The notes beneath the pieces were generated by a model that worked only from the letters and a program-made list of their open reading frames with translations, did not search any database and was not told the origin of the DNA. This document shows positions 1-64,000 of a stretch of DNA of 64,000 nucleotides, one piece after another; the stretch's first letter is position 1; every line of letters starts with the position of its first letter. The position numbers and the translations under genes are program-made. This DNA comes from Saccharibacillus kuerlensis DSM 22868 (lineage in GTDB: Bacteria > Bacillota > Bacilli > Paenibacillales > Paenibacillaceae), in NCBI RefSeq assembly GCF_000378145.1, contig NZ_KB899292.1:1-64000 (forward strand), in the 5' to 3' direction.

Positions 1-195
1 CAGCAGCACGCTGCGAAGGGCGAAGCCAAAGGCAGCACGCAGCAGCACGCTGCGAAGGGCGAAGCCAAAGGCAGCACGCAGCAGCACGCTGCGAAAGGCG
101 AAGCCAGAGAAAGCACGCAGCAGAGCGCTGCGAAGGGCGAAGCCAAAGGCAGCGGGCAGCAGCACGCTGCGAAAGGCGAAGCTAGAGAAAGCACG
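1..195 (+). repeat. Five in-frame 39-bp tandem repeats
   Basis: Units begin at 1, 40, 79, 118 and 157. Each starts CAGCAG and encodes a 13-residue block. Two variants alternate at the end of the unit (AAAGGCAGCACG or AGAGAAAGCACG). More units may lie upstream of the window. Near-identity at DNA level suggests recent expansion or contraction. Confidence 0.9.
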
Positions 196-558
196 CGCTC
201 AAATGGGCGTGCAAGGCAGAGCGCCGCAAGCAAGGCTGCGGCGCAGGGTTCTCAAGCGCCGGCGGCGAATGCCAGCGCAGGCAAAAGCCGTCCGACCGGT
301 CAACAGAGCCGGTCAAACGGCAGAACCACCGGCAGCCAGGCCGCCGGCGAAGCGGGCAAGGACCGCCCGGCGCCGAAGCCGCACAACGGCTCACGTGCCG
401 GTGCGGACGGCAAGCGCGGACGGACCGGCGGCGGACGGCCGCAGCCGGGTACCGCTGCATCGGCCCGCTACTCGGCCAACCGCAAGTGGACCGACGGCCA
501 GTGGGCCGCCGAAACGCTGTTCCGCGCCAGTCACGGTCTGTCTGGCGACAAGGCTTAA
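1..558 (+). CDS. C-terminal part of a basic repeat-rich protein (5' end outside window)
   Basis: An open frame runs from base 1 to the TAA at 556-558 (185 residues visible). The first 65 residues are five 13-residue repeats of the form QQHAAKGEAKGST. They are followed by an Arg/Lys/Gly/Ala/Gln-rich, probably disordered stretch and a short more ordinary end (KWTDGQWAAETLFRASHG). Such basic low-complexity tails occur on RNA-binding proteins, for example some DEAD-box helicases and rRNA-modifying enzymes, but no catalytic motif lies in the window, so the protein cannot be named. Frame choice rests on the unbroken 39-bp periodicity, which is a multiple of three. A hairpin and T-run follow about 100 bp downstream. 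Confidence 0.75.
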   Translation, partial: QQHAAKGEAKGSTQQHAAKGEAKGSTQQHAAKGEARESTQQSAAKGEAKGSGQQHAAKGEARESTRSNGRARQSAASKAAAQGSQAPAANASAGKSRPTGQQSRSNGRTTGSQAAGEAGKDRPAPKPHNGSRAGADGKRGRTGGGRPQPGTAASARYSANRKWTDGQWAAETLFRASHGLSGDKA

Positions 559-656
559 GGAACGAATTCCCCTTGTTTATCGCATGGAATCAAGCCGAAG
601 CGGCAGCAGCCGCTTTGGGCCTGATTTCCGCTTGAACAATTGGAGCATTTCGTTTG

Positions 657-682
657 AAGCGCGGTGAAATGCCGCGCTTTTC
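657..682 (+). terminator. Rho-independent terminator of the first CDS
   Basis: Stem AAGCGCGG (657-664) pairs with CCGCGCTT (672-679) around a 7-nt loop and is followed by a short T-run. It lies 100 bp after the first CDS. Confidence 0.6.
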
Positions 683-730
683 ATAATGTCCGCTTCCAGG
701 AGTTTAATTCCTCCTTTGTATGGAAGCATC

Positions 731-775
731 AAAAAGACCGCTTAAACCGTTCAACGACGGTAAAGCGGTCTTTTT
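731..775. terminator. Bidirectional terminator
   Basis: AAAAAGACCGCTT (731-743) is perfectly complementary to AAGCGGTCTTTTT (763-775), with an inner CCGT/ACGG stem. The A-run on one side and T-run on the other let it act on both strands, separating the first CDS from the convergent DinB gene. Apart from this hairpin, the 657-682 hairpin and the 828-902 repeat, I see nothing in 559-954. Confidence 0.8.
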
Positions 776-827
776 GGCATTCTTACGTGAGGATTAACGG
801 CCCCTGCCGATTCTCACTTCTATTTAT

Positions 828-902
828 GTTTTATCTCGTGTCGAATCTTATGGTTTTATCTCATGTTGGATCTTATGCTTTTATCTCATAAGTGGACCTT
901 AT
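828..902. repeat. Three 25-bp tandem repeats (intergenic)
   Basis: Units start at 828, 853 and 878. Each contains TTTTATCTC and ends near ATCTTATG; the third is more diverged. The array lies between the terminator and the 3' end of the DinB gene and is AT-rich. No gene is visible in it. Confidence 0.6.
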
Positions 903-954
903 ATTTTTACCTGATGATTCTCTTCTCTTCTATTCTCTTAACTTCAGCAGCCTC

Positions 955-1449
955 TTACATGTACAGCATCGAAAAGTGAAGCTCATGCCCAAGCTGTTTC
1001 AAATAGTTGTACAACTGCGAACGATGATGGAACAGATGGGTCAGCGTTTCGATCTGCCATTGGATCTGCGTGTGTTCCTGTCCCGGTTCGGCGTAGAATG
1101 CTTTGGTGGAACGGTTCATCAGATCGTCCAGGTGAAGTGAAAGTATGTATTCTTTGTATAGATCAAAGCTTTCTCGCAGAGCGGCGGCAAGCCGTTCGGG
1201 ATCCAGTTCTTCATTCAGGCTCCCTTCGATTCCGCCCACTTCTTCGGCTCCGGCTTCCTGCATGATCGCAAGGTCGCTTCGCGGTACAAGTACAAAATGT
1301 CTCACAAGCTCCGGCAGCGAACGCATATTGTCCTGGGGACGATACTCCCAATCTTCCGGCCGGATACGTCGAATCAGTGCCTCACCGGTGCGTACTCCCG
1401 TTTCCAATTCGTGCAGCAGATGATCGCGGATTTGCAGAGCTTCGTTCAT
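955..1449 (-). CDS. DinB/YfiT-like four-helix protein
   Basis: A 164-residue protein of the DinB superfamily, small four-helix bundles that often bind a metal through three histidines and include thiol-dependent transferases of the bacillithiol/mycothiol type. His50 (LVRHFVL) and the C-terminal block HLFHHRSQLYNYLKQLG fit the family pattern. Length is typical. A purine-rich ribosome site (GGAGATGGAATC) precedes the ATG. It stands alone, convergent with the first CDS and co-directional with cobA but separated from it by a terminator. The substrate is unknown. Confidence 0.8.
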   Translation of the reverse strand: MNEALQIRDHLLHELETGVRTGEALIRRIRPEDWEYRPQDNMRSLPELVRHFVLVPRSDLAIMQEAGAEEVGGIEGSLNEELDPERLAAALRESFDLYKEYILSLHLDDLMNRSTKAFYAEPGQEHTQIQWQIETLTHLFHHRSQLYNYLKQLGHELHFSMLYM

Positions 1450-1677
1450 GATTCCATCTCCTCTTTTAATCGTTTTAACATCGTAATCTGACTATATGAC
1501 TGCGTTCCGGTGAATCCATTATCGAAGAGCGGCTTTTCGAAGCTGTACAGCCGTCATTCGCGAACAGCCCTCCTCTCTTTCCAACCAGGCACATTCAGCT
1601 TTCATCTCCAAGATATCCGGAAGATGGGTCAACGGCAAGGGACCAAAGCTGCGCTTCTTTTGACCCTCCGCAGCTCG

Positions 1678-1717
1678 AAAAAGCCCGCTAACGGATAGAT
1701 GTTCCGTTAACGAGCCT
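1678..1717 (-). terminator. Terminator after cobA
   Basis: Read on the minus strand, a 15-16 bp stem (core TAACGGA/TCCGTTA, with a few G-T pairs) and a 7-nt loop end in a run of T (A-run at 1676-1682). It ends the nirB-nirD-cobA transcript. It also argues against a 70-codon frame at 1519-1731 being a gene. Confidence 0.8.
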
Positions 1718-1723
1718 TCATGT

Positions 1724-2488
1724 TCAAACAATACCCCGATGCTCCATGACGATAGGCTGCAGCATTTCCCGAATCCCGACCGTGTCGCCGATCAGCAGCA
1801 TAGCTGGATTATCAACTTTCATTGCGACGGCCAGCCGGGCGATACTGCCAAGCGTTCCGGTCACGACCCGCTCCGATGGCATTGTCGCATTTTCGATCAG
1901 CGCAGCTGGCGTATCGGCAGAGCGACCGTGCCGGATCAACTCGCCACTGATTTCCTCCAGCTTCGAGACGCCCATATAGATCGCCAGCGTGTCGGCACCA
2001 CAGGCAAGCAGGTCCCAGCGTACCGACGCATCAGCTTCTCCACAGCGGCTGCCGGTAACAACGGCGAATGACGCGGCCGTTCCCCGGTGGGTTAGCGGGA
2101 TACCGGCCGAAGCCGACGCACCGGCCGCCGATGTCACACCGGGTACCACCTCGAACGGAATACCCGCTCGGGCGGCGGCCAGCGCTTCTTCGCCGCCCCG
2201 GCCGAATATGAACGGATCGCCGCCCTTCAGCCGGACCACATGATGACCTACCTTGGCGTAATCGACGATCAGCCTGTCAATCTCCTCCTGCGTCAGCGCA
2301 TGACGGCCGGGCGCTTTGCCGCAGTAGATCTTCAGCGTACCCGGCGCACAATAATTCAGCAGCTCATCGCTTACGAGACGGTCGTACAGCACGACATCCG
2401 CCTTCTCCAGACGCCGAAGCGCTTTGACGGTAATCAGTTCGGGATCGCCGGGTCCTGCGCCGACGATCGAAATTCGGCCCCGGCTCAT
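1724..2488 (-). CDS. cobA: Uroporphyrinogen-III C-methyltransferase (SUMT)
   Basis: A 254-residue enzyme that methylates uroporphyrinogen III at C2 and C7 with S-adenosylmethionine to give precorrin-2, the precursor of siroheme. Family motifs are clear: VGAGPGDPELIT at the N-terminus, VRLKGGDPFIFGRGGEE near residue 85, VVPGVTSA near 115 and PLTHRG near 130. It is a single-domain SUMT of standard length, without the CysG dehydrogenase part. It is the last gene of the nirB-nirD operon and fits supply of siroheme to NirB, like nasF in Bacillus subtilis. Its ATG overlaps the stop of an upstream small frame (ATGA). Confidence 0.95.
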   Translation of the reverse strand: MSRGRISIVGAGPGDPELITVKALRRLEKADVVLYDRLVSDELLNYCAPGTLKIYCGKAPGRHALTQEEIDRLIVDYAKVGHHVVRLKGGDPFIFGRGGEEALAAARAGIPFEVVPGVTSAAGASASAGIPLTHRGTAASFAVVTGSRCGEADASVRWDLLACGADTLAIYMGVSKLEEISGELIRHGRSADTPAALIENATMPSERVVTGTLGSIARLAVAMKVDNPAMLLIGDTVGIREMLQPIVMEHRGIV

Positions 2489-2634
2489 AGGCTGCTCTCC
2501 GGCACGGCCGAATCGATTCGTTCTGTACGCTCGGTACGTTCGCTATAGGCGGCGGGAGAGAGCAGCTCCGTGACGAATAATGGAACAGTATCAATCATCG
2601 TTTGCGTGACTCCGCCCAGTTTGACGCAATCCAT
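2485..2634 (-). CDS. Small ORF between nirD and cobA (49 aa, unknown)
   Basis: ATG at 2634, 49 residues, stop TGA overlapping the cobA ATG by 4 bp (ATGA). A GAGGG sequence lies about 7 bp before the ATG. The peptide begins MDCVKLGGVTQTMIDTVPLF and has a charged repeat RTERTER near its end. I do not recognise it. The overlap suggests translational coupling to cobA: it may be a real small protein or a leader that feeds ribosomes onto cobA. There is no other gene in the 260-bp gap between nirD and cobA. Confidence 0.45.
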   Translation of the reverse strand: MDCVKLGGVTQTMIDTVPLFVTELLSPAAYSERTERTERIDSAVPESSL

Positions 2635-2748
2635 AGGTATCCCTCGCTTTCGAATGTGAAAAGGCCCGGCGTCCGTACCTTATCGGCATCATGTACTCTG
2701 TACGCCAACAGGCATTAAGCGATCATGTTTTTTACGCAGTAATAGGTT

Positions 2749-3120
2749 TCACGCAATGTGACTATCCGACTCGGCGCTGCCGCTTCCTTCTGCAGCAGTG
2801 TTCAATGTCAGAAAAATGGTTCCGTCCTCCGCCACCAATGTATCGAACGTTTCGATACATCCTTTATCGGGATCGAGAGCCTCTCCGCTGCGCAGATCGA
2901 TACGCCAATCATGCAGCGGGCAGTGAACCACCGGTCCGCATACCATTCCTTCGGACAATAAGCCGCCTTTGTGCGGACAGCGGTTCTCCACCGCCAGCAC
3001 TTCGTCGTCCGACAAACGGAACAGCGCAATTTCCAGACCATTGATATTCAAGCGGCGCGAACCCAGAGGATCGATATCGCTCAATTTGCCGACGCGTACT
3101 TGTTCTGCTGCTTGGCTCAT
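2749..3120 (-). CDS. nirD: Nitrite reductase small subunit, Rieske-type
   Basis: A 123-residue Rieske [2Fe-2S] protein, the small subunit of assimilatory NADH nitrite reductase. The two cluster motifs are visible: CPHKGG near residue 48 and CPLHDWRI near 67. The length matches NirD/NasE. Its ATG overlaps the nirB stop by 4 bp, so the two subunits are translationally coupled. It is thought to assist electron flow or assembly in the NirBD complex in the cytoplasm. Confidence 0.93.
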   Translation of the reverse strand: MSQAAEQVRVGKLSDIDPLGSRRLNINGLEIALFRLSDDEVLAVENRCPHKGGLLSEGMVCGPVVHCPLHDWRIDLRSGEALDPDKGCIETFDTLVAEDGTIFLTLNTAAEGSGSAESDSHIA

Positions 3121-5627
3121 GCGGATTCCTCCTTTTTCTGTCCGTCCATTCCGGCCGAATTGTCCTGACCGCTCTGCTCCCCTGGAGTCGATACAAGCTG
3201 CGCCACCGGCAGATGCTCGAAGTTTTTACGCAGTTCCGGTTCGCTGACAATTTCCTTCCATGGATCGACTGTCTGATCCAGCGTATCGCGCAGACGAGCT
3301 TGCAGTGCTTTGCGTTCTTCTTCGTCACTCAGCACTTCCTTGATATGTTCAAGACCGACACGTTCTACCCACGGAGCAGTACGCTCGTTCCAGGTTGCAT
3401 TTTCCCGATAATATTGAAGGAATGCGCTCGCCCACTGTTCGACTTCATCGTCCGTTTTGACAAAACCAAGCAGATCGGTTGCACGGACATGGATACCGGC
3501 ATTGCCGCCGACATGCAGTTCCCACCCGCCGTCGACCGCTACGACACCGAAGTCTTTGACCGTGGCTTCCGCGCAGTTCCGCGGGCAGCCGGATACGGCA
3601 AGCTTGACCTTAGCCGGTGCGCTCATCCGTTCGAATGCCTTCTCCAGACGGACGCCCATGCCCATTGCATCCTGCGTGCCGAAGCGGCAGAAGGTGGAGC
3701 CCACACAGGTTTTGACCGTGCGCAGCGATTTGCCGTAGCCGTGACCGGAAGGCATATCCAGCGCTTCCCAGACACCCGGCAGATCTTCTTTCTTGACGCC
3801 GAGCAGATCCAGCCGCTGTCCGCCGGTGAACTTGACCAACGGCACGTCGAACTTCTCTGCGACCTCAGCGATCCGCTTCAGTTCGGTCGGTGATGTAACG
3901 CCGCCATAGATGCGGGGGATGACCGAATACGTCCCGTCTTTTTGGATGTTGGCGTGATAACGTTCGTTTGTGAAGCGGGATTCCTTCTCGTCCTTGTACT
4001 CTGCCGGCCACAGCATGCCCAAGTAATAGTTGAGAGACGGACGGCATTTGGAACAGCCTTCGTCGTTGTTCCATTCTAGGACGTTCATGACTTCCTTGAC
4101 CGTCTTCAGCCCCATCCGCTTGATCTCGGCGACGATCTCGTCGCGGCTGTGCGTTGTACAGCCGCAGATGCCTTCCTTGACCGTTACGGCAGCATCGCCG
4201 GCATACAGCTGAAGCAGCCCTTCCACCAGCGGTTTGCAGCCGCCGCAGGAAGCGGAAGCTTTTGTACAGCCTTTGATCTGTCCAAGGCTGTTGCAGCCGC
4301 CGTCGATCGCCTGGACGATATCGCCTTTGGATACACCATTGCAGCCGCAGACGATCTCATCAGCCGGCATACTTTCGAGCCTAGCCGCCGATCCACCGCC
4401 GCCTCCGGAAGAGAGTGCATCGGCGGACAAACCGAGCAGCAGTTCCTTTTCCCGTCCGGCGATGCTTTCTCCGCTCTTGATCATCGCGAAGAGCGAAGCG
4501 CCTTCTGACGTTTCACCAAACAGCACGGCGCCGATCAGGCGGTCGTTCAGCACGACAAGCTTTTTGTACACGCCTTCGATCTCGTCCTGATAGCTAAGCG
4601 CCCGTGCTCCTTCCGGTTCGACGAAGACACCACCGGAGAACACATCGACGCCCGATACTTTCAGCTTGGTCGAAGTGACCGAGCCGGCATAGCCTTCAAC
4701 CGGTACGCCAGCAAGATTCTTGGCCAGCACGGCACCCTGTTCATACAGCGGCGCTACCAGTCCGTAAGCAATACCCCGGTGCTGCGCACATTCGCCTACC
4801 GCGTACACACCCGGCAGATTCGTACGCATATGATCGTCGACCACGATGCCGCGTTCTACGACAAGGCCGCTGCGCTGCGCTAGAGCTACATTCGGGCGAA
4901 TGCCGACAGCCATAACGACCAGGTCTGCTTCAAGCATGCTGCCGTCCTTGAACAGGAGTCCTTTGGCCCGCTGTTTGCCGAGCACCGCTTCCGTCTGCTT
5001 TTTGAGCAGGAACTTCATCCCCTGGTTCTCCAGCTCTTTCTGAAGCATAATTGAAGCGGGACGATCAAGCTGACGCTCCATTAAGTATTCGTTGATATGA
5101 ATGACGGTTACGTCCATTCCCAAGTTCAGCAGGCCGCGTGCCGCTTCCAGTCCGAGCAGACCGCCGCCGATTACCGCTGCTTTCTTGTGCGTCCTTGACG
5201 CTTCCTGCATCGCCTGACAGTCTTTAATGTCGCGGAAGCCGATCACGCCTTCTTTGTCCGCACCGGGAATCGGCAGGATGAAGGCGTTCGAGCCCGTAGC
5301 GAGAATCAATTCGTCGTACTCTTCCTCAATGCCGCCTTCGGCGTACACCCGACGGGTTTCGCTGTCGATCCTGGTAATTGCTTGACCCAGGTGAAGTGTG
5401 ATTCGGTTATCCCGATACCAGTCCAAATCGTTGATCACAATCTCTTCCATGCTCGCTCCGCCGGCCAGAACTGACGACAGCATGATTCGGTTATAGTTCG
5501 GATGCGGTTCCGCTCCGAATATTGTAATGTCATACATGTCCGGCGCCAACTTGAGCAGATGCTCGATCGTACGTACACCGGCCATGCCGTTCCCGACGAG
5601 CACCAGTTTTTTGCGTTTGTTTGTCAT
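3117..5627 (-). CDS. nirB: Nitrite reductase [NAD(P)H] large subunit
   Basis: Reduces nitrite to ammonium with siroheme, a [4Fe-4S] cluster, FAD and NAD(P)H. The 836 residues show, in order: an FAD/NAD(P) oxidoreductase half (VGNGMAGVRT at the start, AVIGGGLLGLEAA near 160); a BFD-like [2Fe-2S] domain (CGCNGV ... CGGCKP, about 430-480); a second BFD-like segment (CGCTTHSRDEI ... CSKC, about 495-540); and the nitrite/sulfite reductase part, with siroheme/cluster cysteines in TCVGSTFCRFG and SGCPRNC (about 640-710). I start at 5627 (MTNKRKK) because GGAAGGAG lies about 9 bp upstream; the frame stays open another 19 codons, but without a ribosome site. First gene of nirB-nirD-ORF-cobA. Confidence 0.95.
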   Translation of the reverse strand: MTNKRKKLVLVGNGMAGVRTIEHLLKLAPDMYDITIFGAEPHPNYNRIMLSSVLAGGASMEEIVINDLDWYRDNRITLHLGQAITRIDSETRRVYAEGGIEEEYDELILATGSNAFILPIPGADKEGVIGFRDIKDCQAMQEASRTHKKAAVIGGGLLGLEAARGLLNLGMDVTVIHINEYLMERQLDRPASIMLQKELENQGMKFLLKKQTEAVLGKQRAKGLLFKDGSMLEADLVVMAVGIRPNVALAQRSGLVVERGIVVDDHMRTNLPGVYAVGECAQHRGIAYGLVAPLYEQGAVLAKNLAGVPVEGYAGSVTSTKLKVSGVDVFSGGVFVEPEGARALSYQDEIEGVYKKLVVLNDRLIGAVLFGETSEGASLFAMIKSGESIAGREKELLLGLSADALSSGGGGGSAARLESMPADEIVCGCNGVSKGDIVQAIDGGCNSLGQIKGCTKASASCGGCKPLVEGLLQLYAGDAAVTVKEGICGCTTHSRDEIVAEIKRMGLKTVKEVMNVLEWNNDEGCSKCRPSLNYYLGMLWPAEYKDEKESRFTNERYHANIQKDGTYSVIPRIYGGVTSPTELKRIAEVAEKFDVPLVKFTGGQRLDLLGVKKEDLPGVWEALDMPSGHGYGKSLRTVKTCVGSTFCRFGTQDAMGMGVRLEKAFERMSAPAKVKLAVSGCPRNCAEATVKDFGVVAVDGGWELHVGGNAGIHVRATDLLGFVKTDDEVEQWASAFLQYYRENATWNERTAPWVERVGLEHIKEVLSDEEERKALQARLRDTLDQTVDPWKEIVSEPELRKNFEHLPVAQLVSTPGEQSGQDNSAGMDGQKKEESA

Positions 5628-5704
5628 ATGAAGTCGCTCCTTCCAGAGAGGGAAATCGGAATTTGGACAGACGGGAAAACACAAACAGCCCGCTTCACCC
5701 GCCC

Positions 5705-5764
5705 CGGAAAACAGTACCGTTTCCCGTTGACGTATAAGGTGAAAGCAGGCGCCATTGCCGCTTC
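5705..5764 (-). promoter_or_regulatory. Two hairpins in the nirB leader RNA (candidate ANTAR target)
   Basis: In the roughly 175-nt nirB leader, read on the minus strand, hairpin 1 (5764-5741) has a GGC/GCC top stem and the hexaloop AATGGC, with A at position 1 and G at position 4 as in ANTAR-target hairpins. Hairpin 2 (5726-5705) is an 8-bp stem with the hexaloop GGTACT, which lacks the A1/G4 pattern. The left arm of hairpin 2 can also pair with a GTTTTCCCG segment at 5672-5680, giving a mutually exclusive fold. A canonical U-rich terminator is not obvious, so the mechanism is inference. Confidence 0.4.
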
Positions 5765-5809
5765 AATCGGACACATCATTGTATCCGCATCAATGAATTC
5801 TTGAGTTCG

Positions 5810-5838
5810 ACTATAACGGATTTTGATTATCACGTCAA
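5810..5838 (-). promoter_or_regulatory. Promoter of the nirB operon
   Basis: Minus strand: -35 TTGACG (5838-5833), 17-bp spacer, -10 TATAGT (5815-5810). Predicted start near 5803 gives a leader of about 175 nt before nirB. Confidence 0.75.
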
Positions 5839-5843
5839 CAATT

Positions 5844-5872
5844 TTGACATACATTTTTTGAAATTTTAAAAT
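5844..5872 (+). promoter_or_regulatory. Promoter of the ANTAR regulator gene
   Basis: Plus strand: -35 TTGACA (5844-5849), 17-bp spacer, -10 TAAAAT (5867-5872). It diverges from the nirB promoter; the two -35 boxes are 5 bp apart. Predicted start is near 5879, about 125 nt before the ANTAR ATG. Confidence 0.7.
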
Positions 5873-5895
5873 AGTCGACAATGAGACAGCTTTCG

Positions 5896-5912
5896 TGTTA
5901 TAAAAAGTAACA
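5896..5912. promoter_or_regulatory. GlnR/TnrA-type box
   Basis: TGTTATAAAAAGTAACA matches the Bacillales consensus TGTNA-N7-TNACA exactly and is palindromic (arms GTGTTA/TAACAC at 5895-5913). It lies just downstream of the predicted start of the ANTAR gene and about 100 bp upstream of the predicted nirB start. Nitrogen-dependent control of one or both genes is a direct expectation from the family; which direction is inference. Confidence 0.7.
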
Positions 5913-6004
5913 CATAGAAAATTGGAAGTATTTGCAGCCTTATCGGTTTTACCGACTGCGCGACTTCCTGCCAGAAAGGATTCTGAACATAAGGAGCGTC
6001 GTTC

Positions 6005-6601
6005 ATGCACAGCTTATTGATCGTGCACCATTCTTCCGATCCGTCGTATGACCCCGCTTCGGACAAGCAAAGTCCCGTCCGATCGCTCAGCGAATGCGGC
6101 TATCTGATCCAGTTAGCAGGCACGCGCGAAGAAGCATTCGAGCTTGTCGGAGAAGCCGACGCGGCCGTGCTCGCTCTTCCCATTACAGAAATGAACGGCT
6201 GGGCGGATCTGCTGACGTCCCGCAAGACCGTCCCTACCCTCTGGTGGTGCACGTCGGAGACCGCCAATTTGTCCGTATCCGCGTGTGAAGACGATGTACG
6301 GATCGACGGTATTCTGTCTCCTCATATGCAGCCGTCCGAAGTGCACTGGATTTTGCATTTCAGCGCCAGACGCTGTTACGAACGGGTACAGTGGACCAAA
6401 GAACGGGAAAAGCTGCTTGCCCGGCTCGAAGAGCGCAAATGGATCGATATGGCCAAGGGCATTCTGTCGAAGAGCAAAAACATATCCGAATCCGAAGCCT
6501 ACGACCTGCTGCGCAAGCAGGCCATGAATGAACGCAAGCGCATGGTCGATGTCGCCACGTCAATCGTCAAGGTCTATCAACTGCTGCATGAACAATCCTG
6601 A
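6005..6601 (+). CDS. ANTAR-domain RNA-binding antiterminator, NasT-like
   Basis: A 198-residue protein with a receiver-like N-terminal domain (about 1-125) and a C-terminal ANTAR helix bundle (about 135-195: LEERKWIDMAKGILSKSK, EAYDLLRKQAM). ANTAR proteins bind paired hairpins in leader RNAs and prevent termination, often in nitrate/nitrite genes. The receiver lacks a convincing phospho-acceptor pattern, as expected for an atypical receiver. The ribosome site AAGGAG is 8 bp before the ATG. It is divergent from nirB and followed by a TrpD2-like gene whose ribosome site overlaps its stop. The likely target is the nirB leader, by inference from position. Confidence 0.85.
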   Translation: MHSLLIVHHSSDPSYDPASDKQSPVRSLSECGYLIQLAGTREEAFELVGEADAAVLALPITEMNGWADLLTSRKTVPTLWWCTSETANLSVSACEDDVRIDGILSPHMQPSEVHWILHFSARRCYERVQWTKEREKLLARLEERKWIDMAKGILSKSKNISESEAYDLLRKQAMNERKRMVDVATSIVKVYQLLHEQS

Positions 6602-6614
6602 GGAGGCTTTCCAT

Positions 6615-7766
6615 ATGATCGATTTGTTGAAAGAAGTCGCCCGCGGCAAACGCGGAGCTCGCGACTTGAACTATGGAGAATCGCTGGAAGCCGCGGAAAA
6701 TATACTCGGCGGTCGGTCCACTCCCGCGCAGACCGGGGCTTTTCTGATCGCCGAGCGGCTGAAGCTGGAGAGCGCCGAGGAATTGGAAGCTTTCGTGTCC
6801 GTGCTGCGCAGACACTCTTATCGGGAATGCCGCAGACCCGGCATCGACTTTGCAGGGCCCTACGACGGCCGGCAGAAGACGTTCTGGGCGTCGCTGCCGA
6901 CCGCTTTTGTCGTTGCGGCAGCGGGCGTACCGGTTACGCTGCACGGTTCCGCCCCGCTTCCGCCCAAATACGGCATCGTGCTGCACGATATTCTGCGCGC
7001 GATCGGCATCGATCCGCTGAGGCTGAGCCGGGCGGATGCGATTGCAGCGGCGGACGCGAGCGCGGCAGTGAATGCAGGCGCAGATGCGAATGTAGCGATT
7101 GCAAGTAGAGGCGCAACAGCCCATCATGCAGGAGGAGGCGTGTTATTCGCTGATTCCGCCAAATGGTGTCCGCCGCTTGGACGTCTGCATGACATTCGAG
7201 AAGAATTAGGCATGCGCACCCTGCTGAACACAGCAGAGAAGCTCGTCGATTATGCCTGTTCCCCATACCTTGTACTGAGCGTGTTCCACAATACGGTGAT
7301 CGATCGTCTAGCCCGGCTTGTGAGCCGGCTCGGCTATCGTAAAGCGCTGATCGTTCAGGGCGCCGAAGGCTCTGAAGATGTATTCATCCATCGACCGACG
7401 CGAATTCATACGGTCGAAGAAGGCCGATGCGAACTGGACCTCCTCGATCCGGAAATGTACGGACTGGATACGGAGCTTCCGGAAGAAGACGAGCCTTGGA
7501 CCGCACGCCGCCAAGTCGAAACGCTTGAAGACGTGCTGCAGGGCGGCGGACATATGGCCTACTATAATCAGACGCTGCTTAACGCGGCAGTAAGGCTGCA
7601 TCTGGCGGGTGCGGTCGGTTCGATCGAAGAAGGCATTTATACGGCCAAGCCGCTGCTCGACAATGGGGCGGCGCAGAACGTTTACGCACGGTGGAAAAGC
7701 GTCCTGCTTGAAGCGGCTCCGGCGGGAGACGCCGGAAAGCGCCAAGTCGAAGCGCGAAACGGATAA
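6615..7766 (+). CDS. TrpD2/YbiB-like protein (anthranilate phosphoribosyltransferase fold)
   Basis: A 383-residue relative of anthranilate phosphoribosyltransferase of the TrpD2/YbiB branch, which has the TrpD fold but is not a tryptophan enzyme; E. coli YbiB binds nucleic acid. Visible features are LNYGESLEAAENILGG near residue 15 (the helical domain), VTLHGSAPLPPKYG near 105 and GGVLFADSAKWCPPLGRL near 172. An alanine-rich loop at about residues 140-165 is lineage-specific padding. AGGAGG (6601-6606) overlaps the ANTAR stop, so the two genes are co-translated. A strong terminator follows. The biochemical role is unknown; context links it to nitrite assimilation. Confidence 0.8.
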   Translation: MIDLLKEVARGKRGARDLNYGESLEAAENILGGRSTPAQTGAFLIAERLKLESAEELEAFVSVLRRHSYRECRRPGIDFAGPYDGRQKTFWASLPTAFVVAAAGVPVTLHGSAPLPPKYGIVLHDILRAIGIDPLRLSRADAIAAADASAAVNAGADANVAIASRGATAHHAGGGVLFADSAKWCPPLGRLHDIREELGMRTLLNTAEKLVDYACSPYLVLSVFHNTVIDRLARLVSRLGYRKALIVQGAEGSEDVFIHRPTRIHTVEEGRCELDLLDPEMYGLDTELPEEDEPWTARRQVETLEDVLQGGGHMAYYNQTLLNAAVRLHLAGAVGSIEEGIYTAKPLLDNGAAQNVYARWKSVLLEAAPAGDAGKRQVEARNG

Positions 7767-7777
7767 CAGCCGAACAC

Positions 7778-7816
7778 AAAAACATGGCCTTCTCTCCCGG
7801 AGAAGGCCATGTTTTT
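7778..7816. terminator. Terminator after the ANTAR-TrpD2 operon
   Basis: Perfect 17-bp stem (AAAAACATGGCCTTCTC with its complement), 5-nt loop and a T-run; symmetrical, so it may act in both directions. Confidence 0.9.
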
Positions 7817-7870
7817 GCACTCTATTCGGCATTTGAGCGATGCAGCAATGCTCTCGATTGTCTTTCAAGC

Positions 7871-7900
7871 TTGACATATCGAGAATTCTCGATATACAAT
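7871..7900 (+). promoter_or_regulatory. Promoter with palindromic operator for the ArsR gene
   Basis: -35 TTGACA (7871-7876) and -10 TATACA (7893-7898) or TACAAT (7895-7900). The whole spacer is a perfect 18-bp palindrome, TATCGAGAATTCTCGATA (7877-7894), so a bound dimer would cover the core promoter. This is typical of ArsR autorepression. Confidence 0.8.
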
Positions 7901-7907
7901 GCCAAGT

Positions 7908-8222
7908 ATGAAAACTATCGATATGTTCAAAGCGTTATCCAACGAGACCCGGCTTCAGATTCTCAATTGGTTGAAAGAACCGGACAAGCATTTTCCCGCG
8001 CAAGGTGCGCACATCCCAAAGGGAGTGAATTTCGCAGGCGGCGTGTGCGTAGGCGATATTCAGGAAAAGGCGGGCGTATCGCAGTCCACCGTATCCAGCT
8101 ATTTGAACATGATGCAAAAGGCGGGCCTGCTTGAGTCGTTTCGATATGGACAATGGACATATTATCGGCGAAACGAAGCCGCGATCCGGCAGTTGGCCGA
8201 GCATATAAGAACGGAACTCTAG
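7908..8222 (+). CDS. ArsR/SmtB-family transcriptional repressor
   Basis: A 104-residue winged-helix regulator. MFKALSNETRLQILNWL is the classic ArsR N-terminal helix. A Cys in VCVGDIQEKAGVSQSTVSSYLNMMQKAGLL sits in the HTH region (about residues 48-78). I see no full metal-site CxC pair, so the inducer is unknown. ATG 7908 is preferred over an in-frame start at 7899 because transcription should begin near 7905, which makes the mRNA almost leaderless; ATG 7923 is an alternative. It precedes and probably controls two DMT transporter genes, upstream of which a related operator is found. Confidence 0.85.
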   Translation: MKTIDMFKALSNETRLQILNWLKEPDKHFPAQGAHIPKGVNFAGGVCVGDIQEKAGVSQSTVSSYLNMMQKAGLLESFRYGQWTYYRRNEAAIRQLAEHIRTEL

Positions 8223-8255
8223 TTTTCAAAGAGTCCGTTTTTATTTTGGAGTCTA

Positions 8256-8273
8256 TATCGATTTTTCTAGATA
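8256..8273. promoter_or_regulatory. Second ArsR operator-like site
   Basis: TATCGATTTTTCTAGATA resembles the 18-bp operator at 7877-7894, with the same ends TATCGA and GATA and imperfect dyad symmetry. It lies 27 bp before the first DMT gene, between the ArsR gene and its presumed targets. Confidence 0.5.
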
Positions 8274-8300
8274 TTTAATTATTGAGAAAAGGGGTCTATC

Positions 8301-8729
8301 ATGCGTTACATCTATTATTTATTGGCTCTGATGGCCGGCGCCGCTTTAAGCTTCGAAGGCGCCATTTATGCCGAACTCGGCAAATCGGTCGGACAGATCG
8401 AAACGAGCTTTTACAACTTTTTGATGGGAACCGTCATTATGGGCCTGCTGCTGCTGTTTTTCGGAAAAGGAGACCTGCCGCACGTACTGAAAGCGCCCAA
8501 ATGGTCGCTGCTCGGCGGTGTGCTGGGCGTCGTTTATCTGACTTCTATCGTGGTCAGCGTTCCATTTGTTGGTGTAGGTACGACCATGGTCGCCGTCATT
8601 ATCGGACAGATGATCATGAGTATGGTCATCGAACACTACGGCTGGCTGGGCAGCGAACGGACAGGCGTTAACAAAGAAAAAGTGCTTGCGGTGCTATCCA
8701 TGACCGTTGCGCTGTTATTAATTAACTAG
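8301..8729 (+). CDS. YdcZ-type (DUF606) small DMT-family membrane protein, subunit 1
   Basis: A 142-residue protein with four to five hydrophobic helices (about 5-25, 35-55, 65-90, 95-115, 125-142). It is one half-sized drug/metabolite transporter of the YdcZ/DUF606 type; such proteins commonly occur as pairs that form a heterodimer. The sequence NFLMGTVIMGLLLLFFGKGDL is matched by a similar FLTGTLFLVILILFFGQGD in the next gene. It lies downstream of the ArsR regulator and 12 bp before its partner. The substrate is unknown. Confidence 0.8.
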   Translation: MRYIYYLLALMAGAALSFEGAIYAELGKSVGQIETSFYNFLMGTVIMGLLLLFFGKGDLPHVLKAPKWSLLGGVLGVVYLTSIVVSVPFVGVGTTMVAVIIGQMIMSMVIEHYGWLGSERTGVNKEKVLAVLSMTVALLLIN

Positions 8730-8741
8730 GAGGCTCGCAGT

Positions 8742-9242
8742 ATGGGATTATTTATGATTTTGTTCACCCTGATCGGCGGCATTACGCTCAGTGCGCAGTC
8801 TTCGATCAACGGCGCCCTCAGCCGCAAAGCGGGTACGCTGGAGACAACCTTTCTGACTTTCCTGACAGGAACGCTGTTTCTCGTAATTCTGATTCTCTTT
8901 TTTGGACAGGGCGATGTATTGGGTCTGCTGAACGCACCCAAATGGCAGCTTAGCGCCGCTTTCCTCGGGACGGCTTACCTGCTGCTGACCGTTATGGCCG
9001 TGCCAAAGATCGGCGTAATCGCGGCGAATATCGCCGGCATCGCCGGACAGCTCGTTATCGGCATAATCATCGACCACTTTGGCTGGTTCAACAGCCTGCA
9101 TATCGAGCTGGATTGGAAAAGAATGCTGGCGCTAGTGTTCATGGTGATTTCACTGTATCTGATCTACAAAGGCAACAAGCGGTCGGCGGAAGCCAAAGCG
9201 AAGCCAACAGGTGGAGAGAGAATTTTAGTGCAGGAACAATAG
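8742..9242 (+). CDS. YdcZ-type (DUF606) small DMT-family membrane protein, subunit 2
   Basis: A 166-residue paralogue of the preceding gene with the same helix layout plus a hydrophilic lysine-rich C-terminal tail (about 148-166). AGGAGG lies 8-9 bp before the ATG. The pair is probably translated together and forms one transporter in the membrane. The 3' end runs straight into a dispersed repeat element and a terminator. Confidence 0.8.
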   Translation: MGLFMILFTLIGGITLSAQSSINGALSRKAGTLETTFLTFLTGTLFLVILILFFGQGDVLGLLNAPKWQLSAAFLGTAYLLLTVMAVPKIGVIAANIAGIAGQLVIGIIIDHFGWFNSLHIELDWKRMLALVFMVISLYLIYKGNKRSAEAKAKPTGGERILVQEQ

Positions 9243-9249
9243 TGTTGCA

Positions 9250-9372
9250 TTGGAAATTAATAAAATGCAGCTAAAATTTGATTCTTTTTCTCAATCTCAA
9301 CATGCGACCGGAACGAATTTCTTTCCCAGCGTTTGAGTGTCCATAGCGAATAAGACTTTCTCAACAGCCTGA
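9250..9372 (-). repeat. Dispersed element A, copy 1 (partial)
   Basis: On the minus strand this begins with CTCAGGCTGTTGAGAAAGTC (9372-9353). After 32 nt it continues with GAAATTCGTTCCGGTCGC and further similarity to about 9250. The same order and the same 32-nt gap occur in the copy at 18490-18693. This copy lacks the far end, having been cut off by the coding region that ends at 9242. Confidence 0.7.
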
Positions 9373-9405
9373 GCGGAACCCTTGAATAAAGGGTTCCGCT
9401 TTTTT
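9372..9405 (+). terminator. Terminator after the DMT pair
   Basis: Stem AGCGGAACCCTT (9372-9383) with AAGGGTTCCGCT (9389-9400), 5-nt loop, then TTTTTT. The stem starts exactly where element A ends. Confidence 0.9.
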
Positions 9406-9415
9406 CATCCCCGTC

Positions 9416-10156
9416 TTATCGTCCGTCGGCTTCATCTTCCCCACCGAACAGCACAGCCTTCATCTCGCGGAACGAATCGGCAATTTGACGCATATGCGGC
9501 TCTACCTTTTCTCGAATGGAGATGCCTTCCGGGCCAAGGTCGACGAGGTAATCGTGCAGCATCCAGACGACCGGACAGTCATCGTCTGCGCCGCGCCGTT
9601 CCAGATCGAAACAGATCGGTCCCTGCCCGTCTTCACCGATCGCAAACGGCAGATAGCCCGCTTCAATCAGCCGGCCCCAATCTTGAGCCGCGTTGGCCTC
9701 CACCCCGGACAACCGCAGCTCCGTCGTAAGCGTCGGCAGCGAGAACGACATGCAGCCGCCGGTATAGCCGCCTTCTCCGTCCGCCATTCCGGCAGAGGTC
9801 CAGCTCACCAGATGATAAGCCTGAAGAACGGCGCGAAATGCAGGCGAAAACTTTGCATTCAGCCGCGATTCCAGCTCTCCGATTTCTTCGTCCGCAATTG
9901 TCGAAGGAACCGGCTTCCAGAATTTCCACTCCCCATCCTCCTCACCCCGCAGCTCCTCCGGTACTTCGCGCTCGGAATCGAGCATATCGGCCGGAATATT
10001 ATCCTCCACGTCGTAAAACAGCATGTCAAACTTTCCGTCCCGGAAACGCGCGTCGATCCGCTTCCGGATATCTTCGACATCCACATGCATACGCGTTGGA
10101 TCTGCAGAGTTCAAATCCGCAGTGTATCCGTCGTGTTCCTTAGTGTGTTCGCTCAT
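9416..10156 (-). CDS. SMI1/KNR4 (SUKH) family protein
   Basis: A 246-residue SUKH-domain protein. The domain begins near residue 80 with the signature IADEEIGELESRLNAKFSPAFR and continues through LPFAIGEDGQGPICFDL; an acidic N-terminal extension precedes it. SUKH proteins are frequently immunity proteins for secreted polymorphic toxins, but some are housekeeping. No toxin gene is adjacent; the neighbours are a DMT pair and the D-Ala ligase operon. A GGAGAGGG ribosome site precedes the ATG. A second, unlinked SUKH protein lies at 25990. Confidence 0.8.
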   Translation of the reverse strand: MSEHTKEHDGYTADLNSADPTRMHVDVEDIRKRIDARFRDGKFDMLFYDVEDNIPADMLDSEREVPEELRGEEDGEWKFWKPVPSTIADEEIGELESRLNAKFSPAFRAVLQAYHLVSWTSAGMADGEGGYTGGCMSFSLPTLTTELRLSGVEANAAQDWGRLIEAGYLPFAIGEDGQGPICFDLERRGADDDCPVVWMLHDYLVDLGPEGISIREKVEPHMRQIADSFREMKAVLFGGEDEADGR

Positions 10157-10474
10157 TCTGCTGCCCTCTCCTTTTCAGGCGCCGGTCCGCCAGAAGTCAG
10201 CAGCCCGTTCGCCGTTTGTCGTCTTTCTCAAACTGTAGCAGAGCAGGGCCCTCTGGGAAAGGAGGGGCTGCGAAGCCGGACAAAATTTTGGATAAGCGAT
10301 ATATTTCGGATCAATACCATGTCTTTCATGTACTGCGGCGCAGGGAACTGTCCATCCGCTCTCACTCTCTGTCTACCGATAGCTGAATCACAAATTACGC
10401 GGCGAAGCCGTTCACATATACAAAACTCTTCGTTAGGCCGCAGAACCCGACTTTGAAAAAGGAGCTGAACACCT
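10157..10474. other. 318-bp intergenic region upstream of the ligase operon
   Basis: It must hold divergent promoters for the SUKH gene and the ligase operon, but I find no convincing -35/-10 pair, operator or riboswitch. No VanR-like direct repeats are apparent. Only the ribosome site AAAAAGGAG, ending about 10 bp before the ligase ATG, is clear. Confidence 0.5.
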
Positions 10475-11545
10475 ATGATCGTTTACGTGCTGTATGGAGG
10501 CCAATCGCCGGAACACGAAGTGTCGCTGAAAACGGCGGCAACGGTGATGCATGCACTGGATACGCAAAAACACGAGGTATATCCGATTTATATTTCCCGC
10601 GAAGGCCTGTGGACCGGATTGGGAAGGATGCCGGAAGAAGGACTGGCTGCGGAGCAGCTGACACCGGCATCCCGTCATGCCGACGCGGCATCGTCGCTGG
10701 GCGAGGTTCTGGCGGTCGAGTTCGGACGAACCGGCGAGAAAGTCGTACTGCCGCTGCTGCACGGCGCGAATGGCGAAGACGGCACGGTGCAGGGTCTGCT
10801 GGAACTGCTGGATATTCCGTATGTCGGCAACGGCATTTTGTCCGCAGCCATGACGCTGGACAAAGACGTGACCCATCGGCTTGCCGGACTTGCCGGTATC
10901 CGCCAGACCGCGTACGAAGTCGTCACTCGCCGCCAATGGGACGAAGACCGTACAGGCGTCCTGCGCCGCCTGGAAAATCGCGGTCTGCTTCCCGGCTACG
11001 TCAAGCCGGCCACGCTTGGCTCTTCGATCGGCATCAGCCGCTGCGAAAATTCGGCCGAACTGGAAGCCGGCATCGACGAAGCGCTGCGGTACGACGTCAA
11101 GCTCGTCGTCGAGCGCGAAGTAATCGGCCGCGAGATTCAGGTTGCGGTCATGGGCAACGACCGCCCCAAAGCCTCGCTGCCGGGCGAATTTCTGCACGGC
11201 GTGAAATTTTTCGATTTTCGCGCCAAATACGCCGACCCTAAGCTCCGCATGTCAGTTCCAGCGGAGATTCCGGCGGCAGCCGCCGCAGAGATCCGCGAAT
11301 CGGCGATCCGAGCCTATGAGGCGCTCTGCTGCTGCGGGTTGGCGCGGGTCGATTTTTTCCTCGGCGAAGACGGATTGGTGTACTTGAACGAGATCAATGC
11401 GCTGCCCGGCTTCACCGGCACCAGCATGTATCCCGTCATGTGGGAGCGGACGGACGGAACGAGCTACGCCGCCTTGATCGAAAAGCTGATGGACTATGCG
11501 CTGGAGCGCCGCCATACCCAGAAGTCCGTCAGCAGCGTGCGATGA
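10475..11545 (+). CDS. D-alanine--D-alanine (or D-alanine--D-serine) ligase
   Basis: A 356-residue ATP-grasp ligase joining D-Ala to a second D-amino acid for the peptidoglycan stem. Motifs are: YGGQSPEHEVSL at the start; HGANGEDGTVQGLLELL (about 94-110) for the first substrate; KPATLGSSIGIS (about 176); omega-loop FFDFRAKYADPK (about 246), whose KY pair is found in D-Ala-D-Ala and D-Ala-D-Ser ligases but not in D-lactate types; and LNEINALPGFT (about 308). It is the first gene of an operon with racemase, cytoplasmic peptidase and acyltransferase, which argues for a VanC/E/G-like D-Ser ligase. Sequence alone does not settle this, and a housekeeping Ddl remains possible. Confidence 0.9.
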   Translation: MIVYVLYGGQSPEHEVSLKTAATVMHALDTQKHEVYPIYISREGLWTGLGRMPEEGLAAEQLTPASRHADAASSLGEVLAVEFGRTGEKVVLPLLHGANGEDGTVQGLLELLDIPYVGNGILSAAMTLDKDVTHRLAGLAGIRQTAYEVVTRRQWDEDRTGVLRRLENRGLLPGYVKPATLGSSIGISRCENSAELEAGIDEALRYDVKLVVEREVIGREIQVAVMGNDRPKASLPGEFLHGVKFFDFRAKYADPKLRMSVPAEIPAAAAAEIRESAIRAYEALCCCGLARVDFFLGEDGLVYLNEINALPGFTGTSMYPVMWERTDGTSYAALIEKLMDYALERRHTQKSVSSVR

Positions 11546-12840
11546 GCGCCGTCTACCGAGATACCCGGGCCGAAATCGATACAGGAGCGATCGAACGCAA
11601 TTTGTCGAAGATCCGCCGCCGCTTCCCGGCTTCGGTCCGGCTGATGGCAGTCGTCAAAGCGAACGGTTATGGACATGGCGCCCTGGAGAGCGCAAGGGCT
11701 GCGGAAGCGGCCGGTGCCGACATGTTGGGCACCGCACTGCTTGAGGAAGCGGTTCGGCTGCGCGAAGACGGCATCACCCTGCCAATTCTCGTGCTGATGC
11801 CTGTCCCGCCGCAGTATGCGGAACTTGCGGCTGCTCTGGATATCCGGCTTACCGTTACGGAAGCCGAGTGGTTCGAACGGCGAGAGGAATTCCGGCTGCA
11901 GCGTAAACCAAGCGATATGAGCGGCTTGGACGACGTAAACGCGGCGAACGACACGGTCGCTGCAAAGCGTACGGGTCATTTAAACAACGCGAACGGCAGC
12001 CAAACTGCCGCGGACGACGGTCCTCCGCTTCGTGTGCACATCAAGCTGGATACCGGACTCGGCCGGATTGGGCTCCGAAACCAGGAAGAATGGAACCGGC
12101 TTCTTCCATGGCTGAAGCGCAGCGACATTGTCACAGAAGGGATATTCACCCATTTCGCCACGGCGGGTTGGGCGGACACCTCCTTCGTGCGGCTGCAGTA
12201 TGAACGCTTTCTGACCATGACGGAATGGGCACATTCGTCAGGGATCTACCCTACCCTTGTACATTGCTGCGGGAGCGCGTCAGCGCTGCGATTTCCGGAT
12301 ATGGCACTCGATATGATCCGGATCGGTGCCGCGGCTTACGGGTTCTATCCGGCAGCGCTCGCGCCGCAGTGGGAGCTGGAGCCGGCACTTACACTGCGCA
12401 GCGCACTGATTCAGGCCAAAAAAGTCGGCGCAGGAGATACGATCGGTTACGACCGGGCCTATAAGGCGCGGGGCGAGGAATGGATCGGCACGGTACCGAT
12501 TGGCTATGCCGACGGCTGGTCGCAGATCATGCAACACGGCGAAGTGCTGGTCGGCGGCAGACGCACCCCGATCGTCGGACGGATCGGCATGGACCAGCTG
12601 ACGATCCGTCTTCCCGGTCCATGCCGGGCGGGCGATCCCGTGATCTTGATCGGCAGCCAGGGCGGCGAGCATATCTTCTGTGCGGAAGCAGCTTCCCGCG
12701 CGGGCATCGTTCCGCAGGAGATCACCGCTTCGCTGACGGAACGGGTACCGAGAAGCCTGCGAAAAGACCAGAAGAACGAAGGATTATCGAAGGAGGAAGA
12801 ACTAACATGGAAAATCAAACAGGATACTTTCCGCAGCTAA
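11542..12840 (+). CDS. Alanine/serine racemase (VanT racemase-domain-like)
   Basis: A 432-residue fold-III PLP racemase. The lysine motif VVKANGYGHGA is near residue 35; DTGLGRIG near 170, HCCGSASAL near 238, GYDRAYKARGE near 302 (catalytic Tyr) and GRIGMDQL near 348 follow. Where many Gram-positive alanine racemases read SYRVPR, this protein reads LTERVPR, so the tyrosine discussed for serine discrimination is replaced. A low-complexity insert of about 40 residues lies before DTGLGRIG. The ATG overlaps the ligase stop (ATGA). No membrane segments are present. It makes D-Ala or, by context, D-Ser. Confidence 0.9.
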   Translation: MSAVYRDTRAEIDTGAIERNLSKIRRRFPASVRLMAVVKANGYGHGALESARAAEAAGADMLGTALLEEAVRLREDGITLPILVLMPVPPQYAELAAALDIRLTVTEAEWFERREEFRLQRKPSDMSGLDDVNAANDTVAAKRTGHLNNANGSQTAADDGPPLRVHIKLDTGLGRIGLRNQEEWNRLLPWLKRSDIVTEGIFTHFATAGWADTSFVRLQYERFLTMTEWAHSSGIYPTLVHCCGSASALRFPDMALDMIRIGAAAYGFYPAALAPQWELEPALTLRSALIQAKKVGAGDTIGYDRAYKARGEEWIGTVPIGYADGWSQIMQHGEVLVGGRRTPIVGRIGMDQLTIRLPGPCRAGDPVILIGSQGGEHIFCAEAASRAGIVPQEITASLTERVPRSLRKDQKNEGLSKEEELTWKIKQDTFRS

Positions 12841-13508
12841 ACGCAAAACGAGCAGAAGCGCATCAAGCGGATCGCCTGCCGAACAAGCCAGTAGTCGATC
12901 CGGTTCCAGTGCTCGTCAACCGTGACCATCCCGTGTCCGAAAACGCCGCGGATACGGAAAGCCGGCTGGCCTTTGTCGGCTCCTGCCCGGGCATCCGGGT
13001 ACTAGACGATCGTATCCGGCTTGACACGCTTTGTCTGGAACGGCTGAACGCGCTGCTGGAAGCTGTGAACGGCAAAAACGATATCGTCATAGTCAGCGGC
13101 TATCGCGATCTGGCCGAACAGACAGAGATTTATTCATCTTCGCTGCGGGATAACGGATCGGAGTATACCGCCAAGTTCGTAGCTCTGCCAGGCTGCAGCG
13201 AGCACCATACGGGGCTTGCCGTGGATGTTGGCTCGGCCGCCGGAGGGCTCAACTTTATCGCGCCGGATTTTCCCGACGAAGGCGTATGCGGAGCATTCAA
13301 AGCAAGAGCCGCCGAATTCGGCTTCGTTCAGCGCTATAAAGCGCACAAGGAGCATCTGACCGGCATCTCCTGCGAGCCGTGGCATTTCCGCTATGTCGGA
13401 GCGTCCCACGCCGCACTTATGGAAGAGCACGATCTATGTTTGGAAGAATACACAGAACGGCTGCGGCACACCGAGGAGCAGAACGGAGCGGATTTCCATG
13501 GGAAGTAA
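12807..13508 (+). CDS. M15B D,D-peptidase, cytoplasmic VanXY-like
   Basis: A 233-residue zinc peptidase of the VanY/DacB family. Zinc ligands lie in SEHHTGLAVDVG (SxHxxGxAxD, about 132) and in EPWHFRYVG (about 191; catalytic Glu and third ligand). There is no signal peptide or membrane anchor; the N-terminus is hydrophilic and proline-rich. This resembles the cytosolic VanXY enzymes, which cleave D-Ala-D-Ala and the stem pentapeptide, rather than anchored VanY. Start ATG 12807 has AGGAGG about 9 bp upstream and overlaps the racemase end by 34 bp. Confidence 0.85.
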   Translation: MENQTGYFPQLNAKRAEAHQADRLPNKPVVDPVPVLVNRDHPVSENAADTESRLAFVGSCPGIRVLDDRIRLDTLCLERLNALLEAVNGKNDIVIVSGYRDLAEQTEIYSSSLRDNGSEYTAKFVALPGCSEHHTGLAVDVGSAAGGLNFIAPDFPDEGVCGAFKARAAEFGFVQRYKAHKEHLTGISCEPWHFRYVGASHAALMEEHDLCLEEYTERLRHTEEQNGADFHGK

Positions 13509-14799
13509 CTTTGCCGGGAATCGCCGTGACGGAATTGCCGGAACTCCATCCCGAACGATCGGGGGAACGGACTGGCTAAAATTTATCGCCGCGCTGCTCG
13601 TCATTGCCAATCATACGTCTCCGCTGGCCAGCATCAGCTCCGAAGCCGATTTTCTGGTTGCCGGACTGATTTCGAGAGTGGCCGTGCCCATTTTCTTTAT
13701 CGGTGCCGGATTTTTTCTGTTCCGCAAATTTACCGACGATTCGTCCGCGAACGTCTCTGCCGTTATTCGCTATACGAACAAAATTGTGCTGCTGTACGGA
13801 TTATCGATTCTGATCTATCTGCCGCTCAACGTTTACAAGGGAGATTTCAAAGAAGGTGTCGATGTCGTTTCTGGGCTGCGGGACATCGTGCTGGATGGCA
13901 CCTTTTATCATCTTTGGTTTTTCCCAGCGCTCTGGATCGGCATCTGGCTGATCTACTTCCTGAGCCGTCTGCCTTCTCTCTTCTGGAGCTGGACGGCCGC
14001 TATCCTTCTGTATGCGATCGGCCTGCTCGGCGACAGCTATTACGGATTTGCTGTTGGCACTCTTCATCTGCAGCCTCTCTACGATACGCTGTATCAGTGG
14101 ATGGATTACACGCGTAACGGATTTTTCTTTGCCCCGCTGCCCGTTCTGATGGGGGCAGTGCTGGCCCGCCGAACAGGAGCAGCCGCAGGAGCTCCTCGCG
14201 CAGAGGATGACCTCACACTCGCTACACCAGCCCTGCAGCCGATCTTTACAGCGCAGCCGGACGACTCGGATTCCGTCGCGGCGCAGGATGCCGAACCCGG
14301 TTCGGGCGCTATTTCGTCACAGAACTCACGCCGGGGAACGCTGTCGTCCCCCTCCGGACGCGCCGCGAATTTCCGCCTTGGTGCTGCGGCGATTCTCGCG
14401 CTCGCCCTGCTAATCGCCGAAGGTCTATGGATTCGCAGCCTGGATCTGCCCCGACACGACAGCATGTATTTATTTTCTGTGCCGGCTGCTTTTCTGCTGT
14501 TCCTTTGGTCGACGACCTGGAATGTCCGCGGGTCCAAACGGCTGCGTGCATGGAGAACCTGGGTCTATATTCTGCATCCTCTGGCAATTGTTGTTGTCCG
14601 CGGCGTCGCCAAAGTCATAAACGGCGAAAAGCTGCTGATCGCCAGCAGCCCCGGTCACTACGCTGCTGTTTGTCTGCTTACGGTCGTCTTTTCCGCTTTT
14701 GCGGCCGCCGGTATGAACCGGGTCAAAAAATGGCGCCGTACGCACGAAAAAGAACGCGGAGAAAACCCCTCTTCCGCGCCTTCCCGCCGCTCGCCCTGA
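13498..14799 (+). CDS. Membrane acyltransferase, VanT membrane-domain-like
   Basis: A 433-residue acyltransferase-3 family protein with about ten membrane helices. The first helix carries DWLKFIAALLVIANHTSPL, with the conserved histidine of the family. Full-length VanT serine racemases consist of such a membrane domain (thought to import L-Ser) fused to a racemase; here the two halves are separate genes in one operon. A hydrophilic low-complexity loop of about 65 residues (about 222-290) interrupts the helices. The ATG overlaps the peptidase stop by 11 bp. The tail is basic and cytoplasmic. No terminator is obvious after it. Confidence 0.8.
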   Translation: MGSNFAGNRRDGIAGTPSRTIGGTDWLKFIAALLVIANHTSPLASISSEADFLVAGLISRVAVPIFFIGAGFFLFRKFTDDSSANVSAVIRYTNKIVLLYGLSILIYLPLNVYKGDFKEGVDVVSGLRDIVLDGTFYHLWFFPALWIGIWLIYFLSRLPSLFWSWTAAILLYAIGLLGDSYYGFAVGTLHLQPLYDTLYQWMDYTRNGFFFAPLPVLMGAVLARRTGAAAGAPRAEDDLTLATPALQPIFTAQPDDSDSVAAQDAEPGSGAISSQNSRRGTLSSPSGRAANFRLGAAAILALALLIAEGLWIRSLDLPRHDSMYLFSVPAAFLLFLWSTTWNVRGSKRLRAWRTWVYILHPLAIVVVRGVAKVINGEKLLIASSPGHYAAVCLLTVVFSAFAAAGMNRVKKWRRTHEKERGENPSSAPSRRSP

Positions 14800-14910
14800 C
14801 CCTCGATCCCATTTAACAGATCGGCGGAGCGGCTTCAATGGATAAACTGTAGATGCTGCTGGAACGACATCCGTATAGACTTTGCTCGCCTGTCCGCTTC
14901 AGTCCGCCTG

Positions 14911-15903
14911 CTAATTCTTCGGCCATTTTCGGGCACTCATTTGCAGAATACCCAACAATTTTTGCCGACGGTCGATAGATGGCTTCAGAGCCTGTTCAAA
15001 AGCTTCGTCCGATTGTACCGGAATGCCTTGTTCCCGCAAAACGGTCAACCTTGGCGCATCAGGCTTTTGGGAAGCTTTGTGCGGATGACCGGCCCCCAGT
15101 GCACTGACATAATTATCGATACTGGAACGCGTCTCTTTCAAGATCAGCTTATTTATGAGATCCGAAGACCGTACGCCAAACTGCAGAAGTGACACTATAT
15201 CGTCGAGAACGGCAACGGCGACACCGCCGGATTGCTCTATCCTTTCGCTATGATAATAATGCAGAATCGGATAGGCATGATGTTGGGAAGTAAGACTGCT
15301 CAATTGGGACGCGCAATCATGCAGCAGCAAATCCATATCATGAAAATCGCTGCCGTTCCAAGCCTCCGAAAGAATTTCCTCTGCACTTCGCCCCATACCG
15401 AAAACGTTTTGTGCAAAGGCGCGCTTTTGTGCAGCCGCGCTTAAAACGGAAATTAAGTAGGTAACCGCCAGCGTAATGGACAGCATACCGGTTGCGGTCG
15501 TCGCAATGGTTGCCATCTCCCAGCGTGTACCATTAGGTATAATACTGCCGTTGCCCAGCGTAAAAAGCGCATAGGCGGAAAAGTAAAACCGTTCTCCCCA
15601 CGAAGCGACGGTGTCTGTTCGCGTGTCGATCAACGAATGAGGATCCGATGCAAAAACAAGCGTCCAACCTACCCAGAACAATCCGATCCAAGTCAACACG
15701 GTAAGCGATAAAATGATCGGCCCTGCCAAGCTCAGCATTTGGGGGCGTCTACCAAACAACGCACGAAATCCTTTCCATGCCACGGCCGACAAGCGCATGG
15801 TCACGGGACCTGTGCCGCCTTCTACCCACAGCGTGCTCCACACAAAATCGATCAATCCGATTCCAAGCAAAATAAATCCTGCTACCGCATACCATTCATT
15901 CAT
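14911..15903 (-). CDS. Potassium-channel-like (Ion_trans_2) membrane protein
   Basis: A 330-residue protein with a TM helix at about 5-25, another at 60-85, a pore-like segment near 110-125 (YALFTLGNGSIIPNGT) and a final helix at 130-155, followed by a soluble domain of about 170 residues. The selectivity motif is TLGNG rather than TVGYG, so potassium selectivity is uncertain. The soluble part is not a recognisable RCK domain; it has an HDMDLLLHDCASQL segment. It stands alone, convergent with the acyltransferase. Confidence 0.75.
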   Translation of the reverse strand: MNEWYAVAGFILLGIGLIDFVWSTLWVEGGTGPVTMRLSAVAWKGFRALFGRRPQMLSLAGPIILSLTVLTWIGLFWVGWTLVFASDPHSLIDTRTDTVASWGERFYFSAYALFTLGNGSIIPNGTRWEMATIATTATGMLSITLAVTYLISVLSAAAQKRAFAQNVFGMGRSAEEILSEAWNGSDFHDMDLLLHDCASQLSSLTSQHHAYPILHYYHSERIEQSGGVAVAVLDDIVSLLQFGVRSSDLINKLILKETRSSIDNYVSALGAGHPHKASQKPDAPRLTVLREQGIPVQSDEAFEQALKPSIDRRQKLLGILQMSARKWPKN

Positions 15904-16030
15904 TTTTCCCCTCCGTTCGAAAAGTGAGCAGCCGCAAGCGTCTGCTGTTCCTGTCGCTCTTCAAGTGTGCCGCTGCCGCTGTATAAGCAGGCGTATAGAA
16001 ATCCCAAATCTCCTCATCCTCGTACCTCCC

Positions 16031-17203
16031 TCAGTCATCCCAGTCCCGCTCGTCCGCACGGTCGCGCAGAGGAAGCGGCTTTTTGCCGATGTGAGCATTT
16101 GCTCCGGCCCCCTGCTCTCTGCGATCCGTGTATCGAAACAACATCCGCAGCAGCGGTGGGATCGCGAAAAAAATGAAAAAGGTTCGGAACAGCTGATATC
16201 CCGATACAATCGACAGATCGGCTCCGATCGAGTGGGCGATGATCCCCATCTGATCCATGCCGCCCGGCGCCAGGCTGAGCAGCGAAGTCGCCGCCGATAT
16301 GGGTTCCAGTTCGGTCAGCAGTATGCTTAATCCGATCGAACCGACCAGCAGCAGGGTACCGCTCAGCAGTGCCAACGAGAACGTTCGTACTTTGTGCTGA
16401 ATCTGCGCCGGCTTCAGCAGCATGCCGACATATGTGCCGATCGCCAGCTGTGCGGCATCGGTCAGGCCGATCGGCAGCGGCGGTGCATGGAAGCCGCTTG
16501 CCTGAAGCAGCGCCGTACCGAATGCCGGGCCCAGCAGGAAGGCGGTCGGGAATCGAACCTTTTTCCCCAGAATCGCAAGTCCGATGCAGAGCGGCGCATA
16601 CACCAGAATATTTGGAAACAGCCCGCTCCACGGCACTTTCGCCGAAGCCGTGACCTGCGCCGCTTCATTCGCATGCTGCCCAAACAGCGGACTGTGAATC
16701 AACAGCGGAATAAGAACGATGATCAGCAGCAGGCGCATCACCTGATTGACCGTCACAAGCGTCAAATCTGCCCCCTTGGTCTCTTCCGCCAGAATCAGCA
16801 CCTGTGACAATCCGCCCGGTACGCTGCTGAGCAGCGACGTCTTGAAGTCGGCTCCGGACAGTCGGCCGATCATATACGCGATGCCGGCGCATAGCAGCAG
16901 AAGCAGAAAGGTCATCAGGATCATATAAGGTACTTGAGTCCCCATATGACGCAGTGCTTCGCCCGTCATGGCCAGCCCGATGGTATAGCCGACAATGATC
17001 ATTCCCCCGTTGCGGATCTTGGAAGGCCAAGCATAGCGTCCCTTGAGCAGATTGGATGCGATCAGCGACGCGGTCATCGGTCCCAGCAGCCACGGTACGG
17101 GCAGACTCAGCAGATGGAACAATCCGGCTCCCGCGAGCGAAATCAGCAGAGCGGTTCCGGTTCGTAGCCATAAGCCGCTTTTGAGCGGTTTTTCCGTTTC
17201 CAT
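16031..17203 (-). CDS. AbrB-family membrane protein (putative regulator of ammonia monooxygenase family)
   Basis: A 390-residue integral membrane protein with two repeated halves, each containing [10 protein letters not shown]- or [10 protein letters not shown]-type helices and a GGLSQV / GGMDQMGI motif (about 120 and 315). This is the duplicated AbrB (TIGR03082) architecture, unrelated to the DNA-binding AbrB. Its function is unknown, perhaps transport. Start 17203 (METEKPLKS) has an AGAGGA ribosome site; the frame opens 10 codons earlier without one. About 160 bp separate it from the divergent VOC gene, with a palindromic operator between. Confidence 0.8.
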
Positions 17204-17308
17204 TGGACATTCCTCTTTTCCATACAGCATCAAGCGCTCGACGAAAAAAGCCTATTTTTTATTATACCCCTCTCTTCTTTTTTGAATGAAGATCGCATAT
17301 TTTCATTT

Positions 17309-17329
17309 ACATACATACAGTATGTATGT
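17309..17329. promoter_or_regulatory. Palindromic operator upstream of the VOC-TetR operon
   Basis: ACATACATAC-A-GTATGTATGT, a perfect 10-bp inverted repeat with a one-base centre. It lies 36 bp before the VOC start and between divergent genes. It is the obvious candidate binding site for the TetR regulator encoded two genes downstream. Confidence 0.75.
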
Positions 17330-17365
17330 TACGGTTCAACTAATCCAGCCGAAAGGGGTTTTGTT

Positions 17366-17779
17366 ATGCAAACATCAAGCTTTTATCCGGTCATTTTAAC
17401 GGATCAGGTTGAAGTTACAGCGGCCTTTTACATGGAGAATTTCGGATTTCACAAAGCATTTCAAGCGGATTGGTATGTGAGCTTAAAAATGTCCGGCAGC
17501 GCAGTTCCTTTCGAATTGGCTGTTCTTGACGCGGCTCATCCAACTATCCCCGAAGCTTACCGGACAAAGACAACAGGGTTGATTCTCAATTTTGAAGTAC
17601 ACGATGTAGATGCCGAGTATGAACGCTTGATACGGGGAGCCGGCCTTCCTCTCGAACTCGAAATCCGCAGCGAAGACTTCGGACAGCGGCATTTCATGAC
17701 TTCTGATCCCAACGGGATTCTTATTGATGTCATTACCGTTATCCCTCCAAGCGAAGCTTTTAACGATCAATATTTTTAA
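17366..17779 (+). CDS. VOC-family (glyoxalase/bleomycin-resistance fold) protein
   Basis: A 137-residue protein with the paired beta-alpha-beta-beta-beta modules of the VOC superfamily: [25 protein letters not shown] at the start and [17 protein letters not shown] at the end. Members bind metals and act as dioxygenases, lyases or drug-binding proteins; here the substrate is unknown. AAGGGG lies about 9 bp before the ATG. The next gene is a TetR regulator, and an operator lies upstream, so the pair is probably an autoregulated unit. Confidence 0.85.
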
Positions 17780-17827
17780 GCATTCACATATTTTTAAGCA
17801 TTCATATAGAAGACATTTGAAAAAAGA

Positions 17828-18457
17828 ATGGAGAACCGATCAATTGTGAGAAGAAGTACGGCCGAGACGAAGGAAACAATCCGCAAACTGATAGACGTAG
17901 CCAGAACCCACTTTACAGAGTACGGTTATGCGAGTACGGCACTGGAATCAATCGTACATGAAGCGGGCTTGACGCGAGGAGCGGTGTATCATCATTTTCG
18001 CAGCAAAAAAGAATTGTTCCGGGCCGTATTGGAAGAGGTTCAACGCGAGGTGGCTCAACAAGTGGAGACCGAAGCTTCGAGAAGCAAAGATTCTTGGCAG
18101 CAGCTCCTGGACGGCTGCCGCGCTTTCGTTACGGCAGCGATCGAGGAACGAAACAGACGAATCATGCTGATCGACGGACCGGCGGTAGTCGGCTGGGATA
18201 CGTGGAGGGCGATGGATAACGATCATTCCATGCGATTATTGAGGGAACAGCTGAGCATGATGCAGGAGAACGGATATTTGCAAAAGGTTCCTCTTGATGC
18301 GCTGACGCATTTTCTGTCGGGCGGTTTGAACGAGACGGCTCTTCGACTTGCGAACGAATCTGCACAGCCGGAGGCTCTTGCCGACGCGATGAACGTCCTC
18401 TCTTTATTTTTCGAAGGATTCCGACACACTCCGAACCGATCTGCCGACCCTTCCTGA
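17828..18457 (+). CDS. TetR-family regulator
   Basis: A 209-residue repressor. The N-terminal HTH reads ARTHFTEYGYASTALESIV ... GLTRGAVYHHFRSKKELF (about 24-68), which is very typical. The ligand domain is diverged. It lies 48 bp after the VOC gene, probably in one transcript. The 17309 palindrome is its likely operator. The ribosome site before the ATG is weak (AAAAAAGA). Confidence 0.9.
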   Translation: MENRSIVRRSTAETKETIRKLIDVARTHFTEYGYASTALESIVHEAGLTRGAVYHHFRSKKELFRAVLEEVQREVAQQVETEASRSKDSWQQLLDGCRAFVTAAIEERNRRIMLIDGPAVVGWDTWRAMDNDHSMRLLREQLSMMQENGYLQKVPLDALTHFLSGGLNETALRLANESAQPEALADAMNVLSLFFEGFRHTPNRSADPS

Positions 18458-18460
18458 ACC

Positions 18461-18491
18461 AAAAAACAACAGGGCTCCCTATGGGAGCTCT
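18461..18491 (-). terminator. Terminator for minus-strand transcription (after MerR gene)
   Basis: Hairpin AGGGCTCCC-TAT-GGGAGCTCT (18471-18491); on the minus strand it is followed by GTTGTTTTTT. It abuts the left end of element A copy 2 and is a 20/21 match to the hairpin at 18692-18712. Confidence 0.7.
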
Positions 18492-18693
18492 CAGGCTGTC
18501 GGGAAGGTCCTATATGTAAATCAAATCAAAAGCTGCGGGAGAAATTCGTTTCGGTCGCGTGTTGAAATCGGGAAAAGTGATCAAATGTTATGAGATTTTC
18601 TCGATTTCAAAGGCGAGCACTATCGTTCCTACACTGAATTTCCCCCTCCGCTCCTTCGCTTTTCTTTGATGCGGACTTTCTCAACACATTGAG
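18490..18693 (+). repeat. Dispersed element A, copy 2 (full length, with terminal inverted repeats)
   Basis: A 204-bp noncoding element. The left end CTCAGGCTGTCGGGAAGGTC (18490-18509) is imperfectly complementary to the right end GACTTTCTCAACACATTGAG (18674-18693), 14 of 20. The inner part from 18540 matches copy 1 (9250-9372, inverted). The element is flanked by near-identical 21-bp terminator hairpins at 18471 and 18692. There is no ORF, so it is MITE-like. It fills the space between the convergent tetR and merR genes. Confidence 0.7.
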
Positions 18694-18722
18694 GGCTCCC
18701 TATGGGAGCCCTGCTGTTTTTT
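18692..18722 (+). terminator. Terminator for plus-strand transcription (after tetR)
   Basis: Hairpin AGGGCTCCC-TAT-GGGAGCCCT (18692-18712), then GCTGTTTTTTT. Near duplicate of the hairpin at 18471. Confidence 0.85.
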
Positions 18723-18736
18723 TGATGATTCGCCGT

Positions 18737-19159
18737 TCATTTATATGACAAAAAGTCGCATCCAGGATCGTCAAGAGACGAATTCGACAACAGTTTGTCG
18801 TAATGATCCTTTTTATAATCCAGCGCTTTCCTCACGTTTTGCAGCCGTTCAATCTCTTCATTAATGTTCCGGTAGCACTTTTCCAAAATCTTTTTGCGCT
18901 CGGGAATGGTACCGTCGCCCCGGTCGGTCAGCATCCGAAACTGCTTCATCTCTTCCAGCGTCATGCCGATCGACTTAAGCTTCATTAGAAAAAGGATACC
19001 TTGAACCTGGTCGGCCGTATAGAAGCGATGGCCGTTCGACCTGCGCTCGGCGGGCGGCAGCAGCTCGATACGTTCGTAATATCTCAGCGTATCCTCACTT
19101 AAACCCGTCAGCTCCGCCGCTTCGCGGATCGTCAGCGGTTTGTCCGAAATCTCAATCAT
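18737..19159 (-). CDS. MerR-family regulator
   Basis: A 140-residue protein: N-terminal winged helix LTIREAAELTGLSEDTLRYYERIELLPP (about 8-36), NGHRFYT and a long dimerisation coiled coil (about 85-125). There are no conserved metal-binding cysteines, so it is more like the small-molecule or redox-sensing MerR group that controls oxidoreductases. It lies 65 bp downstream of an SDR gene whose promoter has the over-long spacer and dyad typical of MerR control, so it probably activates that promoter. Confidence 0.9.
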   Translation of the reverse strand: MIEISDKPLTIREAAELTGLSEDTLRYYERIELLPPAERRSNGHRFYTADQVQGILFLMKLKSIGMTLEEMKQFRMLTDRGDGTIPERKKILEKCYRNINEEIERLQNVRKALDYKKDHYDKLLSNSSLDDPGCDFLSYK

Positions 19160-19224
19160 GGATCAACACTCCTTCGCGCATCCGCGTCGCCGGCGGACGA
19201 TTCGGGTTTATAGGGAATCCAATC

Positions 19225-19947
19225 TTACCAGGGAATCTCGCCGTTCTCGTCAAAGAAACGTCCGGAAGGGCCGTCCTCACCGATCAAGGCAAGCTTCGCT
19301 ACCGTGCCGGCAGAATGCGGAACGGTTCGCGTTCCGCTGTGCCCGTTCAGGTCGGTCGCGGTATATCCGGGATCGACGGCATTAATCTTGAGCGGGGTTC
19401 CTGCGAATTCTTTGGCAAACATAACGGTGACAGCGTTCAGCGCCGTTTTGGAACTGTTGTAATCCAGCGGATTGGTCCCATAATGCTCATGGGTCGGATC
19501 GCTGTTGAAAGTCAGGGATCCCAGCCCGCTGGACACGTTCACGATTCGACCCAGCGGCGCCTTTCTCAGCAGCGGCAGCATCGCCTGGATAATCTGGATC
19601 GGGCCGAATACGTTAACTTCGTACACACGGCGGATGTCCTCGATGTTCTGCTCGCTTGGGACGTTGCCTCCTGCGCTAATTCCGGCATTGTTGATCAATA
19701 CATCTAGGGAAGGGGTTAGCGCTGCGATTGCTTCAGCCGCAGACGCAATTGTGGATGGATTTGCGACATCAATCGAAATATACTCGGCCTCAATGTCCTC
19801 CTCCCGCAGCCTGCGAACCGCTTCCTGTCCGTTCACTTCACTGCGTGCTCCCAAAAAAACAAAGTAGCCCTGCTTGCCAAGCTGTCTTGCCGTTTCGTAA
19901 CCGATCCCTTTGTTGGCGCCTGTAATGAAAACCGTCTGCTTTTGCAT
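19225..19947 (-). CDS. Short-chain dehydrogenase/reductase
   Basis: A 240-residue classical SDR. TGANKGIG (about 10-17) binds NAD(P), NNAG is near 88, catalytic Ser lies in NVSSGLGSL (about 138) and YNSSK (about 162) gives the catalytic Tyr and Lys. It contains GARSEVNGQEA, where an Arg after the second strand favours NADP. Specificity is unknown. It lies upstream of the merR gene in the same direction and has a MerR-type promoter. Confidence 0.92.
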   Translation of the reverse strand: MQKQTVFITGANKGIGYETARQLGKQGYFVFLGARSEVNGQEAVRRLREEDIEAEYISIDVANPSTIASAAEAIAALTPSLDVLINNAGISAGGNVPSEQNIEDIRRVYEVNVFGPIQIIQAMLPLLRKAPLGRIVNVSSGLGSLTFNSDPTHEHYGTNPLDYNSSKTALNAVTVMFAKEFAGTPLKINAVDPGYTATDLNGHSGTRTVPHSAGTVAKLALIGEDGPSGRFFDENGEIPW

Positions 19948-19992
19948 GATCGTTCATCTCCTCGGAATCGTATTTAGCGGCCGCTTAAGACA

Positions 19993-20023
19993 AGCCTACT
20001 ACTTGGAGCATACTCCAAGTCAA
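19993..20023 (-). promoter_or_regulatory. MerR-type promoter of the SDR-merR operon
   Basis: Minus strand: -35 TTGACT (20023-20018), 19-bp spacer, -10 TAGGCT (19998-19993). The spacer is filled by the dyad ACTTGGAGTATGCTCCAAGT (20020-20001). An over-long spacer with a central dyad is the hallmark of MerR-family activation. Confidence 0.85.
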
Positions 20024-20116
20024 CATGGTTTCCAAAAAATAAACAGGAAATTTTTGACGGAGCTGTCCTCTTTCGTTCTACACCCTGAGCATATGTATTT
20101 CTTCAGTCAGCATAAA

Positions 20117-20159
20117 AAAGCAGGAAGAGGCATTTTTCCATGCGCCTTCCCGCTTTTTT
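20117..20159. terminator. Bidirectional terminator-like hairpin upstream of SDR
   Basis: An imperfect stem (AAAAAGC.GGAAG...GGCAT with its complement) flanked by A- and T-runs. It lies just downstream of the SRPBCC gene on the minus strand. Confidence 0.7.
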
Positions 20160-20188
20160 CATTTCCCATTACTTCGACGTTCCTCTGT

Positions 20189-20638
20189 CTACCAGCCGAA
20201 ATCCAATGTCTTGCCCGTCTCGCACCATGTCTTGATCGAGCTCAGCACCATTGGCCAAGCGCCGGCAGCATTGCCGAAGCCCGGATGGTTCTCCGTCCAC
20301 TCGTCGTTGACCAATGTGACTTTGGTGCAGCTTCCCACCTGTTCCAATTCAAAGGTCACCCGCGTGCGCAGCTCGGCATGATTCTCATAATAGGACGGTC
20401 CCGGATGTTCGGAATAGCTGAGTCTGCGGCCGGGTTGGGCAGCCAGAATACCTCCGTACACGTGCACAGTCGCCTCTCCTTCACTGCCCGGTCCTACATA
20501 TTCGAACGGTGCGCCAACCTCCAGCGTCGACTTTAATTCCGAACCGAAAAAAGCAGCTCTTGTTCCCTCCGGCGACGTCATGGCTTCCCATACTTTTTCC
20601 GGCGATGCATTCACATAAACGATCTGTTCCAGCTTCAT
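20189..20638 (-). CDS. SRPBCC/AHSA1-type START-fold protein
   Basis: A 149-residue protein of the AHSA1 (activator of Hsp90 ATPase homologue) group: VYVNASPEKVWEAMTSPEGTRAAFFG at the start and a C-terminal GAWPMVLSSIKTWCETG helix. Members bind hydrophobic ligands, and many sit beside regulators. Start 20638 (MKLEQIVYV) has GGGAGGAA upstream; the frame opens 13 codons earlier without a ribosome site. It is divergent from the AraC gene at 20821. Confidence 0.85.
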   Translation of the reverse strand: MKLEQIVYVNASPEKVWEAMTSPEGTRAAFFGSELKSTLEVGAPFEYVGPGSEGEATVHVYGGILAAQPGRRLSYSEHPGPSYYENHAELRTRVTFELEQVGSCTKVTLVNDEWTENHPGFGNAAGAWPMVLSSIKTWCETGKTLDFGW

Positions 20639-20820
20639 GTTCACATTCCTCCCGCATTGTATTTGGAAGACAGACACAGCGATTTTGACCCTCGCCGCCG
20701 GTACTCTTCCGTGCTACAATCAGCTTATAACAGGGAACATGCATTCGCCTAGTAAAAACGCGACAGGAACTCTGCAGGCTGCATTCTGGATACATACTCG
20801 TTACATACAGGAGGCCGGAT

Positions 20821-21714
20821 ATGACGCGAGACTATGGATTTTCTGCACAAGGAACTCACCTCGAAAACGATGCTCAGCCGGTATATGCTGCTCGTTCACC
20901 TTTTTACGATTCATCGGAACCGTCGCTCGGCGTAATGAACTTCTCTACTGGAAGGCAGCATTTCCAACTGCTGCGTTACGATCCCGCTTCGGAATTGTCC
21001 GACTTCGTACGCCATTATTGGACCGTGGAATGGGATCTGACGGGTACCGACTCTCATGTGCAGGAGGTCGTACCCAATCCCTGCGTCAACCTGGTCATCG
21101 AGCGTGGACGCACAGGCTGCTTTACGCCTTCAACTGCAAGATTTTCCAAGTCTCTCTCTGGCAAAGGTAAAGTGTTCGGCGTCAAATTCCGGCCCGGCGG
21201 CTTTTATCCCTTTCTCCGCGAACCGCTCTCTCCGCTCGCCGGACTTCCGATTCCTGTTGAACGGATTATCACCGCAGCCGGATCGGAATTGGAGCAGGCT
21301 GTACATACGCAGTGCAGCGGAGATTTGGTCCATATGCTGGACACCCTGCTGCTGGCCGCGAACCCCCGGATCGACGCCGAGACGAGGCTGCTGCACGAGA
21401 TGACTGCTCGAATCGCAGAAGATCGGGAACTCACGAAAGTCGTTCAGTTATGCGAATGCTTCGGCCTTGAAAAGCGTACGCTTCAACGATTGTTCAACTG
21501 CCGCGTCGGCTTAAGTCCCAAATGGGTCATCCGGCTGCACCGCCTGCAGGAGGCAGCCCACCTGCTGGATCAAAGCCGCGAGGCCGGTCGACGCCCCTCT
21601 TTGCTGCAGCTTTCACACGAACTCGGTTACTATGATCAGACGCATTTTATCAAGGACTTTAAAACGGTCGTCGGCGTGACGCCGGAGGCGTATGTGCTGG
21701 GTTCGCAGGCTTGA
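20821..21714 (+). CDS. AraC-family regulator
   Basis: A 297-residue protein with an N-terminal sensing domain (about 40-170: SDFVRHYWTVEWDL, VFGVKFRPGGFYPFL) and a C-terminal double HTH ending LGYYDQTHFIKDFKTVVGVTPEAY. The sensing domain is of the type often found in AraC proteins linked to AHSA1 or DinB genes, and it is divergent from an AHSA1-type gene here. The ribosome site AGGAGG lies upstream of the ATG. A decayed copy of its C-terminal end is found at 25836. Confidence 0.9.
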   Translation: MTRDYGFSAQGTHLENDAQPVYAARSPFYDSSEPSLGVMNFSTGRQHFQLLRYDPASELSDFVRHYWTVEWDLTGTDSHVQEVVPNPCVNLVIERGRTGCFTPSTARFSKSLSGKGKVFGVKFRPGGFYPFLREPLSPLAGLPIPVERIITAAGSELEQAVHTQCSGDLVHMLDTLLLAANPRIDAETRLLHEMTARIAEDRELTKVVQLCECFGLEKRTLQRLFNCRVGLSPKWVIRLHRLQEAAHLLDQSREAGRRPSLLQLSHELGYYDQTHFIKDFKTVVGVTPEAYVLGSQA

Positions 21715-21719
21715 GACGC

Positions 21720-23495
21720 TCAGCCGCGGTTCTGCCGGAACTGCTTTTTTGTCCATTCCCCATAAGACGGATGGGTGGCGAGCAGTTCTTCATGCCTTCC
21801 TGCGCCTGTAATCTCTCCATACTCCAACACGACAATCTGATCGGCGTTCGTGATGGTCGAAAGACGATGCGCGATGACGACGGTCGTGCAATCCTTCATC
21901 AAATATTCTAAAGCTTTCTGCACTTCGTATTCAGAATCGCTGTCCAGACTCGCGGTGGCTTCGTCCAGCAGTAGAATGTCCGGCTTGCGCAGCAGAGCCC
22001 GTGCAATCGCAATGCGCTGCTTCTGTCCACCTGACAGACGAATACCTCTTTCACCAACTTCCGTATCGTAACCGTTGGGCAGCGAAGCGATGAAATGATG
22101 GGCGTATGCCTGTTTGCTCGCCTCAATGATTTCTTCTTCGGTGACTTCGTCCGTACGTCCGTACACAATGTTCTCTCGAATCGTTCCATGGACCAGCGGA
22201 CTTTCTTGGGATACGTAACCGATCTTGCTTCGGAACGAGGTGATGTCAAAATCGTCGATTGGCCGTTCACCGTAGGTAATCAGTCCTCGAGCAGGCAAAT
22301 AGAACCGTTCAATCAGCGAAAACACAGTCGTCTTACCGCTGCCGCTGGGACCGACCAACGCAGTGACCTGCCCGGCACGCAGCGATAAATTGATCTTTTT
22401 CAAAATCGGTTCTTTGTGAGAGTAGGCGAACTCAACATCATGAAACGCCAGATCGAGCCGTTTGTCCGGCATCGGAAGCCCTCTGCCTTCCTGCTCGTCT
22501 TCAGCCTCCGCTTCCAGGATAGGCTTGAGTCGATCTGCCGCTCCGGACACCTTCTTCAGATTGGAGTAGAAGGTCGCGAACGTATTGATTGGAAGAATAA
22601 TCTGAAACAAAAGCAGCACAAAAGATACAAGCACTCCTGTACTCAAATCGCCGGATGATACCCGCATGCCGCCATACGCGACAACAGCTGTAAGCAGCAC
22701 GATCATGATCAAGGACATCAGTGGAGTCAGGAACGCATAAATCTTCGATTCCTTCATGCTAAGCTCGAACAGATTGTCCACTTTTTCGAAGCCGTTTTTT
22801 TCTTCCCGCTTTTCGGCATTCGAGGATTTCACCAGCCGGATTTCTCCAATAACCTGAGTCAGTACAGAAGCGAACTGCGCCAACTGTTCGTACATCATCA
22901 TCGAAATTTTGTACATTTTATTACCGATTGGCATAATGATAGCTGCGCCCAGCGGAGCGGCAAGCAGAACGACAAGCGTTAAACGCCAGTCTAACCAGAA
23001 AAGAATCGCCAACGCTCCGATTACCGTGAGCAGGTTGGAGAAAAAGGTAATTAAATGTTCGGTAATCAGCGTACGGATTTCGTCCGTATCTCTGCTGATG
23101 CGGCTCATCACATCTGCCGATCGATACCGATCAAAGAAGTGAACCGGCAGAGACAGCGTTTTGCCCCACAACTGCTTGCGAAGCAGGGTAACCGTTTGGT
23201 TGCCCGCATAAGCCAGCATGTAATAGGAGATACCTGAAGTCAGGGCTTCCAGAATAAAAACGCCTACCAGAAGCGCGATCAGACCTCCATGGATTCCTCC
23301 TGTTGTAAATTGATCGATAAAATTTCCTGTCATTACCGGCCAAACCAAGCCTGTCAATGAAGAAATGATGCTCAGCAGCGCGGCGACACCCAACATTTTT
23401 TTGGGCATGCCGATTGACATAATAAGGTTGTATACGTGGCGAATGGTCGATCTGTTTACACGTCCAATCGACTCTTTTTCAAATTCAGCTTCCAT
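21720..23495 (-). CDS. ABC exporter, fused permease-ATPase (multidrug type)
   Basis: A 591-residue half-transporter: six-helix permease domain (about 25-330), then ATPase with Walker A GPSGSGKTT (about 385), signature LSGGQKQR (about 488), Walker B ILLLDEATASLD and H-loop IAHRLS. It resembles LmrA/BmrA-type homodimeric exporters. It is the last gene of a MATE-TetR-ABC operon on the minus strand, 35 bp after the TetR gene. The substrate is unknown; co-transcription with a MATE pump suggests drug or toxic-metabolite export. Confidence 0.93.
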   Translation of the reverse strand: MEAEFEKESIGRVNRSTIRHVYNLIMSIGMPKKMLGVAALLSIISSLTGLVWPVMTGNFIDQFTTGGIHGGLIALLVGVFILEALTSGISYYMLAYAGNQTVTLLRKQLWGKTLSLPVHFFDRYRSADVMSRISRDTDEIRTLITEHLITFFSNLLTVIGALAILFWLDWRLTLVVLLAAPLGAAIIMPIGNKMYKISMMMYEQLAQFASVLTQVIGEIRLVKSSNAEKREEKNGFEKVDNLFELSMKESKIYAFLTPLMSLIMIVLLTAVVAYGGMRVSSGDLSTGVLVSFVLLLFQIILPINTFATFYSNLKKVSGAADRLKPILEAEAEDEQEGRGLPMPDKRLDLAFHDVEFAYSHKEPILKKINLSLRAGQVTALVGPSGSGKTTVFSLIERFYLPARGLITYGERPIDDFDITSFRSKIGYVSQESPLVHGTIRENIVYGRTDEVTEEEIIEASKQAYAHHFIASLPNGYDTEVGERGIRLSGGQKQRIAIARALLRKPDILLLDEATASLDSDSEYEVQKALEYLMKDCTTVVIAHRLSTITNADQIVVLEYGEITGAGRHEELLATHPSYGEWTKKQFRQNRG

Positions 23496-23530
23496 TGCTT
23501 ATATCTCCTTCATAACTTCCGTTTAATGAC

Positions 23531-24121
23531 TCAGCGAACTTTTATGCCGTTAAGCAGGACATGAACGGCCTTATAGTAAAGCTGCCGCGGTTCTCCAGAC
23601 GAATACCTGGACATTTCGTCCAATCCTTCGAACAAGGCTTCCAAAATGACGGCCAGCATATGGGGATCGCCTTGAGCCAGCTCTCCCTTGGCCATATACT
23701 TTTCGAACATCTTTCTGCCGGATTCGATATGTCCGGCAATGTAAGCCTCTATGCCATCTTTTACTTCGCTGTTGTTCCATTCTTCATTCAGAAACTCATC
23801 TGCCGCTTTCGTTAACGGAAAATTCAAGTCACTATGCAGCAGATGTTCGGCCAACGCCGTTAACGTTTCTTCAATTGTCGCGTACTGCTCAACTTTGCTT
23901 TCCCACTGCTCATTGAATTCTCGCTCCCATTCCTTGAGCAGATAAATAAACAAACCTTCTTTATTGGTGAAATGATAATAAACATTACCTTTGCTGCCCC
24001 CTGCAAGCTTTACAATGTCTTCAACCGAAGTTCCTTTATACCCCTTCTGTGCAAAAAGAGCCTTTGCCGCTTCGGCAAATTTTTTTTTGGTTTCTTCGCT
24101 CTGAATTTGCTTTTTACTCAC
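23531..24121 (-). CDS. TetR-family regulator of the MATE-ABC operon
   Basis: A 196-residue protein with the HTH AKALFAQKGYKGTSVEDIV ... GGSKGNVYYHFTNKEGLF (about 17-62). It is encoded between the MATE gene (15 bp upstream) and the ABC gene (35 bp downstream), all on the minus strand, and probably represses its own operon at the 26-bp palindrome 25535-25560. Confidence 0.92.
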   Translation of the reverse strand: MSKKQIQSEETKKKFAEAAKALFAQKGYKGTSVEDIVKLAGGSKGNVYYHFTNKEGLFIYLLKEWEREFNEQWESKVEQYATIEETLTALAEHLLHSDLNFPLTKAADEFLNEEWNNSEVKDGIEAYIAGHIESGRKMFEKYMAKGELAQGDPHMLAVILEALFEGLDEMSRYSSGEPRQLYYKAVHVLLNGIKVR

Positions 24122-24136
24122 TGAATCCGCTCCTTA

Positions 24137-25489
24137 TCAATTCTCACGCAGCAGACTTGTACGAACAAAATATTTGTTGTAGTAGAGATAAATCGTCACT
24201 ACGACGATACCTTCGGACAAAGGAACAGCAGACCATACGCCTTGAATTCCAAAGAACGACGGCAGGACCGCAAGGAAGATCAGCATCAAGATAATTTCAC
24301 GGGCTGCGGTTACCCAGATCGCCATTTTGACATGATTGATCGATTGGAAATAAGTCATCATGACGAAGTTCACGCCAATAAACAAATACGCCAGCGAGAA
24401 GACTTTAAGACCGGTTACGGCAAGATCCGTCACTTCGGCCGGGAAGTCGCCGAAAATGCCGACAATCGGCGCGGCCCAGAACTGAATAACGAGCAGCAGT
24501 CCGACCCCGATTCCGAGAGCGGTCTTAATCGCAATCCGTACCGTCTGACGCTTGCGCTCTTCCTGCTGTGCACCGTGATAGTAACTGATTAGAGGCTGAA
24601 TGGCCGAACCCAATCCCAAGAAAGCCATCAGCATGACACCGTGCAGATAATTTAATGTAGAGAAAGCCGCAACTCCCGCCGTACCGGCCAAATTCTCCAA
24701 CACCACGTTATGAGCCACCGTAAAGACCGACATGCCCACTTCCGCGATAAAGCTTGGGAAACCGATCAAAAAGATAGCCCACAGCATTTTTTTGTTCCAT
24801 TTGAATTTCCGGAATTTGAGATACGTATTTTTTTTGAAGAAATGAGCGGACAGGACCAATAATCCGACAAATGCCGCAGACATCGTTCCGATCGCAACCC
24901 CCTGCACACCCGCATCCAATACATACAAAGCAATAGAGTTGAATACCACGTTGGACAATGCAAAAGCAATCTGTGCAGCCATCGCCAAATTAGGATTTCC
25001 GTCGTTCCGAACAAAAATGCTGAGTGCACTTTCGACCGTAATAATAAATCCGAACAGCAGCATAATCTGCAAATAAGCAAATGCATGAGGATAAGTTTCT
25101 TCATTGGCGCCAAGCGCATACACCAGAGGTTCTTTGAATAGATAAGCTGTAATTCCGATAAAGAGAGTTGCTACAAAAATGACCGTCAGCGACTGGGAGA
25201 AGATCTGCTTGGCTTTCGTATAATCTTTCTCTCCCATTGCCTGAGAGTACAAGGTCGCACCGCCGATTCCGATCCACAGTGACATTGCCGCAAACAGCGT
25301 ATAAGCTGGTCCGGCAATTCCGACTCCCGCCAAAGCGACAGCGCCCAGTTTGTTGCCAACCATGATTCCGTCGATGATAAAGTTGGCACCCATAATCAGC
25401 ATGCCCAGCAGCGAAGGAATTAAATATTTCAGAAAGGCACGTCCTACAGATAAACTTTCCAGCGAGTTTACATTTTTTATCTCTTGCAT
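24137..25489 (-). CDS. MATE-family efflux transporter
   Basis: A 450-residue protein with twelve predicted helices. Typical MATE features are FLKYLIPSLLGMLIMGANFIID at the N-terminus, VALAGVGIAGP near 55 and a second half beginning near FLIGFPSFIAEVGM (about 240). It exchanges Na+ or H+ for cationic compounds. It is the first gene of the operon with TetR and ABC exporter. Confidence 0.93.
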   Translation of the reverse strand: MQEIKNVNSLESLSVGRAFLKYLIPSLLGMLIMGANFIIDGIMVGNKLGAVALAGVGIAGPAYTLFAAMSLWIGIGGATLYSQAMGEKDYTKAKQIFSQSLTVIFVATLFIGITAYLFKEPLVYALGANEETYPHAFAYLQIMLLFGFIITVESALSIFVRNDGNPNLAMAAQIAFALSNVVFNSIALYVLDAGVQGVAIGTMSAAFVGLLVLSAHFFKKNTYLKFRKFKWNKKMLWAIFLIGFPSFIAEVGMSVFTVAHNVVLENLAGTAGVAAFSTLNYLHGVMLMAFLGLGSAIQPLISYYHGAQQEERKRQTVRIAIKTALGIGVGLLLVIQFWAAPIVGIFGDFPAEVTDLAVTGLKVFSLAYLFIGVNFVMMTYFQSINHVKMAIWVTAAREIILMLIFLAVLPSFFGIQGVWSAVPLSEGIVVVTIYLYYNKYFVRTSLLREN

Positions 25490-25534
25490 GATGGTTTCGA
25501 TCTCCTTTAGATAGCTGATTTAGACAGCTTTCTC

Positions 25535-25560
25535 GTATACTGAATGAACGTTCAGTATAC
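25535..25560. promoter_or_regulatory. TetR operator upstream of the MATE operon
   Basis: A 26-bp perfect inverted repeat: GTATACTGAA, spacer TGAACG, TTCAGTATAC. It lies 46 bp before the MATE start. Confidence 0.85.
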
Positions 25561-25835
25561 ATCCTAACAGATCTTTTTGATTGTTGCTACTTTGTCGTGA
25601 AAAGTTCAAAGGAAAAACTTCAAAAATAAAAAAAGGCCCGGCGAAGGCTGTCTTATATTCCAGCACATTTATCGTACACTTGCTGTTAGATTCTTTGAAT
25701 CCTTATAGGCTCTATACCACTTCACATTTTTTAATTTGTCGTTTCTTCATCTTTGATCTCTTCCTTATCCTTGGTTACAATGTACTGCGTACAATGATCT
25801 TACAAACGTTTTGACAAATCATCGGCTTGCTTTCA

Positions 25836-25905
25836 TATGATCAGGTGCATTTTATTAAAGTTTTTAAAGCAGTCGTCGGCGCGTCAGGCGTACGTATACG
25901 CCCAA
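25836..25905 (+). pseudogene. Remnant of an AraC regulator C-terminus
   Basis: Reads YDQVHFIKVFKAVVG, the C-terminal AraC motif. At DNA level 25836-25883 matches 21631-21678 of the intact AraC gene at about 38 of 47 positions. Just after this a deletion of about 5 bp breaks the frame where the intact gene encodes TPEAY. No upstream portion is recognisable. The rest of the 500-bp gap (25490-25989) contains the MATE operator, this relic and a possible TTGACA box at 25811, but no gene. Confidence 0.7.
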
Positions 25906-25989
25906 CACGCCGACGTTTGACGCCGGATTTTTCGATGCCCGTCGTTGCTTGCTCCCGGCCTGCAGCACATACATAAGGAGGAATCGGCC

Positions 25990-26454
25990 ATGTCCGAAGA
26001 AATCGTTCGTTTCATCGAAAATCATTATGGAGTCAAACTGCCCGCAGACTACGTCGCTTATGCGACAGCTGCGGGCAATCTCGGTTACTCTTTCCACGAC
26101 ACCGACAACTTTTCCGAATGGAGCGTCCGCTTTCAAAAATTCGACGAGAACTTTATTTCGGTTAACGAGTCGCACTTCGAACCTGCAAGCCCTGCACCCG
26201 GCAAGCTGATTCCGTTCGCATGGAGCATGAGCAGCGGCAATTTTTATTTGCTTGACTATCGCAACGGAACAGCCGATCCTTCGATCGCCAGATTGGATCA
26301 CGAAGAAGCGATCATCTGGGAAGACGCGATTTCGGAAAGCGGCACGACGGAAGAAGCCCAGACGCTAATGGACGCCAACGTAGCGACAGTGGCGTCGTCT
26401 TTTGCGGACTTTGTCCGTAGACTGGAGCCGGACGGAGAAGACTGGAGCGCTTGA
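25990..26454 (+). CDS. SMI1/KNR4 (SUKH) family protein
   Basis: A 154-residue single-domain SUKH protein: IVRFIENHYGVKLPADYVAYA at the N-terminus (the ligand-binding start of the fold), LIPFAWSMSSGNFYLLDY in the middle and SFADFVRRL at the end. AGGAGG lies about 8 bp before this ATG, so the upstream in-frame start at 25945 is rejected. SUKH proteins are often toxin immunities; none of the neighbours is a toxin. It is unrelated in sequence detail to the SUKH protein at 9416. Confidence 0.82.
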   Translation: MSEEIVRFIENHYGVKLPADYVAYATAAGNLGYSFHDTDNFSEWSVRFQKFDENFISVNESHFEPASPAPGKLIPFAWSMSSGNFYLLDYRNGTADPSIARLDHEEAIIWEDAISESGTTEEAQTLMDANVATVASSFADFVRRLEPDGEDWSA

Positions 26455-26503
26455 ACGAATTCGCAAAAGAAGCGTCGAGAGCGGAAGGATTCGGTCTCTC
26501 TGA

Positions 26504-26836
26504 TCAGCCGATCGGTGTACCGTTCGGCAGTTCGGTATCAGGCTTCAGCAGTACGACGTCTCCTTGCCCGGGTATTCCGCCCAGCACAAGAACTTCCGAA
26601 TCGAATCCCGCAATGCGGCGGGGCGGAAAATTGACGACGGCTACAACTTGTCTGCCGATTAACCCTTCCGCTTCGTACCTCTTCGTGATTTGAGCGCTCG
26701 ATTTTTTGACGCCCAATTCCGGACCGAAGTCGATCTCCAGCTTGATAGCCGGCACTTTCGCTTTCGCGAAAAATTCGGCCTGGACAATCGTTCCCACACG
26801 AAGATCCAGTTTTAAAAAATCGTCGAAAGTTGCCAT
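26504..26836 (-). CDS. csaA: CsaA-like tRNA-binding-domain protein
   Basis: A 110-residue OB-fold protein, the same length as Bacillus subtilis CsaA, a homodimeric chaperone linked to protein export with a tRNA-binding domain. Conserved blocks are [39 protein letters not shown] and [10 protein letters not shown] ... [13 protein letters not shown]. Start MATFDDF (26836) matches the family; the upstream in-frame ATGs are too close to the GAGGTGAG ribosome site. It stands alone, convergent with the SUKH gene. Confidence 0.92.
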
Positions 26837-26941
26837 GTCCATACTCACCTCATGCATAATTTTTTGTACCTTGCTATGATCATATCATCGTTCAACGACA
26901 TTATTGATGCAAATTTATGTTGGCCGTAAGGAGAACCTTAC

Positions 26942-28129
26942 TTATTTAGTGGAAGGGAAACCGTGATGACGCGCACGGTATGCTGTAATCAGCGCGAACA
27001 CAATCAGAATTACGGCTGCCCAAGGAAGAGAAGCGGCTCCCCACGTACCCAGCAAAAACGCTCCTGTCGCACTCCCTCCGGCGATCGCAAGGTTCCACGA
27101 GGTAACCAACATGGACTGCGCCAGATCGGCGCTCTCTCCTCCTGCATTGGCGACAGCCGTCTGAAGCAGTGTAGCTGCCCCGCCAAACGTCAGTCCCCAT
27201 GCACACGTCGCCAGATAGATAACCGGAGCGCTTTCATTTAAGAAGGCCAATGCCAGGGAAGCCAGCCCAAATCCCGCAAGGCTGCCGATCACCAGCCGTC
27301 GCAGTCTTCCGTCTATCAATGCTCCTGTGCCGACAATACCGACCAGCGCCGCTGCACCAAACAGAAGCAGCAGCAGATCGACACGGTTGTCCAAGCCAGA
27401 CAGCATAAGGTAAGGCGCAATATACGTATACAAGATGTTATGAGCCAAAATCCAGGCCAGCACCGTAAAGAGTACTGCACGGACACCGGGCAAAACGAAT
27501 ACCAGCTTCAAAGATTTACGCCGTTCCGGAGCACGTCCGGGGAAGTCGGGCAGCACTCGGAACGCCCACAGAAGAAGCAGCATTGCCAGCAAAGACATCA
27601 ATCCAAAAACGGTGCGCCAGCCAGCGAAGCCTCCGACAAAGGTTCCGACAGGAACGCCGAATGCAAGCGCCAGCGGCGTTCCCGCCATCGCTACGGCCAT
27701 CGACTTTCCTTGCACAGAAGCGGGAGACATTAAACGTGCGTATCCCGCCGTAATTCCCCACAGCACGCCTGCCGTTACTCCGGCCAGAAAGCGGGCTGCC
27801 AGCGTAACCGTATAACTGGGAGAGAGCGCTGTGATCGTATTGAAAACAAGGAATCCGGCGATGCAGAGCAGCAGCAGCGGCTTTCTCCGCCAACCTTGAG
27901 CGGCCTGCGTCAGCGGAATTGCCGCGAGCAGCGAACCCAACGCATAAGCTGTCACCATCTGACCGGCCATGCCTTCGGATACGCGGAGTTCCTCACTGAT
28001 CGGCAGCAGAAGTCCGGCAGGAACGGCTTCAGTCAGAATACAGATAAATCCGGCCAGCGCCAAAACGGCAAGCCCATTCCAAGGAAGGCGGACGGCAGAC
28101 ACTTCGCTACGATTCGAGACAGCCTTCAT
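26942..28129 (-). CDS. MFS transporter (DHA1 type)
   Basis: A 395-residue protein with twelve predicted helices. The first helix reads LAGFICILTEAVPAGLLLPIS, the TE..P pattern of sugar/nucleoside efflux members. GWRRKPLLL forms the loop 2-3 region, and PLALAFGVPVGTFVG is the helix-5 motif. It probably exports small molecules. The ATG overlaps by 4 bp the stop of a truncated serine-hydrolase-like frame. Confidence 0.9.
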   Translation of the reverse strand: MKAVSNRSEVSAVRLPWNGLAVLALAGFICILTEAVPAGLLLPISEELRVSEGMAGQMVTAYALGSLLAAIPLTQAAQGWRRKPLLLLCIAGFLVFNTITALSPSYTVTLAARFLAGVTAGVLWGITAGYARLMSPASVQGKSMAVAMAGTPLALAFGVPVGTFVGGFAGWRTVFGLMSLLAMLLLLWAFRVLPDFPGRAPERRKSLKLVFVLPGVRAVLFTVLAWILAHNILYTYIAPYLMLSGLDNRVDLLLLLFGAAALVGIVGTGALIDGRLRRLVIGSLAGFGLASLALAFLNESAPVIYLATCAWGLTFGGAATLLQTAVANAGGESADLAQSMLVTSWNLAIAGGSATGAFLLGTWGAASLPWAAVILIVFALITAYRARHHGFPSTK

Positions 28130-28281
28130 CCGTACACCGCCTCGGTCAGTTCGACTATAAATGAACCGGACATTCCTTTAAGAGCAACCGTACCTACAAT
28201 TCTTCCGTCTTCAAGCGCCCGATCGATGACCTCGTCAATTCTTTCCGCCAGAATACGTTTCTTCACATTTGCCATCGACAT
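28126..28281 (-). pseudogene. Truncated serine hydrolase (beta-lactamase family) N-terminus
   Basis: A 51-residue frame with a good ribosome site (GAGGAGG, 8 bp before ATG 28281). ERIDEVIDRALEDGRIVGTVAL is the usual N-terminal helix of class C beta-lactamase-like serine hydrolases, which continue for 350 or more residues with SxxK and YxN motifs. Here the similarity stops after TVAL and a short tail ends at the MFS start (ATGA overlap). It probably persists because it carries translation into the MFS gene. Other reading: a real 51-residue peptide. Confidence 0.55.
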
Positions 28282-28484
28282 TTTTTCCGCCTCCTCTTCA
28301 ATTTGCAGCTGTCCCAATTGTAAAAAAAGAGGAGGGAATTCTACATAAGCAAGCCACGGAAAAAAGAGTTCCACGCAAATGAAATCAAGTTGTTTTTGCC
28401 TTTTTCCTTAGCATCTATCCGCACCCTTGAGATTATGCTCATCCCATACTCCTCAAGCGCTGTGGTTTGGATTCTGTATGCACG

Positions 28485-28535
28485 TTGACGAAAGGCATCT
28501 CAAGGGCTAAAATCACCGATACATTGGCATGCCAA
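28485..28535 (+). promoter_or_regulatory. Promoter and palindrome of the Lrp gene
   Basis: -35 TTGACG (28485-28490), 17-bp spacer, -10 TAAAAT (28508-28513). The perfect dyad TTGGCATGCCAA (28524-28535) covers the predicted start region, a candidate autoregulatory site. Confidence 0.65.
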
Positions 28536-28583
28536 CTAACAAAAATGCTAAAATTTCTCACGATAACGCAAGGAGGACTTGAA

Positions 28584-29030
28584 ATGGACAGTGTTGACAA
28601 AGATATTCTTATCCAACTGCAGCAGGATGCACGATTATCAATGACGGAGATTGGAAGACGGGTCGGATTGTCCCAGCCGGCTGTCGCCGAACGAGTCAAG
28701 AGACTTGAAGAACAGGGAGTCATCGAACATTATCGAACTGTAATTGCTGGCGATAAGGTCGGCAAAGCTGCCGTCGCTTTCATTTTATTCCGTACGACCC
28801 AGTGTCTTGACTTCGTTGAGTTCTGCAGAAACAGCGCACAGGTTGTTGAATGCCATCGAATCAGCGGCGAGTACAACTACTTGGTCAAGATTGTCGTCGA
28901 ATCCAACTCGGACATCGAACAATTCGAGAATGAAAGCATGAGGTACGGAAGTTCTACAACGCTTGTGTCCTTATCTTCTCCGATCGGCTGCAAAACGCTG
29001 CTTCCGGCAGAGACACTCATTAAACTCTGA
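28584..29030 (+). CDS. Lrp/AsnC-family regulator
   Basis: A 148-residue protein: HTH DKDILIQLQQDARLSMTEIGRRVGLSQPAVAERVKRLE (about 5-42) and a RAM/AsnC effector domain (about 65-140, with CHRISGEYNYLVKIV). AAGGAGG precedes ATG 28584. It lies about 95 bp before an EamA transporter gene, a common amino-acid-export arrangement in which Lrp responds to the exported amino acid. Confidence 0.93.
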   Translation: MDSVDKDILIQLQQDARLSMTEIGRRVGLSQPAVAERVKRLEEQGVIEHYRTVIAGDKVGKAAVAFILFRTTQCLDFVEFCRNSAQVVECHRISGEYNYLVKIVVESNSDIEQFENESMRYGSSTTLVSLSSPIGCKTLLPAETLIKL

Positions 29031-29126
29031 CACGCAGCTTTAACAACCCTTTTAAATATTTTTCGATAGTGTAAATTCAAGCTTCGATAAGCGGGTAATG
29101 CAGTCTACATAAGGGAGTGACTCAAA

Positions 29127-30017
29127 TTGAACCTGCTGAAATTTATGCCGCTTATCGTTCTGACCACCTTCTTGATGGGGTCGTCCTTTGCTATCGGGAA
29201 AATGGGCCTAGCCCATGCTTCGCCTTTGATGCTGGCTGGGCTCCGCTTTGCGACTGCCGGGCTGATCATGGCCGTTATCGTCGGGCTGCTGAAGCGGCCC
29301 CATCCGCGTACTTTAGAAAACTGGATGAAAATGCTGCTTATCGGAGCACTGCAAACGGCCGGCGTCATGGGCTGCATCTTTATCAGCCTGCGCACGATTA
29401 CGGCAAGCGAGTCCTCGATTCTGACTTTTACGAACCCCCTGCTCGTCGTCGTGCTGGGTACCTTATTTGCGGGCATGCGGTACAAATGGTATCAGTGGCT
29501 GGGTGTGCTGCTCGGATTGATCGGAGTCGGGATTACACTTGGGACACAACTGCAGTGGGAAGCCGGACTGCTATTCGGCCTGGCATCGGCGTTCTTCTGG
29601 GCAACGGCGACACTGCTTGTCAAAAAGTGGGGCGGCGGCATGGATACCTGGGTGCTGTCCGCCTATCAAATGCTGAGCGGAGGCATTATTCTGCTGATCG
29701 GCAGCCTGCTGCTGGAACAGCCCTTCTTCCGCTGGAATGGCGAGTCTGTCACTATTCTGTTGTGGCTGAGCCTCATGTCTTCGATCGTGCAGTTTGCGGG
29801 CTGGTATTATGTGCTGCAAAAAAGCGACCCTGGCAAAACAAGCGCCTTCTTGTTTCTGGCGCCGTTCTTCGGGGTCTTGTCCGGCTGGCTGCTTCTTGGC
29901 GAGCCCCTGTACCCTTCGCTGATCGCCGGTGGATTATGTATTCTTGTGGGCATTTATCTGGTAAACAGCGAATTCCGAAACAAAATCAAAACCAACTCAG
30001 TCCGGAATTCCGTTTAA
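29127..30017 (+). CDS. EamA-family (DMT) transporter
   Basis: A 296-residue ten-helix transporter with two EamA repeats (about 5-135 and 145-285); LVVVLGTLFAGMRYKWYQWLGVLLGLIGV lies at the end of the first repeat. The frame begins with TTG at 29127, 9 bp after GGGAG; an in-frame ATG is at 29145. By context, an amino-acid or metabolite exporter controlled by the preceding Lrp protein. Confidence 0.9.
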   Translation: MNLLKFMPLIVLTTFLMGSSFAIGKMGLAHASPLMLAGLRFATAGLIMAVIVGLLKRPHPRTLENWMKMLLIGALQTAGVMGCIFISLRTITASESSILTFTNPLLVVVLGTLFAGMRYKWYQWLGVLLGLIGVGITLGTQLQWEAGLLFGLASAFFWATATLLVKKWGGGMDTWVLSAYQMLSGGIILLIGSLLLEQPFFRWNGESVTILLWLSLMSSIVQFAGWYYVLQKSDPGKTSAFLFLAPFFGVLSGWLLLGEPLYPSLIAGGLCILVGIYLVNSEFRNKIKTNSVRNSV

Positions 30018-30117
30018 TCCCATCCCTTCATCCTTAACTTTCAAGACCTTAACGAACGGGACGCATACCATTTGCGGAAAAGCCAATTGACTCCCTCTAT
30101 CCGCTTCATAAAAGACA

Positions 30118-30148
30118 GAAAAAGCCCGCTCATCTAGAGCGGGCTTTC
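30118..30148 (-). terminator. Terminator after the MMPL gene
   Basis: Stem AAAGCCCGCTC (30122-30132) with GAGCGGGCTTT (30138-30148) and a 5-nt loop; the T-run is on the minus strand. It also bounds the EamA transcript. Confidence 0.85.
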
Positions 30149-30168
30149 ACTTGTTTAAAAATCGTCGA

Positions 30169-32586
30169 TCAGCGCTTGGCAGCAGCCTCCGCCGCTTCCT
30201 GCGCCTTCAGCTCTTCAAGCAGCTTGTCGCCTTCGACGTCGAGGTTCGGCAGAATACGGTCGAGCCATTTCGGCAGCGCCCATGCTTTGTCGCCGAACAG
30301 CGACATAACGGCCGGTACAAGCGTCATGCGGATCAAGAACGCGTCGATCAAGATACCGACTGCCAACGCGAAGCCAATCTGCTTGATCATAATGTCATGC
30401 GTGAAGATGAAGCCAGCGAATACGGCAACCATGATGATCGCAGCCGCTACAACGACCCGGCTCGCCTGTCCGTAGCCGTGAATAACGCTATCGTTACCCC
30501 GGCGTCCGTGCACATAGGACTCGCGCATGGACGAAACGAGGAAGACCTGATAGTCCATTGCTAGGCCGTACAGGATACCTGTTACCATAATCGGCATAAA
30601 GCTCAGGATTGGCCCTGGCGTATCGAAGGCAAACAGATCATGCGCCCAGCCCCATTGGAAGACGGCTGTCGTAATGCCGAACGTCGCCAGGATGCTGAGC
30701 AGGAATCCGACTGTCGCTTTGATCGGTACGACAATCGAGCGGAATACAAGCAGCAGGATGATCAGCGACAGGACGACGATGATGCCCACGTAGATCGGGA
30801 ACACTTCCGCCAGCTTCGCCGACATGTCGATATTGACCGCGGTCACGCCTGTTACACCCAGCGTTACGCCGTTAGCGGTCGCAAGATCGGAATTGTCATC
30901 GCGCAGCGTGGTAACCAGTTCCCGGGTCTCTGCATCGTTGGGGCCGGTATTCGGAATGACGCTGAAAAGCGCAAGCTTGCCATTCTCACTAATGCCGAGC
31001 GGCGACACGACCGAGACATTGTCGACCTGCCCGATCCCTTGGGCCAATGTGCCGAGCGTCTGCGGGGTAACGTCAGCGCCGTTCGCGGATTCCGCGACAA
31101 TAAGCAGCGTACCGTTAAACCCTTCGCCGAAGCTGTTCGAGATCGCATCGTAACTCTGACGCTTGGCCGTATCCAGATCAGCGGAAGCCGAGGACGGAAT
31201 CGCCAAATCCATTTTCGCAGCCGGAATCGCGGCGATGCCAAGAATGACGATGGTCAACAAAATGACCGGCCAGCGGAACTTGATCACACCGTGAATCCAG
31301 CGGGCTTTCGCCTGCTTCTGAGCGCGAGATGCCTGCATGGCAGCATTCTTCTCGCGCGTCTTCCGGGAACAGATACGTTCGCCGATTAGACCGAGCAGCG
31401 CCGGCAGCAGTGTGAGTGCGATCAGAACGTTGATCAGCACGGTCACCGAAGCGACCATTGCCATGGCACTTAAGAAGCCGATGCCGATTACGAGCAGGCC
31501 GCACAGCGCGATAATAACCGTAAGACCTGCGAAGAATACGGCGCTGCCAGCGGTTCCGACCGAACGGCTGGCTGCTTCCTTCGCACTCAGTCCCTGATCG
31601 AGAATCAGGCGGCGCTGGCGGTTGATGATGAACAATGCATAGTCGATTCCGACCGCAAGACCAACCATTAGGGCCAGAACCGGCGTAATGGAACTCATGC
31701 TGAAGAAGTTCGAGAATGCGTATGCGCCTCCGACTCCAATTCCGACGCCGAACAGGGCGACGACAAGCGGAAGGCCGGCGGCAATCACGGAACCGAGCGT
31801 CATGACCAGCACAATTGCCGCTACAACAAGGCCGTAAATTTCGTTGGTGCCGACCGGAATATCCAGCGGCAGCAGCGATTCGCTGGGCAGCGCCGTGATT
31901 CCCGTCTCGTTGGCCACTTCTTCGACCGTATCGATGACCGAAGCTTTGACTTCATCGGAAACGGCAGACTGCTGAACGGTGAATTGGAACTGGAACAGCG
32001 CGGCGCTGCCGTCATTGGCTATCGTGACGCCCATGACCGGCATCCCATCTACCATGAGCTGGGTATACGGCGGCATCTCTGCCGATCCCGCTGCGTCTTG
32101 ACCGGCAGCTGCAGGATCGGTCGCTCCGGCACCCTGCTGAGCGGCTCCTGCTCCCTGCTGGGCATCAGCGTTACTTCCCGCTTCTGTGCCGGCTCCTTCG
32201 TTCGAACCCGCTTCAGCCTGCGCAGCCATTGCTTCAGCCATGGCCTGTGCAGCAATCTCCGGCGTGTTCAGAACCTGATCAAGACCGTACACTTCGCCGA
32301 CCGCTTCCGCGATCGCCGCTGTACGCTCGGGTGTATTCAAGCTCTCGCCTTCAGGTGCAACGAAGACGACACTGCCCTGCCCGCCGGAAGCTTCCGGCTG
32401 CGCTTCAGCCAACTGATCCAGCACTTTTTGCGATTCCGTGCCTTCGATCTTCATGTCCGAGCTTACGCTCACTCCGTTGATCCCAAGCATGGCGATCACG
32501 ATCGCCAGAACGACGACCCATCCACCGATAAACAACCACGGTTTGCTGTATGCCGACTTGCCGATTTTATACAAAAACTTGGACAC
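30169..32586 (-). CDS. MMPL/RND-family membrane exporter, YdfJ-like
   Basis: An 805-residue protein with two six-helix bundles and two extracytoplasmic domains. The signature region VGLAVGIDYALFIINRQRR (about 304) and its second-half counterpart ILYGLAMDYQVFLVSSMRESY (about 670) carry the Asp-Tyr pairs of the proton relay. An alanine/glutamine/glycine-rich stretch of about 50 residues (about 115-165) interrupts the first outer loop. It exports lipids or hydrophobic drugs in relatives. The TetR gene 78 bp upstream is probably its repressor. Confidence 0.92.
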   Translation of the reverse strand: MSKFLYKIGKSAYSKPWLFIGGWVVVLAIVIAMLGINGVSVSSDMKIEGTESQKVLDQLAEAQPEASGGQGSVVFVAPEGESLNTPERTAAIAEAVGEVYGLDQVLNTPEIAAQAMAEAMAAQAEAGSNEGAGTEAGSNADAQQGAGAAQQGAGATDPAAAGQDAAGSAEMPPYTQLMVDGMPVMGVTIANDGSAALFQFQFTVQQSAVSDEVKASVIDTVEEVANETGITALPSESLLPLDIPVGTNEIYGLVVAAIVLVMTLGSVIAAGLPLVVALFGVGIGVGGAYAFSNFFSMSSITPVLALMVGLAVGIDYALFIINRQRRLILDQGLSAKEAASRSVGTAGSAVFFAGLTVIIALCGLLVIGIGFLSAMAMVASVTVLINVLIALTLLPALLGLIGERICSRKTREKNAAMQASRAQKQAKARWIHGVIKFRWPVILLTIVILGIAAIPAAKMDLAIPSSASADLDTAKRQSYDAISNSFGEGFNGTLLIVAESANGADVTPQTLGTLAQGIGQVDNVSVVSPLGISENGKLALFSVIPNTGPNDAETRELVTTLRDDNSDLATANGVTLGVTGVTAVNIDMSAKLAEVFPIYVGIIVVLSLIILLLVFRSIVVPIKATVGFLLSILATFGITTAVFQWGWAHDLFAFDTPGPILSFMPIMVTGILYGLAMDYQVFLVSSMRESYVHGRRGNDSVIHGYGQASRVVVAAAIIMVAVFAGFIFTHDIMIKQIGFALAVGILIDAFLIRMTLVPAVMSLFGDKAWALPKWLDRILPNLDVEGDKLLEELKAQEAAEAAAKR

Positions 32587-32663
32587 TGGGCTCTCTCCTT
32601 CTATTTACAAATCGGATGATAGATTAACAGACCTGAACGCGATCAGCGCCATAACGCCAACCG

Positions 32664-33287
32664 TCAAAATCCGTTTTTCAAATAATTAAATGTCGTTTCC
32701 ATAAACTCGTCGAATGTCGCTGTTCCCTGCTCGCCGTACGGATCGTCGCTCGGCTCCTCGCCGGGAATCCGCACATTTTTCTCTTCAAGGATAGACAGCA
32801 CTGCTCCAAATACCGCTCCAGCCAATATATGCGTGTACCCGATCGGATAACGACCGGCGTAGTTGCGATCCAACTCTTCCTGCGCCGCCTTCTGCAGCCT
32901 TTGCAGTACAATCAGCACGTACGGCTCCAATGTAGGATACTGCTGCGCCATCCGCAGCAGCTCCCGCAGATTGCGCAGCAGTTCTGTCGTAAATTGCATC
33001 CGGGACCACTGCCGCAGCGCGTCCAGCGGAGCCATACCGGAAGGCACCTCCACCTCTTTCAACACATCGCTTCGGCCGCTGGCCAGCGAGAGCACTGCCA
33101 TCGCCACTGCTTCTTCTTTGCAGGAAAAATGGTTGGCGAATGTACGTCTTGAATAACGGGCCTGCTGCACCACATCCTCGATCGTAAAGCCGTCCAGACC
33201 TTTTTCTACAGCCAGCTTATACGAAGTTCGGGCCAGCACCAGCCAAGTTTCTTCCTTTTTCATGTCGCGCAAACTCGCTTTAGTCAT
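32664..33287 (-). CDS. TetR-family regulator of the MMPL gene
   Basis: A 207-residue protein. The HTH region ARTSYKLAVEKGLDGFTIEDVVQQARYSRRTFANHFSCKEEA (about 19-60) has NHF in place of YHHF, as in several MMPL-linked TetR proteins. It is co-directional with, and 78 bp upstream of, the MMPL gene, with a promoter at 33357-33385. Confidence 0.92.
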   Translation of the reverse strand: MTKASLRDMKKEETWLVLARTSYKLAVEKGLDGFTIEDVVQQARYSRRTFANHFSCKEEAVAMAVLSLASGRSDVLKEVEVPSGMAPLDALRQWSRMQFTTELLRNLRELLRMAQQYPTLEPYVLIVLQRLQKAAQEELDRNYAGRYPIGYTHILAGAVFGAVLSILEEKNVRIPGEEPSDDPYGEQGTATFDEFMETTFNYLKNGF

Positions 33288-33356
33288 CGTTCCTCCCCTT
33301 TCTGTTTACTTTCCTTTCATCCATTTACCGAAAAGTTACTGAAACATTCTAAATTC

Positions 33357-33385
33357 ACCATATCATTTCATTGCCCAATGTGCAA
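33357..33385 (-). promoter_or_regulatory. Promoter of the TetR-MMPL operon
   Basis: Minus strand: -35 TTGCAC (33385-33380), 17-bp spacer, -10 TATGGT (33362-33357). I see no perfect palindrome near it. Confidence 0.5.
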
Positions 33386-33488
33386 CGTTTCTCAAAGAGA
33401 ACTTATTTTTTAGAATCTTGGTTTTTAGAAAATCAACTGGAGAGCTTAGAAGGAAAGAGTTTAAAACGAGACAGCTTCATACAAACGC

Positions 33489-33527
33489 AAAAAACCGAAA
33501 GCCGACATCCGTCGACTTCCGGTTTTT
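33489..33527 (-). terminator. Terminator after brnQ
   Basis: Stem AAAAAACCGAAAGCCGAC with an imperfect complement around a 4-nt centre; A- and T-runs on both sides. It ends the minus-strand brnQ transcript. The 306-bp gap 33288-33593 otherwise holds only the TetR promoter. Confidence 0.75.
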
Positions 33528-33593
33528 CAATTAGATATCTTCTACTGTATAGCTTCTACGTTGTACTCGTTATTCGTTATTTGTTCTACGGAA

Positions 33594-34997
33594 TCAATCG
33601 CCGGCCGACATGCTGCTGTCCGCCTTCGAAGAAGTTCCGACAGAACGATGCGCCAGCGCTGCACTGTCATACGTTCTGGCAGATTTGCCCATCAACTGTG
33701 CAATCAGCGCTCCTGCAAGTGCACCAATCACTGCCGGCAGCAGCCAGCCCAGTCCGACTTCATAGAGAGGCAGAGTGGCGGAGAACAGGCTTGTGACAAA
33801 AGTAAACTTGATATCAGCTGCTGCAAATCCGTCGAACAGACTTACGAGGAAAGTCAGCAGCATTGCGCCCTGATAGACCAGAGCCTTGCCCTTGAACAGC
33901 GGGTGCAGGAACGTCAAGACAACCAGTACGATCACCATCGGATACAGCACCATCAGGACCGGCACGGATACGGCAATCAGCTGCGCCAGACCGATATTGG
34001 CTACAACTGCGCTGAATGCGGACATCAGAACGGCAAACTTTTTATACGAGACTTTTGGGAACAGACTGTGGAAGAAAGCGGCGCAGGACGTGATCAGCCC
34101 AACACTCGTCGTAATGCAGGCCATCGTTACAATCAGCGCCAGCAGGATAGAGCCATAAGCACCAAAGTAATGCGCCGATGTGGCAGCAAGTACGGCAGCA
34201 CCATTTTCCAAAACGCCGAGCCCTCCCGCACTTGAAGCGCCGATATAAGCCAGTGCCGTATAGATGATTGCCAGCAGGATTGCCGCAATAACAGCCGCTT
34301 TGATGCAGGCTGCTACCAGCTCGCCGCGCTTCTTGACTCCGCTGTCTTTCAGCGCATTTACTACAATGATGCCGAAGATCGTCGCTGCGAGTGCATCCAA
34401 CGTCAGATAGCCTTCTTGGAATCCTTTGAAGAACGCATTGGCTGCATAGCTCTCATCCGGTGTTCCGAACGGTGCGATCGGGTAGATAATAGCTGCTCCA
34501 ATCAGTACCGCGATGAAAATAAGCATGAGCGGCGTCAGCACTTTGCCGACCACATCGATAATTCTCGACGGGTTCAGCGCCAACAGGCAGGACAGCGCGA
34601 AGAAAATGATGGTAAATATCGCCAGACCGACTGTCTGCGAACCTTCCGGCAGCAGCGGTCTGAAGCCGATCTCGAACGATACGGTGCCCGTACGAGGCAT
34701 GGCGAAGAATGGACCGATCGCCAGGTACAGCGCGGCAGCAAACACTACGCCGAATATCGGATGCACGCGGCTCGCCAGAGAGCGGAGATCGCGTTCCCCC
34801 GAGAAGACGAAAGCGGCCACAGCCAGCAGCGGCAGTCCAACGCCCGTTACGAGAAATCCGGCATTGGCGGACCAGAGATTTTCACCGGCCATCTGACCGA
34901 GCATCGGCGGAAAAATCAGATTGCCTGCTCCGAAGAACAAGGCGAACAGCATGGAACCCAGAACGACGATAAATGACAGCGAGACTTTTTTCTGCAT
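33594..34997 (-). CDS. brnQ: Branched-chain amino acid:cation symporter BrnQ
   Basis: A 467-residue LIVCS-family transporter with about twelve helices. The N-terminal FALFFGAGNLIFPPMLGQMAGE is the family hallmark, and IGPFFAMPRTGTVSFEIG (about 94) is diagnostic. It imports Leu, Ile and Val with Na+ or H+. It lies 112 bp downstream of a GntR regulator in the same direction. Confidence 0.95.
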   Translation of the reverse strand: MQKKVSLSFIVVLGSMLFALFFGAGNLIFPPMLGQMAGENLWSANAGFLVTGVGLPLLAVAAFVFSGERDLRSLASRVHPIFGVVFAAALYLAIGPFFAMPRTGTVSFEIGFRPLLPEGSQTVGLAIFTIIFFALSCLLALNPSRIIDVVGKVLTPLMLIFIAVLIGAAIIYPIAPFGTPDESYAANAFFKGFQEGYLTLDALAATIFGIIVVNALKDSGVKKRGELVAACIKAAVIAAILLAIIYTALAYIGASSAGGLGVLENGAAVLAATSAHYFGAYGSILLALIVTMACITTSVGLITSCAAFFHSLFPKVSYKKFAVLMSAFSAVVANIGLAQLIAVSVPVLMVLYPMVIVLVVLTFLHPLFKGKALVYQGAMLLTFLVSLFDGFAAADIKFTFVTSLFSATLPLYEVGLGWLLPAVIGALAGALIAQLMGKSARTYDSAALAHRSVGTSSKADSSMSAGD

Positions 34998-35109
34998 GAT
35001 GATATTCCCCCAACAGCGAACCCTTTTAAGGTAAGGCTTCTGTATTTGATTTTTTCTACTTCATTTCTCTATTTCATTGTCTCTGTTTCCATTCAGTATC
35101 GAATAGATG

Positions 35110-35781
35110 TTATTCCGGATTTCTCTGCATTTTGGCTTGGTATGCATCGACCGCCCGCAGCCAATTATGACGAACCAGTGAGTTCAATGATTCTCGATCT
35201 CCGCGTTCGAAAGCCTGAACGATCTCTTCATGCTCGTCGACGGAGCCTTGGTCCAAAATGATCGAATTATGGAAAAAGAGTCTGCGGACATGCGCTTGGA
35301 ATGTGGAAATTGTATTGGCGATGTACGGGTTCTCCGTCAACTCGACGATAATTCCGTGAAACTCTTCGTCGAGCTTGAGCGCGTAATGATAATCGTCCTT
35401 CGCCAACGCTTCGCCGAATTCCGCATTGATATGTCGAAGCGACTCAATCGTCTGCGTGTTGATGAGCGGCAGTGCAATTTCGGCGGCCAGCGACTGCAGA
35501 GCGGCCAGCGGCGGCAGAATCTTGGTAATGTCTTCGCCGTTGAGCCCTGTCACCTGCGTCGATACGCCCGGATTCATCTCGACCAGCCCTTCGACGCTCA
35601 GCAGCTGCAGCGCTTCCCGGACAGGCGTCCGGCTGACGCCGAGCGCATTCGCAAGTTCGCCGTCGTTTAACTTCTCTCCCGGCTGAAGCGTTCCGTCGAT
35701 AATCCATTCCTGCAGCTGCTGGAAGGCGCGCTGCTTGGCGGATAATCGGTTCGGTGTCGTAAAACCTGTTGGAATCGGCAT
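35110..35781 (-). CDS. GntR-family (FCD domain) regulator
   Basis: A 223-residue protein: winged helix with LQPGEKLNDGELANALGVSRTPVREALQLL (about 31-60) and an all-helical FCD effector domain (about 85-205, with metal-ligand-like Asp/His in KLDEEFHGII and DEHEEIVQAF). FCD regulators sense organic or amino acids through a bound metal. It is upstream of brnQ, which it may regulate, and its own promoter carries a palindrome. Confidence 0.92.
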   Translation of the reverse strand: MPIPTGFTTPNRLSAKQRAFQQLQEWIIDGTLQPGEKLNDGELANALGVSRTPVREALQLLSVEGLVEMNPGVSTQVTGLNGEDITKILPPLAALQSLAAEIALPLINTQTIESLRHINAEFGEALAKDDYHYALKLDEEFHGIIVELTENPYIANTISTFQAHVRRLFFHNSIILDQGSVDEHEEIVQAFERGDRESLNSLVRHNWLRAVDAYQAKMQRNPE

Positions 35782-35832
35782 AGCGCCCTCCTTTATCCTT
35801 TAGTAAGTAATTGTCTTTAACAAGATTTGTCC

Positions 35833-35871
35833 ATTATATCCGGTCAAATTCCGTCATGCAATATATTGCAT
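35833..35871 (-). promoter_or_regulatory. Promoter with palindromic operator of the GntR gene
   Basis: Minus strand: -35 TTGCAT (35861-35856), 17-bp spacer, -10 TATAAT (35838-35833). The perfect 16-bp palindrome ATGCAATATATTGCAT (35856-35871) overlaps the -35, as expected for autorepression. Confidence 0.8.
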
Positions 35872-35953
35872 ACGAATTTAAGAAATATTTTTAATTCTTG
35901 AACGCGCTGAAGCTTTGAATAAACAAGAGAGGGTACAGACGTTCGCTGCTCCA

Positions 35954-35962
35954 TGTTATAAT
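35954..35962 (+). promoter_or_regulatory. Extended -10 promoter of the SWIM-SNF2 operon
   Basis: TGTTATAAT is a perfect extended -10 element; no good -35 is present. Predicted start near 35969, about 20-35 nt before the SWIM gene. Confidence 0.6.
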
Positions 35963-35987
35963 AGGCGGACGAAATGAACCTTACGGG

Positions 35988-37877
35988 ATGGAGACGATAA
36001 TCAGCATGAATGGAAACACGGCGTTCACCGACGAACAATGGCATGCGCTCGTACAGAGCACAGCGGAAGCCTATGACGATCTGACGTTAAAAAGAGGCTT
36101 TCAATACGAGCGGTTGGGGCACATTCAGCAGCTGTCGCTCTCCGACGACCGGCGGTTGGAAGCCGAAGTCAAGGAAGGCGATGGTCTGTGCCGGGTCGAG
36201 CTTGCGCTCGACTTTCCCGCCGGCGGCAGCTGCGACTGCAAGGATCGCAAGCCCTGCCGGCATCAGGCGGCTGCGCTGATGAAGCTGGCCCGGCTGCGCG
36301 GACGTCCGGTGTCGGCGCTGGCCAACGCCAGCGCTTCGGTCTCCGCAGCTGCGAAGGCTGCGCGTGCTGCCGAAATGGCCGAAGACGGCGCTGTGCGGGG
36401 AGATGGCTCACTGCGAAGAGAGAGTGCGGTGCGGGAAGATCGAAGCTCTGCGGACAGCCTTAAACCGGGCACGTCCTCCTCTTCGGCTCGTCTGACAGAT
36501 CGCGAAGAACGAGCAGCAGTTCGTGGTACCGGAGGCGGCGCCGAAGACGGTGTCAGTGCCGAAGCTGAAGCCGCTCACGATAGGCCGAATTTTCTCTCCG
36601 GCGAAGAAGAACAGCCTGCAAAGGCGCGAAGTATAGAGCTGGCTTCCCTGCTCGCCGCCTCCGGGATCTCCGCCTGGCATCGGCGCTTCGAAGAAGCCGC
36701 CTCTTCATTGACAGGACGAACCCGCAATCCGAAGTTCGCCGAGCTGACACTGGGCATTATTTTTGAAAATATGCCTCCTTTCAAACCGGGGATCGAGCAG
36801 CTGTACCGCTTGAATGCCTACCTGTTCGTATTGAAAACGATGACGGCGCCGTCCGGACCGGGAATCGGCCCTTCTTCTTCTCCGGGCTATTATGCGCATC
36901 TGGCTGTAAACGAAACGAAAGACGGCTTGGAGCGCTGTCTCTCCGCACCTCTTCAGGCAGGAAGCGATGCGCAGGTGTTGGAGCGCCTGGAGGAAACGCT
37001 GCGCCTGGTTCGCCGGCAGATGCTGACCGAAGGACGTGACCAAGACGCTTTTGCCAAATGTTATTACCGACTGCTGTCCGAATGGGCAGTGCCGGCAGAC
37101 GGAATCGGAGCAGACGGGAAAATGACGAATGAAGCTGTCGACGTCTACGAATCGGAACTGCAGTATCTGATGGATGAAGAGCGCGAGCTCGGCCGTTCGC
37201 TGAACCGGCTGGCCTGGCTGAGTGCCAATGCCTGGAGCCGTTTTCGCCTCGGACAGGACGCCAAAGCCAAAGAACTGCTTAAGGAAGCAGCGGATAAGCC
37301 CTATTTCACTCCTGCGAAGCTGCCCGACTTTTTCACTCCGCTTGCCGCACAGAATCAATGGGAGCGTCTGAGCGATTGGCTGGAAATCTTCGGTCCGCTG
37401 CTGGAACGCGCCCGTGCGAATCTGGCCGATTATGAACAATTTTGGAACGATACGCTCAAACATTTCCCTGAAGCGGAATCCCGGATGTGGAATGTGCTGC
37501 AGGAGATGCTTCCGTACGCTTCGACCCTTTACGGAAGCAAGCTGATGGAACGCGAACGCTGGGAGGAATGGATGGATTACCAGCTTTCCACCGGCAGAGA
37601 ACCTTCGCATTTCAAGGTAACTGAACTTGCGCCGATCGAGAAAAATGCACCTGAGCTGCTGCTGCCTTTCTATCATCAAGCGGCCGAGCGGCTGATCGAG
37701 CAGCGCAGTCGGGATGGCTACAAAGCGGCCGTGCGCCTGCTCAAACGTCTGGACAAGCTGTACCGGAAAATGAAGCGCGAAGACCGCTGGGAGGTCTTCA
37801 TGGAGTCGTTTAATGCTAAATATGGACGACTGCGCGCGCTACAAGAAGAATTGAAGAAAGGGAAGCTGATGCTATGA
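35988..37877 (+). CDS. SWIM zinc-finger protein
   Basis: A 629-residue protein with a SWIM zinc finger, CDCKDRKPCRH (CxCx5CxH, about residues 83-93), a nucleic-acid or protein-binding module often encoded beside SNF2 helicases. Residues about 105-210 are alanine/serine/charge-rich low complexity. The rest is helical (about 220-625) without a recognised domain. Start is ATG 35988 or ATG 36006; neither has a strong ribosome site. Its stop overlaps the helicase ATG (ATGA), so the two are coupled and probably act as one complex on DNA. Confidence 0.88.
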   Translation: METIISMNGNTAFTDEQWHALVQSTAEAYDDLTLKRGFQYERLGHIQQLSLSDDRRLEAEVKEGDGLCRVELALDFPAGGSCDCKDRKPCRHQAAALMKLARLRGRPVSALANASASVSAAAKAARAAEMAEDGAVRGDGSLRRESAVREDRSSADSLKPGTSSSSARLTDREERAAVRGTGGGAEDGVSAEAEAAHDRPNFLSGEEEQPAKARSIELASLLAASGISAWHRRFEEAASSLTGRTRNPKFAELTLGIIFENMPPFKPGIEQLYRLNAYLFVLKTMTAPSGPGIGPSSSPGYYAHLAVNETKDGLERCLSAPLQAGSDAQVLERLEETLRLVRRQMLTEGRDQDAFAKCYYRLLSEWAVPADGIGADGKMTNEAVDVYESELQYLMDEERELGRSLNRLAWLSANAWSRFRLGQDAKAKELLKEAADKPYFTPAKLPDFFTPLAAQNQWERLSDWLEIFGPLLERARANLADYEQFWNDTLKHFPEAESRMWNVLQEMLPYASTLYGSKLMERERWEEWMDYQLSTGREPSHFKVTELAPIEKNAPELLLPFYHQAAERLIEQRSRDGYKAAVRLLKRLDKLYRKMKREDRWEVFMESFNAKYGRLRALQEELKKGKLML

Positions 37878-40800
37878 ACGCAGTAATGGAAACCGTGACG
37901 ATCCATGCGGTGCTGAGCGAATTCGGCGACGCTCTGCTGTACGGGACCAAACCGACATACGGCGCGGTTCCGGGATTATATTTCAAGCAGCTGTTGTTCG
38001 CGCGGCACGAAGAATCGTTTTACGGCACAGATCTGGAAATCCAGAGTACGGGCGATATGGAATTGGTCCTGCTTCCGGCGGAAATGGTGCTGTCTTTCTT
38101 CGCGGACAAGCCGCTGCTGAAGCATATTGGCTGGGCGTTCGATGGCGACGCCGATCTGCTGGCGCGAACCGCGCCCGCGCTGGCTGCAAGCATCGATAAA
38201 AGGGCCTATAAACCGGATTTCAAAGCGTACCGTGCAGGAAGCCTGCAGTGGAAATGGGATCGACACGCATTCAAGGAACGCCAGCACGCTTCGGTATTGG
38301 CAGCGCTCGACCGGGGAAAAATTCGGACGACGGATGCAGCGGCCGGATCACGCAAGGAAGAACAGGTGCGGCTCAGCGACGAAGAAGCGTATGAGGAAGC
38401 GATGTTCGGCGTCCGTGACGAAGACACGCAGGCCGAGGAGACGTTTATGACCGGGCTGCGCGCGGCTTATTCCGCAGCTGTGTTCCAGCGCCGCTACGGC
38501 ACGGAGCAGACTGCGCTGGATCTGCGCCGCGAGTATCCGCGGCTGTTTGACCGCGGAGCGTCGGCGGCGGGTCTCGACGAGGACGCCTGGCTCGTCGCAG
38601 TCGGTTGGCGCGAAGATGCCGCGCCGTTCCGTCCGGTCGTCCGGTTCATGGAGCCGGACGAGGATAACCCTAACTGGAGGCTGGAACTGGCCCTCCAGGA
38701 CAAGAAGGACGAGACTTCGCTCGTCCCGATCACCTTGTCGGACGTCGGCGCCGCGGCGGGCAGTTGGCCTTCGGCCTGGGAGAAGCATGTGCGCGAACGC
38801 AGCGCGGAATGGCTGAAGAGCCTGCGGACCGGACTGCCGACGCCCCGCGTGGCACCGGGACATGATATTCTGGCCCGCAGCATGAGCGGGCCGGAAGCCT
38901 GGCAGTTCCTGACGAAGGACAGCCCAAGGCTGCTGGACGCCGGCTGGCGGGTGCTGCTGCCTGCATGGTGGCAGGCAGCGAGCAAGAAGAAGCCGAAGCT
39001 GAAGGCTCGGGTTAAGGAAGAGGAAGGCGAAGGCAAGAAGGGCGGACGTTCGGTATTCGGCCTCGATTCCGTACTGAACTTCGATTGGCGAATTGCAATC
39101 GGCGACGCGGAGTTTACCGAGGAGGAATATATGGAGCTGGCCGCCAGAAATGAGCGGCTTGTACAGTTCCGCGGCGAATGGGTCGCCCTCGACCCTGTGC
39201 TGCTGAATCAGATCAGCCGGGCGATGAATGGCCTGGACAAGAAGAACGGGCTGTCGTTCCAAGATATTCTTCAACTGCACCTGCTGAAGAAAGAAGAGGA
39301 AAACAGCGAGGCCGAAGAACGGACCAAAGCCGAAGAAAACGCCCGGCTGGAAATTGAAGTCCAGCTGAGCGGCCATCTGGCGGCACTGATCGACCAGCTC
39401 GGCCAGAAGGATGCCTGGCCCGCGATCGATATTCCCAAAGGGCTGCGCGCCGAACTGCGCAATTACCAGCGCGAAGGCTTCGGCTGGCTGGCTTTCCTGC
39501 GCCGGCTGGGTCTCGGTGCCTGTCTGGCCGACGACATGGGCCTCGGCAAGACCGTGCAGCTGATCTCGTATCTGCTGCACGTCAAGGAAAGCCGCGCCGA
39601 AGCGGCAGCGTCGGGACAGACGCTGCGCGGCGCTCTTCCAAACGCGGGCGCTTCGGAAGCTTACGCGGACATAAGTCCGCGGCGGAAGTCCGGCAGCGCG
39701 GCAAATTCTGCCGCGAGTCGGCGCACCGCGAACCCAGCCGGCACACCGGCGGGAGTCGGCGCTTCCGCTCCCGCCTGGCTGCCTCCGGACGACGGGATTA
39801 TCCGGCCGGGCTCCTATCCGCTGGAAGCTTCACTGATTATATGCCCCACTTCCCTGCTCGGCAACTGGCAGAAGGAGATCGCCCGCTTCGCGCCGGATCT
39901 TCGCGTCATGCTGCACTACGGCGGCAATCGCCGCACCGGTGAAGCTTTCGCGGCGGCCGCTTCGGATGTTGACGTCGTGCTGACTTCCTATGCGACATCG
40001 GCACTTGATCAGGAGCTGCTGCGCAGTTTCGACTGGCTGACGATCTGCCTTGACGAAGCGCAGACGATCAAGAACGCGCAGACCAAGCAGTCAACGGCGA
40101 TCCGCAGTTTCCGGGCCCTGCACAAGATCGCGCTGACCGGCACGCCGATCGAGAACCGGCTATCCGAACTGTGGTCGATCTACGACTTCATGGTTCCCGG
40201 ATTCCTCGGCGGACCGAAGTCGTTCCAGGAGCGCTTCGCGAATCCGATCGAAAAGGAGCAGGACGAGGAGAAAATTACCGAGCTTCAAAAGCTGGTCAAA
40301 CCGTTCATGCTTCGCCGCAAAAAGAAGGACCCGAACATTCAGCTCGATCTCCCGGAGAAAAACGAGATGAAGACGTATATCCATCTCACACCGGAGCAGA
40401 GCGTCCTGTACGAACAGGTCGTCAAGCAGCTCCTCAAGGAGATGCCGCAGCTTGAAGGTATGAAACGCAAAGGCGCAATCCTGTCCGCGCTGACCCAGCT
40501 CAAGCGGCTGTGCGATCATCCGGCGCTGACTGCCGGCGATTCGGTCGGCTTAGAACCAGATGAAGCGCCGGATCTGGATACGCTGATCGAACAGTCTGCC
40601 AAGCTCTCCCGCCTTGTCGCCATGGTCAAGGAATTGAGAGCCGAAGGCGAGCGCTGCCTAATTTTCACCCAGTATATCGGCATGGGCGAAATGATGCAGC
40701 GGGTGCTGAGCGAAGAACTGGGCGAGAACGTGCTCTATTTGAACGGCAGCACGCCGAGAACAGTGCGCGAGCGCATGATTGAGCAGTTCCAGGCAAAAGA

Positions 40801-41137
40801 ACAGCCGCCGGGCGAGACGACCGCCGTATTCATTCTGTCACTTAAAGCGGGCGGCGTAGGCCTCAATCTGACAGCAGCCAATCATGTCTTCCACGTCGAT
40901 CGCTGGTGGAACCCGGCCGTTGAGAACCAGGCGACCGACCGGGCTTACCGGATGGGCCAAACCAAGGATGTCCAGGTCCACAAGTTCATCTCGATCGGTA
41001 CGCTGGAAGAGCGGATTGACGACATGCTGGAGAGTAAGCAGCAGCTCAGTGACAGCGTCATTGCCGGTTCGGAAGGCTGGATTACCGAACTGTCGGACAA
41101 TGCGCTGAGAGATCTGTTTACACTGCGCAAGAGCTGA
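37874..41137 (+). CDS. SNF2-family helicase-like ATPase
   Basis: A 1087-residue SWI2/SNF2 ATPase. A large N-terminal SNF2-associated region (about 1-500) precedes the motor: motif I ADDMGLGKT (about 552), then CLDEAQTIKN (motif II, about 730), LTGTPIENRLSELWSIYDF (motif III), the C-terminal helicase domain with GGVGLNLTAANHVFHVDRWWNPAVE (motifs V-VI, about 995) and ATDRAYRMGQ. About 75 low-complexity residues (about 570-650) are inserted between motif I and motif Ia. It remodels protein-DNA complexes; partner is the upstream SWIM protein. Confidence 0.95.
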   Translation: MNAVMETVTIHAVLSEFGDALLYGTKPTYGAVPGLYFKQLLFARHEESFYGTDLEIQSTGDMELVLLPAEMVLSFFADKPLLKHIGWAFDGDADLLARTAPALAASIDKRAYKPDFKAYRAGSLQWKWDRHAFKERQHASVLAALDRGKIRTTDAAAGSRKEEQVRLSDEEAYEEAMFGVRDEDTQAEETFMTGLRAAYSAAVFQRRYGTEQTALDLRREYPRLFDRGASAAGLDEDAWLVAVGWREDAAPFRPVVRFMEPDEDNPNWRLELALQDKKDETSLVPITLSDVGAAAGSWPSAWEKHVRERSAEWLKSLRTGLPTPRVAPGHDILARSMSGPEAWQFLTKDSPRLLDAGWRVLLPAWWQAASKKKPKLKARVKEEEGEGKKGGRSVFGLDSVLNFDWRIAIGDAEFTEEEYMELAARNERLVQFRGEWVALDPVLLNQISRAMNGLDKKNGLSFQDILQLHLLKKEEENSEAEERTKAEENARLEIEVQLSGHLAALIDQLGQKDAWPAIDIPKGLRAELRNYQREGFGWLAFLRRLGLGACLADDMGLGKTVQLISYLLHVKESRAEAAASGQTLRGALPNAGASEAYADISPRRKSGSAANSAASRRTANPAGTPAGVGASAPAWLPPDDGIIRPGSYPLEASLIICPTSLLGNWQKEIARFAPDLRVMLHYGGNRRTGEAFAAAASDVDVVLTSYATSALDQELLRSFDWLTICLDEAQTIKNAQTKQSTAIRSFRALHKIALTGTPIENRLSELWSIYDFMVPGFLGGPKSFQERFANPIEKEQDEEKITELQKLVKPFMLRRKKKDPNIQLDLPEKNEMKTYIHLTPEQSVLYEQVVKQLLKEMPQLEGMKRKGAILSALTQLKRLCDHPALTAGDSVGLEPDEAPDLDTLIEQSAKLSRLVAMVKELRAEGERCLIFTQYIGMGEMMQRVLSEELGENVLYLNGSTPRTVRERMIEQFQAKEQPPGETTAVFILSLKAGGVGLNLTAANHVFHVDRWWNPAVENQATDRAYRMGQTKDVQVHKFISIGTLEERIDDMLESKQQLSDSVIAGSEGWITELSDNALRDLFTLRKS

Positions 41138-41352
41138 TCTCGGAGGATCATTCTTTCTTTTTCCTTCAAATTAGGAGAAAAAAGGCTAATCATTCGGTTC
41201 ATATATCTTGTTTTCAGGAGTAAACGTTCAGATATAAGGAACAAACATTCATGAATTAGATCTAATCATTCACAAAAAGAGAATAGATTTTCAGAGCCTA
41301 TCGCTCGTTTCCACATACCGGGAGTTTATTCGCATATTAAGGAGCATCCATT

Positions 41353-41778
41353 ATGAAAGATCAGGAAATTACGCTGCTTTACGAAACGCCGCAGCCGGAA
41401 GAATATATCGCACTTCGGGTCGCAGCCGGCATGAGTGCACGCACGCTCGAAGCTGCTCGAACCGGACTGCCGAACTCGCTGTTTGCCGTCACACTGCGTG
41501 AACAAGGTCGGCTTGTCGGCATGGGCCGCGTGCTTGGAGACGGAGGCTGCGCCTACCTCATCTCCGACATCGTCGTGCATCCCTCGCTGCAGCGGCGAGG
41601 TCTTGCCCGCCGCATTATGACGGAGATTGAGCGCTACTTGGACGACAACGTACCTCCGGGTTCGTTCGTCAGCCTAATCGCCGACACTCCGGCCGACGCA
41701 CTGTATCGGCATTTCGGCTTTATCGACACGGCTCCGGCTTCAATCGGCATGTATCGCCCGAGCCGTCCTAACGTTTAA
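41353..41778 (+). CDS. GNAT-family N-acetyltransferase
   Basis: A 141-residue acetyltransferase. The acetyl-CoA motif is DIVVHPSLQRRGLARRIM (about 75-92, Q/RxxGxG/A), and the C-terminal LYRHFGFIDT is the usual last strand. The substrate is unknown. AAGGAG lies about 8 bp before the ATG. It is an isolated gene followed by a terminator. Confidence 0.9.
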   Translation: MKDQEITLLYETPQPEEYIALRVAAGMSARTLEAARTGLPNSLFAVTLREQGRLVGMGRVLGDGGCAYLISDIVVHPSLQRRGLARRIMTEIERYLDDNVPPGSFVSLIADTPADALYRHFGFIDTAPASIGMYRPSRPNV

Positions 41779-41816
41779 AAATGACCGGTTCAGCTGTTCC
41801 TATTTCGCATAATCAA

Positions 41817-41860
41817 AAAGCCTCTGTACTCGGAATGACTTCCGGTGCAGAGGCTTTTTT
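41817..41860 (+). terminator. Terminator after the GNAT gene
   Basis: AAAAGCCTCTG...CAGAGGCTTTTTT with an inner CGGA/TCCG stem; T-run on the plus strand, A-run on the other side. Confidence 0.85.
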
Positions 41861-42007
41861 ATGGCATGTACGCAAACTATGAATCGACTTGATATTCAGC
41901 ACCTAACTCCTCCATTTAAAGCTGAGGGTTGAGCTGGAGGTTGGAGCCGAATACTTAAATGGTTTATCCTATCTGAACAAATCGACGCGTTTGCACACAC
42001 TCCTTAA

Positions 42008-42192
42008 AATAAGTGCATACATGCAGTTATTTTCTGCTTTTAGCTGCCTACAACCTTAATAAGTGCAAGAATACAACTATTTAGCATCAAAAAGCGTATA
42101 AAGACCCAAATTAGGACTTTAACTGCACTTGAGCACTTATTTTTCGAAAAAAGCTGTAAATAACACGAAATAAGTGTACATATGCAGCTATT
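42008..42192 (-). repeat. Dispersed element B, copy 1
   Basis: An AT-rich intergenic element with four 24-bp near-palindromic boxes (AATAAGTGCA-n4-TGCAGTTATT type) at 42008, 42058, 42118 (inverted) and 42169, i.e. 50-60-51 spacing. Reversed, it aligns end to end with 56770-56954, including the spacer ATTTACAG...TTTTTCGAAAAATAAGTGCTCAA. Boxes 3 and 4 can pair into a hairpin (CACTTATTT with AAATAAGTG). It lies in the 496-bp gap 41779-42274; the remainder of that gap shows only the GNAT terminator. There is no ORF. Confidence 0.85.
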
Positions 42193-42274
42193 TATTTATC
42201 CCTATGCTGCTTATCCATATTTGGCTTGTATTTATTTTTGTAGAGGAAATGTCGGAAGTTTACTCAACCGCGAA

Positions 42275-43117
42275 TTAGATCTCCGCCGCTACTCCGAAAT
42301 GGTCGGACACGAGCGGACCGTTCTTGCCGTCTAGCACGACTTCGGACTTCTTCGCTTCGATCGGAAGGCTCGACAGGACGTAATCAATGCGTAGCGGACG
42401 TTCGTTATCTGCCCAGCCTGCGATCGCTTTGAGCACGGTCGACCCTTCGTCTTTCTCCGCTGCGGCCGTATATAGATCGCACCAGCCGTGGTCCAGCATA
42501 TAGTCGTAACCTTCCCTCCGGATCTGCGCCACATTGTTCAGATCACCGAGCATGAACAGCGTCTCTCCCGCCTCTCGCAGCGGCTTCAGCAGTTCTTCGG
42601 TCCGATCCCACTGAGCTTTGAACGGCTCTTCTTTATCATTCCACCAGCCATAATGACCGCTGAACAGCCAGAGCGGGTCCGCCCCGTTTTCCCCATTTGC
42701 CAACGAGGTCTTCACACCGAGCAGTCGGCGTGTTTTGGCATTCATATAGTCATGAATGCCCGATACATAACCGTATACTGCTTCCGTGATCGGCTCCCGC
42801 GTCAGCACGGCTACACCTTCATCATATCGTCCCTGATAAGCGCTATGTGTCGGCAGCCAAGACCAGAAATACGGCGTGTCCAGCTGTTCAAGCAGGAGCA
42901 GTGCATAATGGTCTTCGCGGATCTTGGTGCCTGGCTCCGCTTCGTAATACCGCGCAAGTCTCTCCGGCGCCGCTTCACTCGCTTGAGGCGACTGGTTGAC
43001 TTCCTGCAGCGCAATTAGATCGAAGCCTCGTTCATTGATAAAATCGGCCAGCTGTCCAATCTTTTTCTCCTGCTCTTCCTCATGCCAAGAGTGGGTATTC
43101 AGTGTCAGACATTTCAT
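42275..43117 (-). CDS. Endonuclease/exonuclease/phosphatase-family protein
   Basis: A 280-residue metal-dependent phosphodiesterase-fold enzyme: MKCLTLNTHSW (strand with Asn), DLIALQEVNQS (catalytic Glu, about 38), GHYGWWN, LGDLNNV (about 193, the GDxN motif) and a terminal SDHFGV (catalytic Asp-His, about 270). There is no signal peptide. Relatives include nucleases, sphingomyelinases and inositol phosphatases; the substrate is unknown. It lies 36 bp after an Lrp gene, perhaps in the same transcript. Confidence 0.9.
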   Translation of the reverse strand: MKCLTLNTHSWHEEEQEKKIGQLADFINERGFDLIALQEVNQSPQASEAAPERLARYYEAEPGTKIREDHYALLLLEQLDTPYFWSWLPTHSAYQGRYDEGVAVLTREPITEAVYGYVSGIHDYMNAKTRRLLGVKTSLANGENGADPLWLFSGHYGWWNDKEEPFKAQWDRTEELLKPLREAGETLFMLGDLNNVAQIRREGYDYMLDHGWCDLYTAAAEKDEGSTVLKAIAGWADNERPLRIDYVLSSLPIEAKKSEVVLDGKNGPLVSDHFGVAAEI

Positions 43118-43153
43118 GTTTTCACCTGCATTCTTGATTTTTGCACGGCGGTA

Positions 43154-43609
43154 TCAGTCCGCCGCAAACTCTTCTTCCGGCGGAAGAATTGTCCGGTGCA
43201 CGACCGGCGAAGACAATACAACCGAAGTTTGTACACTCCCGAAGCCGATCATCCGGTCAACCAACTTGCGAAGACCCGGTGTACCCGCTACGACCGCCTG
43301 AAGAAAATACCCCGTGTGTCCGGTCACACGATGACACTCAATAATATCCGATTCGGTCTGGGCCCACTCTTCAAACTGCTGCGGTGTTACCTTAAGATCC
43401 GCAACCTGAATAACGAGGCGGGTATCCCGGCCGATCGCCGGCGGCGATACCAGAGCCGTATAACCTTGAATGACGCCCCGCTCCTCCAGCCGATGCAGCC
43501 GTTCGGCCACGCTCGGCCGACTCAGCGACAATATATTCGACATTGTGGTCACATTCATACGTCCGTTTTGCTGTAATAATTCGAGAATCCTGACATCCAA
43601 AGCGTCCAA
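43154..43609 (-). CDS. Lrp/AsnC-family regulator
   Basis: A 151-residue protein: HTH DALDVRILELLQQNGRMNVTTMSNILSLSRPSVAERLHRLE (about 2-42) and effector domain (about 65-135, CHRVTGHTGYFLQAVV). It has the same domain plan as the Lrp protein at 28584 but clear sequence divergence. The target is unknown. Confidence 0.92.
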   Translation of the reverse strand: MDALDVRILELLQQNGRMNVTTMSNILSLSRPSVAERLHRLEERGVIQGYTALVSPPAIGRDTRLVIQVADLKVTPQQFEEWAQTESDIIECHRVTGHTGYFLQAVVAGTPGLRKLVDRMIGFGSVQTSVVLSSPVVHRTILPPEEEFAAD

Positions 43610-43667
43610 GCCCCATCACCCTATTCCGCATTGCAAATTTCGCATCGAAACGATTACGTTCAGTATA

Positions 43668-43804
43668 TCATTCTTGAGTAAGGAAGCGGTATCCGACTCC
43701 AGGTTCGGTTATGATCAGACGAGGTTGGGACGGATCTTCCTCCAATTTCTTGCGCAAATGCCCAATGTAAATTCGCAGATAATGGCTGTCGCCCTCGTCA
43801 TACC
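43668..43804 (-). pseudogene. C-terminal fragment of a KdpE-type response regulator
   Basis: On the minus strand, a frame ending at TGA (43670-43668) reads [18 protein letters not shown] and [10 protein letters not shown], the winged-helix end of OmpR/KdpE regulators (normally about 230 residues; 45 remain). There is no receiver domain or start upstream; the sequence beyond 43804 is unrelated. It faces a kdpD relic on the opposite strand. Confidence 0.8.
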
Positions 43805-43859
43805 TACAATACTGCCGTCTAGACTGTCGCCCAAGCCGCAGAGAAACGCACGAATGCGA

Positions 43860-44085
43860 TCATCGCCCGCAATCCCGAAGTCAAACTGATCGATGTTACG
43901 CCGAAAGAGCTGCAGCGCGGAAGAGAGATCGAAGAATTTATGCTCGGAAAAAGGTCACTCAAGCGCTCGGCAACTTTTTCAAAATGGGAATCTGATTGCA
44001 CTTCTAGAGCTGGCGTTGCGTGGAATTGCGGATAACATGGATGAGAGACTGGAATCGTGGGAGCGGAAAAGCACGCTGCGGCCAG
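43860..44085 (+). pseudogene. Degraded fragment of sensor kinase KdpD (N-terminal domain)
   Basis: Three plus-strand frames together read KLIDVTPKELQ, then VTQALGNFFKMG, then GNLIALLELALRGIADNMDE and RLESWERKSTLR, in the order of the KdpD cytoplasmic N-terminal domain (NFF..GNL.ALRELALR..AD.VDE.L..W). At least two frameshifts and a large internal loss make it nonfunctional. KdpD normally precedes KdpE on the same strand; here the two fragments are convergent, so the locus was rearranged. The preceding 43815-43860 may be part of it but is unassigned. Confidence 0.7.
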
Positions 44086-44126
44086 AGCCGCCGTTTTCTC
44101 GGATACCGAATAAATTTCGAACAGCC

Positions 44127-44969
44127 TCACCTCAGCTCCGACGGCGCGTATCCTCTCAACTGCCGGAATACCCGGTTGAATGTACGCACATTGCCAAAGC
44201 CGCAGTCCAATGCGATATCGATCAGCCTTTCGTTCGTGGCGGCAATCCGTTCTTCCGCACGGCGAATTCGCAGCTCATTCAGATAGGTATTGTAGTTCAT
44301 ACCCGTCACATTTTTGAAAAAGCGCGAAAAGTGAAAAACGCTCATTCTCGCATGATCCGCCCCGTCCTGAAGGGTGAGCGGCATCGTGCTGTTCCGTTCC
44401 AGATGATCAAGAAGCTCCTGCATCATTTTCAGGTGAGCGGCAGAGCGGGCATTCCCTCTCCGCTCACTGCTGCCGGGCGGCACATACCTCAGCGTCAGCC
44501 CGCACAGCATGTGCAGCAGGCCGATCATTACCGTTTCCGATTGTTCCCAGCTCCCTTCGCCCTCCTGCTCGATTCGTTTCATAACCGCAGCCAGTTCGCA
44601 CAGCGCCTCTTCTTCGAACGAAGACGGCATCGCGGGGGATGAACGGACGAGAAAAGGCGTTCGCACGCTGCGCTCTTCCGGCCACCCCGCTGGACTGCCG
44701 ATCAGCCGCGGATTGAATACGACGATAAGGATTTCCGACTCACTCTGCCCACTGTCGTAGTAATGAATGTCTCCACTCCCGCAAAAAGCGAATTCCCCCG
44801 CCTTCAGCGTCCGGGTCTCGGAGTTGATCCCAACCTGCAGCGAACCTTCACTGATGTACACAAACTCCAGATCATGATGCCAATGCGCTAGAAAATTCAT
44901 GTTCCGTACACGGGAAATTTGTAGGGGCAGACCGCTTCCATAAATCCGATTTTCGTGAAAAGCTCGCAT
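44127..44969 (-). CDS. AraC-family regulator with cupin domain
   Basis: A 280-residue protein: N-terminal cupin sensing domain (about 10-95, HWHHDLEFVYISEGS and GEFAFCGSGDIHYYD) and C-terminal AraC HTH pair (about 180-280: MSVFHFSRFFKNVTGMNYNTY ... DIALDCGFGNVRTFNRVFRQ). Start 44969 (MRAFHENR) has GGAGG upstream; an earlier in-frame start at 45032 lacks one. It is divergent from the ThuA-oxidoreductase operon and probably regulates it in response to a sugar. Confidence 0.9.
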   Translation of the reverse strand: MRAFHENRIYGSGLPLQISRVRNMNFLAHWHHDLEFVYISEGSLQVGINSETRTLKAGEFAFCGSGDIHYYDSGQSESEILIVVFNPRLIGSPAGWPEERSVRTPFLVRSSPAMPSSFEEEALCELAAVMKRIEQEGEGSWEQSETVMIGLLHMLCGLTLRYVPPGSSERRGNARSAAHLKMMQELLDHLERNSTMPLTLQDGADHARMSVFHFSRFFKNVTGMNYNTYLNELRIRRAEERIAATNERLIDIALDCGFGNVRTFNRVFRQLRGYAPSELR

Positions 44970-45131
44970 GCTTCTCCCTCCACCCACTCTTCTATTCAGC
45001 TGTAGATTAGCAAAAATTGTCCATCTGCACAATGGAAATGACGCGCTAAATGAAAGGGGTTACTTTACGATGTAGCTGTAGACTTCAATCTTGAATGTGC
45101 AGGCAATCGAACCGAATGGGAGCTGAATACA

Positions 45132-45791
45132 ATGAGCAAACAAGCTTTGATTGTAAGCGGAGGATGGGACGGCCATCAGCCTAAGGAAGTCGCGGACCTT
45201 TTTGCCGAGATGCTGCGGGAGGAAGGATTCGAAGCGGAAATCGCCTATACATTGGATGCTTTTCTGGACGAAGAACGCTTGAAGGCGCTGAATCTGATCG
45301 TGCCGGTGTGGACGATGGGCGAGATCAGCAGCGAGCAGCTGCAGCCGGTGCTGAAAGCGGTAGAGTCCGGCGTCGGCATGGCGGGATGCCATGGCGGAAT
45401 GTGCGACTCGTTCCGGAACAGCGTAGAGTGGCAATTTTTGACCGGTTCGCAGTGGGTTGCGCATCCATTCAATGACGGAGTGGAATACGAAGTGCGCATG
45501 AATCGTCCTTCTTCCAGTCCGATCATCGAAGGCATCCCGGACTTCACGGTGACATCGGAGCAGTACTATCTGCATGTCGATCCGGTTGTAGATGTGCTTG
45601 CTACCACGACGTTCCGCATCAGTGAAGGGCCGCATTCCGCCAATGGCGAAATCGTGATGCCCGTCGTATATACCAAGCGCTGGGGCAACGGCAAAGTGTT
45701 CTACAACTCGCTCGGTCACCAGGTCAACATTTTCGATATTCCCGAAGCCAGAGAACTGATGCGGCGCGGCATGCTGTGGGCGGCAAAATAA
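45132..45791 (+). CDS. ThuA-domain (glutamine-amidotransferase-like) protein
   Basis: A 219-residue ThuA-like protein: ALIVSGGWDGHQPKEVADLFAEML at the N-terminus, GMAGCHGGMCDSFRNSVEWQFLTG (about 83-106) and a C-terminal GNGKVFYNSLGHQ (about 186). ThuA homologues take part in sugar catabolism, for example of 3-keto-sugars. It lies 33 bp before a Gfo/Idh/MocA oxidoreductase gene and is divergent from an AraC regulator, consistent with a small sugar-utilisation operon. Confidence 0.92.
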   Translation: MSKQALIVSGGWDGHQPKEVADLFAEMLREEGFEAEIAYTLDAFLDEERLKALNLIVPVWTMGEISSEQLQPVLKAVESGVGMAGCHGGMCDSFRNSVEWQFLTGSQWVAHPFNDGVEYEVRMNRPSSSPIIEGIPDFTVTSEQYYLHVDPVVDVLATTTFRISEGPHSANGEIVMPVVYTKRWGNGKVFYNSLGHQVNIFDIPEARELMRRGMLWAAK

Positions 45792-45824
45792 ATCCGAGAC
45801 AAGCGGACGAAAGGCGGATATGCG

Positions 45825-46928
45825 ATGCAAAAAGTAAAGATTGGCATCATTGGCTGTGGTAATATCAGCGGGATTTACCTGGAAAACCTGACCCGGACGT
45901 TCGACAATACCGAAGTGTTCGCTGTGTCCGATATTAGCGAAGAACGGATGAAAACGGCGGCCGAGACCTACGGTGTTCCGAATCAATGGACAGCCGAGCA
46001 GATCTTGAGCAGCGAAGAAATCGAGATTGTGCTCAATCTGACGACGCCGGGCGACCATTTCCGAATTTGTAAATTGGCCTTGGAGCATGGCAAGCACGTC
46101 TATGTGGAGAAACCGCTGTCTCTACTGCCCGAGCAGGGCAGACAACTGGTGGAACTGGCGCGTGAAAAAGGACTGCTGCTCGGCGGTGCGCCGGATACAT
46201 TCCTCGGTGCCGGTCTGCAGACGTGTCGCAAGCTGATCGACGACGGCTACATCGGCGATCCGGTCGCGGCGACCGCATTTATGATGAGTCACGGACACGA
46301 AAGCTGGCATCCGAATCCGGCTTTCTATTATCAAGCCGGCGGCGGCCCGATGTTCGACATGGGGCCCTATTACATCACCGCGCTCGTCTCTCTGCTCGGT
46401 CCTGTGCAAATGGTAGCCGGCATGACCGGAAAAGCATTACAGCAGCGCACCATTACGAGCCAACCTCTGTTCGGCGAAAAAATCGATGTTCAGGTGCCGA
46501 CCCACGCAGCAGGCACCCTCCGTTTTTGCAGCGGTGCCATCGGAACGATGATTACCAGCTTCGATGTCTGGAGCAGCACGCTACCTCACATCGAAATTTA
46601 CGGCACACAGGGCACCCTGCTCGTTCCCGACCCGAACAATTTTGGCGGTCCCATTCTCCTTCGCCCGGCTGGTGGCTCCGAGTTCAAGGAAATTCCGCTC
46701 CTTCATCAATATGCGGAGAACACTCGGGGAATCGGCGTCGCCGACCTAGCGCACTGCGTCCGCAGCGGCGGCACTCCGCGGGCCGGCGGCGAATTGACGA
46801 ATCATGTGCTGGAGATTATGCATGCTTTCCACAGCAGCTCAGACAGCGGCGCTTATGCCGAATTGACCACGACCTGTGAGCAGCCGCGCCCTCTGAAGAC
46901 AGGATTGATCAAAGGTTATCTAGAATAG
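45825..46928 (+). CDS. Gfo/Idh/MocA-family oxidoreductase
   Basis: A 367-residue NAD(P)-dependent sugar dehydrogenase: Rossmann GIIGCGNISGIYLENL (about 7-22), VEKPLSL (about 94, catalytic Lys) and GGGPMFDMGPYYITAL (about 172-187, with the conserved Asp). The C-terminal sheet domain is complete. Paired with ThuA, a combination seen in keto-sugar and inositol-like pathways; the substrate is unknown. A long terminator follows. Confidence 0.93.
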   Translation: MQKVKIGIIGCGNISGIYLENLTRTFDNTEVFAVSDISEERMKTAAETYGVPNQWTAEQILSSEEIEIVLNLTTPGDHFRICKLALEHGKHVYVEKPLSLLPEQGRQLVELAREKGLLLGGAPDTFLGAGLQTCRKLIDDGYIGDPVAATAFMMSHGHESWHPNPAFYYQAGGGPMFDMGPYYITALVSLLGPVQMVAGMTGKALQQRTITSQPLFGEKIDVQVPTHAAGTLRFCSGAIGTMITSFDVWSSTLPHIEIYGTQGTLLVPDPNNFGGPILLRPAGGSEFKEIPLLHQYAENTRGIGVADLAHCVRSGGTPRAGGELTNHVLEIMHAFHSSSDSGAYAELTTTCEQPRPLKTGLIKGYLE

Positions 46929-46947
46929 GAATATCCGTCTGCATTTC

Positions 46948-47031
46948 AAAAAGGCAGAGACTCTGCCGAAGCGCTCAGCCGTCTGCTTTTTCATACAAAC
47001 GGCTGAGCGCGTTGGATCGTCTCTGCCTTTT
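46948..47031. terminator. Long two-part terminator hairpin
   Basis: An outer stem AAAAAGGCAGAGAC (46948-46961) with its complement (47019-47031) encloses a perfect inner 12-bp stem GCGCTCAGCCGT (46971-46982) / ACGGCTGAGCGC (46999-47010). It sits between convergent genes and can work in both directions. Confidence 0.85.
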
Positions 47032-47075
47032 CCTTATTGTCTCTCATTGAACATTCGCCTTGAACATTCGCCGAG

Positions 47076-47534
47076 TCAGCCCAATTTCTTGCGCATGACA
47101 TAGTGCGGAATGCCGATCTCCTCAAACCGCTCGCCTTCTCGTACATAATTCAGCTTCTCGTAGAAAGTCACGGCCACTTCGCGGGCGTTCAGCATGATCT
47201 CGCCATATCCCTGCTCTGCAGCTAGCCGCTCGGCATACTCGACCAGCCTCCGTCCCACACTCATGCCTCGCAGCGATTCGTCGACGGCCACCTGCTTCAT
47301 CTGCAGTACGCCTTCGCTTTTCGGACGAAGCAGCAGGATACCGACCAACCGTTCATCGGCAAAAGCTCCAATATGCAGCGCTTCGGCATCGCTCGACAAA
47401 TTTTCGTCCTCGATGCTCATACCGAGCGGACGACGGAGCACTTCGTCCCGCAGCCGCAGCGACTCCCGGTAGACCTCGCTTCCGAATAAAATCTGACGAA
47501 TTTCAATTTCCGTCACATAAGTACTCTTCGTCAT
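47076..47534 (-). CDS. GNAT-family N-acetyltransferase
   Basis: A 152-residue acetyltransferase of the ElaA-like/predicted GNAT group: LRDEVLRRPLGM (about 27-38), VAVDESLRGMSVGRRLVEYAE (acetyl-CoA motif, about 87-107) and MLNAREVAVTFYEKLNY at the end. The substrate is unknown. It is an independent gene ahead of the long terminator. Confidence 0.9.
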   Translation of the reverse strand: MTKSTYVTEIEIRQILFGSEVYRESLRLRDEVLRRPLGMSIEDENLSSDAEALHIGAFADERLVGILLLRPKSEGVLQMKQVAVDESLRGMSVGRRLVEYAERLAAEQGYGEIMLNAREVAVTFYEKLNYVREGERFEEIGIPHYVMRKKLG

Positions 47535-47588
47535 CCCTTTTCTCCTCCTTTGAGACTTAACGCTTGGGCTGGACTTTAAGGCTGGACT

Positions 47589-48350
47589 TTACCGATCCGG
47601 CTTCCCGCGATCCTGGGAACGCGGTCCTTCGCGCCCATCGTAAGGTTTGCGTCCGCGCGCCCGGCTTTGGCACAGCTTTGCCTTGTCGTACTGCCGATCC
47701 CTTTTGTAGATCTCGGCCAGCTCCAGGTTTGCTTCCCGGTCCTCCGGATCGAGAGCCAGAAGTTTCTCGAAGACGGCTTTGCTGGCTCCGTAACGGCGCA
47801 TGTCTTTATAGATCAGCCCTTTGTTGAACAGTGCATCGGTCGAGTGGGGATTGATGTCCAGTGCCCGATCCAGCTGCTCCAGGCATTTGGAATACGGCTC
47901 TCTTAACTGGTAGTAAACGATAGACAGATGGACACGCGCCTCTTCCAGCAGCGGATCGCATTCCAGCGCACGCAAATAATAGGACTTGGCTTCCTTGAGC
48001 CGAAGTGATCGTTCGCAGACATAAGCGAGCACCGACCAATTGTCCGCGGACTGCGGATTGATCATGAGCGCGCGTCGAACCAGCGGTTCCGCTTCTTCGT
48101 ATTTGCCGCGATTAGCGTAGACTCTCGCCTTGCCCGCATACGGCTTCTCCGAGGCCGGAGTCATCTTCATCGTTTGATCGAACAGCTCCAATGCTCCGCG
48201 CGAATCGCCCAGCATCAGCCTGCAGCGTCCGAGATAATCGAGGGTCTCAGCATCCATTCCCTTTTCCACCAGCGCTTTTTTGAAATAAAAATCGGCATTA
48301 CGGAAGTCTCTCCGCTTATAGCACTCGATGCCTTTGTCGAAATGGTTCAT
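47589..48350 (-). CDS. TPR-repeat protein
   Basis: A 253-residue protein made almost entirely of tetratricopeptide repeats (about six units between residues 5 and 230, e.g. ALDINPHSTDALFNKGLIYKD), with a charged tail. There is no signal peptide; it is a cytoplasmic protein-interaction scaffold. Start 48350 (MNHFDKG) has GAGGAGGG about 7 bp upstream; the frame stays open 56 codons earlier without a ribosome site. It lies 37 bp after msrA on the same strand. Confidence 0.88.
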   Translation of the reverse strand: MNHFDKGIECYKRRDFRNADFYFKKALVEKGMDAETLDYLGRCRLMLGDSRGALELFDQTMKMTPASEKPYAGKARVYANRGKYEEAEPLVRRALMINPQSADNWSVLAYVCERSLRLKEAKSYYLRALECDPLLEEARVHLSIVYYQLREPYSKCLEQLDRALDINPHSTDALFNKGLIYKDMRRYGASKAVFEKLLALDPEDREANLELAEIYKRDRQYDKAKLCQSRARGRKPYDGREGPRSQDRGKPDR

Positions 48351-48387
48351 GCTTATTCCCTCCTCTATGCCACGATTGTACCTGAAT

Positions 48388-48993
48388 TTACAGCTTTGCA
48401 CGATTTCTTTCCCGCTTTTTTTCCTCGTACCGTTGATGCTTCTCTTCCGCCGGATAAAAAGGGCCCACCGGCAGCAGCGCTGTCGCTTCGCTGTTGCGGC
48501 CTTTGGCCGCCATCTCACGCCGCACCCGCTCCATCAGCTCCCGCTGCTGCTCATCCCGGTAAAAGAGCAGCGAGCGATAACGCGAATCTTCCGGCTTATA
48601 ACCTTCGATCGCCTGCGGGTTGTGCATGCTCCAGAACTTTTCGAGCAGCTCTTCCAGCGAAACGACCCCGGGATCGAACTCCACTTCAACCGTTTCGGAA
48701 TGGCCTTCGAGACGGCGATGGGTGGGAACCCGCGGGATGTCGGCTGTACGCAGGATAAGACTGTCGCTCGGCGAAGAGGGTTGATGATCCGATTCATCAG
48801 TAATTCGACTGCCGTCCCGGGCGGGAAATGCTGCGTTCGCCGAACCGGTATCCGGGGCAGGCAGCGGCTGGCTGCCCGAGTAGCCGACCCGCGTTGCGGT
48901 CACGCCAGGCAGGCGGGCGAAACGATCTTCGGGACCCCAGAAACACCCCATAGCAAAGGTAAGCTTTTCACGAATCGGTTCCTCTTCTGGCAT
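48388..48993 (-). CDS. msrA: Peptide methionine-(S)-sulfoxide reductase with an inserted loop
   Basis: Repairs oxidised methionine with a catalytic cysteine: MGCFWGPEDRFARLPGV (Cys at about residue 17). RVGYSG follows, but the expected PTYRxxxGHxE block (here PTHRRLEGHSE) comes only after about 45 extra, Ser/Asp/Pro-rich residues (about 42-87). The remainder (EVEFDP ... FYPAEEKHQRYEEK) is normal, giving 201 residues. The insert lies in a surface loop and the catalytic parts are intact, so activity is plausible. It is upstream of the TPR gene. Confidence 0.88.
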   Translation of the reverse strand: MPEEEPIREKLTFAMGCFWGPEDRFARLPGVTATRVGYSGSQPLPAPDTGSANAAFPARDGSRITDESDHQPSSPSDSLILRTADIPRVPTHRRLEGHSETVEVEFDPGVVSLEELLEKFWSMHNPQAIEGYKPEDSRYRSLLFYRDEQQRELMERVRREMAAKGRNSEATALLPVGPFYPAEEKHQRYEEKKRERNRAKL

Positions 48994-49052
48994 CGCGGAT
49001 CACTCCTTTCAAGTTGGGACGCTGATCAGAAGCCAAATGCAGTTCAGCGCGC

Positions 49053-51422
49053 TTACCGGTACTTCCGGACACGCTCGTCGTCGATCACGCCGCTGAAATT
49101 CAATCCGAACGCAAAATCGTATACGTTTCCTTCCGTATCGATATGGCAGTTCATATCACGCGGCATGTCTTCGAGCTGGGACTCGACCGTCGCCATATCT
49201 GCCGGCATCTGCATCGGCAGCAGGCCGGAAGGCTCAACTTCGCCGCACAAGATTTCCAGCAGAGCCTGATCCTGCAGACCGAAATTGACCAGGATTGCGT
49301 CAGCTTCACGCTCAAATTCTGCAATCACCGCCGGATTGGACAGGGTCATGGAGACGACGACCGGACGATCTCCCATTTGGACACGGGTGTTCAGGACCAG
49401 GTCCAGATCGGATTCGTTGCGTGTCGTTACCGACTTGCCCAAATGCGAGCGGTTCAGTACGTCGCTCGGCCGAGGATCTCCGGCAAGACTTGTCGCCCTG
49501 CCGCTTTCGGCTGTGTACGGACGATACTGAAGACTGACCGGCACGTAGCCGCTGCCGCCGGCTTCCGCGTCCTCCCGGCTGTAACCCATGCCGGAATCGG
49601 GATTTTCGATGCAGACCAACGCGAAATCGGCTTGTGCAGGATTTTGTGTGACATCGAAGAATTTGGACACGACATCCAGATTCAACGGATCGACAGTTTT
49701 CTCCGGTGTCGGATTGCCGAACCAGTCTCGCCCTGGCGCAATATAGCGCTGCGGAACATAAACTTTGCTCCGGCGCGGCAGCGGAAGAACAGCTTTGCGG
49801 TTCGGCGGAGTATTGAGCAGCGCTTGAGCTTCGCTGCTTGGGTCAGTGTGAAGCCTTTTCTCACTGTTTTTCAACAGCACGACCGATTTCAGCTGCGCTT
49901 CGTACCCAGCCTTCATATAATCCGGCTGTCCGACGATCCGCTCGCTGTCCGACGGCTCCAGATACGGATTTTCGAACAGTCCCAACCGGAACAGATTGCG
50001 CAGCAGCCGTACCGCCGAACGTTCGAACCGCGCCCGCATCCATGCTTCGCCGTGCTCCTCTACGCCCATTGCATACGCTTCCAGTACCGGCCCGACCTCG
50101 TTGTTGCCGCCAAACTGATCGACTCCCGCCATCAGCAGCTTATAATGGCGCTCGGCCACGCTCAAACCTTCCACACCCCAAGGTTTTCCGCTAAGAAACG
50201 AATCCTTATCTCCGCTCTCATCGGCCGTAATCAGCCAGTCGGTGCAGACGACGCCGTCATAACCGTACTTTTCACGCAGCAGGTCTGTGATCAGATACCG
50301 GCTGTACGAATTGCCGACATTTTCGCCATTTGCCGTATCCTGTTCCCACGACACCGTGTAGTAGGGCATGACCGCCGAAGCCTGCCCTGTTCCGCCTTCA
50401 AGTTTGAACGCCCCTTCCGTAAAAGGCTTCAGATGCTCTTCGAAATTCCCACCCGGGTACACCGCATACTTACCGCTGGCGTAATGAGCGTCGCGTCCCC
50501 CTTCGCCCGAACCGCCGCCCGGCCAATGCTTGACCATGGCGTTAACGCTTGCTCGTCCCCAGCCGCCTTCGATCTCGTCTTCGCCGGTTGATGTCTGGAA
50601 CCCGTCGATATAAGCCCGCCCAAGATCCGCAGACAATTGCGGATCTTCGCCGAACGTACCGTTGAAGCGAAACCAGCGCGGATCGGTCGCGATATCCACC
50701 TGCGGCGACAGCGCGGTCGTCAGGCCAAGCGCGCGGTATTCTTTTGCGGCGATCTCGCCGAAATGGCGAACGATCGCCGGGTCGAACGTGGCGGCAAGTC
50801 CCAAACTTTCCGGCCACATGGAGATTTTGCCGCCTGCACCGGCGTTGAACTCAGAGTCGGAGTCTGATCCGTGGCGCGGGTCGGAACTATTGTTAGCGGG
50901 AATACCGAGTCCCGTGGATTCCGCATACGCCTGCACCAGATTGTTCCATCGTGCGGCGACAGCCGGACTTTCGACGTTGGTTACGAGAATATGCCGCAGA
51001 TGATCGTCTCGAAGAAACGCCAGCTGTTCGTCCGTAAGATCCCACGGCTTTGCGCCGCTGTCTTCATAAGACAGACCTCCATAGGTAGATGCTGTCCAGC
51101 TCGTGCTACCTGCCGGAATCGACTGATGACGGCTGTACAGCATCAGTCCGGCGATTTGCTCGGTAGTCATGCGGGAAGCCAGATCTTTTGCCCGCTCTTC
51201 TACCGGCAGCCGCCAGTCTTTGTACGGTTCTAGTTCACCGCTTCGGTTCAGGTCTTTGAAAAAAAGTCCGTCCCGCTCAATTATGCCCACGCCGGATATC
51301 GACGACAATCCGAGTACGGGACCATCTTCATTCCAGACGTATGTCACTTCCGCTCCGCCGTTTGTGTCTTCGTTCCGCTGCGTATGGATCGGCGCTGCTT
51401 CGTATTTTTTGGAATCGTTCAT
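49053..51422 (-). CDS. Glycoside hydrolase family 3 protein (beta-glucosidase-like)
   Basis: A 789-residue GH3 enzyme: N-terminal (beta/alpha)8 domain (about 75-420), with MVKHWPGGGSGEGGRDAHYA (about 292) and the nucleophile region GYDGVVCTDWLITADES (about 393, Asp in TDW), then the alpha/beta sandwich domain (about 510-770, SVVLLKN; VNFGLQDQALLEILCGEVEPSG). There is no signal peptide, so it is intracellular, presumably acting on imported oligosaccharides. It is divergent from an aldose-epimerase-like gene. Sugar specificity is unknown. Confidence 0.92.
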   Translation of the reverse strand: MNDSKKYEAAPIHTQRNEDTNGGAEVTYVWNEDGPVLGLSSISGVGIIERDGLFFKDLNRSGELEPYKDWRLPVEERAKDLASRMTTEQIAGLMLYSRHQSIPAGSTSWTASTYGGLSYEDSGAKPWDLTDEQLAFLRDDHLRHILVTNVESPAVAARWNNLVQAYAESTGLGIPANNSSDPRHGSDSDSEFNAGAGGKISMWPESLGLAATFDPAIVRHFGEIAAKEYRALGLTTALSPQVDIATDPRWFRFNGTFGEDPQLSADLGRAYIDGFQTSTGEDEIEGGWGRASVNAMVKHWPGGGSGEGGRDAHYASGKYAVYPGGNFEEHLKPFTEGAFKLEGGTGQASAVMPYYTVSWEQDTANGENVGNSYSRYLITDLLREKYGYDGVVCTDWLITADESGDKDSFLSGKPWGVEGLSVAERHYKLLMAGVDQFGGNNEVGPVLEAYAMGVEEHGEAWMRARFERSAVRLLRNLFRLGLFENPYLEPSDSERIVGQPDYMKAGYEAQLKSVVLLKNSEKRLHTDPSSEAQALLNTPPNRKAVLPLPRRSKVYVPQRYIAPGRDWFGNPTPEKTVDPLNLDVVSKFFDVTQNPAQADFALVCIENPDSGMGYSREDAEAGGSGYVPVSLQYRPYTAESGRATSLAGDPRPSDVLNRSHLGKSVTTRNESDLDLVLNTRVQMGDRPVVVSMTLSNPAVIAEFEREADAILVNFGLQDQALLEILCGEVEPSGLLPMQMPADMATVESQLEDMPRDMNCHIDTEGNVYDFAFGLNFSGVIDDERVRKYR

Positions 51423-51659
51423 GGAATCGCCTCCGTGTTAGATTTGCCAGGACCGCGTCCGCTCGCCGCAGACCGCCTGGCGTTCGGCTTGGGTTGTTGG
51501 CCTGAAACCCAAATCGAACGACGCGCTTTCTTCCATTATAGCCAATCCGCGCTCCCTTCGCCCGCACGTGAAGCCGAAGGCGTTTTTATGCGGAGGCATT
51601 TTTTGCTACACTAAGGGCAGTTCAAGATCGACAATCCATCTATACGGAGGGACAAATTC

Positions 51660-52535
51660 ATGAATGCAATTCTGAACAGCGAGTCTGCCACAGTCGAGAT
51701 TAAGCCTCTCGGCGCGGAGATGATCAGCTTTAAGCGCAAGGATACCGGACACGAATACATTTGGAAAGGCGATCCAGAGTTTTGGACAGGCCGCTCACCG
51801 GTGCTGTTCCCAATCGTCGGCTCCGTCTATGATGGCAAGATGCGCGCTGAAGGTGGAACCTATGAATTGAAAAATCATGGCTTTGCGCGGAATCGCGAGT
51901 TCCGACTGGTCGAAGCGGATGAAATGCGCGCCGTGTTCCATCTCTCGGCTGACGAAGAAACGCTGGCGATGTACCCGTATCAATTTGCGCTGACGTTGAC
52001 CTATACGCTGGAAGGCTCCACTCTCCGCATTCAGTACCGGGTAGACAACGACGATGACAAAGCGATCTATTTCCAGCTGGGCACGCATCCGGCGTTCAAC
52101 TGTCCGATCGGTGAAGGTGCGGAATTCGAAGATTATGTACTGGAATTCGAGCAGGAAGAAACGCTCGAACGCTTTTTCGTAACCGGCGGCAACATCCAGA
52201 TTCCGGACAAGTCGGAGATCGTGTTGGAAAAAGGGACCGTCCTGCCGCTGCGCCGCGAACAATTCGAAGAAGGTGCCATGATCTTCCGCGACGTGAAGTC
52301 CGACCGTGTGACGCTTAAGAGCGACAAGAACGAGCACAGCGTAACGGTATCTTACGAGAACTTCCCGTATATGGGCGTCTGGCAGCCGAAAAATGCTCCA
52401 TTTATCTGCATCGAACCATGGCACGGTCTGGCGGATGCAGACAAGTTCGACGGCGAGCTGAAAGACAAGGAGTTGGCGGTCAAGCTGGAACCGGGAGAAT
52501 ATTTTGCAGCGGCACTGGTGATTGAAGTGAAGTAA
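51660..52535 (+). CDS. Aldose 1-epimerase-family protein (LacX/YeaD type)
   Basis: A 291-residue galactose-mutarotase-fold protein: IKPLGAEMISFKRKDTGHEYIW at the N-terminus, LFPIVGSVYDGKMR (about 58), QLGTHPAFNCPIGEG (catalytic His, about 142) and IEPWHGLADAD (about 252). It equilibrates sugar anomers or binds sugar phosphates. TACGGAGGGAC precedes the ATG. It is divergent from the GH3 gene; together they suggest oligosaccharide breakdown. Confidence 0.9.
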   Translation: MNAILNSESATVEIKPLGAEMISFKRKDTGHEYIWKGDPEFWTGRSPVLFPIVGSVYDGKMRAEGGTYELKNHGFARNREFRLVEADEMRAVFHLSADEETLAMYPYQFALTLTYTLEGSTLRIQYRVDNDDDKAIYFQLGTHPAFNCPIGEGAEFEDYVLEFEQEETLERFFVTGGNIQIPDKSEIVLEKGTVLPLRREQFEEGAMIFRDVKSDRVTLKSDKNEHSVTVSYENFPYMGVWQPKNAPFICIEPWHGLADADKFDGELKDKELAVKLEPGEYFAAALVIEVK

Positions 52536-52587
52536 GGTCAGTCAGACATGTTGAAGAATAGAAAAAGTTTAAAAACAAAAAAGCAGT

Positions 52588-52651
52588 CACCGAAAAGATG
52601 CCGTTCACGCTCCGCTTGGGAGCAGAACGGCACTTTTTCGGTGTTTTTTTG
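52588..52651 (+). terminator. Terminator after the aldose epimerase gene
   Basis: CACCGAAAA.GATGCCGTTC...GAACGGCACTTTTTCGGTG, a long stem with one bulge, then TTTTTTT. The rest of the 364-bp gap 52536-52899 shows no gene or further signal. Confidence 0.88.
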
Positions 52652-52899
52652 AAAAGCTTATTGCCCCAATTCGTAATGATAGAAGCCGAACGCAAGACTT
52701 GTCACGATCGAATTCTCTCCAAATCCACGGAAACGCGATTCTTTCTATGAAATCTCCGATTCTCCACATTACCCAGAACAAAGTGAACTCCGCCAAAAAA
52801 ATCGGAGAAGGAAAAACATTGATCATAGGGACGGTGCATACGAATGCAAGCTGAGCTCATATTTGGCAAATGCAGCATGGGCCAGCATTTTCCCTTGTG

Positions 52900-54006
52900 T
52901 CAAAAAACAATTTTGCACGCTACCTCCAACCGCTCTCCTAACAGCATGATCGCCTTGCGCAGCTTCTCCTTCGGTACTTCCCTATACAGATCTCCGATCG
53001 AAATCTCGGTTGTACACGACGTTTCACCGGTTTCTTGCAAATAAGACACCAGCGCGATTCCGGTATCTGCCTGCACGCTTGCGATTGTCGTCTCGGCCGT
53101 CTCTTTCGGCACGTCGATATGCAGGTGGAACATGTTCGAGACCGGTACCTCCGGCCGCGTACGGATACAGGAACAGCCGTTGTACAGATCCGCCAGCTCT
53201 TTGGCTTCCTCGTAATACTGCGCCATTTTCGGCAGTCGAAGGTCCAGGTAGTACTCCGAGCTGAGAATATACGGATACAGACTGATCAGATCCCCGCCGT
53301 GGCGTCTTTTCCAGATCTTTGCCTGCTCTGCCAGATCGGCGTCTCCCACCAGCATCGCACCTGCAATACCTCCCACTCCCTTGTAGAATGAAATGTAGAC
53401 GCTGTCGAACAGCGCACATACTTCCTCCGCCGTTTTGCCGTAATACGGCAAAATCTCGAACAGCCTTGCGCCGTCCATATGCAGGGCAATTCCTTTTTCC
53501 CGGCAGTAGACCGAGATGGCTTCCAGTTCCGCATAGTCCGGCAGCTCACCGCCAATCTCGCGTTGGGGCAGCTCAAGCAGCAGACAAGCCGTGTTTTCCG
53601 GCATATTTTTCACGTCTTCCAGCGTTATGAGCCGTTCCTTGTTCGCCAGCAGTACCGGCTCCAGATGGTGCAGCTCGCGCAGGCCGTCCTGTTCGTGGAT
53701 CTCCAGATGACAGAGAGGATGATAGGCGACCGTTTTGCTGCTGCCGCGATCGCTCCAGATCCGCAGGGCAATCTGCTGGGCCATTGTGCCGCTCGGGAAA
53801 AAGACAGCTGTTTCTTTACCCAGCATATCGGCGAGTTTTCGTTCGAATTTGCTGATCGTCTCTCCGCGTCCGTACATATCGCTTGGCGTACTGCCATCCA
53901 CATTTTGCAGCGCATCCAGCAGTACCTGCACATTACGCGGACCGTTGCCCGACGTGCGGTACTGTGCCTGCGCGAACGTTTCTGCCAAAGATAACGATTG
54001 ATTCAT
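52900..54006 (-). CDS. Beta-eliminating lyase / threonine aldolase-family PLP enzyme
   Basis: A 368-residue fold-type I PLP protein: SDMYGRGETISKFERKLADMLGKETAVFFPSGTMAQQIAL (about 43-82), LHMDGARLFE (about 174, Asp to the pyridine) and ISFYKGVGGIAGAMLVGD (about 206, Lys in SFYKG). Members cleave L-threonine or aromatic amino acids; SFYKG instead of the usual SLSKG marks the group as diverged. Specificity is unknown. It is divergent from nudC. Confidence 0.88.
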   Translation of the reverse strand: MNQSLSLAETFAQAQYRTSGNGPRNVQVLLDALQNVDGSTPSDMYGRGETISKFERKLADMLGKETAVFFPSGTMAQQIALRIWSDRGSSKTVAYHPLCHLEIHEQDGLRELHHLEPVLLANKERLITLEDVKNMPENTACLLLELPQREIGGELPDYAELEAISVYCREKGIALHMDGARLFEILPYYGKTAEEVCALFDSVYISFYKGVGGIAGAMLVGDADLAEQAKIWKRRHGGDLISLYPYILSSEYYLDLRLPKMAQYYEEAKELADLYNGCSCIRTRPEVPVSNMFHLHIDVPKETAETTIASVQADTGIALVSYLQETGETSCTTEISIGDLYREVPKEKLRKAIMLLGERLEVACKIVF

Positions 54007-54167
54007 GCTTCAGAAACCTCCTTTTGCACGGGCTCTATATTTTCTCTGCCCTCTATCGCATACGATCATTGTACTCTGCTTGCTCCTGCCGGGCTATCCT
54101 ACCATAATGACAGTAAGGACATAAGGACAATGATCTTCTCCAATCCAACCCGAAAGGTTCTGTGAGT

Positions 54168-55034
54168 ATGCAAAAACCGAGAGAAAGCATCTATAAACGC
54201 TATGTGCCTACCCTGATCGCCGAGTCCACGGACAGCCCCGCTTATTGGTTCGTTTTTCTCACCGGCACTGCCAATCTGCTGTTAAATAGACAGGATGGAT
54301 TGGCAGCCATACCTTCCGCCGCAAAAGCGGAACAGCTCGGCTTCGTTCCTGTCCGTTCCCTGTATATCGGCAGTCTGGAAGGATCGCCCTGCTATGCCGT
54401 CGAAGCGCCTGAAGGCACGCAGCCGACCGTAGGGACAGACTTCCACTCGCTGCGGACGCTATACGAACGCATGGACGAAGATCTGTTCCATCTTGCCGGT
54501 CGAGCGCTGCAAATGCTGAACTGGGACGCGACGCACCGATTCTGCGGGCGCTGCGGCACTGCACTTGCGGACGCCAGGTATGAACACGCTAAAATCTGCC
54601 CGAGCTGCGGGTTAAGCCACTATCCGCGCATCTCCCCGGCTGTCATTACCGCCATTCTGAAGGATGGGAAGATTCTGCTGGCGCACTCAGCCCGTTTTCC
54701 GAACAAAATGTATGGTCTGATTGCGGGGTTCACTGAAGCCGGCGAAACACTTGAGGACTGCGTACGACGCGAAACCATGGAAGAAGTGGGCATCTCGCTG
54801 AAAAACATCCGCTACTTCGGAAGCCAGCAGTGGCCTTTTCCCAATTCACTGATGATCGGGTTCATTGCGGAATACGAGAGCGGCGAGATTACGGTCGACG
54901 GTGAAGAGATTGCGGAAGCCTCCTGGTTCGGTCCGGACGAACTGCCAAATATTCCGCCGAAAGTCAGCATTGCACGCAAAATGATCGACTGGTATGCGGA
55001 AGAATACGGTACACCGTCACAAGGGACTCCCTGA
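54168..55034 (+). CDS. nudC: NAD+ diphosphatase (Nudix, zinc-ribbon)
   Basis: A 288-residue NudC: N-terminal domain, zinc ribbon CGRCGTALADARYEHAKICPSCG (four Cys, about 127-149) and Nudix box GFTEAGETLEDCVRRETMEEVGI (about 184-206), followed by SQQWPFPNSLMIGF, which is specific for NAD-cleaving members. It hydrolyses NAD(H) or decaps NAD-RNA. ATG 54168 is preferred; an in-frame GTG at 54162 is too close to the GAAAGG ribosome site. Confidence 0.93.
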   Translation: MQKPRESIYKRYVPTLIAESTDSPAYWFVFLTGTANLLLNRQDGLAAIPSAAKAEQLGFVPVRSLYIGSLEGSPCYAVEAPEGTQPTVGTDFHSLRTLYERMDEDLFHLAGRALQMLNWDATHRFCGRCGTALADARYEHAKICPSCGLSHYPRISPAVITAILKDGKILLAHSARFPNKMYGLIAGFTEAGETLEDCVRRETMEEVGISLKNIRYFGSQQWPFPNSLMIGFIAEYESGEITVDGEEIAEASWFGPDELPNIPPKVSIARKMIDWYAEEYGTPSQGTP

Positions 55035-55128
55035 ATATTCGGCTTGCAAAACGCACTTTTTCATCCTCTTTAAGTTCCCTTTTTAAAGCGCCATTAAGGC
55101 ATCATTGAAAGCGCCGTAAGAGCCTCCC

Positions 55129-55170
55129 AAAAAAAGAATCGGCGGCTAAGCTGTTCCGCTTCGCCGATTC
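55129..55170 (-). terminator. Minus-strand terminator-like hairpin upstream of the CDF gene
   Basis: Stem GAATCGGCG (55136-55144) with CGCCGATTC (55162-55170). The run of seven T is on the minus strand (A at 55129-55135), so it would stop transcripts that read antisense through the CDF gene, not nudC. The 235-bp gap holds in addition a small hairpin GCGTGC/GCACGC near 55196-55213, not identified as a known riboswitch. Confidence 0.6.
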
Positions 55171-55269
55171 GGGGTACATATACGCAGGGACCTCGCGTGC
55201 GTCAAAGCACGCTTACATAGCGAAAATCGTTCCCATTTTTATTTCCCAAATGTAAAGGAGGAGTCGCTT

Positions 55270-56301
55270 GTGGCTGATACGATCCCGCCAAAAGTCAATC
55301 AAGAAGTCCATCAAAAGGAAACACTCGGTTCAATGATCAAAAAAGGCAATACCTCCTCCGCCGTCGCCATGGCCGGCAATGCTGTGCTCGCAGCCGCCAA
55401 AGGAGCAGCCGCCTTTTTCACCGGCAGCGGCGCTATGTTCGCCTCGGCTATGCACTCCCTTGCGGACGCTGTAAATCAGGGATTCGTCTTCGTCGGCAGC
55501 GTGCTGTCCGAACGGCGCCCAACCCGCAAGTTCCCGACCGGGTTCGGACGTGTAATCAATATCTTCTGTATGATTGCAGTTATCGTCGTGACTATTATGG
55601 CGTACGAGACGATCCACGAAGGGATTCACCTGCTGCGGCATCCCGGTGAAGCCTCCAGCGGCTTCTGGATTAACGTAGGCGTACTGATTTTAAACATTGT
55701 GATCGACGGCGCCATTCTATTCAAAGCTTCGAAGGAAATTTTGAAGGAAGCGCGTGCGCCGATGGTATCAGGAACTGCTCTGCTGCCGGCCGCATTCAAA
55801 AATGTGGGACGCGCTGCCCCGCCGACACGCCTTGTCTTCTATGAAGATATCGTTGCCGTTATCGGTGCATTTCTCGCTCTGGTGGCGGTCGTGGTCGTCG
55901 CCTTCACCGATTTTTCCCTGGTCGACGGTCTGGTAACAACCTTGATCGGTCTGCTGATGATCTTCGTCGCATTCCGGGTCGGCTACGACAACATGATCGG
56001 TCTGATCGGTGTATCCGCTCCGCAGGATGTCGAGGATAAAGTGTCTGCGGCCGTACTCGCCGATGCGGACGTCGTCGATATTCGCGAAATGCGCATTATC
56101 CAGGAAGGCCGTTACTATCATGTCGATACCGTTGTAGAGCTGCGCGTAGGCTTAACGCTCAGCGAAGCTGACGATATTATGGAACGAATCGAAAATCATC
56201 TCGTCACCGTTCCCGACATTGCCGATGCCGCCGTCGCTATTGTAGAAGACGATGGGAAAGTCAGCTGGCATCGGAGAGAAGCGGAGATTCAGCGGAATTA
56301 G
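55270..56301 (+). CDS. Cation diffusion facilitator (CDF) transporter
   Basis: A 343-residue CDF exporter: TM helices at about 25-50, 55-75, 95-115 and 130-150, then 190-210 and 220-240, with GAMFASAMHSLADAVNQGFVFVGS (about 53-76) containing the helix-II metal site HSLADA, and a cytoplasmic C-terminal ferredoxin-like domain (about 250-330). It exports Zn2+, Mn2+ or Fe2+ against protons; the HxxxD site favours Zn or related ions. GTG start with AAAGGAGGAG about 7 bp upstream. Confidence 0.92.
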   Translation: MADTIPPKVNQEVHQKETLGSMIKKGNTSSAVAMAGNAVLAAAKGAAAFFTGSGAMFASAMHSLADAVNQGFVFVGSVLSERRPTRKFPTGFGRVINIFCMIAVIVVTIMAYETIHEGIHLLRHPGEASSGFWINVGVLILNIVIDGAILFKASKEILKEARAPMVSGTALLPAAFKNVGRAAPPTRLVFYEDIVAVIGAFLALVAVVVVAFTDFSLVDGLVTTLIGLLMIFVAFRVGYDNMIGLIGVSAPQDVEDKVSAAVLADADVVDIREMRIIQEGRYYHVDTVVELRVGLTLSEADDIMERIENHLVTVPDIADAAVAIVEDDGKVSWHRREAEIQRN

Positions 56302-56335
56302 AGCGTTATAGTTATAACGTGTATGGACTGGGTGT

Positions 56336-56520
56336 TTGGAGAATTCAGAGCGTTTGGAGAATTCAGAGCGTTTGAAGCACCCAGAGTGCTTAGAGTATCC
56401 AGAGCGAGCGTTTGGGACGCCTGGAACGTTAGAGCATCCAGGACGTTTAGAGCATCCAGGACGTTTAGAGCGTTTAGGGAGTCCGGAACGTCTGGAATAC
56501 TTTGAGCATTCAGACTCTTC
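56336..56520. repeat. Degenerate 18-bp tandem repeat array
   Basis: About ten units with consensus TTTRGAGNATYCAGRRCG; the clearest are 56336-56353 and 56354-56371 (identical) and the TTTAGAGCATCCAGGACG pair near 56430-56470. It starts right after the CDF stop and a 7-2-7 palindrome (CGTTATA-GT-TATAACG, 56304-56319). All frames happen to stay open because 18 is a multiple of three, but no ribosome site or protein-like sequence is present. Confidence 0.8.
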
Positions 56521-56594
56521 AAAGTGTTTTGACTGTTTTGAACCCTTGAACATCAGGACGAAAAAAGAACGAATTATCTTTAAAGTCTAGCAGC

Positions 56595-56634
56595 AAAAAA
56601 GGCAGGTTCTCCGCATTGGAGAACCTGCCTTTTT
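56595..56634. terminator. Terminator downstream of the CDF gene
   Basis: A perfect 17-bp stem AAAAAGGCAGGTTCTCC with its complement, 5-nt loop, A- and T-runs on both sides. Confidence 0.92.
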
Positions 56635-56687
56635 CGTTAATAATATATTGCACGCTGCAAGAGAAACGGTGTTCTGCTTTAACGAAG

Positions 56688-56751
56688 ACACACGCACACG
56701 CACACGCACACGCACACGCACACGCACACGCACACGCACACGCACACGCAC
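56688..56751. repeat. Hexanucleotide microsatellite (ACACGC)n
   Basis: About ten uninterrupted copies of the 6-bp unit ACACGC. It is intergenic, between the CDF terminator and element B copy 2. Confidence 0.95.
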
Positions 56752-56769
56752 CAATGATGATAAAGAGAA

Positions 56770-56954
56770 AATAAATGCGTATATACACTTATTTCATGTC
56801 ATTTACAGATTTTTCGAAAAATAAGTGCTCAAATACAACTAATTGCCGCATTTTGACCGCCTATGACCCTTTCTCTGCAAAATAGTTGTATATCTGCACT
56901 TATTACGATTCAAAACAGCCAAAATCGAAAAATAATTGCATTCACGCACTTATT
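56770..56954 (+). repeat. Dispersed element B, copy 2
   Basis: Four 24-bp boxes at 56770 (inverted), 56820 (direct), 56881 (inverted) and 56931 (inverted), i.e. 50-61-50 spacing; the same order and spacing as copy 1 at 42008-42192 read in reverse. The best conserved part is TTTTTCGAAAAATAAGTGCTCAA. There is no ORF. It is the main feature of the 846-bp gap 56302-57147, which otherwise holds the 18-bp repeats, terminator, microsatellite and a 22-bp repeat. Confidence 0.85.
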
Positions 56955-57027
56955 TTAGCCAAAAAGTCAAACATCGACTGAGCGCCGTCTATTATCGATG
57001 AATCGACCTTGAAATCCACGTTATATA

Positions 57028-57093
57028 CCATTTCTTATAGCGATTAATACGATTTCTTATAGCCATCACTACGATTTTCTATAGCGATTGCTA
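57028..57093. repeat. Three 22-bp tandem repeats
   Basis: Units at 57028, 57050 and 57072 share the core TTTCTTATAGCGAT or TTTTCTATAGCGAT. The third is the most diverged. The array is intergenic, 55 bp before the 3' end of ribD. Confidence 0.65.
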
Positions 57094-57147
57094 CCTGGCT
57101 TCATATGCAGCTTCGTATACGGCCAATGAACAGCTCCATATACAGCT

Positions 57148-58245
57148 TTATCCCTTACGGAAATAAGCCTCGAATTTCAAATCCGGTCCCAGCTGTTCGA
57201 CACGAAGGTCGTCCAACTCGAACGCTTCGTCCATATTGCCGACGCCCAGTCCTTCAAGGAATGTTGGCGCATCCTTGCCGCCGACCAGCTTCGGAGCCAT
57301 GTACAGCAGCAGTTTGTCCGCGAGTCCCTGTTCGACAAACGAAGCGTTCACTTGGCCGCCGCCTTCGACGAGCAGCGAAGAGATTTCGCTTGAGCCGAGC
57401 GTATCCAGCACCTGCTCCAGGTTCACCCGTTCGCCATCCGTCTCGATCACGCGTACGCCCGCGGCTTCCAGCCGCTCGCGCTTGGCAGGATCCGCATTCG
57501 AGCCCGTGAAAATCCAGGTCGGCGCCTCTCCGTCCGTAATGACTCGGGCGTCTTCCGGAATGCGCAGCGTGCTGTCCAGCACGACACGCAGCGGATTGCG
57601 GCCGTTTGGCAGCCGCGTTGTCAGCTGCGAATCGTCATGCAGAATCGTCTGTACGCCGACCAGAATCGCACCGCTCTCGTGGCGCAGCCGATGCACGTCT
57701 TCGCGAGCTTCCGCGGACGTAATCCAGCGGCTGCTGGAAGTACGCGTCGCAATCTTGCCGTCCAGTGTTGTTGCGGATTTCACCGTAACGAACGGCCGCT
57801 TGCTGACAATGTAACGATTGAACACTTCGTTCAGACGCTCGGATTCTTCACGCAGCACGCCTTCAATTACTTCGATGCCGGCGTCGCGCAGAATCTTGAC
57901 ACCCCTGCCGGCTACAAGCGGATTCGGGTCCGGCGCCGCGATCACAACGCGGGATAACCCGGCGCGTACAACCGCTTCGGCGCAGGGACCGGTTCGACCA
58001 TGATGGGAGCACGGCTCCAACGTAACATAGATTGTTCCGCCTTTGGCATGATCTCCGGCCATGCGCAGCGCATGAATCTCGGCATGCGGTTCGCCCGGCT
58101 TGAGATGCGCTCCAATTCCGACAATCCGGCCTTCGTTCACGATGACCGAGCCGACCATCGGATTTGGTGCCGTCTGGCCTTTTGCGGAGCGGGCATTTTC
58201 AAGTGCCAACCGCATGTATGTTTCGTGAATGGACATTTCGCTCAT
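57148..58245 (-). CDS. ribD: Riboflavin biosynthesis deaminase-reductase RibD
   Basis: A 365-residue bifunctional enzyme. The deaminase domain (about 1-145) has HAEIHAL (zinc His and catalytic Glu, about 54) and PCSHHGRTGPCAEA (zinc Cys pair, about 78-92); the reductase domain (about 150-360) has VTVKSATTLDGKIAT and LLVEGGGQVNASF. It converts the GTP cyclohydrolase II product to the ribitylamino-pyrimidine. It lies 6 bp after ribA. The usual partners ribE and ribH are absent from the window. Confidence 0.95.
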   Translation of the reverse strand: MSEMSIHETYMRLALENARSAKGQTAPNPMVGSVIVNEGRIVGIGAHLKPGEPHAEIHALRMAGDHAKGGTIYVTLEPCSHHGRTGPCAEAVVRAGLSRVVIAAPDPNPLVAGRGVKILRDAGIEVIEGVLREESERLNEVFNRYIVSKRPFVTVKSATTLDGKIATRTSSSRWITSAEAREDVHRLRHESGAILVGVQTILHDDSQLTTRLPNGRNPLRVVLDSTLRIPEDARVITDGEAPTWIFTGSNADPAKRERLEAAGVRVIETDGERVNLEQVLDTLGSSEISSLLVEGGGQVNASFVEQGLADKLLLYMAPKLVGGKDAPTFLEGLGVGNMDEAFELDDLRVEQLGPDLKFEAYFRKG

Positions 58246-58251
58246 ATTGGC

Positions 58252-59040
58252 TTAAGCTCCTCCTTCGACGGCCGGCAGCGTCGGCACGGACGACAGCGGA
58301 ACTGGAGAAGCAAAATGACCGGAGCGGTTCACTTTAGTGCTTAGATATTTCTCATTAAATTCGGAAACGTCGCCCCACAGCGGCGTGCGTCCAGACACGT
58401 TCATGCCGGAAGCTTTCAGCGCTTCCAACTTGCGCGGATTGTTTGTGATCAGCGTAACCGGCAGCTGCCGCAGGAATTTCAGCACGCCGATCGCGCCGTC
58501 GTAATCGCGGGTATCGTCTTCGAAGCCGAGCGCCAGATTCGCTTCGACCGTGTCCATGCCCTGCTCCTGCAGGATGTAAGCCATCGCTTTGCTGAACAGG
58601 CCAATGCCCCGTCCTTCATGGTTCGCCAGATAGAAGAGCGCCCCAGAGCCGTTTTCCACGATCATTTTCATGGACTGGTGCAGTTGGTATCCGCAGTCGC
58701 ATCTCTTGCTGCCGAAAATATCGCCGGTATGGCAAATACTGTGCATCCGGATCAGCGCTTCGTTCGAGTGCTCAAAGTCGCCGTATACAAGCACGCTGGA
58801 CTGCTGGCCTTCTGCCAAGTTCATTGTCGGCAGACTGCGGATTAACGCTTCGGCCGACATGTCCCGGCCGCCTTCCGGTTCTTTGATCCAGCTGTACCAG
58901 CGGAACGTAACCGTTTCTCCATCCAGATTGACCGGAAGAGTAATCGGACCGACGAGTATGTAGCCGTCCTTCGGATTCAATGGGGAAGATACATTATGAA
59001 TGCGATCTTTCAATATAAAAGCTGCGCTATTATTCAACAT
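58252..59040 (-). CDS. ribA: GTP cyclohydrolase II
   Basis: A 262-residue monofunctional enzyme that opens GTP to the riboflavin precursor. Zinc site CHTGDIFGSKRCDCGYQL (three Cys, about 104-121), YLANHEGRGIGLF (about 138) and TRDYDGAIGVLKFL (about 177). An N-terminal extension of about 60 residues replaces the RibB half of bifunctional RibBA. It is translated with ribD; an FAD monooxygenase gene lies 128 bp upstream on the same strand. I see no FMN-riboswitch-like sequence in that gap. Confidence 0.93.
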   Translation of the reverse strand: MLNNSAAFILKDRIHNVSSPLNPKDGYILVGPITLPVNLDGETVTFRWYSWIKEPEGGRDMSAEALIRSLPTMNLAEGQQSSVLVYGDFEHSNEALIRMHSICHTGDIFGSKRCDCGYQLHQSMKMIVENGSGALFYLANHEGRGIGLFSKAMAYILQEQGMDTVEANLALGFEDDTRDYDGAIGVLKFLRQLPVTLITNNPRKLEALKASGMNVSGRTPLWGDVSEFNEKYLSTKVNRSGHFASPVPLSSVPTLPAVEGGA

Positions 59041-59168
59041 GGTGGCACATCCTTATGCTTAATTTAGTTAAGTCCGATATTATGGCCGTGTACGCCTCTG
59101 CGTTTATTCGCAGTCCGGATCGTTTTGGATCATCATACGTCAGTTTTCTATTTTCAGGCTGCAACATT

Positions 59169-60323
59169 TTATCGGCTCGTTCTATTTATTGTATCGTTTG
59201 TCTGTATATTATCGTCCTGTAAACTGTTAAAATTTTGGGCATACTTCAGTTCCATATCCAACTGTTCCCGCTGTCTGCGCTCTACGTCGCTCCGCCTACG
59301 CTGTTCGAGACGATCGATTGGAAGGCAGATGTCCTGCCGCTTTTCCAGACAGTTCAACAGCTCCTCGTGCAGCACATCCGCATCGCACAGCGCTTCGTTC
59401 AGACCAAAAGCGCCTGTCGGCGTCATCGTATGCGCCGCATCGCCGATCAGTACAAGCCCCGGCTGCGCCCATCTCTCCGAGCGGCTGCTGAAAATATCCA
59501 ACAGCACGAAGTCCTGCCAAGACGTAATATGCTGCCGCACACTCGATTCAAGCTTCGGAAATGCGGCAATCAATGTATCGGTCAGCTCCTCAAACGGCCG
59601 CTTGCGCAGTGCTTTGTACGAATCTTCCTCGATATTCCAACCTACTTGTACGTATCCGCGCGCTTGCGTGAACAGATGCAGCTGCTGTCCGTTCTGAATG
59701 GTGGAGCACATAATTGGCTCCCAGCCATCCGGAGCCGGAATCCTTGCCCACAACAAGTCATAACCGTGACCTTCCGTATTTACCAGAATACCGGCATGTT
59801 TGCGTACTGCCGAATACCGCCCGTCGGCACCTACAACGACCCGGCTGCGAATTTCTTCATCCGTGCCGTCCGCTCCGCGGATCTTGACGCCAATATAACG
59901 ACCATCCCCATCCTGAAGCAGTCCTCGCACCGTCGTGCCGGATTTATATGTGAAGTTCGGATATTTCTCGGCTTCGGTCAGCAGGGCCTGCAGCAGATCG
60001 GCCTGCGGAATATGAATGCCGACGTTTCCGTCTTCCCTATCCGGCAGGATCGTCTTGACGACCCGCTGATTCTCCCAATATTCGAGTCGGATCAGCGGAA
60101 GGACCGCCTCCCGATCAACCAAGTTCAGCAGTTCATGCTTCCGCAGTACATGCTCTCCGTCTCCGTTCAGAATCTCTCCTCGGAACGACGGTCCGGGTAC
60201 CGGCTGCTTCTCGATCAGTACGACGTCCGCACCTTGGCGGGCGAGCAGACAGGCCAGCAGGGTACCGGCCGGACCGCCGCCCGCGATACAAATATCCGTA
60301 TGTCGCTCCGTATGTGGATCCAT
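59169..60323 (-). CDS. FAD-dependent monooxygenase (PHBH/UbiH type)
   Basis: A 384-residue class A flavin monooxygenase: CIAGGGPAGTLLACLLARQGADVVLIEK (about 12-39, FAD Rossmann), RVVVGADGRYSAVRKHAG (DG motif, about 165) and LVLIGDAAHTMTPTGAFGLNEAL (GD motif, about 285-307). It hydroxylates an unknown aromatic or halogenated substrate with NAD(P)H. It is divergent from an HxlR regulator across a repeat-filled region, and upstream of ribA-ribD. Confidence 0.92.
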   Translation of the reverse strand: MDPHTERHTDICIAGGGPAGTLLACLLARQGADVVLIEKQPVPGPSFRGEILNGDGEHVLRKHELLNLVDREAVLPLIRLEYWENQRVVKTILPDREDGNVGIHIPQADLLQALLTEAEKYPNFTYKSGTTVRGLLQDGDGRYIGVKIRGADGTDEEIRSRVVVGADGRYSAVRKHAGILVNTEGHGYDLLWARIPAPDGWEPIMCSTIQNGQQLHLFTQARGYVQVGWNIEEDSYKALRKRPFEELTDTLIAAFPKLESSVRQHITSWQDFVLLDIFSSRSERWAQPGLVLIGDAAHTMTPTGAFGLNEALCDADVLHEELLNCLEKRQDICLPIDRLEQRRRSDVERRQREQLDMELKYAQNFNSLQDDNIQTNDTINRTSR

Positions 60324-60400
60324 CTGTTTGTCCTCCGATTTTGGGTGGGTGAGGCGGTTTGAATGCGGGCTCTAGTTGCATGGGCAAACCTTTTGGGCGG

Positions 60401-60560
60401 TTCGAACGAACTCTTCATTCGTATAAGCAAACCTTGAAGCTTCGAACGAACGCTTCGCTTTCGTAATCGAATCTTTTTGACGTTTCGAATGCGCGCTTCG
60501 CTCACATAGTCGAACCTTTGACGTTTCGAACAAGCGCTTCGCTCTTGTAGTCGAAACGTC
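60401..60560. repeat. Four tandem hairpin units (about 41 bp each)
   Basis: Units start with TTCGAA at 60401, 60441, 60484 and 60525 (spacing 40, 43, 41). Each is a hairpin: TTCGA, a 5-nt arm, an apical CGCTTCGCT-like loop, the complementary 5-nt arm, then TCGAA. The arm pairs differ but stay complementary in three units (ACGAA/TTCGT twice, ACAAG/CTTGT once). They lie between the divergent monooxygenase and HxlR genes in a 480-bp gap; no other gene is seen there. Confidence 0.75.
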
Positions 60561-60807
60561 TAACTCACAAAATTACTTTATGTAACCGAGTATATTTAAT
60601 ATGCATTCTTTAGTCAAGTTTTATTAATTACAAATAGTAATCTTGTTTAATTAAATCACTGATAGTATACTGAAGAAGATTATTATACACGATAGCTTCT
60701 TTTTACGCCTGAATAAACGGGCTTATTTGATACAGAAGAGTACGGTAAGAGCTGCAAGCAAGATCATCGACAATCTTCAAAAAAACACAAAACGGAGAGT
60801 GATTCCT

Positions 60808-61143
60808 TTGGCCGCAGAGCTTAACCAACTGTGCCCCAGATTTGAAAAAGCGATCGAACTGCTCAGCAAACGCTGGACGACCTTGATCGTCTACCGGCTG
60901 CTCGATGGGCCTCGGCGCTTTATGGATATCGAAGGTTCGCTATCCAACCTAAGCGGCAAAGTGTTATCGGAGCGGCTCAAAGAATTGGAAGAAGCGGGCA
61001 TCGTACTGCGAACCGTTTATCCGGAGAAACCTGTTCGAATCGAATATTCGCTTACGGATATGGGACGTGGCCTCGCTCCCTTAATGGACGATATTCAAGG
61101 TTGGGCGACACGTTGGATCAAGATTGAGCAGGAACAGTCGTAA
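60808..61143 (+). CDS. HxlR-family regulator
   Basis: A 111-residue winged-helix regulator: CPRFEKAIELLSKRWTTLIVYRLLDGPRRFMDIE (about 8-41, with the conserved Cys), LSGKVLSERLKELEEAGIV and VRIEYSLTDMGRGLAPLM. HxlR proteins commonly sense electrophiles or quinones through that Cys and control oxidoreductases; the divergent FAD monooxygenase is the likely target. Start TTG 60808 has GGAGAGTG 7 bp upstream and gives the family length; the frame is open from another TTG at 60727. Confidence 0.88.
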   Translation: MAAELNQLCPRFEKAIELLSKRWTTLIVYRLLDGPRRFMDIEGSLSNLSGKVLSERLKELEEAGIVLRTVYPEKPVRIEYSLTDMGRGLAPLMDDIQGWATRWIKIEQEQS

Positions 61144-61154
61144 ATGTAAAAAAC

Positions 61155-61198
61155 AAAAAACCACCGAAGGCATTCAGCCTTTACACGGTGGTTTTTTT
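61155..61198. terminator. Bidirectional terminator between hxlR-type and nuclease genes
   Basis: AAAAAACCACCG...CGGTGGTTTTTT with an inner AAGGC/GCCTT stem; suits the two convergent genes. Confidence 0.9.
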
Positions 61199-61224
61199 CT
61201 TGGACGGTTTGAGCTAATTCCGAA

Positions 61225-61908
61225 TCAATTGACTTCTGCCGCTGCCGCTTCCGGATGAAACCCACGATTATCTGCATATCCGTCGATACTCCATACGCCG
61301 AGCTTTTGTCGCTTAGCTTCGGCCTGGATTTCGCGGAACTGTTCGACGTACTTGTCGTTCGGCTTGTACACAACGACGCGGGCCAGCCCCTGTTCCAACA
61401 TCTTCTCGTTAACCATTTCGCCGTCCAGGTAGACGTAAGCCAACATCCGATCGTATTGATCGCGCTGCTCCTTGTCGAATTCGAGTTCCACATTCCGACC
61501 GTTCAGCAGCCTCTTCGCATAGTCGCTCGCTTCCGTGCCGAATGGCTGTACCGGTGTGCCTTCCTTTTTCGTTTCCGGCGTATCGATCAGCAGCATACGT
61601 ATGCGTTCGCGACTGCCGTCTTCCATATTCGCGATAAAAGTATCTCCATCGACAACACGCTCTACCTCGGCAGAAAGGCGTCCTTCGACTGAAGTCGAAA
61701 CGTTTCCGGTTTGCTCTGCCCCGTTTTGTGACGTTCCGTTCTGTGATGTTTCGTCCTGATTCAGTAGATTTCCAAGCAGGCTGCGGCCCATATCGGTGAA
61801 GAGCAGCAGTCCCAGCACAACGACAGTCGCGACGATCGAAATCAAGCTGCGTTTGGGCCGACCTCCCGTTTGTCCGTTTCGATTCTCTTGATTCCCTGGC
61901 GATTTCAT
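61225..61908 (-). CDS. Thermonuclease-family (SNase) secreted or anchored nuclease
   Basis: A 227-residue protein: basic N-terminus, one hydrophobic helix (about 22-42, ISIVATVVVLGLLLFTDM) that acts as anchor or signal, a Ser/Thr/Asn/Gln-rich linker with repeated TSQNG (about 50-75) and the staphylococcal-nuclease domain (about 78-215), with VVDGDTF, RIRMLLIDTPE and DQYDRMLAYVYL, i.e. the active-site Asp, Arg and Glu pattern. It degrades extracellular DNA/RNA with Ca2+. Start 61908 fits the GGAGGA ribosome site. Confidence 0.93.
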   Translation of the reverse strand: MKSPGNQENRNGQTGGRPKRSLISIVATVVVLGLLLFTDMGRSLLGNLLNQDETSQNGTSQNGAEQTGNVSTSVEGRLSAEVERVVDGDTFIANMEDGSRERIRMLLIDTPETKKEGTPVQPFGTEASDYAKRLLNGRNVELEFDKEQRDQYDRMLAYVYLDGEMVNEKMLEQGLARVVVYKPNDKYVEQFREIQAEAKRQKLGVWSIDGYADNRGFHPEAAAAEVN

Positions 61909-61999
61909 ATTCATTCCTCCGGTTCATGTTGTGCTACAATGCAGATATCTGTATTTTCGCGGAAATCTATAGGTTTATTCAAGTCGGGAGAGAGAAATC

Positions 62000-62572
62000 A
62001 TGAGTAAAAAAATTGTAGCCATCGACATGGACGATACCATTTGTCATCTGGTGCCGAAGGCCATTCATTACCATAATGCCGCTTATCCGGACCTGCCTCT
62101 GACGATCGATCAAGTCATCAGCTTCGACCTCAGCGGAATCTGGCACCCGGAGTGTACCGAAGAAATTTTCTTTGGTCGGCCGAAGCTGTATGAAGAACTG
62201 GAAGTATTCGACGAACATACCATCGAAGAAGTCCGCCGGATCAGCGAGGAACATGACGTTATCATTGTGACAGCGGCGCGCCCTTCAGCCGTGCAGGAGA
62301 AATGGAACTGGCTGCAGCGGCATATGCCGTTTATCCCGTTCGAGAACTTTTTCGTCGCCAAGCGCAAATATCTACTCGAATTCGATCTGCTGATCGACGA
62401 TGGGCCGCATAATCTACTTGCAGCACGAGAAGCCGGCAAACGCACCATCGGCATTCCGAGACCTTGGAACAGTACGCTGCAGAACGAGTTCCTGATGAAG
62501 GACTCGTGGAACGGCATGGGCGAGCTGGTGAACAACGTGCTGTCGGGTCCCGGTTTTCCTGCAAAAGGGTAA
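62000..62572 (+). CDS. 5'(3')-deoxyribonucleotidase-like HAD phosphatase
   Basis: A 190-residue HAD-family enzyme: IVAIDMDDTIC (motif I, DxDDT, about 5-15), VTAARP (motif II) and FDLLIDDGPHNL (motif IV, about 129). This matches the NT5C group, which dephosphorylates deoxynucleoside monophosphates. CGGGAGAGAG lies just before the ATG. It is divergent from the nuclease gene; together they could recycle nucleotides, by inference. Confidence 0.9.
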   Translation: MSKKIVAIDMDDTICHLVPKAIHYHNAAYPDLPLTIDQVISFDLSGIWHPECTEEIFFGRPKLYEELEVFDEHTIEEVRRISEEHDVIIVTAARPSAVQEKWNWLQRHMPFIPFENFFVAKRKYLLEFDLLIDDGPHNLLAAREAGKRTIGIPRPWNSTLQNEFLMKDSWNGMGELVNNVLSGPGFPAKG

Positions 62573-62602
62573 TGCCCATAAGCCCGGGCTGTCCGAACAT
62601 AC

Positions 62603-62653
62603 AAAACTCCCGAAACGAAGGATGCCCGAGCGTCCTCGTTCCGGGAGTTTTTT
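62603..62653 (+). terminator. Terminator after the deoxyribonucleotidase gene
   Basis: AAAACTCCCG.AACGA.GGA...TCCTCGTTCCGGGAGTTTTTT; a long stem with the T-run on the plus strand. Confidence 0.9.
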
Positions 62654-62741
62654 GGTCAAACGTAATGGATAAATAGCTGCCGCAGCCACTTAAAATACAA
62701 GAAGCTTATTCCTTTATCGGTGCAGATAGCTTGAATTTTGC

Positions 62742-63563
62742 TTACAGCTGCTTCGCAAACTCATTCAGCCTGGCTGCCATCTCGCGGATCTCTTCGATCA
62801 TGTCCGACAGCTGCTCCGTCGATTTTGCCTGATTCTGGCCAGTGTCAGCAATCCGGTCGATTGAGCCGCTCATCTGCGCCGTCAGCTTCTTGAACGTGCC
62901 GAGCGTATCGCGGATGCTATTGTTTGAAGTGACGGTCTGACCGGACAGCTTGCGAATCTCCGAAGCTACGATGCCGAATCCTGCGCCTCTCTCTCCAGCA
63001 TGCGCCGCTTCGATCGCCGCATTAATACCGAGCAGATGTGTCTGATCCGCCACCTCCTTAATTAACTGCACAACTCCGTCTGCTTCATAGGCATTTTTCT
63101 CTGCCTGTTTGGACAAATCAAGCAGTTCGCCTGAACCTTCCGCAAGCGCACCCGAACCTTCTGCAAGATGTGCGATCTTCTCATTGGCACTGGACAGCGA
63201 TCCGGCGATCCGGTCGGCAATCTCAATCAGTTCGCTGTGTCGACGCACCTGAACAGCGATTCCGCCGATTACGCGCCCACTGAGATCTTTGACCGGGGCT
63301 GCCGTGCCTGTAAAGGCGACTCCGTAATATTCCGCAGGTACTTCCGCGCGCAGTGCCTGGTCATTTCGAATAGCCTGCATCAACGGTTCACCTTCCTGCA
63401 GCCGCTGCCCCGGCTTAATGTTCAGATCGATATGGGCGCTCGGCCAGTAAGCTGTGAATTGTTCCATATCGCACAGTGCAATCGATATTTCTGTCGGAAT
63501 CGCCGATTTGAGCAGAGGAATAACGGCGGCCAATGCATCCAGCGATTCAATTCCTTTTGCCAC
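62742..63563 (-). CDS. Soluble methyl-accepting chemotaxis protein
   Basis: A 273-residue receptor without membrane segments. An N-terminal sensing region (about 1-110) precedes a short signalling hairpin whose tip reads IKEVADQTHLLGINAAIEAAHAGERGAGFGIVASEIRKLS (about 168-208), the conserved CheA/CheW contact. It is much shorter than transmembrane receptors and similar in plan to Bacillus YfmS-type soluble receptors. The start is GTG at 63563 with GAGGGTGG upstream. It senses an intracellular cue, unknown. Confidence 0.92.
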   Translation of the reverse strand: MAKGIESLDALAAVIPLLKSAIPTEISIALCDMEQFTAYWPSAHIDLNIKPGQRLQEGEPLMQAIRNDQALRAEVPAEYYGVAFTGTAAPVKDLSGRVIGGIAVQVRRHSELIEIADRIAGSLSSANEKIAHLAEGSGALAEGSGELLDLSKQAEKNAYEADGVVQLIKEVADQTHLLGINAAIEAAHAGERGAGFGIVASEIRKLSGQTVTSNNSIRDTLGTFKKLTAQMSGSIDRIADTGQNQAKSTEQLSDMIEEIREMAARLNEFAKQL

Positions 63564-63652
63564 AGTTCCACCCTCTTCTACAATTTTTTTTATACGTCAT
63601 ACCTATTATAAATGGAATAACGAATATCTTTTAACAAAAATAATATAAATAA

Positions 63653-63690
63653 ACACAAAAAAAGTCCGCTCCAATTGGAAACGGACTTTT
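63653..63690 (-). terminator. Terminator after the histidine kinase gene
   Basis: AAAAGTCCG (63660-63668) with CGGACTTTT (63682-63690); the T-run is on the minus strand. It separates the kinase from the chemoreceptor gene. Confidence 0.85.
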
Positions 63691-63724
63691 GAAAATCGAT
63701 CTATACAGCTGCCTTCGACCAAAG

Positions 63725-64000
63725 CTAATGCAGCTGTATACCTTGCTCGCTCTGCTCTTTGTTCACTACTTCTCGATATACCGGCAGTGGGATCGTAAAG
63801 CTAAAGACGGAACCGGCGCCTTCTTCGGATTCAACGTCGATTCTGCCGCCCATCAGCTCGACCAGATTTTTGCAGATGGCGAGACCGAGACCCGTGCCGT
63901 TCTGCATCCGATTCGCGGCCGAAGCGGTCTGATAAAATGGCTGGAACAGCTTCTCCTGCTCCTTCGGCCCAATACCGATTCCGCTGTCCTGCACGGTAAA
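63725..64000 (-). CDS. Histidine kinase, C-terminal ATPase domain (continues beyond window)
   Basis: The last 91 residues of a sensor kinase. The G1 box DSGIGIGPKEQEKLFQPF and the G2 box GTGLGLAICKNLVELMGG of the HATPase_c domain are intact, followed by SVFSFTIPLP and a 17-residue tail. The 5' part, including the phospho-acceptor His and any sensing domain, lies past base 64000, so no signal or partner can be named. Confidence 0.92.
   Translation of the reverse strand, partial: FTVQDSGIGIGPKEQEKLFQPFYQTASAANRMQNGTGLGLAICKNLVELMGGRIDVESEEGAGSVFSFTIPLPVYREVVNKEQSEQGIQLH

Follow-up and report, generated by a model that had tools for sequence, protein, structure and literature searches.

The non-coding, 185-bp four-box element that occurs twice in the window (the whole stretch of 64,000 nucleotides that was analysed, taken from a 4.70-Mb Saccharibacillus genome) is probably a helically phased binding array on double-stranded DNA for a putative protein, acting at the ends of transcription units; we put the probability of this reading at about 0.58. 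A putative sequence-specific protein, probably a dimer, would bind each 24-bp box. Successive bound units would be 50-51 bp, 60-62 or 51-52 bp, and again 50-51 bp apart, distances near whole helical turns, and the four together would form one mirror-symmetric nucleoprotein complex. This complex would act at the DNA level, mostly between converging genes, its most likely roles being to organise the chromosome, to serve a topological function or to insulate transcription. Several observations favour a protein array on double-stranded DNA: the near-whole-turn spacing, the shorter mirror gap seen in another family, the mirror order, how slowly boxes and spacing have changed between two close species, and the lack of a consistent pairing constraint. 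From these observations we infer the binding protein, its dimeric binding, the formation of a complex and its exact role.

Boxes, spacing and mirror order

The two copies in the window (Table 1) had been noticed in the first-pass annotation, and the reverse of copy 1 indeed aligns with copy 2 over its full length. The box pattern AATARNTG-N8-CANYTATT (≤ 2 mismatches) has eight matches in the 64 kb, all inside the two elements and four in each, as had been claimed; shuffles of the window gave a mean of 0.45 matches and a maximum of 2. Other details needed correction. The spacing, given as 50-60-50, is actually 50-60-51 in copy 1 and 50-61-50 in copy 2, and the spacer TTTTTCGAAAAATAAGTGCTC, described as kept, is common to the two window copies but is not kept as such in other aligned copies. 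The stated order 'inverted, direct, inverted, inverted' does not hold in general. The genome-wide order is > > < < around a dyad: two boxes point inward from the left and, after the mirror gap, two point inward from the right. This order is nearly constant in 22 elements, with a few ties and one slight exception. Such constancy argues against sites of a site-specific recombinase or invertase, as does the fact that box centres differ between boxes and between copies. The 24-bp boxes, with two inverted halves and a 6-bp centre, do resemble recombinase sites in size, yet this explanation is very improbable.

Table 1. Positions of the two elements, their boxes and neighbouring features in the window, and of interrupted boxes in other loci
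Feature	Position	Strand	Remarks
Element copy 1	42008..42192	-	Box A to box D on - strand; 4 boxes, 50-60-51; profile R1 match C16:42006-42194:-, E 3.8e-29
Copy 1 box A	42169..42192	-	Box-pattern scan; orientation score slightly against rule (8 vs 7)
Copy 1 box B	42118..42141	-	2 mismatches to box pattern
Copy 1 box C	42058..42081	-	Box-pattern scan
Copy 1 box D	42008..42031	-	Box-pattern scan
Element copy 2	56770..56954	+	Spacing 50-61-50; profile R1 match, E 4.1e-32
Copy 2 box A	56770..56793	+	Box-pattern scan; orientation tie
Copy 2 box B	56820..56843	+	Box-pattern scan
Copy 2 box C	56881..56904	+	Box-pattern scan
Copy 2 box D	56931..56954	+	Box-pattern scan
IS5-type terminal inverted repeat GGCATGTACGCAAACT, 16 bp	41863..41878	+	D side of copy 1
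Intrinsic terminator of left gene, ahead of copy 1	41818..41856	+	-26.8 kcal/mol, T tail
Intrinsic terminator of left gene, ahead of copy 2	56599..56631	+	-25.8 kcal/mol, T tail
GNAT acetyltransferase, left of copy 1	41353..41778	+	Own gene call and domain match
Exo_endo_phos family protein, right of copy 1	42275..43117	-	Own gene call and domain match
Cation efflux family protein, left of copy 2	55270..56301	+	Own gene call and domain match
RibD-type protein (dCMP_cyt_deam_1 and RibD_C), right of copy 2	57148..58245	-	Own gene call and domain match
IS4-interrupted boxes	L076:3963; L077 (rc):3720; L078:3272; L081 (rc):3814; L082 (rc):3866		

The geometry was measured in 114 elements of four Saccharibacillus genomes, the window's own (G000) and three other species (G002, G008 and G011), sampled as 36, 27, 27 and 24 elements that were mostly the best-scoring ones. 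A full four-box core was present in 102; eight of the 12 incomplete elements lie at contig ends of G000. The core is exactly 50-61-50 in 85 of the 102 and within 1 bp of it in the remainder; the middle value is partly a product of selection, since cores were required to have a middle gap of 57-64 bp, a restriction that did not apply to the outer gaps. Extra boxes, found in 12 of the 114 elements, always lie 49-51 bp further out. A scan of loci from other genera with a relaxed box found mostly elements spaced 50-51, 60-62 and 50-51 bp; it allowed only steps of 48-53 or 58-64 bp and gave no chain at 13 loci. In another family of the order (f7), all nine loci of G079 and G084 have a mirror gap of 51-52 bp and outer gaps of 51 bp. 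This mirror gap is about 10 bp shorter than usual, close to one helical turn.

The box is approximately AATARNTGC-N6-RCANYTATT in Saccharibacillus, whereas other families of the order have an oriented core of approximately TGCAAAARTRCANYTATT. Oriented from outer to inner, the consensus is AATAAnTGCnnnnRnACAnTTATT in Saccharibacillus, nnTAnCTGCAAAAnTGCAnnTATT in f7 and YYAnAATGCAAAAGTGCATTTATT in a further family, f6. Longer arrays, of 6-14 boxes at a distance of about 51 bp, occur in G022 and G053 (L105, L106, L116 and L117), whose GC-rich spacers resemble one another inside an array and differ from one array to the next.

Distribution and conservation among relatives

When one mismatch was allowed, the box pattern, which is palindromic, matched 138 sites in the 4.70-Mb genome, against 2 for a reversed control. 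The profile R1, built from sequence only using 19 aligned elements (excluding the interrupted L018, L028 and L037), matched at least 43 distinct places in the window's genome (89 rows), several of them cut by contig ends, among the 150 of 1219 first-look candidates that were scored. Under strict filters, with 26 candidates scored per genome and some genomes being drafts, at least 37 of 98 genomes match at E 0.001, the window's own included; they comprise at least nine of the 16 Saccharibacillus genomes, leaving seven with no match. As the distribution among congeners is so patchy, the element is not essential. A strict four-box pattern run over 84,980 species, in a search that may omit records of or near the window's own genome, returned 23 stretches (15 in S. 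alkalitolerans, five in Paenibacillus sacheonensis, two in P. rubinfantis and one in P. timonensis). Box counts are very uneven, with 315 in G053, 267 in G011 and 253 in G002, and most genomes are near the control level. The genome and its relatives thus hold many further copies with the spacing kept, and the isolated pair that the first-pass annotation had named as counter-evidence was not what was found.

In the complete genome G002 the 77 matches fall into 61 loci spread over the chromosome; 29 of the 61 lie in one fifth of it (G002:C1:2.81-3.93 Mb), on one arm only by GC skew. The first-pass annotation had proposed that orientation be compared with genes and with the replication origin and terminus: relative to genes, most elements lie in convergent gaps; no clear origin or terminus pattern was seen in G002, where the GC skew of sampled pieces suggests an origin at about 2.2 Mb.

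The replication terminator protein (RTP) is known mainly from Bacillus. Its gene (G000:C11:113701-114051 in the window's genome) was found in every one of the 16 Saccharibacillus genomes searched, and its occurrence in other relatives is scattered. Replication fork traps bound by RTP would be polar, mirrored sites of asymmetric sequence, and the boxes are both asymmetric and mirrored. However, the gene is also present in the seven congeners that have no R1 match, gave no match in at least seven element-bearing genomes (G016, G022, G025, G053, G057, G079 and G089), and the elements are spread over the G002 chromosome. This pattern of presence and absence refutes fork traps as a general explanation, which we regard as barely credible. 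RTP was the one candidate checked as the binding protein; it failed, and none was found.

An origin in phages or plasmids was rejected, as copy 2 had no blastn match in phage, viral and plasmid collections and two box-triple patterns gave 0 matches in viral contigs.

The first-pass annotation had argued that the boxes are under selection and that the two copies do not stem from a fresh duplication. This view is supported by the recurrence of the architecture across species, genera and families. It is also supported by a comparison of orthologous sites in G006 and G015, two close species about 90% identical in paired loci, where boxes and spacing change slowly. By flanking sequence, 13 of the 18 G006 loci pair with 13 of the 16 G015 loci, so element positions are largely stable; all 26 paired loci had been picked for an R1 match. 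Over the 13 pairs, differing positions amount to 54/776 (7.0%) at informative box positions, 39/387 (10.1%) at other box positions, 217/1065 (20.4%) in spacers, 2217/11901 (18.6%) in non-coding flanks, 1625/8440 (19.3%) at third codon positions and 977/16887 (5.8%) at positions 1 and 2, totals that are inflated by two pairs (L302/L308 and L304/L309) in which one flank is unalignable. The 11 well-aligned pairs, in three of which one copy is partly deleted, gave 39/648 (6.0%), 23/323 (7.1%), 163/901 (18.1%), 1212/10089 (12.0%), 1280/7118 (18.0%) and 471/14233 (3.3%), respectively (box versus spacer, P = 5e-13; box versus flank, P = 1e-6). Indel events were counted in the eight full pairs: two in 1479 element bases (1.4 per kb) versus 31 in 2751 near-flank bases (11.3 per kb; P = 2e-4), or 1.2 versus 13.2 per kb with a ninth pair. 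Both comparisons are biased in favour of conservation, as loci were found by their likeness to the element and the indel pairs were picked for having four boxes. Supposing that ascertainment cut the box divergence to be expected by half, the observed 6.0% would remain low relative to the spacer rate (P = 0.003) but no longer relative to the flank rate (P = 0.55). The flank class may also contain genes missed by our own gene caller. The sequence test for selection is thus weaker when non-coding flanks serve as the neutral standard and complete ascertainment is assumed.

Among distant species (the samples of 36, 27, 27 and 24 elements), elements share a gene gap at seven gaps, about one being expected by chance on the assumption of some 4,500 gaps per genome. 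Spacers at these shared gaps are near saturation. Spacer identity, scored for seven element pairs in six gene gaps (L164/L120 was left unscored because one copy has three boxes), is 0.59, 0.58, 0.61 and 0.45 in pairs from G002 and G008 and 0.53, 0.53 and 0.40 in the three other pairs, the last three being within or near the range of non-orthologous controls. The 99th percentile of these controls is 0.579 when the orientation is fixed and 0.601 when the better one of two is taken, and only one G002-G008 pair is clearly above both. With identities so near the control range, descent as opposed to independent gain is poorly shown at these gaps, and the clearer evidence comes from the close pair G006 and G015.

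Placement between genes and behaviour as RNA

Both window copies lie in gaps downstream of genes, as had been stated, and by our own gene calls (a hexamer model trained on the window) both lie between convergent genes. Placement was possible for 160 of the 169 elements in sampled loci: 85 are in convergent, 70 in tandem and five in divergent gaps. Element-free gaps of at least 250 bp in the same loci (n = 156) are 12 convergent, 85 tandem and 59 divergent, giving an odds ratio of 13.6 for the convergent preference (P = 2e-19); cases are not fully independent, as orthologous elements of G006 and G015 were both counted. Of the 70 tandem elements, 47 are closer to the 3' end of the upstream gene, and the gene-call scan found no element overlapping a called gene by > 60 bp. 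So strong a bias towards convergent gaps suggests that the element acts on the DNA itself, at places where opposing polymerases and positive supercoils come together.

Up to three genes on each side of the 114 elements were compared, reporting pairs with at least two matches or > 60% identity, and no common neighbour gene or cargo was seen. Matches within a genome came from nearby elements that share genes and from one IS reading frame (L076/L078), and those between genomes from orthologous genes; a shared neighbour or cargo was accordingly rejected. Short tandem repeats (units of 4-9 bp, at least three copies, at least 15 bp) were present in 18 of 87 element gaps versus five of 107 other long gaps (P = 7e-4), (CACACG)10 at 56689-56748 of the window, adjoining copy 2, being one instance of such a repeat. 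Such repeats possibly reflect replication slippage near a bound complex.

A terminator lies ahead of the element at 64 of 152 facing gene ends in four genomes, compared with four of 25 gene 5' ends. The remaining 88 of the 152 have none before the element, and none was found between either window copy and its right-hand gene; some elements may therefore be transcribed. Both terminators of the left-hand genes in the window were missed by a simpler scan and picked up by a later one. A possible replacement of terminators by elements was probed at convergent gene ends. Before correction for search length, terminators were present at 30 of 80 ends that have an element and at 38 of 60 that have none. 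At equal search lengths the counts are 11/75 with the element versus 19/60 without it within 100 bp (P = 0.02); P is 0.05 when 150 bp are searched and 0.80 when 200 bp are searched.

These open gene ends are one of the points in favour of an RNA-level element, in which the box hairpins would serve as terminators or stabilisers of mRNA. T tracts often follow directly on the near-palindromic boxes, scoring found a terminator-like hairpin on 46 of 228 element strands, and single window copies fold better than their shuffles (z from -3.0 to -5.0), although better-than-shuffle folding is expected anyway because inverted box pairs alone would give it. On the other side, the left gene's strong terminator precedes both window copies and RNA hairpins do not need near-whole-turn spacing. 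Pairing within the 109 boxes of the window's genome equals the shuffled expectation, and box positions 5, 6 and 9 mismatch freely in that genome. The covariation of box pairs that the first-pass annotation had proposed as a check was not borne out: none was consistent within boxes or between boxes A and D or B and C in G000, G002, G008 and G011. Exceptions were scattered. In G008 the outer halves of B and C and of A and D pair above shuffles (34 and 14 of 1000 shuffles reach the value), in G002 box C within itself (18 of 1000) and the outer halves of B and D (38) do so, as does box C within itself in G011 (40 of 1000), and in G000 the inner halves of B and C pair less than shuffles (999 of 1000 reach). 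RNAalifold gave -12.4 kcal/mol with 0 compensated pairs, and Rfam had 0 matches in six loci. Where the first-pass annotation had left the choice between protein sites and a fold, protein sites are thus favoured, while covariation, RNAalifold and Rfam give the fold no support. RNA structure was rejected as the main function, since folds beat shuffles but show no consistent covariation, and the RNA-level explanation as a whole is improbable.

Mobile elements, related systems and wider meaning

The element had been described as free of IS ends, which is wrong for copy 1: a 16-bp IS5-type end lies on its D side (Table 1), with no matching end on the other side within 900 bp. An IS5-type end, GGCMTGTAYGCAAAC (≤ 2 mismatches), lies within 900 bp of 20 of the 36 elements in the window's genome, so it is probable that an IS5-family MITE captured some elements and raised their copy number. 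G000 also contains four stretches of 829 bp that have both IS5-type ends (C4:288437-289265, C13:117428-118256, C23:58545-59373 and C46:4-832); an IS5-family transposase was read in the C4 and C46 copies (two of the four read), and the contigs of the four stretches have no R1 match among those listed.

It is from these observations that a selfish mobile repeat of MITE or REP type draws its case. Its boxes would be transposase sites, and copies would persist in gaps after genes that tolerate insertion. The patchy distribution agrees with it, as does box conservation that is not significant against the flank rate under complete ascertainment, and mobile repeats likewise avoid genes and promoters, which weighs against the protein array. 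However, the IS ends lie outside the boxes, and the same end is found near only 1 of the 78 elements of G002, G008 and G011 together. Positions are largely stable between G006 and G015, spacers drift while boxes and spacing change less, and the outer box edges of 103 elements lack direct repeats above shuffles: 5-mers were found in 1 versus 3.4 in shuffles, none were of ≥ 6 bp, and 4-mers were found in 14 versus 10.8, a value reached by 47 of 300 shuffles. An IS5-family MITE therefore probably accounts for recent copies in this genome and not for the element family, and a selfish repeat as the general explanation is unlikely, though it deserves to be weighed.

The boxes are also targets. At five contig ends (Table 1) a box is broken close to its centre by an IS4-family IS (end AGGCCTGTTGATTA). 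Judged by eye and with one junction visible in each case, the break falls after box position 16 or 17; the family was assigned from fragment matches below the curated cut-off. The IS4-family IS appears to target boxes precisely. In S. meliloti all nine copies of ISRm22, likewise an IS4-family element, sit in REPs (PMC1525189).

REPs and BIMEs are short extragenic palindromes in mirrored groups, often between convergent genes, which carry gyrase, IHF and Pol I sites and are targets of insertion sequences (PMC1525189, PMC3733652, PMC2817692). The REP/BIME systems of enterobacteria and pseudomonads share mirrored extragenic palindromes and convergent gaps with the four-box element, and BIMEs are its nearest functional counterpart. 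In contrast to REPs, the four-box element has a fixed spacing, whereas REP/BIME spacers vary from 20 to 100 bp (PMC3733652); it also lacks the GTAG tag, a Y1 transposase in element-bearing congeners and a consistent pairing constraint. Within 8 bp of 461 boxes, GTAG was found 0 times (8.7 expected on the basis of nearby DNA), CTAC 3 (4.1), CGTC 8 (23.5) and GACG 15 (26.8), and a Y1 transposase (PF01797) is present in one of 16 genus genomes, G007, which itself has no R1 match. A REP/RAYT system was rejected on the tag and transposase results.

MITEs resemble the subfamily that appears to lie within IS5-type inverted repeats and has probably multiplied in this genome, but in three other species 77 of the 78 elements sampled have the four-box core and lack such ends. 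Plasmid centromere arrays of the sopC type consist of tandem units with one palindromic protein site each, and the long arrays of G022 and G053 are like them; in contrast, the four-box element occurs at many chromosomal loci and in mirrored four-box form. The nucleoid occlusion proteins Noc and SlmA have dozens of dispersed sites for one DNA-binding protein, a likeness to the elements; the known Noc and SlmA sites differ in sequence from the boxes and are not known to be arranged in fours.

No published description of the four-box element was found in a search that covered part of the literature. More tentatively, and at somewhat less than even odds, it may be an order-wide chromosomal element of the relatives of Paenibacillus: a selected, mirror-symmetric array of four dimers at convergent junctions, served by its own dedicated protein and acting as an insulator, topological sink or anchor.

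Few sequence-defined bacterial architectural elements have a known geometry. Here the geometry holds to about 1 bp from one species to the next, another family has a mirror gap about one helical turn different, and the element marks convergent gene junctions in a group of bacteria about which little is known. As there are dozens of copies in each element-rich genome, one pull-down could name the protein, and with a named protein, a role in organising the chromosome or in insulating transcription at convergent genes could be tested directly.
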